A stretch of DNA of 34,941 nt from a virus, in IMG/VR virus record IMGVR_UViG_3300023301_000045, positions 1 through 34,941 of that record. One strand, 5' to 3'. The notes below the pieces were generated by a model, which saw nothing but the letters and a program-made list of their open reading frames with translations, ran no database searches and was not told the origin of the DNA. Of this stretch, positions 1 to 34,941 are shown in pieces. Position 1 is the stretch's first letter. Every line of letters starts with the position of its first letter. The translations under genes were made by a program, and so were the position numbers.

Positions 1-427
1 ACCCAGCCACTATAAATTGCCTAGCTGTTGCAACACTTGCACGTAAAGCAACATAAGCTGTCAATTGTTCAGCACTTAAATTACTGTCACCAGCAAAAAT
101 CCAATCGGTGTTATACATGATTTCATTAAAAATATTAGTAATATTTCTAATTTGACCACTAACTTGCTCTTCCATTTGTTTGACTTGAATAGGGAATACT
201 TCACGAGTAGCTATTACTTCTTCATCAGTAATCTCATAAGTGTACCCACCTAAAGACTCAGTCCATACATCATATTCAGGCTCAACATAAGAGTATGGCA
301 GGAAACCATATTGTTTATATTTTTCAGGATTTTTGATAGTATTAAAGCCACTAACGTTTTTAAAGCTAGACGGGACTTTCCCCGTTAGCGTAACTTTTCC
401 ATTTTCGACTAATGCATATTCACTCAT
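1..427 (-). CDS. tail-region protein, N-terminal part of a gene split by the contig ends
   Basis: This is the first 142 codons of a gene that continues at 34842-34710 once the ends are joined. The whole frame is 558 nt, or 185 aa plus stop, with no frameshift at the junction. The ATG at 427 follows AAGGAGACAAAT, a good ribosome site placed just after the stop of the fibre gene at 438. The N-terminus begins MSEYALVENGKVTLTGKVP and the middle is rich in acidic and aromatic residues (PYSYVEPEYDVWTE). The C-terminal half looks helical. I do not recognise the family. Its place between the repeat fibre and the RCC1 protein suggests a tail-fibre accessory or assembly protein, which is inference. Confidence 0.8.
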   Translation of the reverse strand, partial: MSEYALVENGKVTLTGKVPSSFKNVSGFNTIKNPEKYKQYGFLPYSYVEPEYDVWTESLGGYTYEITDEEVIATREVFPIQVKQMEEQVSGQIRNITNIFNEIMYNTDWIFAGDSNLSAEQLTAYVALRASVATARQFIVAG

Positions 428-437
428 ATTTGTCTCC

Positions 438-3400
438 TTATGCGAATGCCGCGCCAGCTTGTACGCCATACCAAGTGGTGCCGCCATTAACTGTAAATAA
501 TGTTAACACATCAACTCCGGAAGCAGTCCAAGTTGGTTGAACGCCTCCAGACCATTCAACAGATGCTGGCCAAGTTATTGCAAATGCACCACCATTTGTT
601 AATACAATTGAAATACTTGAACATTGACCTGAAGCAGCCGGATTAGACAAGGTAACAGTGGTAATCTCGCTAACGGTAGCACTAAATACGTTACCATCTA
701 CTAAATCAAATGTAACCGCCGCACCAGTATTGCCTTTAACACTAACTGTTTCGCTGTAATTCTTCATTTGCGCTTCTTGAAGAATATTAAAGTTAAAGTC
801 ATTAGTGGCGTTTAACACCGCTGCAGTAGCGGTGGTAACCAGAGTGCCAGTGGTTGGCAGTGTTACGTTAGTAGCGCCAGTAGTAGTCAGTGTTAGCGAG
901 TTAGCACCAGAAGTTACCAAGTTGCCGGCTAATGTAATAGTGCTTGCACCATTGTTGACACCCGTGCCGCCATAAATAGCACCAAGCACCGTACCATTCC
1001 AGGTACCAGTGGTTACTGTGCCTAAAGTGGTTATTGAAGCTTGCCCAACGTACGCTGCAGAGATATCAATAACTGGAGTTGCGCCACCAGTTGAGCTGAT
1101 GCGATTGGTTGTGCCAGTAACGCTGGTTACCGTGCCAGCTGCCACTGTTTGCCAAGTTGGCAATACACCCGCACCATTACTAGTTAACACCTGTCCCGAA
1201 GCCCCTAAGCCACTTACGTTTTGGAAAGCCCCGGTAGATGTGGTGCCAGCACAGATTAGCGAGAAAGCAGTAAAGGTTGTATTACCAGTACCACCGTATA
1301 CCACATTAACTGCCGTACCATTCCAGGTACCAGTAGTGATGGTACCTAAAGTTGTTAATGATGATTGCCCAACATATGTTGCTGCAATATCAACAACTGG
1401 AGTGGTAGAGGCGCCACTAATACCTACTCGGTCCGTAGTTCCGGTAACAGAGATTACAACTCCACCAGTAGTTGCTAAAGTACCGCTAGTTGGCAACGTT
1501 AAATTAGTTGCGCCAGTAGTGTTAAAGGTTATTGAGTTTGCGCCGGTAGTGATAAATGCACCACCAGTGCTAACATTACCACCTAAAGTGATAGTATTTG
1601 CGCCATTATTTACGCCAGTACCACCATGAGTTGAACCTATAAGAGTGCCATTCCAAGTGCCAGTTGTTACTGTGCCTAATGTAGTTATAGATGCCTGCCC
1701 GACATAAGCGGCAGAGATATCAATAGTAGGAGTTGAGCCGCCAGTAGAGGTGATTCTATTAGTTGTGCCATTAACCGCAGTAACTGTGCCAGCTGCAGAA
1801 TTCTGCCAGGTAGGTAATACGCCAGCGCCATTGCTAGTTAGCAATTGCCCTGATGAACCTAAGCCAGCAACTGATTGCAATGCGCCGGTTGAAGTGGTGC
1901 CACCACAAAGAACTGCGTATGCCGTAGCAGAGGCTAAACCAGTTCCCCCGTATTCTACGCTGATTACTGTTCCCTGCCAAGTGCCAGTACTGATAGTACC
2001 TAAATATATAATGGTTGATTGCCCAGTATATGCTGTCCCTATATTTATAATTGGATTTGTTGCAGGGCCGCCAACACTTATGCGACCAGGTGTACCAGTT
2101 ATGCTAGTAACGCTGCTGCCTACAATTGCTAAAGTACCAGAAGTTGGCAAGGTTACGTTAGTAGCGCCAGTAGTAGTAAGCGTCAATGAATTGGCGCCTG
2201 ACGTTACCAAGTTGCCGGCTAATGTAATAGTGCTTGCACCATTGTTGACACCCGTGCCGCCAAAGGAAGATGCAACTAATGTGCCTCTCCATATGCCAGT
2301 AGTTACTGTGCCTAAAGTGATAATGCTGCTTTGACCCTCATACGTTGCTGCAATATCGATTACCGGAGTGTTGCCGCCAGTAGAGGTGATTCTATTAGTT
2401 GTGCCACTTACTGAAGAAACTGCAGATAGCTGCCAAGTAGGCAGTGTGGCAGGACCATTGCTGGTTAACACTCTACCAGCAACGCCAAGGCCGCCTGGTA
2501 CGTTTTGGAAAGGTCCAGTTGGAGTTGTACCAGCACAAATTACCGAGTAGCTATTAAATGTAGTGGCGCCAGTGCCGCCATTAGCAACAGGTATTACGCT
2601 TGAAGTGCTGAACAATGTGCCAGTAGTTGGTAATGTAACGTTGGTTGCGCCGGTAGTGGTTAGCGTTAGCGAGTTAGCGCCAGAAGTGATAAACGCGCCA
2701 GCAGTAGTTACGTTGCCAGCCAATGTAATAGTGCTTGCACCATTGTTAACGCCTGTTCCGCCATAAGTTGCGCCAACTAATGTGCCGTTCCACACTCCGG
2801 TTGTAACGGTTCCCAGGGTAGTTATTGAAGCTTGGCCTACATAAGCGGCAGAGATATCAATAACTGGAGTTGCGCCACCGGTTGAGCTGATGCGATTGGT
2901 TGTGCCAGTAACGCTGGTTACTGGCGCAGTACCGCTTGAAGCTGCAGTCAATCTGCCATAAGCATCAACGGTTAATGATGCGTTAGTGTAAGAGTTAGCT
3001 GTTACCGCAGTAGTGGTTAGACCAACGGTTACCGCTGAAGGCGTGCCGCCAATTGCAATTCCGCCGGCACCAGCTGTAACAGTTTGCACTCCGGTAGAGC
3101 CTGCTGAAAATTGGGAAAACGTAATCGCACTTGTGCCCATAGTAGCAACGGTAGCTACTTGTAACCAGCCTAAATTAGCTAGGGTGTCGCCAAAAGTTGT
3201 AATAACGAAATCACCAGGCACGATTTCAGCAATTACATCGTAATCGGTTGCTCGAGTTAGCACCCAATTAGTTGCGCCGCTACCTACAGTTGTTACGGTG
3301 TAAATACCATTCTCAAAGTCTGAAGCTTGGTTTTTAACTAGTATTCTATTGCCAGCAACAGTTAACACGTTATCAACTGTTAATGCTGCTAGAGCCCCGC

Positions 3401-4094
3401 TGTTGGTTAATGTTGCGCCAACACCAGAAGCGCCATTAGCATAAGTGGCTGTTAGTGCGCCGGTAGTTCCTAAATCACATGCATTTTTAAAGGTAATGCC
3501 GCATGCTAGTGAATCCACGTATTGTTTAGTTGCCGCTTGCAACGCGCTAACTGGATTAGCACTTAATGTAACAGTTCCTGGGAAGACTGTAGTAGCGGAT
3601 AAACTTAGCACTGGATCAGCAGCTGTGCCGCCAACAGTAACTTGATTAACTGTGCCAGTAACGCTCTGCACGCCTCCGCCAACACCATTAGCTGCATTAG
3701 ATATGCGGCCAAGAGCATCAACAGTAACAGTAGGGTTGCTGTATACGCCAGCTGCCACACCAGTAGCAACTAAACCTAGAATTGGGTTTGCGCCTAGTGT
3801 TGAACTGATTTGGCCAGCAGCTCCATTAACAGTAGATACTCCGCCACTAGAAAGGGTTTGCTCTAACGACCATTCGCCGTTAGTGGAGGAGATTTGTAGC
3901 ACTACTGAGCCATAATCGGATGTTGCTACTAATGCAGCTAATTTGACAGAAAACTCCCCTGGATTTTGCTCAACTAAAGCAGTTAAATATCCCGGCACCG
4001 TTATTGTCGCCAACGTGTCATTCGTATTAATGTAAACAAAGGTTGGCTGCACACCAGCAAGCCCAGTTACGCCAACTTCATAATCTATAATCAT
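438..4094 (-). CDS. repeat-rich tail fibre protein, 1218 aa
   Basis: This is a probable host-recognition fibre. Residues 1-80 form a head module (TGLAGVQPTFVYINTND...PGYL) that is also found alone in the 84-aa protein at 32044-32298. The middle holds six imperfect copies of a unit built from the blocks GTTNRI.STGG.TPVIDI, YVGQ.SI.TLGTVTTGTWNGT and YGGTGVNNGAS, with TLTTTGATNVTLPT.GTL after several copies. Phage and prophage fibres commonly carry GTWNGT/GGTG-type beta repeats. The last 100 residues differ (DFNFNILQEAQMKNYSETV...) and may be a trimerising tip. The ATG follows AGGGGAACCCT. It is the penultimate gene of the leftward late operon before the contig junction. The receptor is unknown. 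Confidence 0.88.
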   Translation of the reverse strand: MIIDYEVGVTGLAGVQPTFVYINTNDTLATITVPGYLTALVEQNPGEFSVKLAALVATSDYGSVVLQISSTNGEWSLEQTLSSGGVSTVNGAAGQISSTLGANPILGLVATGVAAGVYSNPTVTVDALGRISNAANGVGGGVQSVTGTVNQVTVGGTAADPVLSLSATTVFPGTVTLSANPVSALQAATKQYVDSLACGITFKNACDLGTTGALTATYANGASGVGATLTNSGALAALTVDNVLTVAGNRILVKNQASDFENGIYTVTTVGSGATNWVLTRATDYDVIAEIVPGDFVITTFGDTLANLGWLQVATVATMGTSAITFSQFSAGSTGVQTVTAGAGGIAIGGTPSAVTVGLTTTAVTANSYTNASLTVDAYGRLTAASSGTAPVTSVTGTTNRISSTGGATPVIDISAAYVGQASITTLGTVTTGVWNGTLVGATYGGTGVNNGASTITLAGNVTTAGAFITSGANSLTLTTTGATNVTLPTTGTLFSTSSVIPVANGGTGATTFNSYSVICAGTTPTGPFQNVPGGLGVAGRVLTSNGPATLPTWQLSAVSSVSGTTNRITSTGGNTPVIDIAATYEGQSSIITLGTVTTGIWRGTLVASSFGGTGVNNGASTITLAGNLVTSGANSLTLTTTGATNVTLPTSGTLAIVGSSVTSITGTPGRISVGGPATNPIINIGTAYTGQSTIIYLGTISTGTWQGTVISVEYGGTGLASATAYAVLCGGTTSTGALQSVAGLGSSGQLLTSNGAGVLPTWQNSAAGTVTAVNGTTNRITSTGGSTPTIDISAAYVGQASITTLGTVTTGTWNGTLIGSTHGGTGVNNGANTITLGGNVSTGGAFITTGANSITFNTTGATNLTLPTSGTLATTGGVVISVTGTTDRVGISGASTTPVVDIAATYVGQSSLTTLGTITTGTWNGTAVNVVYGGTGNTTFTAFSLICAGTTSTGAFQNVSGLGASGQVLTSNGAGVLPTWQTVAAGTVTSVTGTTNRISSTGGATPVIDISAAYVGQASITTLGTVTTGTWNGTVLGAIYGGTGVNNGASTITLAGNLVTSGANSLTLTTTGATNVTLPTTGTLVTTATAAVLNATNDFNFNILQEAQMKNYSETVSVKGNTGAAVTFDLVDGNVFSATVSEITTVTLSNPAASGQCSSISIVLTNGGAFAITWPASVEWSGGVQPTWTASGVDVLTLFTVNGGTTWYGVQAGAAFA
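913..972. repeat. 60-bp direct repeat inside the fibre gene (second copy 2203-2262)
   Basis: The 60 bases at 913-972 and 2203-2262 are identical and encode the GGTGVNNGASTITLAGNLV block. Synonymous positions are conserved too, so the duplication is recent or is kept uniform by recombination. Recombination between the copies would remove 1290 bp in frame. Confidence 0.85.
1057..1130. repeat. 74-bp near-identical repeat inside the fibre gene (second copy 2848-2921)
   Basis: Positions 1057-1130 and 2848-2921 differ at one base by my reading. They encode the VTSVTGTTNRISSTGG and TPVIDISA block. Together with the 60-bp pair this shows the fibre grew by internal duplication of units of several hundred bp. 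Confidence 0.8.
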
Positions 4095-4112
4095 AGGGTT
4101 CCCCTAGGGTAG

Positions 4113-4487
4113 TTATTCTGGAAAAGTGTAAAATGCGACGGATACATGCGCGCTTGCATCAGCACTAATTACATGAACAACATCGCCAGCAGCTAAATAT
4201 TTAGCAGAAGGATTAAGTTCGCTAGTAGATGCAGCAAATGCGGCACCTGCTGGCACTGCTGCAGTTTCATTCACTGCAACCCAAACTGAAGTGCCTGGTT
4301 TATAAGAAAACACCGCAATGTATTTATCTTTAATTGCACCTAATGTGCCCATGCCGCCTGCTCCTGGTGTAGCAACAGTTGCTTCAGTTGCTGCCGCAAG
4401 TGTAACGGTGCTAATAGTGTTGCAAAAAGGTAGGCCAAAACCATTAACACCTTTAGAGTAAGTAGAAATATTGTATTGAGTGGACAT
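4113..4487 (-). CDS. small tail or virion protein, 124 aa
   Basis: This is a hypothetical virion-associated protein between the two large tail genes. The ATG at 4487 is preceded by AGGAG with seven bases of spacing. The sequence is rich in Ala, Val and Thr and alternates in a beta-strand pattern (TVTLAAATEATVATPGAGG, YLAAGDVVHVISADASAHV). It has no signal peptide or membrane segment. Its size and composition would fit a small beta-sandwich such as a fibre-associated or decoration protein. That is a guess from context; no family is recognised. Confidence 0.75.
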   Translation of the reverse strand: MSTQYNISTYSKGVNGFGLPFCNTISTVTLAAATEATVATPGAGGMGTLGAIKDKYIAVFSYKPGTSVWVAVNETAAVPAGAAFAASTSELNPSAKYLAAGDVVHVISADASAHVSVAFYTFPE

Positions 4488-4502
4488 GAAAACTCCTGTT
4501 AA

Positions 4503-6692
4503 TTAAAGAACGCCTAAGCGGGCGTCAGCGGTGTAATGGTAAGTAATGTATGGCGGAGAACTTGCAAGTCCTGTCAAACCCATCCCAAAAATGTTTACTC
4601 CGCGTATAGCATTTGCTGTAGAGCTTGAGCCAAATGCGCCAGTGGGAGTGGTGAGAGGAGCGTCATCGCTTAGTGGGAAGCTATCGCTACTCACATAATT
4701 GTAGCTAACCCGTGCTGCTGTTCCGGTTACCGGTGAGTAAAAGCTTAAAGTAGGAATTACTCTTAAAGTGTTTTTAAAGGCAATTTCAAAAGCAGCTGCA
4801 CGACCATTGTAAAATTTATTAAGCTCTGTATCATAAGACACCCAACCTTGGATGCTGGCTTTCATGCCAACATATGTAGCGGCAGTGCCTGGTAGCACGC
4901 CAGCATCGTAGGTTTTTTGGTAATAACGCTGACAATCTGCAAGAACTTCTTGTGTAGTTTGTGGCATTGGATCTGTACCAAAAGTTCCTCTTACTAGTGA
5001 AATAGATTGGAATTCAACCACCCCGCCAACCTCTATCGGTGCACTACTAACTACCATTGCAAAATAAGTGGCAACAGTTGCTGGCGCTGGAGCTCCAGTA
5101 GGGACCCAATAGTTAAAGCTAATGCTACGCAAAGAATCTTGGGTGCCGGTTGGGAACAGTGCCTGCATCGGGGCGTTAGAATTAGCGGCAACTTCATTCC
5201 AAGTGCCATTAAAAGATGTTGGTTGGCCATTGGCGCCTAGTGAACTAATTATTGATTGCCCAGCGTTGATGTCTGGCAAGTTAGCATCCGTGGTATACCA
5301 AAGTGAAACTCTTAGATTTAAACCTGCTGCCATAGAAACACCAGCCACTATCGAAGCTGATAATGGAGCATGTAAAAGTAATTGTGCTTCTTGAGTATCA
5401 AGATACTGTATTAAAGCAAATTGCGCTGGAGAGCCAGCAACGCACTCTAAACGATATGAGCCGGTCGTAGTCGTAGCTACGTTAAATGCACTTGCGGCGT
5501 TTTGATATAGTATCGTTTGATCCCAAGTATATTTAGATGAATTAGCGCCACCAGAAGCTGCTTGTATTCTGCCGCCAAATTGCGCTGGATTTAAAGCAAA
5601 ATCCCAGCCCACTAAGTAACTCTTAAGCGCTCTAGCTAATAAATTTGCTTTATAAACATGAAATAAATGATCTATTTGACGATTACCACTTTCTTGAATA
5701 AAAGGAATAACTTCGCCAGCACCACCAGTGCTAACCACTTGCACACTGCTTAATCTGCTTATATTAGTCGGTGATAAAACAATCTCAATACTAACATAAC
5801 CGGTGTCACCAGTATTTACGCTAGTAGATAAAGGTATTACCACTGAATTAGTAAAGTAGTTAAAATTAGCTGTAGCATTATTTGCTGCCAACAGTGTAGT
5901 AGCGGCACCGTTTGATGGACGATAATTAACCGTTACACCAGTATTGGCACCAAGTAATAAACCTGCTGAAACATACCCAGCATCATCACTTGCTGTTGCC
6001 CAAATAGCCGGGGTGTTTCTTAGTCTTTGTATCAATATAACTGAGCTTAAGTTGACCCCAGGAGTTATTTGCAAATAAAATGGTGGGTTAGTTGGGCTGT
6101 GTGAGCCGCCCGCAACTGGTACTAATGTAGCAGTTATATCACCTGAGTCTATATGCTGATAGAACAAAGTCCAGTCCGGGGCAATCTCAATAAATCCTGA
6201 GCTTGCACCTATAAAACTCACGGTTATAAAGTTAGCGTTGTCGTAATTAAACGCAATAAACTGTGGATTAGATATTTGGTTAGTTTGCACGCCATTATCA
6301 TTTAACGGGTCTTCAGAGCCTGCTAAACTTGGCCACGCTTGACGCGTAAATTGCTCAACTCCAGTCGCACTTTCCACCACGATATAATATAAGTCCAAGT
6401 TATCATCAGCATCATATGGGAAATAATATAAAGGCACATTATTGCCTGTCAAATCATCTATCGTGCCTGCGCCAGACAGGGTGATTGGATTAGGCAATGC
6501 AGTGTATTCATAAGCGCCCAAATTATTTGGACCAGTTAAAGTGTACACAAGCTTGGGTACTAAACGCTGAACATCACGATAAAAGTAAATCTTTCCGCCT
6601 GCAAGAGGAGCGCCGCTATCTTTATCGACAAAATATGGAGACAAGTCTGTCCCGGCCATATATCGTTCATCTAAGCCTGGAATAACTGCCAT
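4503..6692 (-). CDS. tail fibre/spike-like protein, 729 aa
   Basis: This is a large structural tail protein directly after the ejection genes, where P22 carries its tailspike. The start overlaps the previous stop (TAATG) behind AGGAGAGATAAATA. The N-terminus (LSPYFVDKDSGAPLAGGKIYFYRD and DLDLYYIVVESATG) matches a head domain widespread in phage fibre proteins, in which a short beta module describes a gain such as 'PLAGGKIYFY'. The centre is Ser/Thr/Asn-rich and probably beta-structured. The segment near residue 580 (TQEVLADCQRYYQKTYDAG) followed by about 130 residues resembles the C-terminal regions of other environmental phage tail proteins. No catalytic motif for a depolymerase is evident. 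Tail location is confident; fibre versus spike is not resolved. Confidence 0.8.
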   Translation of the reverse strand: MAVIPGLDERYMAGTDLSPYFVDKDSGAPLAGGKIYFYRDVQRLVPKLVYTLTGPNNLGAYEYTALPNPITLSGAGTIDDLTGNNVPLYYFPYDADDNLDLYYIVVESATGVEQFTRQAWPSLAGSEDPLNDNGVQTNQISNPQFIAFNYDNANFITVSFIGASSGFIEIAPDWTLFYQHIDSGDITATLVPVAGGSHSPTNPPFYLQITPGVNLSSVILIQRLRNTPAIWATASDDAGYVSAGLLLGANTGVTVNYRPSNGAATTLLAANNATANFNYFTNSVVIPLSTSVNTGDTGYVSIEIVLSPTNISRLSSVQVVSTGGAGEVIPFIQESGNRQIDHLFHVYKANLLARALKSYLVGWDFALNPAQFGGRIQAASGGANSSKYTWDQTILYQNAASAFNVATTTTGSYRLECVAGSPAQFALIQYLDTQEAQLLLHAPLSASIVAGVSMAAGLNLRVSLWYTTDANLPDINAGQSIISSLGANGQPTSFNGTWNEVAANSNAPMQALFPTGTQDSLRSISFNYWVPTGAPAPATVATYFAMVVSSAPIEVGGVVEFQSISLVRGTFGTDPMPQTTQEVLADCQRYYQKTYDAGVLPGTAATYVGMKASIQGWVSYDTELNKFYNGRAAAFEIAFKNTLRVIPTLSFYSPVTGTAARVSYNYVSSDSFPLSDDAPLTTPTGAFGSSSTANAIRGVNIFGMGLTGLASSPPYITYHYTADARLGVL

Positions 6693-8698
6693 TATTTATC
6701 TCTCCTCTTATCATTAACAACTGTGCTTACAACTTTAGCTGCCACAGGCTGAGCTTTAGAAGCTTGCGCTCCATTTTTTGCTTTATTTAAAATCTCACTA
6801 ATAACTGCATTTCTAAACTCTTCGTTAGTTAGATTATTAGTCATTCCTCTATTTCTAGCTGCAGTGGCACCCAAAGTAACGGCCGAACCAACTGGGCCAA
6901 GCAACGAGCCAGACACCGAGCCAGCAACCAAATCTTTAACCCGGCTTAAATCGCCTTGCAATCTACCACCAGTCTTAGGGTTAAACATTCTATTTAACGC
7001 TTCAGAGTTCATGCCGATTAACTTTTGCACATCTCTAAGCTCATCGCGTACCGCTTTATCTGGGAACAAAGCTTTAAACTGACGGTTACCTAATGCATCA
7101 AGCAAAGAATTTAACTTCTTAACTTGCAGGTCGCCTTCACGATTAAGTGCTGGTTGCAGGTAAGTGTAGCCCAGGATATTCTTTTGTTCTTCAGGTAATA
7201 AGTTTTGAATCTTAGTTATGCGTTGATACTTATCATGCGCTTTAGATGGTTTAATTATTTCTCTAACAATGCTTTCAGCGCTTTTGTTTTCACCAAGCAG
7301 CTTATAAACATCTTTATCTAAGAAGCTGGCAAAGTTTTTCTTATAGTTTGCATCAGCTGCTGATAATGCTTGCTGAAGTTCAGTTGAGCCACGGGTAGCA
7401 ACCTCTTGCTTGATATCATCTTTAAGTGCATTACCAAGCTTAATGTATAAGTCGCCAGTAAATCTATCGCTGGTAGCTGATGAATTAAGTGATTTACGGC
7501 CTTCAGAGTTTAATTTATTAGCTAAAATTTGCGCTTCTTTAAGTGTGACTGGCGATGATGCTTTAGCCCCTTGATCTAAATTAGTTACTCTATTTAGAAT
7601 GCGTTTAAATTGAGGGTCGGACTTTGCTAAGAACCCTTCTTTTAATGCGTCAGCGGTGTCGCTAGCTAGGCCGGAAAACTTTGGCAAATCTAAATTAAAA
7701 CTTTCTTTGCTAGCAAGGTTAGAGACATTCTCATATAAAGTGTTTTTGGCTTTAGTTTGTTTCTTAAAAGCTTCTTGTACTAAGTCTTTAGTTAATTGAT
7801 TAGTATCAGAGCCAAGATTTTCACCGCCAATCTTATTAAATACATTATTAACCTTGCCAGTAACCTCTGCTTCAATTTGTCCAAGCTTATTAGCTCCTCC
7901 GGAACCAATTCCTGGCACCAATTTGTTTTCAAATTTATTACTTAATTCAGATGAGCCAAGTATTCTACCCAAAGGAGTTTGTGTACCTTTAGCAGCCTGC
8001 TGGTTAGCTAGCAATTGTTCTATAGGCAATTCATTACCATACTTTTGCGCTAATCCGCCGGCTGATGGGTAAAGATTATTTTTTAAACCTTTAGCAAGCT
8101 GGCCAAGGCCGCTAAACTTAGCAAGCTGGCCAAGGCCGCCAAGTGCTGCACTACCAGCACCGCCAGCCAATGCACTCTTAAGTGTATTGCCAGCTCGGCT
8201 TTCGCCTTTGTTTACATACTGTGAAGCACCAAATAAGCCAGCTTCTGTGCCAGCAGCTAATGCATTTCCAAGTATGGGCCCAAAGCTAGGGATAGCTTGT
8301 GAAGCCACTGAGCCGCCAGCCAAAGCTGTAGGCAAAGTAGACCCAATGCCGCCAGCGACATTGCCCAGCAAAGAAGAAATCGGATCTCTTTTGTAAGATT
8401 GAGCATAATCTGCCTCTCTTTCAGCAGCTATATCTTTCAGAGCTGGATTGTTTGGCATTAAAGCCTGCATTAATCCTTGGGTTGTGCGTTCAACCCCGGT
8501 TCTAAACCCTGTAGTTGCGGGACCTTTGTTGAAAGAATCTATTGCTCGGATCCAAGCTGGCATACTAGATGGGTTTGGACTTGGGGGTGGAGTAGGAGCT
8601 GGTGCAAATCCGCCAGGTTCTTGCACTAATTCCCAAGAAGAATAGTCTGGCGCATCATTATCCTCAACTACTTCCCAATCAGAATAGTCTTTTTTCAT
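6692..8698 (-). CDS. ejection (internal virion) protein, P22 gp16 position, 668 aa
   Basis: This is probably an internal protein injected with the DNA. The N-terminus has two copies of a DYS.WE.V motif (DYSDWEVVED, DYSSWELVQE) seen in internal proteins of many podoviruses. It is followed by a proline-rich stretch (APAPTPPPSPNPS). Residues about 100-200 are Gly/Ala-rich and hydrophobic (GSTLPTALAGGSVASQAIPS). The remaining two thirds are predicted long helices with many Lys, Leu and Asn. The start overlaps the preceding stop (ATGA). It is the last of three adjacent genes in the order P22 uses for gp7, gp20 and gp16. Homology to gp16 is inferred from position and composition, not from a conserved motif. 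Confidence 0.75.
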   Translation of the reverse strand: MKKDYSDWEVVEDNDAPDYSSWELVQEPGGFAPAPTPPPSPNPSSMPAWIRAIDSFNKGPATTGFRTGVERTTQGLMQALMPNNPALKDIAAEREADYAQSYKRDPISSLLGNVAGGIGSTLPTALAGGSVASQAIPSFGPILGNALAAGTEAGLFGASQYVNKGESRAGNTLKSALAGGAGSAALGGLGQLAKFSGLGQLAKGLKNNLYPSAGGLAQKYGNELPIEQLLANQQAAKGTQTPLGRILGSSELSNKFENKLVPGIGSGGANKLGQIEAEVTGKVNNVFNKIGGENLGSDTNQLTKDLVQEAFKKQTKAKNTLYENVSNLASKESFNLDLPKFSGLASDTADALKEGFLAKSDPQFKRILNRVTNLDQGAKASSPVTLKEAQILANKLNSEGRKSLNSSATSDRFTGDLYIKLGNALKDDIKQEVATRGSTELQQALSAADANYKKNFASFLDKDVYKLLGENKSAESIVREIIKPSKAHDKYQRITKIQNLLPEEQKNILGYTYLQPALNREGDLQVKKLNSLLDALGNRQFKALFPDKAVRDELRDVQKLIGMNSEALNRMFNPKTGGRLQGDLSRVKDLVAGSVSGSLLGPVGSAVTLGATAARNRGMTNNLTNEEFRNAVISEILNKAKNGAQASKAQPVAAKVVSTVVNDKRRDK
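8091..8139. repeat. 22-bp direct repeat in the ejection-protein gene
   Basis: Two identical 22-bp units (8091-8112 and 8118-8139) with a 27-bp period encode GLGQLAK twice within the Gly/Ala-rich hydrophobic region. This is a simple in-frame tandem duplication. Confidence 0.7.
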
Positions 8699-9786
8699 TT
8701 ACGCTTTCCACCTTCGTATACGTCACGAGGGATAGTGATTGTTTCACCAGTTTTAGGGTTTCGTATGGTAACCATTTCGCCCATAGCTTCTTTTGGCTCC
8801 AAAGGAGATATATTATCGCCACGTAATTTAGCGAAACGTGCATTAGCTGCTTGGATTAGTGTCTCATCTATATAGCTCTGTGTTTTAACAAAAACTTCTG
8901 ACGAAACTAATGGTCTAAACACTCTAAACTCATTCATAGATGTTGCTTTTAAGTCCTTTAAAGCCTCAGAAGCACTGCTTGATCCTGCCAGCCTTGCACG
9001 AATTGCAGCTTGCTCAGATGCTAGCGCTCTTGAGGCTAAAAACCTTGCTTGCTTATCTACACTGGCTTTATCTTTCTTAAAACTATCGATTATTTGCGCA
9101 GGTGAAAAACCTTCAAAGGTTCGCGCATATGGCCCTAAGCCTTCACTAATAAACTTCGATAGCACTATATCTTCAGCCAATGTGGCCTCAGCTTGTCGCA
9201 AGCTAGATATAGTTGAATTAGTTGCTGCATATTTTCTTTCTGCATTCCTAGCCTGCTCTGGGGTTTTACCAACCATTGCTGCAAGCTCTTCTTGGCTGCC
9301 ACCATTCATATAATGTTGCGCTAACTGAGCATCGGTTAATTGTGGCGCTATGTCTCTGCCAACAGCAAGGGTGTTTTCCTGTGCTGGCTTACCAAGACTA
9401 CCCCATGGGCGCGTTTGCTGTAAGAAAGAACGGTTATCAATATTGCTTTGGGTGTTAGCTTGATTGAGCTGGTATTGGCGCATGGCATTTTGCACCGCAG
9501 GATGTTCGTCACCAAATTGTCTTCTAAGAAGCTCTATGCTTAATGCTTCTTGTGCTGGACCGGTTAAGTGGCCAAATTGCGACTGACGCTGCATGTTGGC
9601 AATATTAGCTTCTGCCATTGGTTCGGCATATTTTAACTGGGTTTTTTGCAATGCATTAGATAATTCATTGCCTTCCATCTGCTGTGCGATTTGCTGTGGT
9701 GCGGTTGATGCATTTTGCCCTTTAAGGAACTGCGATAACATATCAATCGTTCCTAGGCCGGCAAAGTTAGGTAAGTTTAAGGCCAT
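8695..9786 (-). CDS. ejection protein, P22 gp20 position, 363 aa
   Basis: This is a probable DNA-ejection protein. It has no signal peptide. The sequence is helical and Gln/Ala-rich (STAPQQIAQQMEGNELSNALQKT, QFLASRALASEQAAIRARLAG), like internal proteins that form a transenvelope channel. The short basic C-terminus ends in RDVYEGGKRK. It overlaps both neighbours by a few bases (ATGA with the next gene, TAATG with the previous), which indicates translational coupling. Assignment to the gp20 slot rests on order: 238-aa, 363-aa and 668-aa proteins after the tail hub. The start ATG has a weak ribosome site, as expected for a coupled gene. Confidence 0.75.
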   Translation of the reverse strand: MALNLPNFAGLGTIDMLSQFLKGQNASTAPQQIAQQMEGNELSNALQKTQLKYAEPMAEANIANMQRQSQFGHLTGPAQEALSIELLRRQFGDEHPAVQNAMRQYQLNQANTQSNIDNRSFLQQTRPWGSLGKPAQENTLAVGRDIAPQLTDAQLAQHYMNGGSQEELAAMVGKTPEQARNAERKYAATNSTISSLRQAEATLAEDIVLSKFISEGLGPYARTFEGFSPAQIIDSFKKDKASVDKQARFLASRALASEQAAIRARLAGSSSASEALKDLKATSMNEFRVFRPLVSSEVFVKTQSYIDETLIQAANARFAKLRGDNISPLEPKEAMGEMVTIRNPKTGETITIPRDVYEGGKRK

Positions 9787-10502
9787 TATTTAAACCCTCC
9801 GTAACCGCCACCAAGACCGCCAGCTAAACCGCCAAAGATTTTAGATAAGCCGCCGCCTGGACCGCCAAAGCTGCCAGCGCCGCCAAGTTGGCCTGAGCCA
9901 AGCAATCCAATGCCTTGATTAAGCATTCCGCTTAACCCGCCCATCATGCCGGCTTTGTTTTGATTCTTTTGTTGGTTTTGTTGGAAAGATAAACCAGCTT
10001 GCGCGCCTAATGAGTTACCAAGGTAATCAGCTAAGCTGCTAGATGCGTTATACCCCATGTCGCCTACATGCTGTTGCCCAGCCATACCTTGCCCTTGGAC
10101 GCCAAAGATGTTTTGTAGGTATTGCTGCATATCTTGCCCTAACAAGCCATTCGCCATCTCAGATTGTTGCATTTGGTCATATTCGGTGCCAGAAAAGCCG
10201 CCAGATGCTGCGCTATTGCGGGCTGCATTTAACGTGTTTTTCTTTTTAAAGTTGTAACCTTCGGATGGCTTATAAGAAGACATGATTTGTTCAACAAATG
10301 AAGCTGGATTTTGCAGCATTTTTCCATAGGCATCTGATGCCATGTCTTGTGCTTGCGCTCCACGTTGAATAAATGGATCATAATGTTGTTTGCCAATACC
10401 TGGTATTTGTTGCAATAGGTTAGCGGTTTGATCATCACTGCCATTGTTTGAAAGCATTTGCCCTAACAAACCAACACCAGCGGATATTAGTGGTCCCCAC
10501 AT
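9786..10502 (-). CDS. ejection protein, P22 gp7/gp14 position, 238 aa
   Basis: This is a probable injected internal protein. The N-terminus MWGPLISAGVGLLGQML is hydrophobic and typical of small podovirus internal proteins. The middle is Gln/Asn/Met-rich (SGTEYDQMQQSEMANGLL). The last 60 residues are dominated by Gly (GGAGSFGGPGGGLSKIFGG, GGLGGGYGGFK). The ATG follows AAAGGAG with eight bases of spacing. Just upstream are a TATAAT on the minus strand (about 10539-10544) and a small GCAGC/GCTGC hairpin, so a local promoter is possible. No enzymatic motif is visible. Confidence 0.75.
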   Translation of the reverse strand: MWGPLISAGVGLLGQMLSNNGSDDQTANLLQQIPGIGKQHYDPFIQRGAQAQDMASDAYGKMLQNPASFVEQIMSSYKPSEGYNFKKKNTLNAARNSAASGGFSGTEYDQMQQSEMANGLLGQDMQQYLQNIFGVQGQGMAGQQHVGDMGYNASSSLADYLGNSLGAQAGLSFQQNQQKNQNKAGMMGGLSGMLNQGIGLLGSGQLGGAGSFGGPGGGLSKIFGGLAGGLGGGYGGFK

Positions 10503-10551
10503 ATTTCATTCTCCTTTCGCAGCCATACTGCTGCATTAATTATAACAGCTT

Positions 10552-10848
10552 TTATGGATAAGCTGTGGTTGTAAATTTAACTAAAGCGTCAGATATTTTA
10601 CCCACATAACATGGGGGTGTGGCATTGGTTACAAACCATAAAGACCCATTAGGCATTAAGCTTGCCAAAGTACTGGTTACTTGGGTGTTTTCATCATAAA
10701 CCGGGGTAATTGTTAACTGCTCATGGGTAATTTGTGGCACTGTCCAGCCATTATTGCTCAAAGCATTGCGTAAAGTTTGATTAAGTTCTTGCTGATAAAT
10801 GTTTTGCACATTTTCGTCAGTTATTTCTAAATAAGTTGGCAAATCCAT
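10552..10848 (-). CDS. small tail-region protein, 98 aa
   Basis: This is a hypothetical protein whose ATG overlaps the stop of the gp10-like gene (TAATG). The first half is acidic and helical (DLPTYLEITDENVQNIYQQE). The second half is beta-like (TITPVYDENTQVTSTLASL, GSLWFVTNATPPCYVG). It occupies the place where P22 encodes tail needle gp26 and gp14, but it is far too short and lacks the heptad repeat of a needle. Its role is unknown; a tail-hub accessory is the natural guess. Confidence 0.7.
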   Translation of the reverse strand: MDLPTYLEITDENVQNIYQQELNQTLRNALSNNGWTVPQITHEQLTITPVYDENTQVTSTLASLMPNGSLWFVTNATPPCYVGKISDALVKFTTTAYP

Positions 10849-12389
10849 TAATACACCTCTACAAAGCCGTCGGTAACTACAAAACTTCCTAACCCTAAGA
10901 AAGATAGCTTGATAGTTAAATCATTACAGACGCCCATATTATTATAGTTAATAATATTTTGCCGCTTACCAATAGGATTAAGGGTCCGGGTAACATTGCT
11001 GCTCCAAGTAATGCCTGAATCTTTAGATATTGCCACATCAACTCGTGGGCAATAATTAATTGGCGGTTGTGCTAATGAAATTCCAGTTACCAATGGATCA
11101 TCACCTTGCGCCATCGTAAAGGTAAAGGTATTAGCTACAAACCTACTAGAATCAGGTCTGCGTATGCTTTCCGTGATTCTAACGCGTGGAATCATATGCA
11201 CCAGCTCTGGATCAAAGTCTGCAACTTTAGGTGTAAGATTTTCATTATACACTGTGATGTCAGTGCCACATTCATAAATGCAAGAGTTCTTCAGTGAAGC
11301 AAACAGTAGCTTGTTATTGAAATATACAATTGCCCGCGCAGGATGGAAGTCATTATTATAATCTGAAAGATTAAAGAATCTTTGCGTATTAAAATCATAA
11401 GCCAGCGTTAAATTGTCCTCCATATCAAAAAAGGTTAATTGATAAAACAAATGACCGTCTTGACGATAAAACAATGCTGTTGATTTGGCAGGATTGGTAA
11501 TAGTTGATAGCAAGTAATCAATGCCATCAGTGGAAATCCTAGCAACACCTTCGCCAGAATAAACCATAATGCATGGCTTATTGTCTTCGTTTACCGCTAG
11601 CCACGCAGTATATTGGTCGCTAGAGGCAATTGTTGACACTGATAGGCAGCCATAATCAATATTAACCGACGAGTTACGACGATAATTTTGCAAACCGCCA
11701 ACATTGGTCCAGATTTCTGTCACTGTTGTGCCAAACACTAATACGTTATTAGCTTGACCTGGCAAACGCTTAACTGCCACAGCAGTATCAGGCTTAGTAG
11801 ATAAAGCAAAATCAGTTTGTGCGACAATGGTGGTTGGCGTGTCATATACGTATGCATACCACCGCGCTCCATTACCAGTAATGTTAGCATTGCCAAACAA
11901 GAAGAAAGTATTATGAAAGGTGACATAATTGGGTACCAGCACCGCCGCTAATGGACCGCCAGTTTGTTTAACAACTGACGCACCCAAATCGTAAGTATAA
12001 ATATATGAACTAATACCATCGACGATGCATATTTGCCCATTAAGATTCTCATCCATAAACACTTCGCCGTCAGCAGTTTCTATGCTGCCAACGATGTTTG
12101 CGTTATATAACGAGTCTATTTTATAAACATTCACCCCAACCACTGCTACTAATAAATTGCCGCGCACAGAGCGAAACAATCCACGACATGGAGTGCTGCC
12201 ATCAATTAATTTAATAAACTTTTTAAAGCCGGCAAAGTTAACTAGCCAGTCTTCAGAGATAAACATATTATATGTTAAGCCTGAGCCTATTTTTTGATAA
12301 CGGCCAAAGGTTGAGCTGCCACATATTTGTACTGGCACTTGCTCGCTATTGGGGGTGATTTTTGAATTGCTACGCTTAAAATCCGTTAT
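10848..12389 (-). CDS. tail hub / packaged-DNA stabilisation protein, P22 gp10-like, with non-canonical start
   Basis: This is a P22 gp10-type tail protein (Phage_stabilise family) that joins the portal and gp4 ring to the tail. The sequence shows family-like blocks: a YNMFISEDWLVNFAGFKK N-terminal region, then propeller-like segments such as NVLVFGTTVTEIWTNVGG and DGHLFYQLTFFD. The length of 496-513 aa is close to P22 gp10. The first canonical start, a GTG at 12338, has no ribosome site, and upstream codons clearly read as protein (DFKRSNSKITPNSEQ). The only good ribosome site, AGGAG at about 12397-12401, sits seven bases before ATA at 12387-12389. I therefore start the gene at that ATA (513 aa); see findings. 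ATT at 12392 or ACG at 12386 are alternatives. Confidence 0.8.
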   Translation of the reverse strand: MTDFKRSNSKITPNSEQVPVQICGSSTFGRYQKIGSGLTYNMFISEDWLVNFAGFKKFIKLIDGSTPCRGLFRSVRGNLLVAVVGVNVYKIDSLYNANIVGSIETADGEVFMDENLNGQICIVDGISSYIYTYDLGASVVKQTGGPLAAVLVPNYVTFHNTFFLFGNANITGNGARWYAYVYDTPTTIVAQTDFALSTKPDTAVAVKRLPGQANNVLVFGTTVTEIWTNVGGLQNYRRNSSVNIDYGCLSVSTIASSDQYTAWLAVNEDNKPCIMVYSGEGVARISTDGIDYLLSTITNPAKSTALFYRQDGHLFYQLTFFDMEDNLTLAYDFNTQRFFNLSDYNNDFHPARAIVYFNNKLLFASLKNSCIYECGTDITVYNENLTPKVADFDPELVHMIPRVRITESIRRPDSSRFVANTFTFTMAQGDDPLVTGISLAQPPINYCPRVDVAISKDSGITWSSNVTRTLNPIGKRQNIINYNNMGVCNDLTIKLSFLGLGSFVVTDGFVEVY

Positions 12390-12404
12390 AATATTTCTCC
12401 TAGT

Positions 12405-13109
12405 TTAAGCTGGCGTCCAACCGCGACCCAAGTTTATTTGGCCCCAATTTAAACCTGACCCACTTTGTAATGTAGAAGATTTTTGCATCATTAAATCCAT
12501 AGGTGCTGAGCGTGATGCAATCCACAAGTTGTATTGCTTAAGCTGCTTACTTGCACCCATAGGGACTTCAATATTAAATTCACTACATAGTCTTTCAGCT
12601 AAGCAAAACTTTAAGTAATTAATATAGAATCTATCCAAGGTTAGCGATAAATCCTGATTATTAGTTACTTCAGCAAGCCTAAATAAGCCCCAAGCTTGCA
12701 ATGGGTAGTTGGTATCTGGGAAGAAATATAAGAAAATATTCGCACCGCCAAAACATCTTTCTAGGTGCCAATTAAATGGCAGCGCATTAACGTTAGCACG
12801 ACCGCTGCCAAAGAAATCAATTCTATCCATTTGATTCATTTGATAGCGTACGCCGTTAATAAAGAACACCAAAGTATCAAGCTGTTCTAAATTAGGCACA
12901 AAATACATTTCTTGGCCGGCTACCGCATTAAACTCATACTTTAAATAGTAAGGAATCATATCCTTTTCTATAGCTTTATCAGCAAGGATATCATTTAGAA
13001 AATCTAAACCATCATTAAGTTGTGAGCCTGTAGGTTGTTGAAATTCACGCGCTACTATTCCAGAGGTGTAGTATGCATCGGTAATAAGTTTAGTGACGGT
13101 ATATGCCAT
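12405..13109 (-). CDS. head completion / tail accessory factor, P22 gp4-like, 234 aa
   Basis: This is probably the ring protein that binds the portal after packaging and receives the gp10 hub. The N-terminus MAYTVTKLITDAYYTSGIV and the block LNDGLDFLNDILADKAIE match the pattern of podovirus gp4-type connectors, in which a helical N-terminus carries a 'DAL..LN.ml..w' signature. It is longer than P22 gp4 (166 aa). An upstream frame extends to 13145, but AAGGGG lies seven bases before the ATG at 13109, so I use that start. It overlaps nothing and is 10 bases from the preceding stop. Placement directly before the gp10-like gene repeats P22 order. Confidence 0.75.
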   Translation of the reverse strand: MAYTVTKLITDAYYTSGIVAREFQQPTGSQLNDGLDFLNDILADKAIEKDMIPYYLKYEFNAVAGQEMYFVPNLEQLDTLVFFINGVRYQMNQMDRIDFFGSGRANVNALPFNWHLERCFGGANIFLYFFPDTNYPLQAWGLFRLAEVTNNQDLSLTLDRFYINYLKFCLAERLCSEFNIEVPMGASKQLKQYNLWIASRSAPMDLMMQKSSTLQSGSGLNWGQINLGRGWTPA

Positions 13110-13119
13110 GTATAACCCC

Positions 13120-13911
13120 TTATAATAAGTCTTTAAAACCAACAACTGAAATGCTTAGAGAATTACCTACTGCATCATCATCGATTTCATAACTAATAAA
13201 TGCGCTGTTATTACATGGGCAGGTTGCATACATTAATACACCGGTGCCAACTATCTGCACGTTGCCAAGGTAAAAGTATGCTGCATCTGAACCACTAGGT
13301 CTTAATCTAAAAACGTTATTAACATTATCTGCGACGTAAGTTACTAATAAATAAACATTAGTGGCCAGGTCTGGCACACATTCGTTGCCTTGGTTTAAAA
13401 ATACATCTGTATAATCAGTGGCATTACCACTGGTTAGTACTGGGAAGCTGCCGCCGTAAAGCATATCACGATTAACGCTATTACCAACTTGTTGGAACGG
13501 CTGTATTTCGCCTACGCTATCAATTGCAATCGTGCCAATTCTGCGGAACATATCATAACCAAACGGCATAGTTGGGCGGTCAAAGCTTAATGAAAGCAAG
13601 CCAGCAGTTGGGTATTTAGTGTTTTCTTGACCATTGCCAATAAGACCTATCGACGAACCAATAATAAAGACTGCATAAAGTCTTTCATCTTGAAGAGTGC
13701 CAGAGTCTAGACCATTAGCGCCGCGTCTATCAATTTTAACAATTAGATCATTTTGCAACACAATATCATTAACATTAGAGCTGTTTCTAGCGGCTCCACG
13801 AGTGACATTTAAATGCTGCTCTGGGTTTAAAGAATTTTGGGAGATGTGTAAGCCATTAATATATAGCTCGCCAGCGTTGACTACTGGTACTTGTGGACTA
13901 GTTGCGGCCAT
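13120..13911 (-). CDS. virion protein, second of two paralogues, 263 aa
   Basis: This is a paralogue of the next gene upstream. Shared blocks in the same order are QVPVVNAG, LY.NGL, RNS.NVNDI, RGANGLD, LYAV..IGSS..IGNGQ and YDMFRRIG. The rest is beta-rich with no signal peptide. It contains CPCNNSAF near the C-terminus, which the other copy lacks. The ATG follows AAAGGAATCGCCC. Position between coat and connector genes, in the high-expression part of the late operon, suggests a capsid decoration or head-fibre protein. That function is inference, and I do not know a named family. Confidence 0.8.
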   Translation of the reverse strand: MAATSPQVPVVNAGELYINGLHISQNSLNPEQHLNVTRGAARNSSNVNDIVLQNDLIVKIDRRGANGLDSGTLQDERLYAVFIIGSSIGLIGNGQENTKYPTAGLLSLSFDRPTMPFGYDMFRRIGTIAIDSVGEIQPFQQVGNSVNRDMLYGGSFPVLTSGNATDYTDVFLNQGNECVPDLATNVYLLVTYVADNVNNVFRLRPSGSDAAYFYLGNVQIVGTGVLMYATCPCNNSAFISYEIDDDAVGNSLSISVVGFKDLL

Positions 13912-13931
13912 GGGCGATTCCTTTAAAAAAT

Positions 13932-13952
13932 GGGGGCGTAAATTACACCCCC
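13932..13952 (-). terminator. terminator/attenuator between the two paralogous virion genes
   Basis: Read leftward, GGGGGTGTAA pairs with TTACGCCCCC (one mismatch), followed directly by ATTTTTT. This is a textbook intrinsic terminator, but the operon continues beyond it. It probably lowers expression of everything downstream of the first paralogue. Confidence 0.75.
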
Positions 13953-13970
13953 AACATTGTCAAACAACTA

Positions 13971-14735
13971 TTATAGTTGATCTACATAGCCAGCTACAGA
14001 TATAGCAGTAGCAGTACCAGTAACTTTGTATAAAATACCAGCTGCAGTTGCAGGGCATCTTAATACGCCAGTCTTAGCTACAGCAGCTACTGAACCACTC
14101 ATTACAGCTTGGCCAACAGCACCAACACCACTTACGCTTAAATTAACCGTATCACCCCCAGCAGTAGGAGTGAATACAGTTAAGAAGTCTACGTCAGTAG
14201 CGATACTTGGAACTAATCCAGTTAAAGCAACAGCGGCATAAGCTGCTGAATCACCAGCAACAATAGCAGTTGGTAATGCAACATCATAATACATATGTCT
14301 TTCAGCACCGGAACCTACTTGGAAGAAATTTAATACAGTAGCAATACCAGTGCGTACAGCACCAATTCTGCGGAACATATCATAACCAGCTGGTAAAACA
14401 GGAGTTACAAAGTTCAAAGAAAGCATTGCAGCGCCAGGGAAGGCTGATACTGGTTGGCCATTACCGATTTGATTGGCAGATGAACCAATTGCGTATACAG
14501 CATACAAGCTATTATTAGCAATAACGCCAAAATCTAAGCCGTTAGCGCCACGCGAGCCAGTGCTAATACTTACAGCGTCAGCAATCAAAATATCATTAAC
14601 GTTGGTGCTATTGCGACAAGCGCCAGCAGCTACGTCAATTTTAGTTGCAGAAGCTGCAACGTTATTAGAAAGTGTTAATCCATTTACGTAAAGCAAACCT
14701 GCGTTTACAACTGGAACTTGTGGAAGTTGTGCCAT
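13971..14735 (-). CDS. virion protein, first of two paralogues, probable decoration protein, 254 aa
   Basis: This is the gene directly after the coat gene, with its own ribosome site (AGAGGACAAATAA before ATG). It shares the block series QVPVVNAG, RNSTNVNDI, RGANGLD, SLYAVYAIGSS, IGNGQ and YDMFRRIG with the downstream paralogue. Its C-terminal half is simpler and Ala/Gly/Val-rich (AAYAAVALTGLV, VSGVGAVGQAVMSGSVAAV), as in a small beta-barrel. Hairpins on both sides would set it below the coat but above the rest of the tail operon. A head-decoration or stalk protein made in many copies is the best fit. This is inferred, not shown by motif. Confidence 0.8.
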   Translation of the reverse strand: MAQLPQVPVVNAGLLYVNGLTLSNNVAASATKIDVAAGACRNSTNVNDILIADAVSISTGSRGANGLDFGVIANNSLYAVYAIGSSANQIGNGQPVSAFPGAAMLSLNFVTPVLPAGYDMFRRIGAVRTGIATVLNFFQVGSGAERHMYYDVALPTAIVAGDSAAYAAVALTGLVPSIATDVDFLTVFTPTAGGDTVNLSVSGVGAVGQAVMSGSVAAVAKTGVLRCPATAAGILYKVTGTATAISVAGYVDQL

Positions 14736-14766
14736 TTATTTGTCCTCTATTTAAACTATTCATAAA

Positions 14767-14785
14767 GGGTGCAAATAATGCACCC
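14767..14785 (-). terminator. hairpin after the coat gene, likely partial terminator
   Basis: GGGTGC and GCACCC pair with a seven-base loop. Read leftward the stem is followed by TTTATG, a weak U tract. It lies in the 73-base gap between coat and the first paralogue and probably trims the coat message or attenuates transcription. Confidence 0.6.
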
Positions 14786-14808
14786 CCGCAAAAAACATAT
14801 TCCAATAA

Positions 14809-16047
14809 TTATAATGGGAATATTAAGGCCATTGCGTACTCATCAACCAAGCTGTAGCCGTAGATACAATCATGAATCATGCCGCGTTGGTTTTGACCAA
14901 ACACTGAACCGTAGTATTGACGAATTGAAACGCCAGTTTCTGGGTCATATGAGTTAGCAGTTGCGTAAGGACTTTGACTAGGTAAAGCAGGCATTGCTAA
15001 ATACAATGAGTTACCAGAACAAATCATACCAGCTCTATGAGAAGGTAATACTCTAACTTCCATACCAGCAACGATTGGAGAGCTAAGGTTTTGACTGTTA
15101 GTTGGCAATACTTGTAATGGAGGGTGAATATTAACAGTAACATCACCAGCGCCATTAGATTGTGCATCAGCAGTAGCTCTGAACTGTACTGGGTTATTAG
15201 AAACTTTATGACCAATAAAGGTTAAGTATCTAACGTTAGCAAAGCCAGCAACACCATCACTGAACTGGAATTTGTCATACTTTTTGATTGCATCAGCATC
15301 ATTAGCGCCAGCGCCAGTGAAAGTGATTGCAATTACAGCGCCATTAGCGTCAAAAGTTAAATTAGAAACAGTTAGAGCAGTGTTTGCATTACCTACAGTT
15401 CCTGCGATGTGTACAGGTAATAAGTTAGACTGGTACCAAGTACAATCAGAGAATGGACCAACTTCCCAAGAATTAGCTAACTCATCATTGCGGTTCGTTG
15501 CAAATTGATTTAAACCAGAACCAACAATACCTGGAACAGCGAAATCAGATAAGTAACCTCTAGTATCAGAAGAAACAGCGCCGTAGTTTCTAAAGAATGC
15601 TAAAGCTTGAGCCAATTGATTGAAAGAGTTAATTGGGCTAACACCAGAACCATAGAAACGGTAAGTATTAGTTACACAGCTTTGAGCTATGTCAGCTTCA
15701 ACTTCAGATCCAATTTCTGCAATTGCAGATTTACCGAATTTCATCATGTAATCTTTAACGTTGAAAAGGAATTGTTGATCTGTGAAATCATAAGAAGTAG
15801 ATAATTGCTTATCAACTGTTAACACGTGCACTCTTTGTTCAGCTGGTTGGAACTGAGCTACTAAAGATTTAGTAGTAGTGAAACGTGGTGGTAAATCAAA
15901 ACTTACTGATGAACCTAGGTTCGCAGTTAAGTCTTGGAAGTTTTTAAACTTTGTGTTAGAAGTATTAATGAAAGCACCAAGGTTTTGCAAATAAGCAAGA
16001 CCAGATAATTGGTACGTTTGTACTTGTTGAAGAATATTGTTCGCCAT
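14809..16047 (-). CDS. major capsid (coat) protein, P22 gp5-like
   Basis: This is the major head protein, 412 aa, close to the 430 aa of P22 gp5 (P22 coat protein family, HK97 fold with an inserted domain). Supporting features are an N-terminal helix (NILQQVQTYQLSGLAYLQN), the block FKNFQDLTANLGSSVSFDLP and VDKQLSTSYDFTDQQFLFNV, and a central beta-rich insertion around residues 225-330. The C-terminal part reads RQYYGSVFGQNQRGMIHDC. It is preceded by the scaffold gene and followed by a hairpin, as expected for the most strongly expressed late gene. The ribosome site is GGGGTGATTT. The family assignment is confident; fine residue-level homology was not computed. Confidence 0.88.
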   Translation of the reverse strand: MANNILQQVQTYQLSGLAYLQNLGAFINTSNTKFKNFQDLTANLGSSVSFDLPPRFTTTKSLVAQFQPAEQRVHVLTVDKQLSTSYDFTDQQFLFNVKDYMMKFGKSAIAEIGSEVEADIAQSCVTNTYRFYGSGVSPINSFNQLAQALAFFRNYGAVSSDTRGYLSDFAVPGIVGSGLNQFATNRNDELANSWEVGPFSDCTWYQSNLLPVHIAGTVGNANTALTVSNLTFDANGAVIAITFTGAGANDADAIKKYDKFQFSDGVAGFANVRYLTFIGHKVSNNPVQFRATADAQSNGAGDVTVNIHPPLQVLPTNSQNLSSPIVAGMEVRVLPSHRAGMICSGNSLYLAMPALPSQSPYATANSYDPETGVSIRQYYGSVFGQNQRGMIHDCIYGYSLVDEYAMALIFPL

Positions 16048-16113
16048 AAATCACCCCAAATAATAAATAAATATTCATTTGAGTGCTTAAAGAGTTGCAA
16101 TAAGACCTAAGAG

Positions 16114-16806
16114 CTAGCGTTTAAGCCAAGAAGCACTCTTAAAATCCTGTAATGTTGACAATTCCTTTTGGGCACCCACACTTGATGGTTTTAATTTTGA
16201 TAATGGTGCATTAGTAGCGACGTACTCTTCTTTAGCTGTTTCATTGCGAGCAATAGATTTAGAAAGCTGTTGTAGCGCTTTCTTGGCCTGCCTCTCATCA
16301 ATTTGTGCTAGAGAATTAATACTTGCCAACTTCATCGGATTATTTGCCAACTCATACATAATTTGTGGCAGATTTTCCATTTCAGTTGCAAGATAGACAA
16401 CACTAGGAAATCTTGCTGGATCAAAATCCTGCATAACGTCATTAAAGTCTTCAAACATTTCTGGACCAGTTGCCATTTTATCTAAGTAATTATCAGCGAC
16501 ACGTCGAATCTGATCTTCTTGAGCCTGGCGTTGCATGTTTTCACGCAAGCGAGCTTCAACTTGTTGATAAATTTCATTGACATCAGGACCAGCCATTCCA
16601 CCCATACCCACATTCTGTGCTTGAGATTGTTGACCTTGCTGAGATTGTGCTTGATATTGAGCAGCCATTTCACGACGAGCCTTTTCTGCGGCAGCAGCTT
16701 TTTCCCTTCCAACTAAAGAGTTTACTTGCTCTTGCGTTAAAAGTTTTTCAACTGGTGCAGACGCACTCTCATTAGATGCTATATCTTGACTAACTTCTTC
16801 ATTCAT
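16114..16806 (-). CDS. scaffold protein
   Basis: This is a probable internal scaffold for procapsid assembly, 230 aa from the ATG at 16806. That start has TTTTAAGG close by and AGAGG further upstream. An open frame extends to 16920 but begins at a GTG/TTG-type codon without a ribosome site. Composition is typical of a scaffold: acidic N-terminus (MNEEVSQDIASNESASAPVE), a Gln-rich helical centre (AAQYQAQSQQGQQSQAQN), long charged helices and a basic C-terminus ending SASWLKR. In P22 the C-terminus binds coat. It sits directly before coat, as in P22 (gene 8 before gene 5). No sequence signature of gp8 is obvious, so the call rests on position and composition. Confidence 0.8.
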   Translation of the reverse strand: MNEEVSQDIASNESASAPVEKLLTQEQVNSLVGREKAAAAEKARREMAAQYQAQSQQGQQSQAQNVGMGGMAGPDVNEIYQQVEARLRENMQRQAQEDQIRRVADNYLDKMATGPEMFEDFNDVMQDFDPARFPSVVYLATEMENLPQIMYELANNPMKLASINSLAQIDERQAKKALQQLSKSIARNETAKEEYVATNAPLSKLKPSSVGAQKELSTLQDFKSASWLKR

Positions 16807-17026
16807 CCTTAAAACCTCTATTTTCACTATTACCGGTGTGACCGTGGTGCCCAAGAAAAGCCTTGGTGCTTCTATTATATGCAGTCTTTGCTGCACCCCT
16901 ATAGATAGGTATCTCACCAAGCCCTAAGGCCAGTACTCATAGATTAGACTTACTCAGTACACTTAGCAAGCAACTTTTTTAGTTTCGACTATTATGAAAC
17001 AGGTTAATCAAATAGAAAGGAGTACC
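16807..17026. promoter_or_regulatory. divergent intergenic region before scaffold and the HNH-like gene
   Basis: This is a 220-base gap with no gene. On the minus strand TATAAT occurs (plus-strand bases 16874-16879), about 70 bases before the scaffold start. No good -35 box lies 17 bases upstream; instead there is a small inverted repeat TGCAG/CTGCA at 16880-16895. Such a promoter might need an activator, as late promoters often do. A late promoter here would explain how scaffold and coat are transcribed although the portal message ends at 17847-17866. Confidence 0.4.
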
Positions 17027-17842
17027 ATGTTTTTAAACAGCAAGCCATTTATCACTAAAGAAGAGCCAGCAAGCGGCGCAACTAGAAAAAAATGGGGATT
17101 TTCTAAGCGTTGTCCATTTAAGTTTTACACTGACAAAGAAGATTATATAACTAGGATTTTAGTAAAATACGAAGATCCTAATGCATGTTGGCATATTAAA
17201 TCTTGGTCTGGCAAAGATTTATTAAAGACTTACCCAATTGGAACGTGGAAGGGAGATCAATTTGCGTTCCGTGCGGAATATTACAAACGCTTAGTGGGTC
17301 CAATACCTAAAGGTAAACGCGTAGCTAACAGTTGCGGTAATGCTGGCTGCCTAAAACCAGAACATATGCTCTTGCAAGATTATGGCTGCAAACATGCTAC
17401 CCCTGCAGATAAACTGTTATCCATTCTAGAACCTAAAGGTGAAAATGAATGCTGGCCACTCAAGAATAATACTCTTAACCGTGGAGCAGTTATTAATATT
17501 AAAGATAGCAAGACACGTCCAGGTGGGCAGTACACCACCTATCGAGCAAGCGTGATCGCCTATAAACATTTTATAGGTGAAATACCAGATGGCTACTTCG
17601 TTAAAACATCTTGCGGTAAACTTGGTTGTCTTAATCCCAAGCATTTTATCCTGTCAGCAAATCAATATGCCACCACAAAGCCAAAGCGTATTGGAGCAAG
17701 AATAGATGCTGATGAAGTAAGAGAGATTAGAGCTTTATTTAAAGCAGGCAAAAATTACATGGAGCTGGCTAATCAATTCAAAGTTCCGTATATGGTTATC
17801 TACTCGGCTTGCAATTACTTATCTTGGAAGAATATCGAATAA
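17027..17842 (+). CDS. double-module HNH-like DNA-binding protein with C-terminal HTH, 271 aa
   Basis: This is an inserted gene running against the late operon. The ATG at 17027 is preceded by AAAGGAG; an upstream ATG at 16994 lacks one. Two tandem phage-HNH modules are visible. Module 1 has CW at 54-55, a conserved helix at 82-93, then NSCGNAGCLKPEH at 101-113. Module 2 has CW at 142-143, then TSCGKLGCLNPKH at 194-206. Residues 222-268 form a helix-turn-helix (DADEVREIRALFKAGKNYMELANQF) like that at the end of many phage HNH and homing endonucleases. The Zn ligands (C103, C108, C196, C201, H113, H206) are kept, but the usual general-base His is N101 and T194. It may be a degenerate homing endonuclease or a DNA-binding regulator. 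Confidence 0.75.
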   Translation: MFLNSKPFITKEEPASGATRKKWGFSKRCPFKFYTDKEDYITRILVKYEDPNACWHIKSWSGKDLLKTYPIGTWKGDQFAFRAEYYKRLVGPIPKGKRVANSCGNAGCLKPEHMLLQDYGCKHATPADKLLSILEPKGENECWPLKNNTLNRGAVINIKDSKTRPGGQYTTYRASVIAYKHFIGEIPDGYFVKTSCGKLGCLNPKHFILSANQYATTKPKRIGARIDADEVREIRALFKAGKNYMELANQFKVPYMVIYSACNYLSWKNIE

Positions 17843-17846
17843 AAAA

Positions 17847-17866
17847 GGGGAAGAGCAATCTTCCCC
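17847..17866. terminator. bidirectional terminator between the HNH-like gene and portal
   Basis: GGGGAAGA and TCTTCCCC form an eight-bp stem with a GCAA loop. Leftward it is followed by TTTTTT; rightward by AATATATTTT. It closes the terS-terL-portal message and the convergent HNH-like gene. Confidence 0.85.
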
Positions 17867-17891
17867 AATATATTTTCTAAGTGTATAGGAG

Positions 17892-20036
17892 TCACTCAAG
17901 TTTGCTATTTTGAGTTCCAGCAACTTTAATAGCAAGCTCAACTGCAGTCCTGGCGTTCTCAGAATCAACCTTTTCCTGCTCAAGGCTAACCTTGGCCTGC
18001 ATTTGTTGAATCTGGGCAATAGCTTTGGCTTCTTCAATATCAGCTTTTTGCTTATCGATAGCCACTTCAGCAGATTTAATGGCCAACTCACCTTCAGCTT
18101 GCTGTGCACGTTGCTGCACCTTAGCCATTTCAACTTCAGTAAGCGCCTGCAATTGCATAGCTTCCGGACTTTCTTGCTGTGAGGCGGCTTCTTGCTGTTG
18201 CTTAATCATATCCATAAATGCTTGCTCTTTAGCTTTTAGCGAGTCAACATTACGAATCTCTAAGTTATCTAATATAATGCCCAAGCCTTCAGTATTCATA
18301 AATTGGGCAAACAGCGGAGAAGCTTGCATCATCTTAATCATCATATCTAGCGACATTTGTTTTTGAACACGCGAGTTAACGCCAGCTGAAACCTTAAGCT
18401 GTAACATCGATGAGTCATAACTAAGATTAACATTCCTGTCGGCGCCTGGATTATTTACCATCCTAAAGCCACGCTTGCCGTCTTTAGCTACCACCGGCAA
18501 ACTACGTGGGGTCTTATAGTACTTAGGAATTAAATCTAATACGATTTGGCCGATTCTATCCCAAGCTTTTAAGTAGTTAATTAAGTATGGTCCAGAGCTG
18601 CCATCTGATTGTAATGCGCCTTGAATCATTGCGCGCCCACTCATGTTATCCACAATGCCTTGAGAAGCGTCATACGAGCCCAATGTGGCCTGTATCGTCG
18701 CATCCGCATTCATAAATGCCGACTCAATGATTGGGGGTGTTGGTGTGCGTTGTACTTCGCGTGGCGCTTCCAGTCTTTCACCGGTATCAGCATGAAACGC
18801 ATTGTAAGCTAGCACATTAGCTTCTTGCACGTTGCGGTAAGCTTCTTTGTAGTCTTCAGGAATCGCTTCTACAGATACAATAAACTTATGCATCACCATA
18901 TTTTCGATTTCATTAAGCATTGATTGGCCAGCAAAGTTCTTACTGCGCTGTGCATCTTTAGCATGATAAACATATGGACGGGTCATTTGCTGAGTGGCGC
19001 CACCTTCGCCGCCAGCGTTGTCACCACGAATCAATACTGAGTTGCCATCAACAAATACAATCGGCAAGTACTTGTAATCAGTTACTCCTCTATATAATTC
19101 TCTGGTTTGACAAAAACGTGATTGCTCAATCGTTTCAATTTCAGTCCAGCGCTCTTCTAATACTATTGGGGCTTGCTCAATTGAATCCCATTTCTCAATA
19201 AGTTCTTGATATTGCTCTAATGGGACCACATGGCCGTTAGACAGGCGTACAATTTTAACTTTCTTATGCTTTTTCTCAAACATATAGGCAACTAAAATAA
19301 CTTCTTGTTGCTGGCTCTTATAGCTCCATTGGAAACCTTCAAGGTTGGATGAAGTATGGAAAGTGATTTCACTGGCCGCGGCTTCACCAAACTCTTTTAT
19401 AAAGCGTTCCTTAGAATATGGAATCAGCATGCCGCAATAACTACCGTCGCCTTTATGCGAAGTTCTAGCCATAGGGTCAAAGAAAGTTAAGGTTGGATCA
19501 AACACTCGTTCAACAATGATTTGCTGCTCAAATGACAATTCATTAACGTATTCAGTGCGCACCCAAGCAGCAGAGAAACCACCAATTAACTGGTCGGTAT
19601 TTAAAGCTGATTGCAAGTTATCATTGGAAGCGTCATTAAAGATTGCGCGTAAATAGCTTTCGACAACTTCTTCGGTAGCAATAAACTCTTCAGTTAGCTC
19701 CTCAATTGGCACGCCGTCTGCCGCTCTTACGGTAATCGATGGCTCTTGTTGGGCAAATTGGGTTCTTAGCTTAGATACGATTGCTTCGAGTATATTAAAT
19801 TCAACCACTGGCTTCTGCAGCGCTTTAAGTACGCTTTTATCGCTGTTGGATATGCTGCTAGCACATACGAAGCCGGTAAACTCCCAAAAGCGATTATTGT
19901 TATCGCGAAAATATTGGTACCAGTCTTCAACCATCTTTATACGTTTATCTAAACGCTCAGAATGATCTTTACCTATGTGAGATGATGTAAAGGCAGGTTT
20001 CTTGCGTGATTTCTTATCGTTATCTTTCATACCCAT
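17892..20036 (-). CDS. portal protein, P22 gp1-like, 714 aa
   Basis: This is the portal, the dodecameric ring at the packaging vertex. The length of 714 aa is close to P22 gp1 (725). N-terminal signs of the family are a helical DWYQYFRDNNNRFWEFTGF segment followed by KPVVEFNILEAIVSKLRTQFAQQEPSI and a VERVFDPTLTFFDPMARTSHKG block. The last 120 residues are Gln/Glu/Ala-rich and strongly helical (EVEMAKVQQRAQQAEGELA, KADIEEAKAIAQIQQMQAK), as in the C-terminal barrel of P22 portal that acts as a pressure sensor. The start overlaps the terL stop by 17 bases behind AAGGA. The C-terminus may differ from P22 in length of the barrel. Confidence 0.87.
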   Translation of the reverse strand: MGMKDNDKKSRKKPAFTSSHIGKDHSERLDKRIKMVEDWYQYFRDNNNRFWEFTGFVCASSISNSDKSVLKALQKPVVEFNILEAIVSKLRTQFAQQEPSITVRAADGVPIEELTEEFIATEEVVESYLRAIFNDASNDNLQSALNTDQLIGGFSAAWVRTEYVNELSFEQQIIVERVFDPTLTFFDPMARTSHKGDGSYCGMLIPYSKERFIKEFGEAAASEITFHTSSNLEGFQWSYKSQQQEVILVAYMFEKKHKKVKIVRLSNGHVVPLEQYQELIEKWDSIEQAPIVLEERWTEIETIEQSRFCQTRELYRGVTDYKYLPIVFVDGNSVLIRGDNAGGEGGATQQMTRPYVYHAKDAQRSKNFAGQSMLNEIENMVMHKFIVSVEAIPEDYKEAYRNVQEANVLAYNAFHADTGERLEAPREVQRTPTPPIIESAFMNADATIQATLGSYDASQGIVDNMSGRAMIQGALQSDGSSGPYLINYLKAWDRIGQIVLDLIPKYYKTPRSLPVVAKDGKRGFRMVNNPGADRNVNLSYDSSMLQLKVSAGVNSRVQKQMSLDMMIKMMQASPLFAQFMNTEGLGIILDNLEIRNVDSLKAKEQAFMDMIKQQQEAASQQESPEAMQLQALTEVEMAKVQQRAQQAEGELAIKSAEVAIDKQKADIEEAKAIAQIQQMQAKVSLEQEKVDSENARTAVELAIKVAGTQNSKLE

Positions 20037-21594
20037 TGTTCCTTGCCTGCATTTTAGCGGCTAATTTTCGGTTAAAATCATTGGCTAAATCTTTAGCCAC
20101 ATTGTCTTGTTTGCGACCAGCACTAATAACACTTACAGGTAAGGCTAAAGTTAAGCATAAAGCATCAGATTCATCACTAGAACGCACCCCCCGTCTCTTC
20201 ATATCAGCCTTGGCTTCAATTAAAAGGCGAGAGTTCGAATCAAATTTGTATCGAGTTCCACATATGTCAGCATGCAACGTGTCCACATCCGGTATACTAC
20301 ATGGCTCATCATGCAGCCACGCACTTAACAAGCCCCACATCTCAGCACGCTTGTTAGAGTATTTATTAGCATCTAATGGACTTGATCCCGCGTTGACCGC
20401 ACGCACGACGTCCCCATGCCCAAGTTCATTGAGTCTGTCAACAACCCCTGCGCCCAAGCCTCCAACATCAATGACGACCATATCCGGGCGCTCTCTTCCG
20501 ATAATAGTATGCAGTATGCCCGCAACTTCCATCGTGTCTCGTTTGACATGCGTTTCCAGCTCATAAGCAACCCGTCCTCTACGTCTAATAATCGCCGTCC
20601 TATCATCACCAAAGCGCGCTGGATCACAGCCAATAATTAATGGGCCATACCTTTCCGCTCTCTGGCATTTACGTGCTCGCATTACAATATCTGATGGTAT
20701 ATAGCTATCTTCACCAGTTAACTGAAATGCTTCCTCTGCATGAAATGGGTACTCTTGCTTAAAAGCTTTGCCACCATCCATGCCGTTTACTGACAAGTCA
20801 ATAATCTTATTACGTCGCCATGACAATTGATCATTACTTAGCTTATAAAATTGTTTTAATTGAAACTCTTCAGGAGTGCATTTAAAGTCATCACCGGCTT
20901 TGCGTACATACTCATCTTGCCAGAACCACGGTATAAATATAGCCTGAAATTCAGATATGCCCGCTTCGGCCTTTTGCCACTCTTGATGTAAATAGTCTCC
21001 TACCCCGTTAGCGGTAGACTCTAGAATAATCTCTGTGTTATTAGCATTTGGAATAGCCTGCATGATACCTGTGGCATGGTCTGCTGCATTACTCCAAAAG
21101 CCACATTCACTAAAATGTGCCAGCTGAATCGTAGCTGAACGACCAACATTTTTGTTTTCTGCCGTACCCAATTTATAACCACTATCCAGTTGACCAAAGA
21201 CCAACTCCTTACTATTACTTGCTGACACCTGCGGCTGCACTAATGGGGGTGTGTTTTCATAAAAGCGCTTAGCCATCTTAAATAAGTTATTAGTAGCTTC
21301 CAGTGAATGGGTTAAAATAAAAGCCTGCATACCACGGTTATGACTTACTTTATGGTAAAGCCTACCCCCAATGTAAGTTGAGCAACCTTGTTGCCGTCCT
21401 TTCAAAATAATGGCTCTAACTTTGCCAGTTTCTCTAAGTTGTTGCTCTAACCGCTGATGAATATAACGTTGGGCTTTGTTCAGCTCGAAAGGTTGCACGC
21501 TACCATCTTTAGCTCTAATTCTTAGACACTTAAGGGCGTAATGTTCAAAATCATCTTTTAAGCGTTGGCGTATAGCACGCTCTCTTTCATCCAT
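20020..21594 (-). CDS. terL: terminase large subunit
   Basis: This is the packaging motor ATPase and nuclease, 524 aa. The ATPase part has a Walker A-like loop KGRQQGCST at about 65-73 (a variant lacking the classical GKT), a Walker B-like strand TIQLAHFSE ending at E163, and coupling motif LESTANG at 194-200. The RNase H-like nuclease part has LIIGCDPARFGDDRTA with D326, then MVVIDVGGLGAG with D378, and a C-terminal SSDESDALCLTLA acidic cluster, giving the three metal-binding sites. Its ATG overlaps the terS stop (TAATG). Packaging type (headful or cos) cannot be read from this sequence; P22 relatives are headful. Confidence 0.93.
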   Translation of the reverse strand: MDERERAIRQRLKDDFEHYALKCLRIRAKDGSVQPFELNKAQRYIHQRLEQQLRETGKVRAIILKGRQQGCSTYIGGRLYHKVSHNRGMQAFILTHSLEATNNLFKMAKRFYENTPPLVQPQVSASNSKELVFGQLDSGYKLGTAENKNVGRSATIQLAHFSECGFWSNAADHATGIMQAIPNANNTEIILESTANGVGDYLHQEWQKAEAGISEFQAIFIPWFWQDEYVRKAGDDFKCTPEEFQLKQFYKLSNDQLSWRRNKIIDLSVNGMDGGKAFKQEYPFHAEEAFQLTGEDSYIPSDIVMRARKCQRAERYGPLIIGCDPARFGDDRTAIIRRRGRVAYELETHVKRDTMEVAGILHTIIGRERPDMVVIDVGGLGAGVVDRLNELGHGDVVRAVNAGSSPLDANKYSNKRAEMWGLLSAWLHDEPCSIPDVDTLHADICGTRYKFDSNSRLLIEAKADMKRRGVRSSDESDALCLTLALPVSVISAGRKQDNVAKDLANDFNRKLAAKMQARNNGYER

Positions 21595-22103
21595 TACTCT
21601 AGCTCTTGCAATGCGTCTTCATGTTTTATGCTGACATTGTTTTCAACGTACGACCGGGTGCCGTATAGTTTTGGAAGTAGCCGCTCCACAGCCCACTTAC
21701 GGGTTTCGATTTGAAGTCTGGAACGTGAAACAGCATTACTATTAGGAACAAGGCCTTTATCGGTTGCAATCAAATCTGCTTCTGCATTGTCTGCTAGCTC
21801 ATATATTTGCTCTACACAAATCATAGCTAGGAAAGCTTTAGCTTCCAAAAACTTGGTCGCAAATTCAGGATATACCCTGCGCCAACGCAAAATAGTATCC
21901 TGATCTGGAAAACCGTCTTCTTTAAATAGTCGATGTAGCTTCTCTAAGCCCATAGCATTGCGGGCTACAATGTCACAGACATATTCAGCACGCATAGGCG
22001 TATAAGTGCAAGCCAGTCCCGGGGTGTGATCATCGGCCGGTTTCTTCTTAGGCCTTGCAGCATTAGTGTTACGTTTAGGCTTTTGCTTTATTTCTTCGGT
22101 CAC
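21594..22103 (-). CDS. terS: terminase small subunit
   Basis: This is the DNA-recognition subunit of the packaging motor, 169 aa. A basic disordered N-terminus (KQKPKRNTNAARPKKKP) precedes a helix-turn-helix region (YVCDIVARNAMGLEKLHRLFKEDGFPDQDTILRWRRVYPEF) and an oligomerising helical core (AKAFLAMICVEQIYELADNAE). This arrangement and the WRR..PEF..kf..A motif match the Sf6/P22-type small terminases. It overlaps terL by one base pair of codons and the zinc-finger gene upstream by 29 bases. If packaging is headful, a pac site would be expected in or near this gene. I saw no repeat that marks one. Confidence 0.85.
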   Translation of the reverse strand: MTEEIKQKPKRNTNAARPKKKPADDHTPGLACTYTPMRAEYVCDIVARNAMGLEKLHRLFKEDGFPDQDTILRWRRVYPEFATKFLEAKAFLAMICVEQIYELADNAEADLIATDKGLVPNSNAVSRSRLQIETRKWAVERLLPKLYGTRSYVENNVSIKHEDALQELE

Positions 22104-22353
22104 TACGCTTCCTTACGCTTGGCTTAGGCTCTGTTAGTCGCTCTAATATTGCAGCATCATTCACCTGATCAACAATGGGCAACAAGTACTGAGCTGGCTT
22201 AGTTTGGAGTATAGCATCGATTTCAGCATCTTCTATGTCAGGAACATGTCCAATACCGTCACACGTCTTACATTTCTCCATTGCCATAAAACCCATGCCC
22301 CAAATTGCTTTGGAGCCGCGACAAGATGGACAGTTTTTAATCTTCAATGTCAT
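22075..22353 (-). CDS. small zinc-finger protein, DnaJ-type Cys motifs, 92 aa
   Basis: Residues 8-36 contain CPSCRGSKAIWG and CKTCDGIGH, a CxxCxG pair with two CxxC knuckles. This is like a single DnaJ-type zinc module, and such small proteins are common beside phage terminase genes. The C-terminus is basic (SVRKRSDRRNKAKA) and could bind nucleic acid. The ATG follows AAGGAAG and overlaps the previous gene by 17 bases. A role in packaging or late regulation is conjecture. Confidence 0.8.
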   Translation of the reverse strand: MTLKIKNCPSCRGSKAIWGMGFMAMEKCKTCDGIGHVPDIEDAEIDAILQTKPAQYLLPIVDQVNDAAILERLTEPKPSVRKRSDRRNKAKA

Positions 22354-22600
22354 TGTCTTCCTTATATTTTACTAGCGCTTTCCTCAGCGCATCACCTTGT
22401 TTTTCAAGAAAATCCAGCCTCCGTTGCAGGGCTTTTACACGCCCACTTAGCCCTTTAACTTCATGCCTATGACTTCTTATTTCATATTTGAGACAGAATT
22501 CACCTAATTTTTCTAGATGCTCAAAACCAGGTTTTTTTTCAAATAAAGCGGCGGCTTTATTGGCCTGTTCCAAATTCTCTTTTGCAAGCCAAATTTCCAT
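22337..22600 (-). CDS. small coiled-coil protein, 87 aa
   Basis: This is a charged helical protein with coiled-coil character (ENLEQANKAAALFEKK, LSGRVKALQRRLDFLEKQGDALRKAL). The frame is open from a TTG at 22654 (105 aa), which overlaps the upstream gene by 20 bases and has AAGGCG nearby. The first ATG, at 22600, has AGAGAGG nine or ten bases upstream, and I prefer it. It lies inside the terminase-proximal operon. Function is unknown; it might be a scaffold for the packaging or regulatory genes around it. Confidence 0.65.
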   Translation of the reverse strand: MEIWLAKENLEQANKAAALFEKKPGFEHLEKLGEFCLKYEIRSHRHEVKGLSGRVKALQRRLDFLEKQGDALRKALVKYKEDNDIED

Positions 22601-22634
22601 CCGGCCCGCCTCTCTTTCTGCTGGACTAAACTTG

Positions 22635-22943
22635 CTACGCACCAAGCTCAACAACTTCGCCTTCTTGGATCATGTTGTCTTGGCTAGCGTTAGTAGCTTC
22701 GGTTGCGGCTTTAGCTTCGGCTTCAGCAAATGCTTTGGCAATTAATTCTGGACTAGCAATAGCAGTAATATCTTTGAATTCCATCATTGTTGGAGCTAAT
22801 AAATGAATAAATGATTTGTCGACAGCTTGGTCTAAATCCATTACTTGCTGGTGAACCAATCCCGTTTCATTATCGGTATGTAGGCGAGCAACTAATTTAA
22901 AAACTTTAGACTCATCTAACATTACTTGAATTTGTAAAAACAT
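22635..22943 (-). CDS. small acidic protein, 102 aa
   Basis: I use the ATG at 22943 because GGAG lies six bases upstream. An ATG four codons earlier lies in an A/T stretch with no ribosome site. The first half looks like a small alpha/beta fold (FLQIQVMLDESKVFKLVARL). The second half is Ala/Glu-rich helix (KAFAEAEAKAATEATNAS) ending in an acidic tail. No family is recognised. It belongs to the leftward operon that ends in terminase and portal. Confidence 0.7.
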   Translation of the reverse strand: MFLQIQVMLDESKVFKLVARLHTDNETGLVHQQVMDLDQAVDKSFIHLLAPTMMEFKDITAIASPELIAKAFAEAEAKAATEATNASQDNMIQEGEVVELGA

Positions 22944-22982
22944 CCTTTTCTCCATTTTTTGAAAAATAATACCTCAATCATA

Positions 22983-23411
22983 TCACGTTGCATTTAATCT
23001 TTGCATAACATTTCTAACATTTTGAAATGTTTCAGCCACCGCCTGCATTTCATCAGCTCTATCGGCTAATTGCTCAAAGAATCTTAAATAACGCTTATGA
23101 CAAGCGCGAACTCTTTGCTTTAACGGCTCCATATTGCCTTCAACCCTAAATTCCATATCCATATCCATTTCCGCCAAGTGCGTCGTGTAAGGCGTTGTCA
23201 GTGGTGAGTCAGGATACCTTAATCCCTTCAAAGCGCTCACTAAACATTCGACATTGGTTATACAAAAGCCGACAGATACCTTTTCATTATTTATATAATC
23301 TTGCTTGCTCTTATATACTCTGGTAACACAAGGGATACAAACATAAAGAGGAATATTTAAAGGGTTTACAATCTTAAAATTACTTAAATCCACATAAGAT
23401 GCGACATACAT
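22983..23411 (-). CDS. hypothetical protein, 142 aa
   Basis: The frame extends to 23456, but AAGGGTGATATT directly precedes the ATG at 23411, giving MYVASYVDLSNFKIV as N-terminus. It contains three Cys in the first half (VCIPCVTRVYK, VGFCITNVECLV) and a charged helical second half (EPLKQRVRACHKRYLRFFEQLADRADEMQAV). It may be a diverged tandem relative of the next gene upstream: both start MY..S..D.S and have C.VT..YK-type spacing. No known family. It is likely cytoplasmic. Confidence 0.65.
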   Translation of the reverse strand: MYVASYVDLSNFKIVNPLNIPLYVCIPCVTRVYKSKQDYINNEKVSVGFCITNVECLVSALKGLRYPDSPLTTPYTTHLAEMDMDMEFRVEGNMEPLKQRVRACHKRYLRFFEQLADRADEMQAVAETFQNVRNVMQRLNAT

Positions 23412-23434
23412 AATATCACCCTTGATATTAAATA

Positions 23435-23812
23435 CTACATAGATAAGGATGGCCATTTCTTCCAGCCGCTATCTAAAAAATATTCCGCTTGTTCAATTTT
23501 AAAATCTATAGAATCAACATACTTTTCATGATGGATTTCTGTTTTCTTTTCTAAATAACCTTCTTTTTCATAAGATTCTAATTTTACATCGGCAAAGATT
23601 GGCTCATGACAATATCTATGAACAGCCATTAAGCAATTATATACCCTTTCAGATATCTCAATCGTCGTTTGTGCGCTAAATGTAGCTGGCTGTTTGTTTA
23701 CATAAGAATCCATGCCATGCTTATAGCATTCCGTCACACACGTCATTATTCTTAACTCGAGATCATCCTGCTTTTGCATAACAGACACATCAAAGCTTGA
23801 AACCATATACAT
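23435..23812 (-). CDS. hypothetical protein, first gene of the leftward terminase operon, 125 aa
   Basis: This gene starts 13 bases from the 24-bp palindrome at 23825-23848. The N-terminus MYMVSSFDVSVMQKQDDLELRIMTCVTECYKHGMD resembles the downstream 142-aa protein in its MY..S..D.S start and Cys/YK pattern. The rest is charged and mixed (YEKEGYLEKKTEIHHEKYVD). A weak GA-rich stretch (AAGAAGATCTA) precedes the ATG. As the first gene of the operon it could be an early or middle regulator, but no DNA-binding motif is seen. Confidence 0.65.
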   Translation of the reverse strand: MYMVSSFDVSVMQKQDDLELRIMTCVTECYKHGMDSYVNKQPATFSAQTTIEISERVYNCLMAVHRYCHEPIFADVKLESYEKEGYLEKKTEIHHEKYVDSIDFKIEQAEYFLDSGWKKWPSLSM

Positions 23813-23824
23813 ATTAGATCTTCT

Positions 23825-23848
23825 TAATCATATTGCACAATATGATTA
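23825..23848. promoter_or_regulatory. 24-bp perfect palindrome between divergent operons (operator candidate)
   Basis: Two 11-bp arms (left TAATCATATTG) surround a CA centre with no mismatch. It lies between the leftward terminase operon and the rightward small operon. A TTGCAC (23833-23838) inside it and a TATAAT (23854-23859) 15 bases later form a possible rightward promoter. A protein bound here would overlap its -35 box and also the leftward start region. Confidence 0.6.
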
Positions 23849-23888
23849 TATATTATAATATATGGTTAGGCAAATAAACGGATTTCTA

Positions 23889-24086
23889 ATGCTTAAGCAT
23901 GCAATTTTAATTTTATCCATAGTAAGTCCTGGCAAAACAGTGATTGATTATGAATTTTATAACGACGCTAAGCATTGCGATGCAGTGGCGGATGAGATTA
24001 ATAATTATGAACCAAATACAACGGGACAGCCAACTGTTAAATCAGTTTGCGTAGTGATAGAAGATAATTTTACTAAAGAGGTTTGA
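23889..24086 (+). CDS. small protein with hydrophobic N-terminus, 65 aa
   Basis: The frame is open from ATG 23862, but that codon is fused to the promoter-like TATAAT. The next ATG, at 23889, starts MLKHAILILSIVSPGKTVIDYEF. The hydrophobic residues 4-12 followed by Asp/Glu and two Cys (KHCDAVADEI, SVCVVIED) resemble small phage proteins with a short signal-like N-terminus. The ribosome site is weak for either start. It is followed one base later by the HNH-like gene, so they form an operon. Function unknown. Confidence 0.55.
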   Translation: MLKHAILILSIVSPGKTVIDYEFYNDAKHCDAVADEINNYEPNTTGQPTVKSVCVVIEDNFTKEV

Positions 24087-24087
24087 T

Positions 24088-24474
24088 ATGACGGCATGGC
24101 GTACAACTGGGTCAAGAAGACAGGGGCAAGCTGAGACTCACCTTTCATACCAAGAAAAGTTTCTGTCATTGTTATTAAAACTTGGCGACGATGAGTGCTG
24201 GCGTGTAAATGTCGGTGTAAATACAGATCCGCTAAACAAGTATTGCACTTTTAGCTGGCGACATCCTGAAGGCTCTGAAACCAAATCTTATATGGCACGT
24301 AAAGTTTCTTATGAAATATTTAACGGCGCAGTGACCCCAGGGCTGATGGTAATAACAACTTGCAAACGAGTTGGCTGCGTCAATCCCAAGCATTTAGCCT
24401 TGGCAAATAAAAGCGAAGCCACCAAACATAAATCAAAAGCACATAACAGAGGGTACAATGACTACAATAGGTAA
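24088..24474 (+). CDS. single-module HNH-like protein, 128 aa
   Basis: This is the same family as the 271-aa protein at 17027-17842, with one module. ECW lies at 36-38, a conserved ARKVSYEIFNG helix at 70-80, then TTCKRVGCVNPKHLAL at 90-105. The putative Zn ligands C92, C97 and H102 and the N99 of the HNH fold are kept. The general-base position two residues before C92 is T90 rather than His. The basic C-terminus (NKSEATKHKSKAHNR) could contact DNA. AAAGAGG precedes the ATG. It overlaps the downstream RHH gene by 17 bases, which couples the two. Nicking activity cannot be assumed. Confidence 0.75.
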   Translation: MTAWRTTGSRRQGQAETHLSYQEKFLSLLLKLGDDECWRVNVGVNTDPLNKYCTFSWRHPEGSETKSYMARKVSYEIFNGAVTPGLMVITTCKRVGCVNPKHLALANKSEATKHKSKAHNRGYNDYNR

Positions 24475-24631
24475 TCGCAAAGCTGTATGGATAACCGAGA
24501 GCACACATAGAAAATTAAAACTAGCATCACTAATGCTTAATCAAAGCATAATTGAAATAGTTGAAAATTCTTTTAATGCTTGGGAAAAAAAACATAAGCT
24601 AAAAATTGACAGCGCAAAAAAACAGCTATAA
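24458..24631 (+). CDS. ribbon-helix-helix (Arc/CopG-like) protein, 57 aa
   Basis: The product begins MTTIGNRKAVWITESTHRKL, continues KLASLMLNQSIIEIVENSF and ends AWEKKHKLKIDSAKKQL. A short beta strand (RKAVWIT) is followed by two helices, as in CopG/Arc proteins, which bind DNA as dimers through the paired strands. GAGGG lies seven bases before the ATG. It is translationally coupled to the HNH-like gene and is followed by a noncoding stretch and a terminator. The perfect palindrome at 23825-23848 is a natural candidate for its operator, by context only. Confidence 0.7.
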   Translation: MTTIGNRKAVWITESTHRKLKLASLMLNQSIIEIVENSFNAWEKKHKLKIDSAKKQL

Positions 24632-24729
24632 TCTTAAAGAGCCTGCGCACTTGCAAATCGTGATTGCACACAAAATGTATTGTCTGCGTGGGCCCTTCCT
24701 TGTATTAGACCTGTAAATTAGACCTTAAG

Positions 24730-24765
24730 ACAAGCCGTTCATTACTTTGAGCGGCTTGTTTTATT
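24730..24765 (+). terminator. intrinsic terminator of the small rightward operon
   Basis: ACAAGCCG (24730-24737) pairs with CGGCTTGT (24752-24759), followed by TTTTATTT. The 98 bases between the RHH stop and this stem (24632-24729) hold no reading frame. They contain a small TGCAA/TTGCA hairpin and two copies of TTAGACCT. Confidence 0.8.
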
Positions 24766-24869
24766 TAATCTCTACTTAAAAAAAACGCTACTACTGCTAA
24801 ACTAAAACCCATGCTAACTATGATAGCTAACATGGATATCAAAACATTTAAACAATACTCACTCGTCAT
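24765..24869 (-). CDS. small single-span membrane protein, 34 aa
   Basis: ATG at 24869 encodes MTSEYCLNVLISMLAIIVSM and then GFSLAVVAFFLSRD. Residues 7-31 form one hydrophobic span flanked by Glu/Ser outside and Arg-Asp at the end. The ribosome site is GAGAT, five bases away. It starts nine bases after the upstream stop in the same direction. Such tiny membrane proteins serve as holins, antiholins or superinfection factors in phages, but nothing here decides which. Confidence 0.45.
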   Translation of the reverse strand: MTSEYCLNVLISMLAIIVSMGFSLAVVAFFLSRD

Positions 24870-24877
24870 TATTATCT

Positions 24878-25276
24878 CTATATTGCTTCCTGGAGGCGCT
24901 CACGCAAACTTATAGTTTGTTTAACTTTGCGTTTAATCAACGTCGCCAATTCTTCGGTAGTTAATATTCTAGTCGCTAATTTGTTTTTACTTAAATCCGT
25001 GTTTTTTATCTCTTCAGCTAAATAAAATCCATTGCTGCTATAAATCATTGGGCCAAAAAATAAATAATCATAAGTAAGAATTGAATACTCTAAGTGCTTT
25101 AACAGCTTAACCCTTAAAAACTTTTTACATTTAACATCCAATACGGTGTCCACCTCTTCATTTCTTAAGCCTGCTAGCTTAGCAATTTGCTCAATAGCTT
25201 CAAGCTCATCCTTGCCAACTGACTTAGGACTTACATTGCTCCACAGTGGTTGCCATATTTTAACTTCTGCATTCAT
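24878..25276 (-). CDS. hypothetical protein, 132 aa
   Basis: The ATG at 25276 has AAGGAG with seven bases of spacing, so I prefer it to an upstream frame start at 25294. It overlaps the VRR-NUC gene by 17 bases. The sequence has charged helices (DELEAIEQIAKLAGLRNEEVDTVLD, ELATLIKRKVKQTISLRERL) around an aromatic middle (YSILTYDYLFFGPMIYSSNGFYL). No family is recognised. Coupling to a nuclease suggests DNA metabolism. Confidence 0.65.
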   Translation of the reverse strand: MNAEVKIWQPLWSNVSPKSVGKDELEAIEQIAKLAGLRNEEVDTVLDVKCKKFLRVKLLKHLEYSILTYDYLFFGPMIYSSNGFYLAEEIKNTDLSKNKLATRILTTEELATLIKRKVKQTISLRERLQEAI

Positions 25277-25655
25277 CCGTAATCTCCTTTGCATTTAAAT
25301 AATTAACGATAACATTCCTGGCTTCTTCAAAGCCATAACTAACAACTGCTAAATAACCTGCGTCACTTAGCTGTTGAATTCTTTGTTGTTGCTCTTTGCT
25401 AACAACTGGGTTGGGTTTGCCTTTGACCTTTGGTCTTTTAAGCTCAATAAAGAGCCCAGCAAGGCCGTTTGAGGGGAGTGTTAGCATTAAGTCAGGGATT
25501 CCAGCTTTAACACCCCCTAAACGTAAAGATTTTGCCTCTACAATGTTACGACTTCCTCCATTGGGGATGGCAAATAACAATAGCGTTGGATATTGCACCT
25601 CAAACCATCTGACTAACATCTCTTGCTCTGTCTTTTCTATTTGCATCCTGCGCAT
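25260..25655 (-). CDS. VRR-NUC domain nuclease, 131 aa
   Basis: This is a single-domain PD-(D/E)XK nuclease of the VRR-NUC family, which cuts branched or Holliday-like DNA and is common near phage replication genes. Visible motifs are an early Glu helix (EKTEQEMLVRWFEVQYP), the PNGGSRN loop, GVKAGIPDL with the first catalytic Asp, and FIELKRPKVKG carrying the E-x-K pair. These are followed by a long helix with Gln residues (KEQQQRIQQLSDAGYLAVV). The ATG at 25655 has AAGGA seven bases upstream. Downstream of the initiator in the same direction, it probably resolves replication or recombination intermediates. Confidence 0.85.
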   Translation of the reverse strand: MRRMQIEKTEQEMLVRWFEVQYPTLLLFAIPNGGSRNIVEAKSLRLGGVKAGIPDLMLTLPSNGLAGLFIELKRPKVKGKPNPVVSKEQQQRIQQLSDAGYLAVVSYGFEEARNVIVNYLNAKEITDECRS

Positions 25656-25676
25656 GCCTTTTTCCTTTTTGTAAAG

Positions 25677-25711
25677 CCAAAGCTGATATGATAATTGGTG
25701 ATCAGCTTTGG
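25677..25711 (-). terminator. ten-bp hairpin between the initiator and VRR-NUC genes
   Basis: CCAAAGCTGA and TCAGCTTTGG pair perfectly across a 15-base loop, just after the initiator stop. Neither side has a U tract, so it may stabilise or process the message rather than terminate it. Confidence 0.5.
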
Positions 25712-25715
25712 ATTA

Positions 25716-26663
25716 TTAACCTTTTCTTAATCCGCTCATCATTTCTTGGATTTTTAATTGTGCTGTTGTCAGTGAAGATCTATCACCACCAAATACAATA
25801 TGTGTGACCTTGCTTGTGCGAATATCTTGAAGCTCTCTGTCTTTCTCTAGCTTGGCAGCTTGCTCTCTAGCTTCTGCTTGGCGCTCTATCTCTTCTCTTA
25901 AGCCTTTCGGTCTGCTCCATTGGCCGTTTTGAATCATTCTCAATGCTGCATTAACTGCACCCACTTCAGACAATCCATTTCGACGATTGTTAGCGTGATA
26001 ATCCAAGTCAGCTAGTAAATCTAACATATCTCTATAATAACAATCCCCTTTTATTAGCTTTTCAGTTTTCAAATAAGTTAGGGCGCTTGTTAATTGAGAC
26101 AATCTGTTTTCAAAATTATTTATTTTATAAAAAACAACGCTTCCGTCTTTACCTCTGCCAAGGCCTTTAGGTAGTGAAACGCTATCTCCGTTATTAACGT
26201 TGTTTCTTGTTAATATACTATCTCCGTTATGTAGTGCAGATTTTGCACTTATACCCGGGGTTACAGGTGCAGATTTTGCACTTATATCACAATCTAAAGG
26301 TGCAGATTTTGCACTACCGGAAGAAAGAGGTGCAGATTTTGCACCTGCTTCTTCACCTGTGACATCGTGACCATAGGTTCTTATTGAGTCTTGTAACTTT
26401 TGCTTATTAATGCCGTAGATGTGTCTGTTGTTTTTGTAATTTCGCTTTACAAAAATAAAATCATTATCTTTTAAGCTTTTGCGCACATCCTTAATTGTTC
26501 GCTCACTCAACCCAGACCACGCTACAAAAGTTTCAATATCAACAAATGCTTCTTCATTGTCTTTTGTAAGAGCAATCATCACTCTAAGCATCCATTTTTC
26601 TGTCACGGTTATGCCGCTCATAAAATCGATGTTAGGCAAATACTCTTTTAACTTCTTTAACAT
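25716..26663 (-). CDS. replication initiator, lambda O-like organisation, 315 aa
   Basis: This is a probable origin-binding protein. Residues 18-90 form a winged helix (TEKWMLRVMIALTKDNEEAF, WSGLSERTIKDVRKSLKDND, NNRHIYGI), as in phage replication proteins of the O/DnaD type. Residues 108-144 are a linker with four copies of AKSAP/AKSAL spaced 10-11 residues apart. These are encoded by the DNA iterons. The C-terminal third (NRLSQLTSALTYLKTEKLI, GAVNAALRMIQNGQWSRPKGL) resembles the segment by which such proteins recruit a helicase or its loader. The ATG follows AGGAGTTTAAT. No phage helicase gene is present, so it presumably recruits the host DnaB. Family assignment is by architecture rather than by a named signature. 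Confidence 0.75.
   Translation of the reverse strand: MLKKLKEYLPNIDFMSGITVTEKWMLRVMIALTKDNEEAFVDIETFVAWSGLSERTIKDVRKSLKDNDFIFVKRNYKNNRHIYGINKQKLQDSIRTYGHDVTGEEAGAKSAPLSSGSAKSAPLDCDISAKSAPVTPGISAKSALHNGDSILTRNNVNNGDSVSLPKGLGRGKDGSVVFYKINNFENRLSQLTSALTYLKTEKLIKGDCYYRDMLDLLADLDYHANNRRNGLSEVGAVNAALRMIQNGQWSRPKGLREEIERQAEAREQAAKLEKDRELQDIRTSKVTHIVFGGDRSSLTTAQLKIQEMMSGLRKG
26234..26344. repeat. four iterons, probable replication origin inside the initiator gene
   Basis: GTGCAGATTTTGCAC occurs four times without change, at 26234-26248, 26267-26281, 26300-26314 and 26330-26344. Periods are 33, 33 and 30 bases, about three helical turns. Each unit carries an inverted repeat GTGCA/TGCAC. They lie between the DNA-binding and C-terminal domains of the initiator, just as lambda ori lies in gene O. 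An AT-rich stretch lies on the low-coordinate side (26110-26135, and 26205-26220). Confidence 0.8.
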
Positions 26664-26796
26664 ATTAAACTCCTGTAAAATAAAGACAGCAAAATACCCC
26701 CATAGATATTGGGTAGTGCGCTAGATTAATTGTTTGTGTTTGTGAATAGTTCGCTGATGAACTATTGATATCTAAACTATAGATGGTATAATTCAT

Positions 26797-26829
26797 TTAT
26801 GGATTCTCCCTTTTGGTTTGTGCATTCAT
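26797..26829 (-). CDS. ten-codon leader peptide candidate
   Basis: MNAQTKRENP is encoded directly behind AAGGAGGGCTC, a near-perfect ribosome site. Its ATG overlaps the stop of the preceding mini-frame (ATGA). It is unlikely to be a functional protein by itself, but the strong site suggests that ribosomes load in the leader of the initiator message. Confidence 0.35.
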   Translation of the reverse strand: MNAQTKRENP

Positions 26830-26879
26830 GAGCCCTCCTTAATGTTTGGTTCATGGATTTTCCTTTCTGGTTTATTCAT
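26826..26879 (-). CDS. 17-codon leader peptide candidate
   Basis: MNKPERKIHEPNIKEGS follows AAGGAGGTAACCAAGAA, close to a perfect anti-Shine-Dalgarno match. This segment and the next mini-frame are imperfect direct copies (ATGGATT.TCC.TT..GGTTT on the plus strand, 54 bases apart). It lies between a ten-bp hairpin and the initiator gene. Confidence 0.35.
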   Translation of the reverse strand: MNKPERKIHEPNIKEGS

Positions 26880-26908
26880 TTCTTGGTTACCTCCTTGGTG
26901 ATAATACT

Positions 26909-26942
26909 TTGAGACTGCGTCCCGCCAAGAAGGCAGTCTCAA
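26909..26942. promoter_or_regulatory. leader hairpin upstream of the initiator
   Basis: TTGAGACTGC (26909-26918) and GCAGTCTCAA (26933-26942) form a perfect ten-bp stem with a 14-base loop. There is no U tract on either strand, so a terminator is unlikely. It lies in the expected 5' leader of the initiator message. Confidence 0.55.
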
Positions 26943-26953
26943 GAACTTAATAC

Positions 26954-26983
26954 ATCTTACTCAATTACCACTATCTTTGCCAA
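26954..26983 (-). promoter_or_regulatory. candidate leftward promoter for the initiator
   Basis: On the minus strand TTGGCA (plus 26978-26983) and TAAGAT (plus 26954-26959) are 18 bases apart. The palindrome CCAATAAATATTGG (26980-26993) overlaps the -35 box and may be an operator. The match to consensus is moderate. Confidence 0.35.
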
Positions 26984-27188
26984 TAAATATTGGTTTAATA
27001 TATATAATATATATTTTTAATATAAAGCTTTACTTGTAGCTACGCATTTAATATGATGAAAGGGATTGCCGTCATTGCTAACACTTAAATGCAACTGTTA
27101 CTTGGCTCCGTTTATTGTTAATGCAAAAAAAATAGCATTGTCGTTATCCTTTTTTTGACCTTAAATCTCACTGGCGGCAATCAATCAT

Positions 27189-27539
27189 TTATTTATTACA
27201 TGATTTCAAATCATTCATTATTCTAATAATAAGATTATAATGATCTTGTTGCTTAGCTTCTTTAGCAGCTAGTTCTTCAGCTGTAGGTTTAACTTTTAGT
27301 TCATACCGTACTTTCCACAACTTTAGTGCTGGAATTAAATGCCATTTACTTTCATCTATTTCCAGTGGTATCCCTAGCGAGTTAAACGCGTGCCCTAAAG
27401 CAATGTGGGCTTTTTCTTGTCTAGTGCGCTCACAGACATCTTTTGATCCTTTAGTGATATCGGTGATCTTGGTGATCTTAGAAGTGGTGATATCCCAATC
27501 TTGTAGCTTCCTTGCATAATCGTGTCCCTGCTTAAGCAT
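27189..27539 (-). CDS. hypothetical early protein, 116 aa
   Basis: This is the first gene of the leftward early operon. The ATG at 27539 has GGAG seven bases upstream; a TTG two codons earlier is less likely. The sequence is basic and helical (DITTSKITKITDITKGSKDVCERTRQEKAHIALGHAFN, KPTAEELAAKEAKQQDHYN). It includes an aromatic stretch (WHLIPALKLWKVRYEL). No known family. Position in front of the origin region suggests a regulator or replication accessory. Confidence 0.65.
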   Translation of the reverse strand: MLKQGHDYARKLQDWDITTSKITKITDITKGSKDVCERTRQEKAHIALGHAFNSLGIPLEIDESKWHLIPALKLWKVRYELKVKPTAEELAAKEAKQQDHYNLIIRIMNDLKSCNK

Positions 27540-27570
27540 GGTCAACTCCGAGTTATGTAGTTCGATAGCT

Positions 27571-27600
27571 ATAGTAACAAATCCAACCGTTAATTGTCAA
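27571..27600 (-). promoter_or_regulatory. leftward early promoter
   Basis: On the minus strand a consensus TTGACA (plus 27595-27600) is followed after 18 bases by TACTAT (plus 27571-27576). It points at the 116-aa gene and the initiator. It is divergent from the rightward promoter 11 bases away, so one regulator could control both. Confidence 0.55.
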
Positions 27601-27611
27601 AAAAAAGTATA

Positions 27612-27641
27612 TTGACATCACTGTACACACATGTATATAAT
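27612..27641 (+). promoter_or_regulatory. rightward early promoter of the RHH gene
   Basis: TTGACA (27612-27617) and TATAAT (27636-27641) are both perfect, with 18-base spacing. The -10 region overlaps ATGTATATA (27631-27639), a nine-mer repeated in the second promoter at 27867. This is the best sigma70 promoter I see in the window. Confidence 0.75.
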
Positions 27642-27675
27642 CATTGGTTAACCTTTACCATAAACAGGAACTATT

Positions 27676-27831
27676 ATGAGCAAAAAATTAAATTACATCT
27701 CAAAACACATACTTATCTCTCCTGACATATACCGACTAATGACTAAAGAAGCCGAGTCAACAACCGGTGGCAACAGCAATCTATTAATTCGTGAAATACT
27801 CGAACAATATTATGCGAAAAAAAAGAAGTAA
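27676..27831 (+). CDS. ribbon-helix-helix regulator, 51 aa
   Basis: The product begins MSKKLNYISKHILISPDIYR, continues LMTKEAESTTGGNSNLLIRE and ends ILEQYYAKKKK. It has one strand (KHILIS) and two helices separated by a GGNSN turn, as in Arc/Mnt-type repressors. AGGA lies seven bases before the ATG. It is flanked by two promoters that share the nine-mer ATGTATATA at their -10 regions, which suggests autoregulation. P22 also uses RHH proteins (Arc, Mnt) as regulators. It may serve as the main early switch, since no other repressor is recognised. Confidence 0.75.
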   Translation: MSKKLNYISKHILISPDIYRLMTKEAESTTGGNSNLLIREILEQYYAKKKK

Positions 27832-27837
27832 TACATG

Positions 27838-27884
27838 TTGACAATAAACCTCCATAGTGTATATTGATGTATATAGTGATACAT
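27838..27884 (+). promoter_or_regulatory. second rightward promoter with operator-like repeat
   Basis: TTGACA (27838-27843) and TATATT (27860-27865) are 16 bases apart. Directly downstream ATGTAT (27867-27872) and ATACAT (27879-27884) form an inverted repeat around ATAGTG. The nine-mer ATGTATATA is shared with the upstream promoter. It drives the 137-aa membrane-protein gene and the recombination genes. Confidence 0.6.
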
Positions 27885-27896
27885 AAGAGATAGCAG

Positions 27897-28310
27897 ATGA
27901 GCAAGATAAACCCACCTAAAGTATTCGGCAGTGAATCATTAGATGATGCAATTAAATTGTTCAAAGATCTAAAGAGCGGTCCTAGGAAGATCTGGGAACC
28001 TGAGCTTGATCCTGAGTCAATGAATAAGCCAGCTGAGATTGCTAGCAAGATTGATGATTGGTTTGATGCTCAGTTCTGCAAGCTAAGTAATGGATACAAA
28101 CAATTTAACAAAGATTTAAATAAACTTACACATAAAGCGCTTGAATGGTTGTTTCCTTTTGATATAGATTTAAATAAACTTACAGATAAAGCGCTTGAAT
28201 GGTTGATTCCTTTGTTATTAATGTTGACTTATATAATTGCTTTTGGGTGGGGTATTTTTGTGTATGGTGGTATTTTTAAGATTTTATTACATGCCTGGAG
28301 GGCTTATTGA
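27897..28310 (+). CDS. membrane-anchored protein with internal duplication, 137 aa
   Basis: Residues 1-70 are charged and probably cytoplasmic (FKDLKSGPRKIWEPELDPES). Residues 72-107 contain two copies of DLNKLT.KALEWL.P, 18 residues apart. Residues about 104-130 form a hydrophobic segment (PLLLMLTYIIAFGWGIFVYGG). GAGA precedes the ATG. The duplicated DNA is almost unchanged, so it is recent. No family is recognised. Placed first under the regulated promoter, it could be an exclusion or early takeover protein, which is speculation. Confidence 0.7.
   Translation: MSKINPPKVFGSESLDDAIKLFKDLKSGPRKIWEPELDPESMNKPAEIASKIDDWFDAQFCKLSNGYKQFNKDLNKLTHKALEWLFPFDIDLNKLTDKALEWLIPLLLMLTYIIAFGWGIFVYGGIFKILLHAWRAY
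28112..28213 (+). repeat. 54-bp-period tandem duplication in a coding region
   Basis: Bases 28112-28159 and 28166-28213 match at 46 of 48 positions by my count. The period is 54 bases, so the duplication adds exactly 18 codons. Confidence 0.8.
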
Positions 28311-28474
28311 TGATTGATTTTGCAATGTTACATCAACAATTTTTAGTTGAAATGAAGCGTAGAGAATTAGCGGAAAACAAGGATTGGAATTTATGGGAGC
28401 ACGAAGATGATGCTATGCGGGAAGCAATTGACTATAAATATAGGTGCCATGATAGTTGCGATGATAATTGTTAA
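28310..28474 (+). CDS. small acidic protein, 54 aa
   Basis: ATG at 28310 overlaps the upstream stop (TGATG) and follows GGAGG with eight bases of spacing. The product is MIDFAMLHQQFLVEMKRREL, then a charged stretch AENKDWNLWEHEDDAMREAI, then DYKYRCHDSCDDNC. The three C-terminal Cys could bind metal. Function unknown; the coupling makes the gene convincing. Confidence 0.65.
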   Translation: MIDFAMLHQQFLVEMKRRELAENKDWNLWEHEDDAMREAIDYKYRCHDSCDDNC

Positions 28475-28580
28475 GCTTATCACTGGAGATGGCTGGGGGC
28501 GCTGCATTTTGTCAGCAGTATTAATCCAGGTATCAATGAGCTATATAATTAGAGATTGTTGTTTTAAGGGGTTGTTATGA
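28461..28580 (+). CDS. possible small hydrophobic protein, 39 aa
   Basis: The frame MIIVKLITGDGWGRCILSAV then LIQVSMSYIIRDCCFKGLL links the ends of its neighbours: it starts inside the previous gene and its stop overlaps the next ATG (ATGA). It has no clear ribosome site, so it may be only a bridging frame. Confidence 0.3.
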   Translation: MIIVKLITGDGWGRCILSAVLIQVSMSYIIRDCCFKGLL

Positions 28581-28738
28581 GTGATGGTGATGTCGTGTTA
28601 GCTTTACTAATAACAGCCGCGGTTATGCTAGCGTTTGGTGGCGCAATCATTGCATGGTTATTTAATTATTCGCAAAAACATAGGGTTGATTTTTCACAAG
28701 GAGCAGGGAATGAAGGAAGCAAAGATAGTGAACATTAA
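28577..28738 (+). CDS. small single-span membrane protein, 53 aa
   Basis: ATG at 28577 follows TTAAGGGGTTGTT. The product MSDGDVVLALLITAAVMLAF then GGAIIAWLFNYSQKHRV has one span (residues 6-29) with a short acidic front and a basic, polar tail (QGAGNEGSKDSEH). This topology suits a small inner-membrane phage protein such as a holin-like or exclusion factor. It overlaps the next gene by 29 bases. Confidence 0.6.
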   Translation: MSDGDVVLALLITAAVMLAFGGAIIAWLFNYSQKHRVDFSQGAGNEGSKDSEH

Positions 28739-28934
28739 AGAAGAATACACCGTGGAATATCTTATAAAGCTATTAAATTGCTGTGCAAGCCAAGCAGTTA
28801 TCAATATAATAACAATAGTAGATGGGGTTGAAACGGCTTTACCAATAACATCACTACTTATACATCAAACAAAAGATAAGAAAGAATTAATTAGTTTTTT
28901 ACACAACACAAAGGATTTAACAAATGATTTATAA
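28710..28934 (+). CDS. small protein, 74 aa
   Basis: AAGGAGCAGGGA directly precedes the ATG at 28710, which decides the start although the frame is open further up. The product (MKEAKIVNIKEEYTVEYLIK, then LLNCCASQAVINIITIVDGV) is soluble with mixed strands and helices. It overlaps the ERF gene by 11 bases and is probably co-translated with it. Possibly a partner of the annealing protein; no family recognised. Confidence 0.65.
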   Translation: MKEAKIVNIKEEYTVEYLIKLLNCCASQAVINIITIVDGVETALPITSLLIHQTKDKKELISFLHNTKDLTNDL

Positions 28935-29607
28935 AACAGACAGTATAGATAAGGTCGCACAAGCACTTAGTGGCCTGCAAGGTGAAATGGACACCGTTCA
29001 CAAAGGCGCAGACGGATATAATCATAAATATGCCAGTTTAGCTGATGTATTTGAAACCATAAGACCATTGTTGAAAAAATATGAGCTGTCAGTTGTTCAA
29101 CCAGTGAGCGGCTCTAATCAAACTATAGAACTTACTACTATGTTAATGCATAGTAGTGGGCAGTATATTTCATCAACTGTCAGCGTGCCAGTCGACTTTA
29201 GTAATAAAAAGATGAATAGCCTACAGGCTGCTGGCAGCACTATCACTTATTTAAGACGTTATTGCTTATGCTCAATGCTTGGGATTGCATCAGCGGATGA
29301 TGACGGCAAAGCTGGCGGCGAAAGCATTGATGAATTAAGAGACAAAGAGCCTAAACCATCATCTCAATTCAAAGCTGTCCCCGCAAAAGTAAATTATAGT
29401 GTATCGCAAGAGCAGTTAGAGTATTTACGTAAACAACTGTTTGATAGAATAATTGATGAGAATATCCCGGCAACAACTGTTGATACCTGGTGTGCTAGAG
29501 CCAATGTGAAAAGCGTTAGTGAATTAAATGGCGAGCAAGTGCAGCAAATCTTGAAGTTTATTAACGGTAAAGTTTTTACTGAAAAAGCAGTTGAAGTAGA
29601 AAGCTGA
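28924..29607 (+). CDS. erf: ERF-family single-strand annealing recombinase
   Basis: This is an ERF superfamily protein, 227 aa, which anneals complementary single strands and helps circularise or recombine phage DNA (named after P22 Erf). The family core is clear: KYASLADVFETIRPLLKKY near residue 38, then QAAGSTITYLRRYCLCSML around residue 98, followed by GIASADDDGK. The C-terminal 70 residues (SVSQEQLEYLRKQLFDRII, ATTVDTWCARANVKSVSEL) look like a small helical domain. Overlap with the 74-aa gene couples them. Together with SSB and VRR-NUC it makes up the recombination set. Confidence 0.9.
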   Translation: MIYKTDSIDKVAQALSGLQGEMDTVHKGADGYNHKYASLADVFETIRPLLKKYELSVVQPVSGSNQTIELTTMLMHSSGQYISSTVSVPVDFSNKKMNSLQAAGSTITYLRRYCLCSMLGIASADDDGKAGGESIDELRDKEPKPSSQFKAVPAKVNYSVSQEQLEYLRKQLFDRIIDENIPATTVDTWCARANVKSVSELNGEQVQQILKFINGKVFTEKAVEVES

Positions 29608-29612
29608 TTTAA

Positions 29613-29843
29613 ATGAAAAACATAAGTAATAAAAATGAGTACAAGATATAAGATTTTATATGTTGCCATAAATTTGAAAAAAATAACTTAATCAAGTGGG
29701 CTGCTGACCAATTAAAAGAACACGATGATGCATATTCTTTGTGCCCAGTATGCAGGACTCCTTATCTTACCAAGCATATTATATGTAGGAAGCCAGAAAG
29801 AGAGTATTGCGCTACAACGGGTGTAACTTGTAGAATCTCATAA
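29613..29843 (+). pseudogene. interrupted Cys-rich reading frame
   Basis: From ATG 29613 the frame reads MKNISNKNEYKI, hits TAA at 29649-29651, then stays open for 63 codons to 29843. The second part looks like a real small zinc protein (DFICCHKFEKNNL, then LCPVCRTPYL, C near HIICRKPE, and two more Cys). No normal start follows the stop close by. A seven-A run at 29676-29682 separates it from an alternative frame starting at ATG 29635 (MSTRYKILYVAINL). Either the gene is broken, a base is missing in the A run, or expression uses recoding. Confidence 0.45.
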
Positions 29844-29859
29844 ACAACAGGAGTTAATT

Positions 29860-30057
29860 ATGACAGATGAGTCAGTTTCAATGATTGAGCAGGCCGGGGT
29901 TTTTATAAAGCAGCTAGAAGGATTAGGCTCAAGCATGCTAAATCACTTTGAAAACAAACAAACTCTGTCGTTTATAGATTTAGTAGCCTTACAATTTATA
30001 GTTGAAGAGCTGCTAGATATAGCTGACGAGCTAGAGGCTAACTCAGATACAGTGTAG
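29860..30057 (+). CDS. small helical protein, 65 aa
   Basis: ATG at 29860 has AGGAG seven bases upstream. The product (MTDESVSMIEQAGVFIKQLE, SFIDLVALQFIVEELLDIAD) is acidic and nearly all helix, possibly a four-helix or coiled-coil dimer. It is the last gene of the rightward early operon and overlaps the convergent lysozyme gene by 20 bases. Function unknown. Confidence 0.65.
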   Translation: MTDESVSMIEQAGVFIKQLEGLGSSMLNHFENKQTLSFIDLVALQFIVEELLDIADELEANSDTV

Positions 30058-30478
30058 CTTCCGCCATTCTGCGCAGTAGCAGGCCTTTTAAAGGCTTGCC
30101 GCCTGCCATTTTCCAACGAATAAGCTCAGCCGGTACATTTAAGTGGTCTTCTTTGTTGATAGCCCTTAAAAGCGCTGAAGTTGCGAAAGCGGCTCTGCCA
30201 AGGTTGTACACAAAACTAACTAGCGCACTAAATTGGTTGTGATTTAAAGTTATTCCTATGACATCATTAACAGCTTTAATTGCAAATGCTAAGTCTTGCG
30301 CAAGGATTTGTTCTGCCTGCTGCATAGTTATTTGTTTAAATTTTTCTTTTGGCAAAATTACATGACCAAAGCCAATGGTTAATTTATTAGCTGGGCAAAG
30401 ATAGGGGGTGGTAGAAAAGCCTTCAAATTGCTTGATGATTTTTAAACCCGAAAAGTTAATGTTATTAAAAGTGGACAT
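30038..30478 (-). CDS. phage lysozyme (endolysin), GH24
   Basis: This is a T4/P21-type muramidase that cuts peptidoglycan at lysis, 146 aa. The catalytic triad spacing fits: E19 (QFEGF), C28 (YLCPANK) and T34 (LTIGFGH), nine and six residues apart as in T4 (E11, D20, T26). Cys in place of Asp is usual in P21-like enzymes. The GFGH motif and the NLGRAAFATSALL region are typical. There is no signal or signal-anchor N-terminus, so export needs a holin. The neighbouring membrane proteins upstream are candidates. The ribosome site is weak (GAGA). Confidence 0.9.
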   Translation of the reverse strand: MSTFNNINFSGLKIIKQFEGFSTTPYLCPANKLTIGFGHVILPKEKFKQITMQQAEQILAQDLAFAIKAVNDVIGITLNHNQFSALVSFVYNLGRAAFATSALLRAINKEDHLNVPAELIRWKMAGGKPLKGLLLRRMAEATLYLS

Positions 30479-30511
30479 CCATGTCTCATTAATGTTGGCG
30501 ATCGAAGTATA

Positions 30512-30556
30512 AAGGCCGCTAAACTATTTAATCCATTATCTAGATAATACGGCCTT
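30512..30556. promoter_or_regulatory. nested inverted repeats upstream of the lysozyme gene
   Basis: AAGGCCG (30512-30518) and CGGCCTT (30550-30556) enclose a perfect 14-bp palindrome ATTATCTAGATAAT (30535-30548). There is no U tract. It lies in the 121-base gap before the lysozyme gene and could be an operator or an RNA structure. Confidence 0.4.
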
Positions 30557-30599
30557 CGCTTAATAGACACAATCGCGGTTAATCTATAAACCCTGTAAG

Positions 30600-31151
30600 C
30601 TATATCTGTAAGATTGTACTTACTGGTGGTGTAATTGGTAATATCTCATCATTAACTGGCTCAAGCTCTGGAATCGATGACAGTCTATCACGACCATTAC
30701 ATTCATCCGTCACATCCTCGATAGCAAATATTGGGTTTTCAATTTGTGGCACGCCACTCATATGGTAGTTATGCGTAAACGTTAACACTGGCGCATTATT
30801 ACCAGTAAGCTGCATCTCAGATGGCGCTGTAGCCAGTAAATCACGCATCATATTAGTCCAGGTATTAATGCGCTCAGCAGCCGACGGTCCAAGGTTAAAT
30901 ATAGCCGCAACTCTTTCACTCTCAACTGTTTGCTTGCCATTACCGCTATAGTTATTTATATTATTAATAGTGGTGTGAAAGGCAATCTTATCTTTATCTT
31001 CAACAATTGCAGCTAACACCCCCAAGCCCCCAACAAATATTGGCACTCCAGCAATTAAAAGAGCGGGTAGGAATATGCCTCCAATAATCAATCCTAAACC
31101 GACAGCTAACAATGCGATACACGCTAATCTTTGTTTTGTATGTCTAGTCAT
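30600..31151 (-). CDS. membrane protein with two N-terminal spans, 183 aa
   Basis: Residues 9-30 (CIALLAVGLGLIIGGIFLP) and 33-50 (IAGVPIFVGGLGVLAAI) form a hairpin of two membrane spans. The remaining 130 residues are polar and probably soluble (HTTINNINNYSGNG, ERINTWTNMMRDLLATAPSE), ending in an acidic, Pro-rich tail. AAGGATAACATAA precedes the ATG. It lies upstream of the lysozyme in the same direction, which makes a holin or lysis-regulator role possible, but the large soluble domain is unlike usual holins. A surface-exclusion protein is another option. Confidence 0.65.
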   Translation of the reverse strand: MTRHTKQRLACIALLAVGLGLIIGGIFLPALLIAGVPIFVGGLGVLAAIVEDKDKIAFHTTINNINNYSGNGKQTVESERVAAIFNLGPSAAERINTWTNMMRDLLATAPSEMQLTGNNAPVLTFTHNYHMSGVPQIENPIFAIEDVTDECNGRDRLSSIPELEPVNDEILPITPPVSTILQI

Positions 31152-31206
31152 TTATGTTATCCTTAAAAGGTAATTCATTTTACATTCTTTATGTCGTGTA
31201 GATATT

Positions 31207-31231
31207 GCCGCTGATTCCTTAGCGGCTTTTT
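31207..31231 (+). terminator. rightward-facing intrinsic terminator
   Basis: GCCGCT (31207-31212) and AGCGGC (31221-31226) pair across GATTCCTT, followed by TTTTT on the plus strand. It lies between two leftward genes, so it would stop rightward read-through from the early operon before it reaches the SSB gene. Confidence 0.6.
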
Positions 31232-31237
31232 ACAAAC

Positions 31238-31444
31238 TTACTTTTGTTCGTCAATTAGTTTTTTAGCTTTAGCTTCCTCAGCTTTTTTCTTTTTCAATTT
31301 TGAAAAGTCTTCATCAATGTTATGCTCTTTTAAAATTGCTTCAACCGCTTGCTCACCAGGCGAATCAATATCATCCGTGTAATGCTCAAAATATTTACCG
31401 ATGCCTACGCATGCCACTATAATAACTATCACTAACCATTCCAT
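31238..31444 (-). CDS. small single-span membrane protein, 68 aa
   Basis: The ATG at 31444 follows AGGAG with eight bases of spacing; an upstream frame start lacks one. The product MEWLVIVIIVACVGIGKYFE has a span at residues 3-17. It is followed by an acidic region (HYTDDIDSPGEQAVEAILKE) and a Lys-rich helix (KLKKKKAEEAKAKKLIDEQK). The basic tail may touch nucleic acid or membrane. It could be part of the lysis cassette (spanin-like or holin-like), but no lipobox or characteristic motif is seen. Confidence 0.65.
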   Translation of the reverse strand: MEWLVIVIIVACVGIGKYFEHYTDDIDSPGEQAVEAILKEHNIDEDFSKLKKKKAEEAKAKKLIDEQK

Positions 31445-31541
31445 TAGTTTTTCTCCTAACTTTACAAGTAAATTATACAATATGTTGAAAAAATGTGTTA
31501 AAATGTTGACCTATAAATTCACAACATAGGTTAGGCTTAGC

Positions 31542-32000
31542 ATGTCAAAAGGCGTAAATAAAGTAATTTTAATTGGTAATTTAGGCGCTGATCCAGAAGG
31601 ATTTGGCACTGCAGTTAAACTTAAACTTGCCACTTCTGAATCCTGGAAAGACAAAGACGGTAATATGGCTGAGCGCACCGAATGGCATCAGGTGACATTG
31701 TTTAGTCGTTTAGGTGAGATAGCCAAGCAATACTTAGCCAAAGGCTCCAAAGTTTATATTGAAGGCTCAATTAGAACTTCTAAATATACTGATAAAAACG
31801 GCGTAGATAAATATAATACTGAAATTATTGCTAGTAACTTACAAATGTTAGACAGCAAAAATACTGCCAGCTCGAGTCCACAACAAGGGCACGAACCACA
31901 AGCTAAAAGCAATTATGATTATATGGCCGTCAAGCATCAACAAGCCAATGGCCAGCAGGCTACTAGCATTGATGATAGCTTAGATGATCTGCCATTTTAG
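31542..32000 (+). CDS. ssb: single-stranded DNA-binding protein
   Basis: This is a bacterial-type SSB, 152 aa. The OB fold is evident: [19 protein letters not shown], then [50 protein letters not shown] and [12 protein letters not shown] Gln/Ser-rich linker leads to the acidic tip DDSLDDLPF, which in SSBs recruits partner proteins. The length is typical. It protects replication intermediates made from the iteron origin and probably works with the ERF protein. It stands alone, rightward, between leftward genes; TATAAA at 31512-31517 may be its -10. Confidence 0.95.
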
Positions 32001-32007
32001 ATGAATA

Positions 32008-32030
32008 AAGCCTAGCTAAAAACTAGGCTT
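32008..32030. terminator. hairpin between convergent SSB and fibre-module genes
   Basis: AAGCCTAG and CTAGGCTT pair across a seven-base A-rich loop. U tracts are weak on both sides (TTTATTC leftward). The convergent location suggests a bidirectional terminator. Confidence 0.5.
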
Positions 32031-32043
32031 ACCCAAGATATTG

Positions 32044-32298
32044 CTAGTAAGCAGCCAGAGTGATAACGCCTTCTGCTGAAATATTAATATAGTACAAAGA
32101 AGCAATTGGTACGCCAGCATTGACGGTGCTAACCATTGCAATTTGTTTTCTAGAAAAATTCAGACCATCTGATTTAGCTGCATTTAAGTAGCCAACGGTA
32201 GTAACCGTTGCAATATCATCATCGGTATCTATATAAATAAATCTTGGTACAACCCCGGCAAGCCCAGTGGAATCCATTTGAATGTTTAAAATTGACAC
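32044..32298 (-). CDS. orphan fibre head module, 84 aa
   Basis: The whole protein matches residues 1-80 of the 1218-aa fibre: TGLAGV.P.F.YI.T.D..ATVT..GYL, then a FS.K..A.V.T region and a Y.I...G...L strand. It stands alone, directly downstream of the RCC1 gene in the leftward direction. It may bind the same site on the tail as the fibre, cap it, or be the remnant of a second fibre. It is the last gene of the late operon. TAGGAGATAAT gives a good ribosome site before ATG 32298. Confidence 0.75.
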   Translation of the reverse strand: MSILNIQMDSTGLAGVVPRFIYIDTDDDIATVTTVGYLNAAKSDGLNFSRKQIAMVSTVNAGVPIASLYYINISAEGVITLAAY

Positions 32299-32358
32299 AT
32301 TATCTCCTAGTTGAAATTATATACTGTGACACAATTATCACAGCATAGTTATAAATAC

Positions 32359-34704
32359 TTAAGTTCTCACCGCTAAAGAGCTTAACCTAACGGACGACGT
32401 AAGATATTGACCGCCTGCTGCAGCATAACTCCAAGTAGTTAAAGCACCGACCTGCGTTGGCGAGCTAAAATTAACAGGGCTAGTTGAGCCATTTCCAAGA
32501 TTATATGCAGAGTTAAGACCCCAGGTCCACAAAGTGCCATCAGTTCTTATACCAATCACAAAACCTTGCCCAGACGAAGCTGCGTTAGCATGACTAACTT
32601 GTTGCCAAATAGTAGCGCTACCTATTATTGTTGGCGTAGTGGTATTGCCAGCTGTTGTTCCTAAACCAGTCTGCCCATCTCGATTAACACCCCAAGAATA
32701 TAATTGACCAGCATTGTTAATTGCAAACGCGCAAGCACCACTGCCAGCAAAAACTTTAAACCAATTCGTTATGCTTCCAATTTGAACTGGAGAACTTTGC
32801 GGTGTGGTTGTGCCATTGCCAAGTTGATTATTAGCGTTTGCTCCCCACCCCCATAATGTACCATTAGATCTCGTAGCTAATGCAAAACAAGAATCTACAC
32901 TGCCCCCAGCCCGATAGGATCCGTCACCACCACAAGAAATATCTGTCCACGTGTTATCTGAACCAATTTGCGTAGGAGTTGTTGTATTGCCGGTGGTGAC
33001 GCCCTGGCCCGTGCAACCATAATCTCCATTACTACCCCATGACCATAAGGTGCCAGTAGTTTTTAAAGCAATTGCAAAATAAACTGCTGGGGAGAAGAAT
33101 TTGTAGAAATTACCATTGGCTGAAACTTTTAACCAATCTGTTGCTGAGCCTACTTGCACGGGAGAAGTAGAGTTTGTAGTGGTTCCAGTTCCAAGCTGGT
33201 ATTGAATATTATTCCCCCAGCCCCACAAAGTACCATCAGTTCGCACACCTAAAGCAAAAGAAGCCCAGCCAGATGATACAGCAACAACATTGCTCCAGGT
33301 CGCACTACCCACCTGCACCGGCGAAGTTTGGTTGATGGTGCTCCCTATGCCTAACTGGCCATCACCATTATTCCCCCATGCCCATAATGTGCCATCATCT
33401 TTAATACCAAATGAAAATCCGTGTTGGAACGTAATACCCCCGTCGCCACCACCAATACAACCAATTACTTTAACCCAGTTAGTAGCGACCCCACTCTGCG
33501 TTGGAGTTGTTACCGTTGAAGTTCCACCATCTCCTAACTGACCAGCACTGTTTCCACCAAAACCAAATAACTTACCAGGACCAGCTACAAAAGGAGTCGC
33601 AAGCAATATAAGTGAATACACGCCATTAACCATGGTAAACCAGGTACTGTTAAGTCCAATTTGCGCAGGAGTGCTTTGCTTGCCGCTTAATGTATTTTGC
33701 CCAGTAGTCCCAGCAGAATTAGCACCCCATGCCCATAAGGTATAATCATTTTTAAACGCTGAGATGCTATACAAGCTGCCGCCAGAAACTAGCAGCCAAG
33801 TAGTTAATACTCCAACCTGTGTTACAGCAGTAGTGTTGCCAACAATGGTCCCCTGTGCCGTGCCTGCATTGACGTTGCCACCCCACGACCATAAGGTGCC
33901 ATTAGTTCTGGTGGCACATGTTGCACCTTGCGCGCCATCGCCAGCATTACCAACTGAAAACCAATTTGTAGCCGCCCCCACTTGTGTTGGAGCAGGTCTA
34001 GGACCAGTTGATCCGTTACCTAATTGATAAGTAAGTCCTGAACCCCATGACCATAAGGTGCCAGTAGTTTTAATGGCAAAGCCGCAATACATAGCAGACT
34101 GACCTAATTTAGCCCAGTCGGTTGCGCTGCCTACTTGCGTTGGAGAGTTAGTAGTGCCAGAGTTAGTCCCTAAACCGGTAGCATAATTGGTATTACTACC
34201 CCACGACCATAAGGTGCCATCAGTTTTAATGGCAAACGAGCCGTAAAAGTGAGAACCAACAGTTGCCCAGTCGGTTGCGCTGCCTACTTGCGTGGCAAAA
34301 GTTGTATTGCCGACAGTGGTGCCTTGACCGGGGCCAGCATTACCATTACTACCCCAAGACCATAAGGTGCCATCAGTTTTAACTGCTATGGAGAAATTCC
34401 AGCCGCAATTTACCGCTTTCCAATTAGTAGCAACTCCCGCCTGCGTCAACACAGTTACAGCTGATAAGCCGCCACCGGGGATGCCGGTATACCATAAAGT
34501 GCCATCTGATTTAATGTAGTATGCTGCAGATTGCTCAGAAGCAACAGAAACCCACTCAGCAGCTGAGCCTAATTGGTTGGGCAGTGATAAGTAAACCCCG
34601 CTTGTGCCGCCGCGAACATCTGAGTTACCCAGTGTATAAATAACCCCAGTTGTTACTGGGGCAGGAGCCGCTGACTCATTTACTAACAATTTTTGTTTTA
34701 ACAT
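32359..34704 (-). CDS. RCC1-repeat beta-propeller tail protein, 781 aa
   Basis: Almost the whole protein consists of RCC1-type repeats of about 50-60 residues, with the core DGTLWSWGSN..GQLG.G followed by TP.QVGSAT.W..V. I count 13 clear GTLW.WG-type cores plus a diverged first one (GVIYTLGNSD). About 14 blades would make two seven-bladed propellers. There is no signal peptide. GGAG is present about 11 bases before the ATG. Its place in the tail operon, five bases after the 185-aa gene, points to a virion or host-recognition protein. RCC1 repeats bind proteins or glycans in other settings; the target here is unknown. Confidence 0.85.
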   Translation of the reverse strand: MLKQKLLVNESAAPAPVTTGVIYTLGNSDVRGGTSGVYLSLPNQLGSAAEWVSVASEQSAAYYIKSDGTLWYTGIPGGGLSAVTVLTQAGVATNWKAVNCGWNFSIAVKTDGTLWSWGSNGNAGPGQGTTVGNTTFATQVGSATDWATVGSHFYGSFAIKTDGTLWSWGSNTNYATGLGTNSGTTNSPTQVGSATDWAKLGQSAMYCGFAIKTTGTLWSWGSGLTYQLGNGSTGPRPAPTQVGAATNWFSVGNAGDGAQGATCATRTNGTLWSWGGNVNAGTAQGTIVGNTTAVTQVGVLTTWLLVSGGSLYSISAFKNDYTLWAWGANSAGTTGQNTLSGKQSTPAQIGLNSTWFTMVNGVYSLILLATPFVAGPGKLFGFGGNSAGQLGDGGTSTVTTPTQSGVATNWVKVIGCIGGGDGGITFQHGFSFGIKDDGTLWAWGNNGDGQLGIGSTINQTSPVQVGSATWSNVVAVSSGWASFALGVRTDGTLWGWGNNIQYQLGTGTTTNSTSPVQVGSATDWLKVSANGNFYKFFSPAVYFAIALKTTGTLWSWGSNGDYGCTGQGVTTGNTTTPTQIGSDNTWTDISCGGDGSYRAGGSVDSCFALATRSNGTLWGWGANANNQLGNGTTTPQSSPVQIGSITNWFKVFAGSGACAFAINNAGQLYSWGVNRDGQTGLGTTAGNTTTPTIIGSATIWQQVSHANAASSGQGFVIGIRTDGTLWTWGLNSAYNLGNGSTSPVNFSSPTQVGALTTWSYAAAGGQYLTSSVRLSSLAVRT

Positions 34705-34709
34705 ATGTT

Positions 34710-34941
34710 TTATGCTCCGATAGCATCCACAATAACTTTCAACTCTAACATTGAGCTAGAAAAATCTGCTAAACGCAGGCTGATTTCTTGCATGCCAAGG
34801 CTTAAAGCATTAAAAAGCTCAGTCAATCCTTTGTAGCCAAAACCAGCCACTATAAATTGCCTAGCTGTTGCAACACTTGCACGTAAAGCAACATAAGCTG
34901 TCAATTGTTCAGCACTTAAATTACTGTCACCAGCAAAAATC
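34710..34941 (-). CDS. tail-region protein, C-terminal part of the split gene
   Basis: This is the rest of the 185-aa protein that starts at 427. The frame stays open to the window end and continues at base 3 when the ends are joined. The C-terminus reads GFGYKGLTELFNALSLGMQE, then ISLRLADFSSSMLELKVIVD and AIGA, and is probably helical. It stops five bases before the RCC1 start, so the genes are co-transcribed. Function unknown. Confidence 0.8.
   Translation of the reverse strand, partial: IFAGDSNLSAEQLTAYVALRASVATARQFIVAGFGYKGLTELFNALSLGMQEISLRLADFSSSMLELKVIVDAIGA
34843..34941. repeat. 99-bp terminal overlap with bases 3-101
   Basis: The last 99 bases repeat bases 3-101 exactly; the next base outward differs (C at 2, A at 34842, synonymous Gly codons). 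This is most simply the assembly overlap of a circular or circularly permuted molecule of about 34,840 bp. Confidence 0.9.

Follow-up and report, generated by a model that had tools for sequence, protein, structure and literature searches.

The window analysed here is a 34,941-base virus record, taken over its full length, and within it one 15-base sequence is repeated four times inside an open frame that resembles a phage replication initiator. The locus raises the question of whether such repeats are kept for the DNA, as initiator-binding iterons of an origin, or for the peptide that they encode. We examined the gene, the array, its occurrence in other genes and the protein residues that vary together with it.

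The putative initiator gene and its neighbours

The gene in question (P0001; positions 25716–26663, minus strand) encodes a protein of 315 amino acids. Its N-terminal half matched PHROG replication-initiation and O-like families with E-values of 4.6e-5 to 1.3e-3; the value of 4.6e-5 belongs to PHROG 270, which together with PHROG 391 and 678 represents the HTH_36-type initiator group. Pfam HTH_36 itself scored 20.9 bits, under the 25-bit cut-off, and Pfam RepA_N (PF06970) was absent from the protein in the Pfam search. An AlphaFold2 model of the N-terminal region, obtained with a 31-sequence alignment, showed a winged-helix topology with a mean pLDDT of 85.7, and the domain was assigned to residues 15–103 (26355–26621, minus strand). 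The fold matches of the model were weak (E about 3e-3 to 9e-3) and included 4pql and 4pt7, which are N-terminal, DNA-binding domains from plasmid initiators of the RepA_N family; a sequence profile picked up DnaD. The recognition helix with its N-cap, placed by the model and by alignment with 170 relatives, covers residues 53–66 (SERTIKDVRKSLKD; 26466–26507, minus strand), helix 40–52 of the model being residues 54–66 of the protein. No family was matched by the C-terminal region (residues 160–315; 25719–26186, minus strand) in Pfam and PHROG searches, and its single-sequence structure model was unusable (pLDDT 39). A sequence search of viral contigs and phage records found no close relatives of the protein.

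The next gene downstream encodes a VRR-NUC nuclease (25260–25655, minus strand; Pfam PF08774, 4.7e-8). The replication/recombination region of the window is marked by a gene for an Erf-type single-strand annealing protein (28924–29607, plus strand; Pfam ERF 6.3e-26, PHROG 5.6e-39), and a single-strand binding protein is encoded at 31542–32000 (plus strand; Pfam SSB 2e-29, PHROG 1.7e-44). The structural genes are P22-like by their PHROG matches (portal, head-protein). Among the neighbour genes tested with Pfam and PHROG, no helicase and no helicase loader, of P or DnaC type, was recognised.

Four identical repeats in the linker of the protein

Four exact copies of GTGCAGATTTTGCAC are present on the plus strand, which in coding order are iteron 1 at 26330–26344, iteron 2 at 26300–26314, iteron 3 at 26267–26281 and iteron 4 at 26234–26248, with spacings of 33, 33 and 30 bases. 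The array proper thus extends from 26234 to 26344, whereas the original prediction had let the feature start at 26205. Read on the coding strand, each copy becomes GTGCAAAATCTGCAC, that is GTGCA-N5-TGCAC, with 5-bp arms GTGCA and TGCAC and five bases between them, so that its half-sites are 10 bp apart; the identical copies, their periods and the internal inverted repeat had all been predicted correctly. Identity among the copies is limited to the 15-mer, and the remainder of each 30–33-base unit differs. The array corresponds to residues 107–144, after the winged helix and before the C-terminal part, which agrees with the predicted position in the linker between the two domains. The repeats had been said to encode AKSAP; this holds for three copies, while one encodes AKSAL.

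The window contains five GTGCA-N5-TGCAC sites, four of them in the array; dinucleotide-shuffled windows had 0.09 sites on average and at most one (100 shuffles). When synonymous codons of the initiator gene were shuffled with the protein unchanged, perfect sites averaged 0.21 and never exceeded two in 2000 trials, as compared with the four observed. Nucleotide shuffling and synonymous-codon shuffling together thus exclude chance as the source of the window array. An Rfam search of the window gave no match. We also followed the cumulative GC skew, for which a minimum at the array had been suggested as a check. The minimum was not there: the curve has a local low point near 27.5 kb, at a change of gene direction, and the lowest value is reached at the window end. 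A lone perfect GTGCA-N5-TGCAC unit, GTGCAAATAATGCAC, was noticed at 14769–14783, in the gap between two structural genes.

Recurrence of the unit in other winged-helix genes

Five other viral contigs also contain the exact 15-mer, as two copies near each other and always in the linker of a winged-helix protein. In these contigs the same bases encode AKSAP, CKICT or VQNLH according to the frame, and the frames sometimes alternate within one gene. A wider scan of viral contigs and genomes was performed for two GTGCA-N5-TGCAC units, and its figures are given among the matches listed. The raw hit counts of the palindrome scans were uninformative for comparing the GTGCA test with a GTCGA control, so the open reading frames were sorted by family instead. 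Among the matches listed for viral contigs, up to 82 of 117 open reading frames with a GTGCA-N5-TGCAC pair belonged to PHROG replication-initiation families and 72 of the 117 matched HTH_36; with the control palindrome GTCGA/TCGAC, which has an equal composition, the numbers among the matches listed were 5/103 and 6/103, respectively. Even this control still contained initiators, with winged-helix open reading frames at 7 of 120 loci (among the matches listed). Changing the spacer to GTGCA-N4-TGCAC left only 64 stretches in a complete scan, and winged-helix genes made up 16 of 61 loci, many of them near-identical copies, versus 90 of 118 for N5 (among the matches listed).

In those 90 winged-helix genes, the GTGCA sites were distributed over frames 0, 1 and 2 as 73, 184 and 26, and 42 of the 90 genes had mixed frames (both among the matches listed). 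Because the unit occurs in all three frames, often mixed within a gene, selection acts on the DNA. The genome contigs with an array in a winged-helix gene were labelled Pseudomonadota, Bacillota, Bacteroidota, Synergistota, Chloroflexota, Actinomycetota, Acidobacteriota and Myxococcota, which makes about eight bacterial phyla, several contigs being metagenome bins whose single labels may be wrong.

We also assembled a subfamily blind to the iterons, choosing its members only on the N-terminal part of the protein. Of its 77 distinct genes, 52 had two or more perfect GTGCA units, and several of the remaining genes, when checked singly, had degenerate but phased arrays. Such an array has five units spaced 24/21/21/24 in phage mEp460 and seven units in Pseudomonas phage phi2. 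The search for the same iteron-in-gene layout, which the original prediction had proposed for relatives, found it in many divergent winged-helix phage initiators.

A separate kind of repeat was encountered in Thiobacillus and Gallionella-type genomes, where pairs like GTGCATTCCATGCAC and GTGCATGGAATGCAC, about 31 bases apart, occur in several places each (L131, L136, L139, L141, L153, L160, L164, L168, L175, L184, L185, L188 and others). These pairs look like a repeat element of those genomes, unrelated to the iterons.

Covariation of the recognition helix with the half-site

A second scan, with GTGAC-N5-GTCAC, yielded 53 further winged-helix genes. Positions in the recognition helix were counted from the helix-capping Ser, so that in the window helix SERTIKD, Arg55 is position +2 and Asp59 position +6. 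Arg was found at +6 in 52 of the 53 GTGAC genes, the remaining one having Lys, and in 0 of 111 GTGCA genes, where Asn, Tyr, Asp, Ser, Lys, Thr and other residues were found instead. Position +6 carried 0.90 bits of information on the iteron class, and the other positions were at about chance level. Arg at +2 was common to both classes (103/111 GTGCA genes and 51/53 GTGAC genes), while all seven winged-helix genes of the GTCGA control had Asp there. The window initiator fits the pattern of its class, with Arg at +2, a residue other than Arg at +6 and four GTGCA units in the linker.

The association between +6 and the iteron class persisted after clustering at 40% identity (p about 3e-19). Nine of these clusters hold both classes, and the +6 residue is switched to match every time; in the closest natural pair, of 78% identity, SKRSVMNHI goes with GTGCA and SKRSVMRHI with GTGAC. 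A tree calculated without the recognition helix gave four well-supported independent pairs, which all agree and are too few for significance. Such a tree yields few pairs because about 80 columns resolve little, and for this reason we turned to clusters by identity. An alignment of the whole family proved too divergent for scanning.

The rule was also examined in 12 independent genes that had been found by protein similarity alone and that have a significant array. All 12 follow it: the eight without Arg at +6 have GTGCA, and the four with Arg have GTGAC. This check drew on named phages and other genomes; a thirteenth gene (L582) was left out, as it comes from a pattern-selected genome. Within the protein-similarity set, a GTGCA or GTGAC array was present in none of the 46 proteins without Arg at +2. 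The rule works one way, from array to residue, and many winged-helix proteins with Arg at +2 show no detectable array. The covariation of +6 with the half-site is strong evidence that the initiator binds the iterons carried by its gene, in the manner of lambda O and the plasmid RepA_N proteins.

Some further helices were noted during this work. The proteins of Pectobacterium phage ZF40 (L443) and Klebsiella phage ST13-OXA48phi12.5 (L445) are close relatives of the GTGCA subfamily; they have SKSAV helices, with Ser at +2, and lack GTGCA-type arrays. The N4-spacer control contained near-identical winged-helix genes with VSADTVKRAI helices, that is, Asp at +2 and Arg at +6 (L670, L677, L679, L682, L690, L693, L705 and L730). 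In viral contigs L319, L332 and L357, RepA_N-like genes have GTCGA-N5-TCGAC repeats together with Asp at +2. Genes that combine GTCGA with Asp at +2 possibly mean that initiators of the plasmid type follow a code of this sort as well.

Spacing of the units and the adjoining DNA

Spacings between successive units cluster at 21–24, 33–36 and 42–45 bp (n = 356). Their vector strength was 0.58 at about 11 bp versus 0.18 at 3 bp, whereas the spacings of GTCGA control sites were nearly always multiples of three. The phasing at about 11 bp means that the units share one face of the helix.

In 161 genes, the A+T content was raised downstream of the arrays, with gains of 10 points in the first 20-bp bin and 13 points in the second; upstream of the same arrays, the rise was only about 2 points. 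The step in the window is modest beside that of the group, the 30-bp bins downstream of the array having 50–80% A+T (0.80 in the richest). A candidate unwinding region lies at 26104–26233 (minus strand), containing 13-bp direct repeats and an A+T-rich stretch at about 26104–26138. The direct repeat, CTATCTCCGTTAT, occurs at 26182–26194 and 26218–26230, with a spacing of 36, just past the iterons in the coding direction, and is possibly part of the unwinding element. Among 101 genes located downstream, we counted 21 matches to DnaC-like loaders, 19 to DnaB-like helicases and 4 to P-like loaders.

Comparison with known systems

Iterons inside an initiator gene are a known layout, seen in lambda, P22, phage L, Stx phages and pSK41; for lambda, such an in-gene iteron origin is described in PMC7466680. 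Lambda O with ori-lambda, P22 gp18, phage L gp18 and Stx-phage O all resemble the window in having at least four iterons midway along the initiator gene and a DNA-binding domain at the N-terminus, and the lambda-O group also shares with the GTGCA/GTGAC group a downstream tract rich in A+T. In lambda, iteron 1 (TCCCTC-AAAAC-GAGGGA) is built of two arms around five bases in the same way as GTGCA-N5-TGCAC; the lambda iterons are spaced 20/24/23 bases, and A+T reaches 78% in the next 41 bases on the same side. The sequence of the lambda arms is, however, unlike that of the window, lambda O gave no score with the profile of the GTGCA/GTGAC group, and the window protein matched no lambda-O family in Pfam; its matches to the O-like families of PHROG are weak. 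The original prediction had already noted that iteron sequence and protein look different from those of lambda. According to the authors of the phage L study, O-like proteins that are only distantly related seem each to have iterons of their own, to which they bind within their coding regions (PMC8022706).

In RepA_N plasmid initiators (pSK41, pTZ2162) and the RepA of PLE satellites, a winged-helix N-terminal domain acts on semi-palindromic iterons, and the pSK41 origin is contained in rep, where it occupies a linker that is dispensable (PMC5703833, PMC7145576). The RepA_N initiators are similar to the window protein in fold (4pql/4pt7) and belong to a different Pfam family; the genes of the GTCGA control, several of which are RepA_N-like, differ from the GTGCA/GTGAC group in having Asp instead of Arg at +2. 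PLE iterons lie in noncoding DNA, unlike the in-gene array of the window, and in these satellites RepA and the origin covary as modules (PMC8263062). The pPR9 Rep joins a phage-like HTH_36 N-terminal domain to the C-terminal domain of pSK41, and its rep region supports replication (PMC5703833), so this class of domain can work with an origin in the rep region.

The layout and the rule of the window recur in named phages, with GTGCA-type arrays in Enterobacteria phage mEp460 and Pseudomonas phage phi2 and GTGAC-type arrays in Psychrobacter phage vB_PmaS_Y8A and Vibrio phages 1.213.O and D75; their proteins are divergent from that of the window, some of the arrays are degenerate, and the phage records annotate the gene only. 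Our search, which covered mainly open-access papers, found nothing relevant on the 15-mer or its peptides, and neither a half-site GTGCA/GTGAC shared across phyla nor a one-residue predictor; a prior description in the subscription literature is conceivable.

A proposed in-gene origin and its alternatives

We consider it very probable that the four repeats are initiator-binding iterons of a phage origin located inside the gene of the initiator itself, the binding being deduced from the covariation. The lambda-O-style origin of the original prediction, in which the DNA of the linker doubles as iterons, is supported by the reading frames, the phasing, the covariation and the geometry of lambda iteron 1. 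Two winged-helix domains, probably as a dimer, would occupy each GTGCA-N5-TGCAC, one on each half-site, one DNA turn apart and on the same face. Arg55 at +2 most likely touches the GTG part, and the +6 residue, here Asp59, would set the inner bases, a residue other than Arg giving GTGCA and Arg giving GTGAC. The four roughly helix-phased units may then build a nucleoprotein complex, which would put the neighbouring A+T-rich DNA, further downstream in the gene, under strain until it opens, and the C-terminal domain would recruit the replicative helicase. Since the array is situated in the linker, the AKSAP peptide would be tolerated, not selected. For the unwinding and helicase steps, the window initiator is presumed to act by analogy with lambda and plasmids, where they have precedents (PMC7466680, PMC5703833). 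Of these steps, helicase recruitment has the weakest support, since the genes tested around the window gene included no recognised loader.

Repeats bound by the initiator might instead mainly repress its gene or titrate the protein (autoregulation, copy control), with the true origin elsewhere. Many winged-helix proteins do autoregulate, and the further isolated unit at 14769–14783 is intergenic. On the other hand, the array is situated well inside the coding region, a long way from the gene start, phased multi-copy arrays with an adjoining A+T step have the anatomy of an origin, and the comparable arrays of lambda and pSK41 do serve as origins (PMC7466680, PMC5703833); we therefore regard this explanation as unlikely.

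Three other readings are much harder to reconcile with the data. If an AKSAP peptide linker were selected and the DNA identity came from recent duplication, one would understand why the window copies are all in one frame and give nearly the same peptide. Synonymous shuffling, though, does not yield four sites, only the 15-mer and not the rest of each 30–33-base unit is identical, and relatives carry the same DNA in all frames, which already contradicts this very improbable reading. The units could also be RNA hairpins with a 5-bp stem and a 5-nt loop, such as pause or attenuation sites, and terminator-like patterns did score at three iteron positions; but the stems are weak, and both the helical phasing and the covariation with the recognition helix would be left without a reason, so that this already disfavoured idea is barely credible. 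There is likewise very little chance that the sites serve some other DNA-binding protein of phage or host and are in the gene by coincidence, because a residue of the protein from the same gene predicts the half-site in many separate clusters and out of sample.

Beyond the initiator-bound origin proposed for the window, the results are on balance in favour of a compact origin-recognition code in the winged-helix initiators of phages, and of some plasmids, from many bacterial phyla. In such a code, the initiator would read a phased array in its own gene, with +2 (Arg or Asp) setting the outer GTG or GTC and +6 (Arg or not) the inner part, GTGAC or GTGCA; origin and initiator would have switched jointly, by one residue together with changes in the array, many times. 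The one-residue predictor bears on how the specificity of O-like initiators is encoded and how it changes; near-identical natural pairs across the switch make specificity directly testable. The array/residue rule would also provide a means of locating origins in the thousands of phages and prophages that lack annotation, and it would explain why AKSAP, CKICT and VQNLH repeats recur in phage proteins listed as 'hypothetical', where they would be by-products of the DNA sites.

We also noticed that the C-terminal domain of GTGCA-type initiators is swappable with that of P22/HK-type gp18/O proteins, which have another N-terminal domain; this swap was seen in residues 185–294 of the L036 protein, as compared with L451 and L452.
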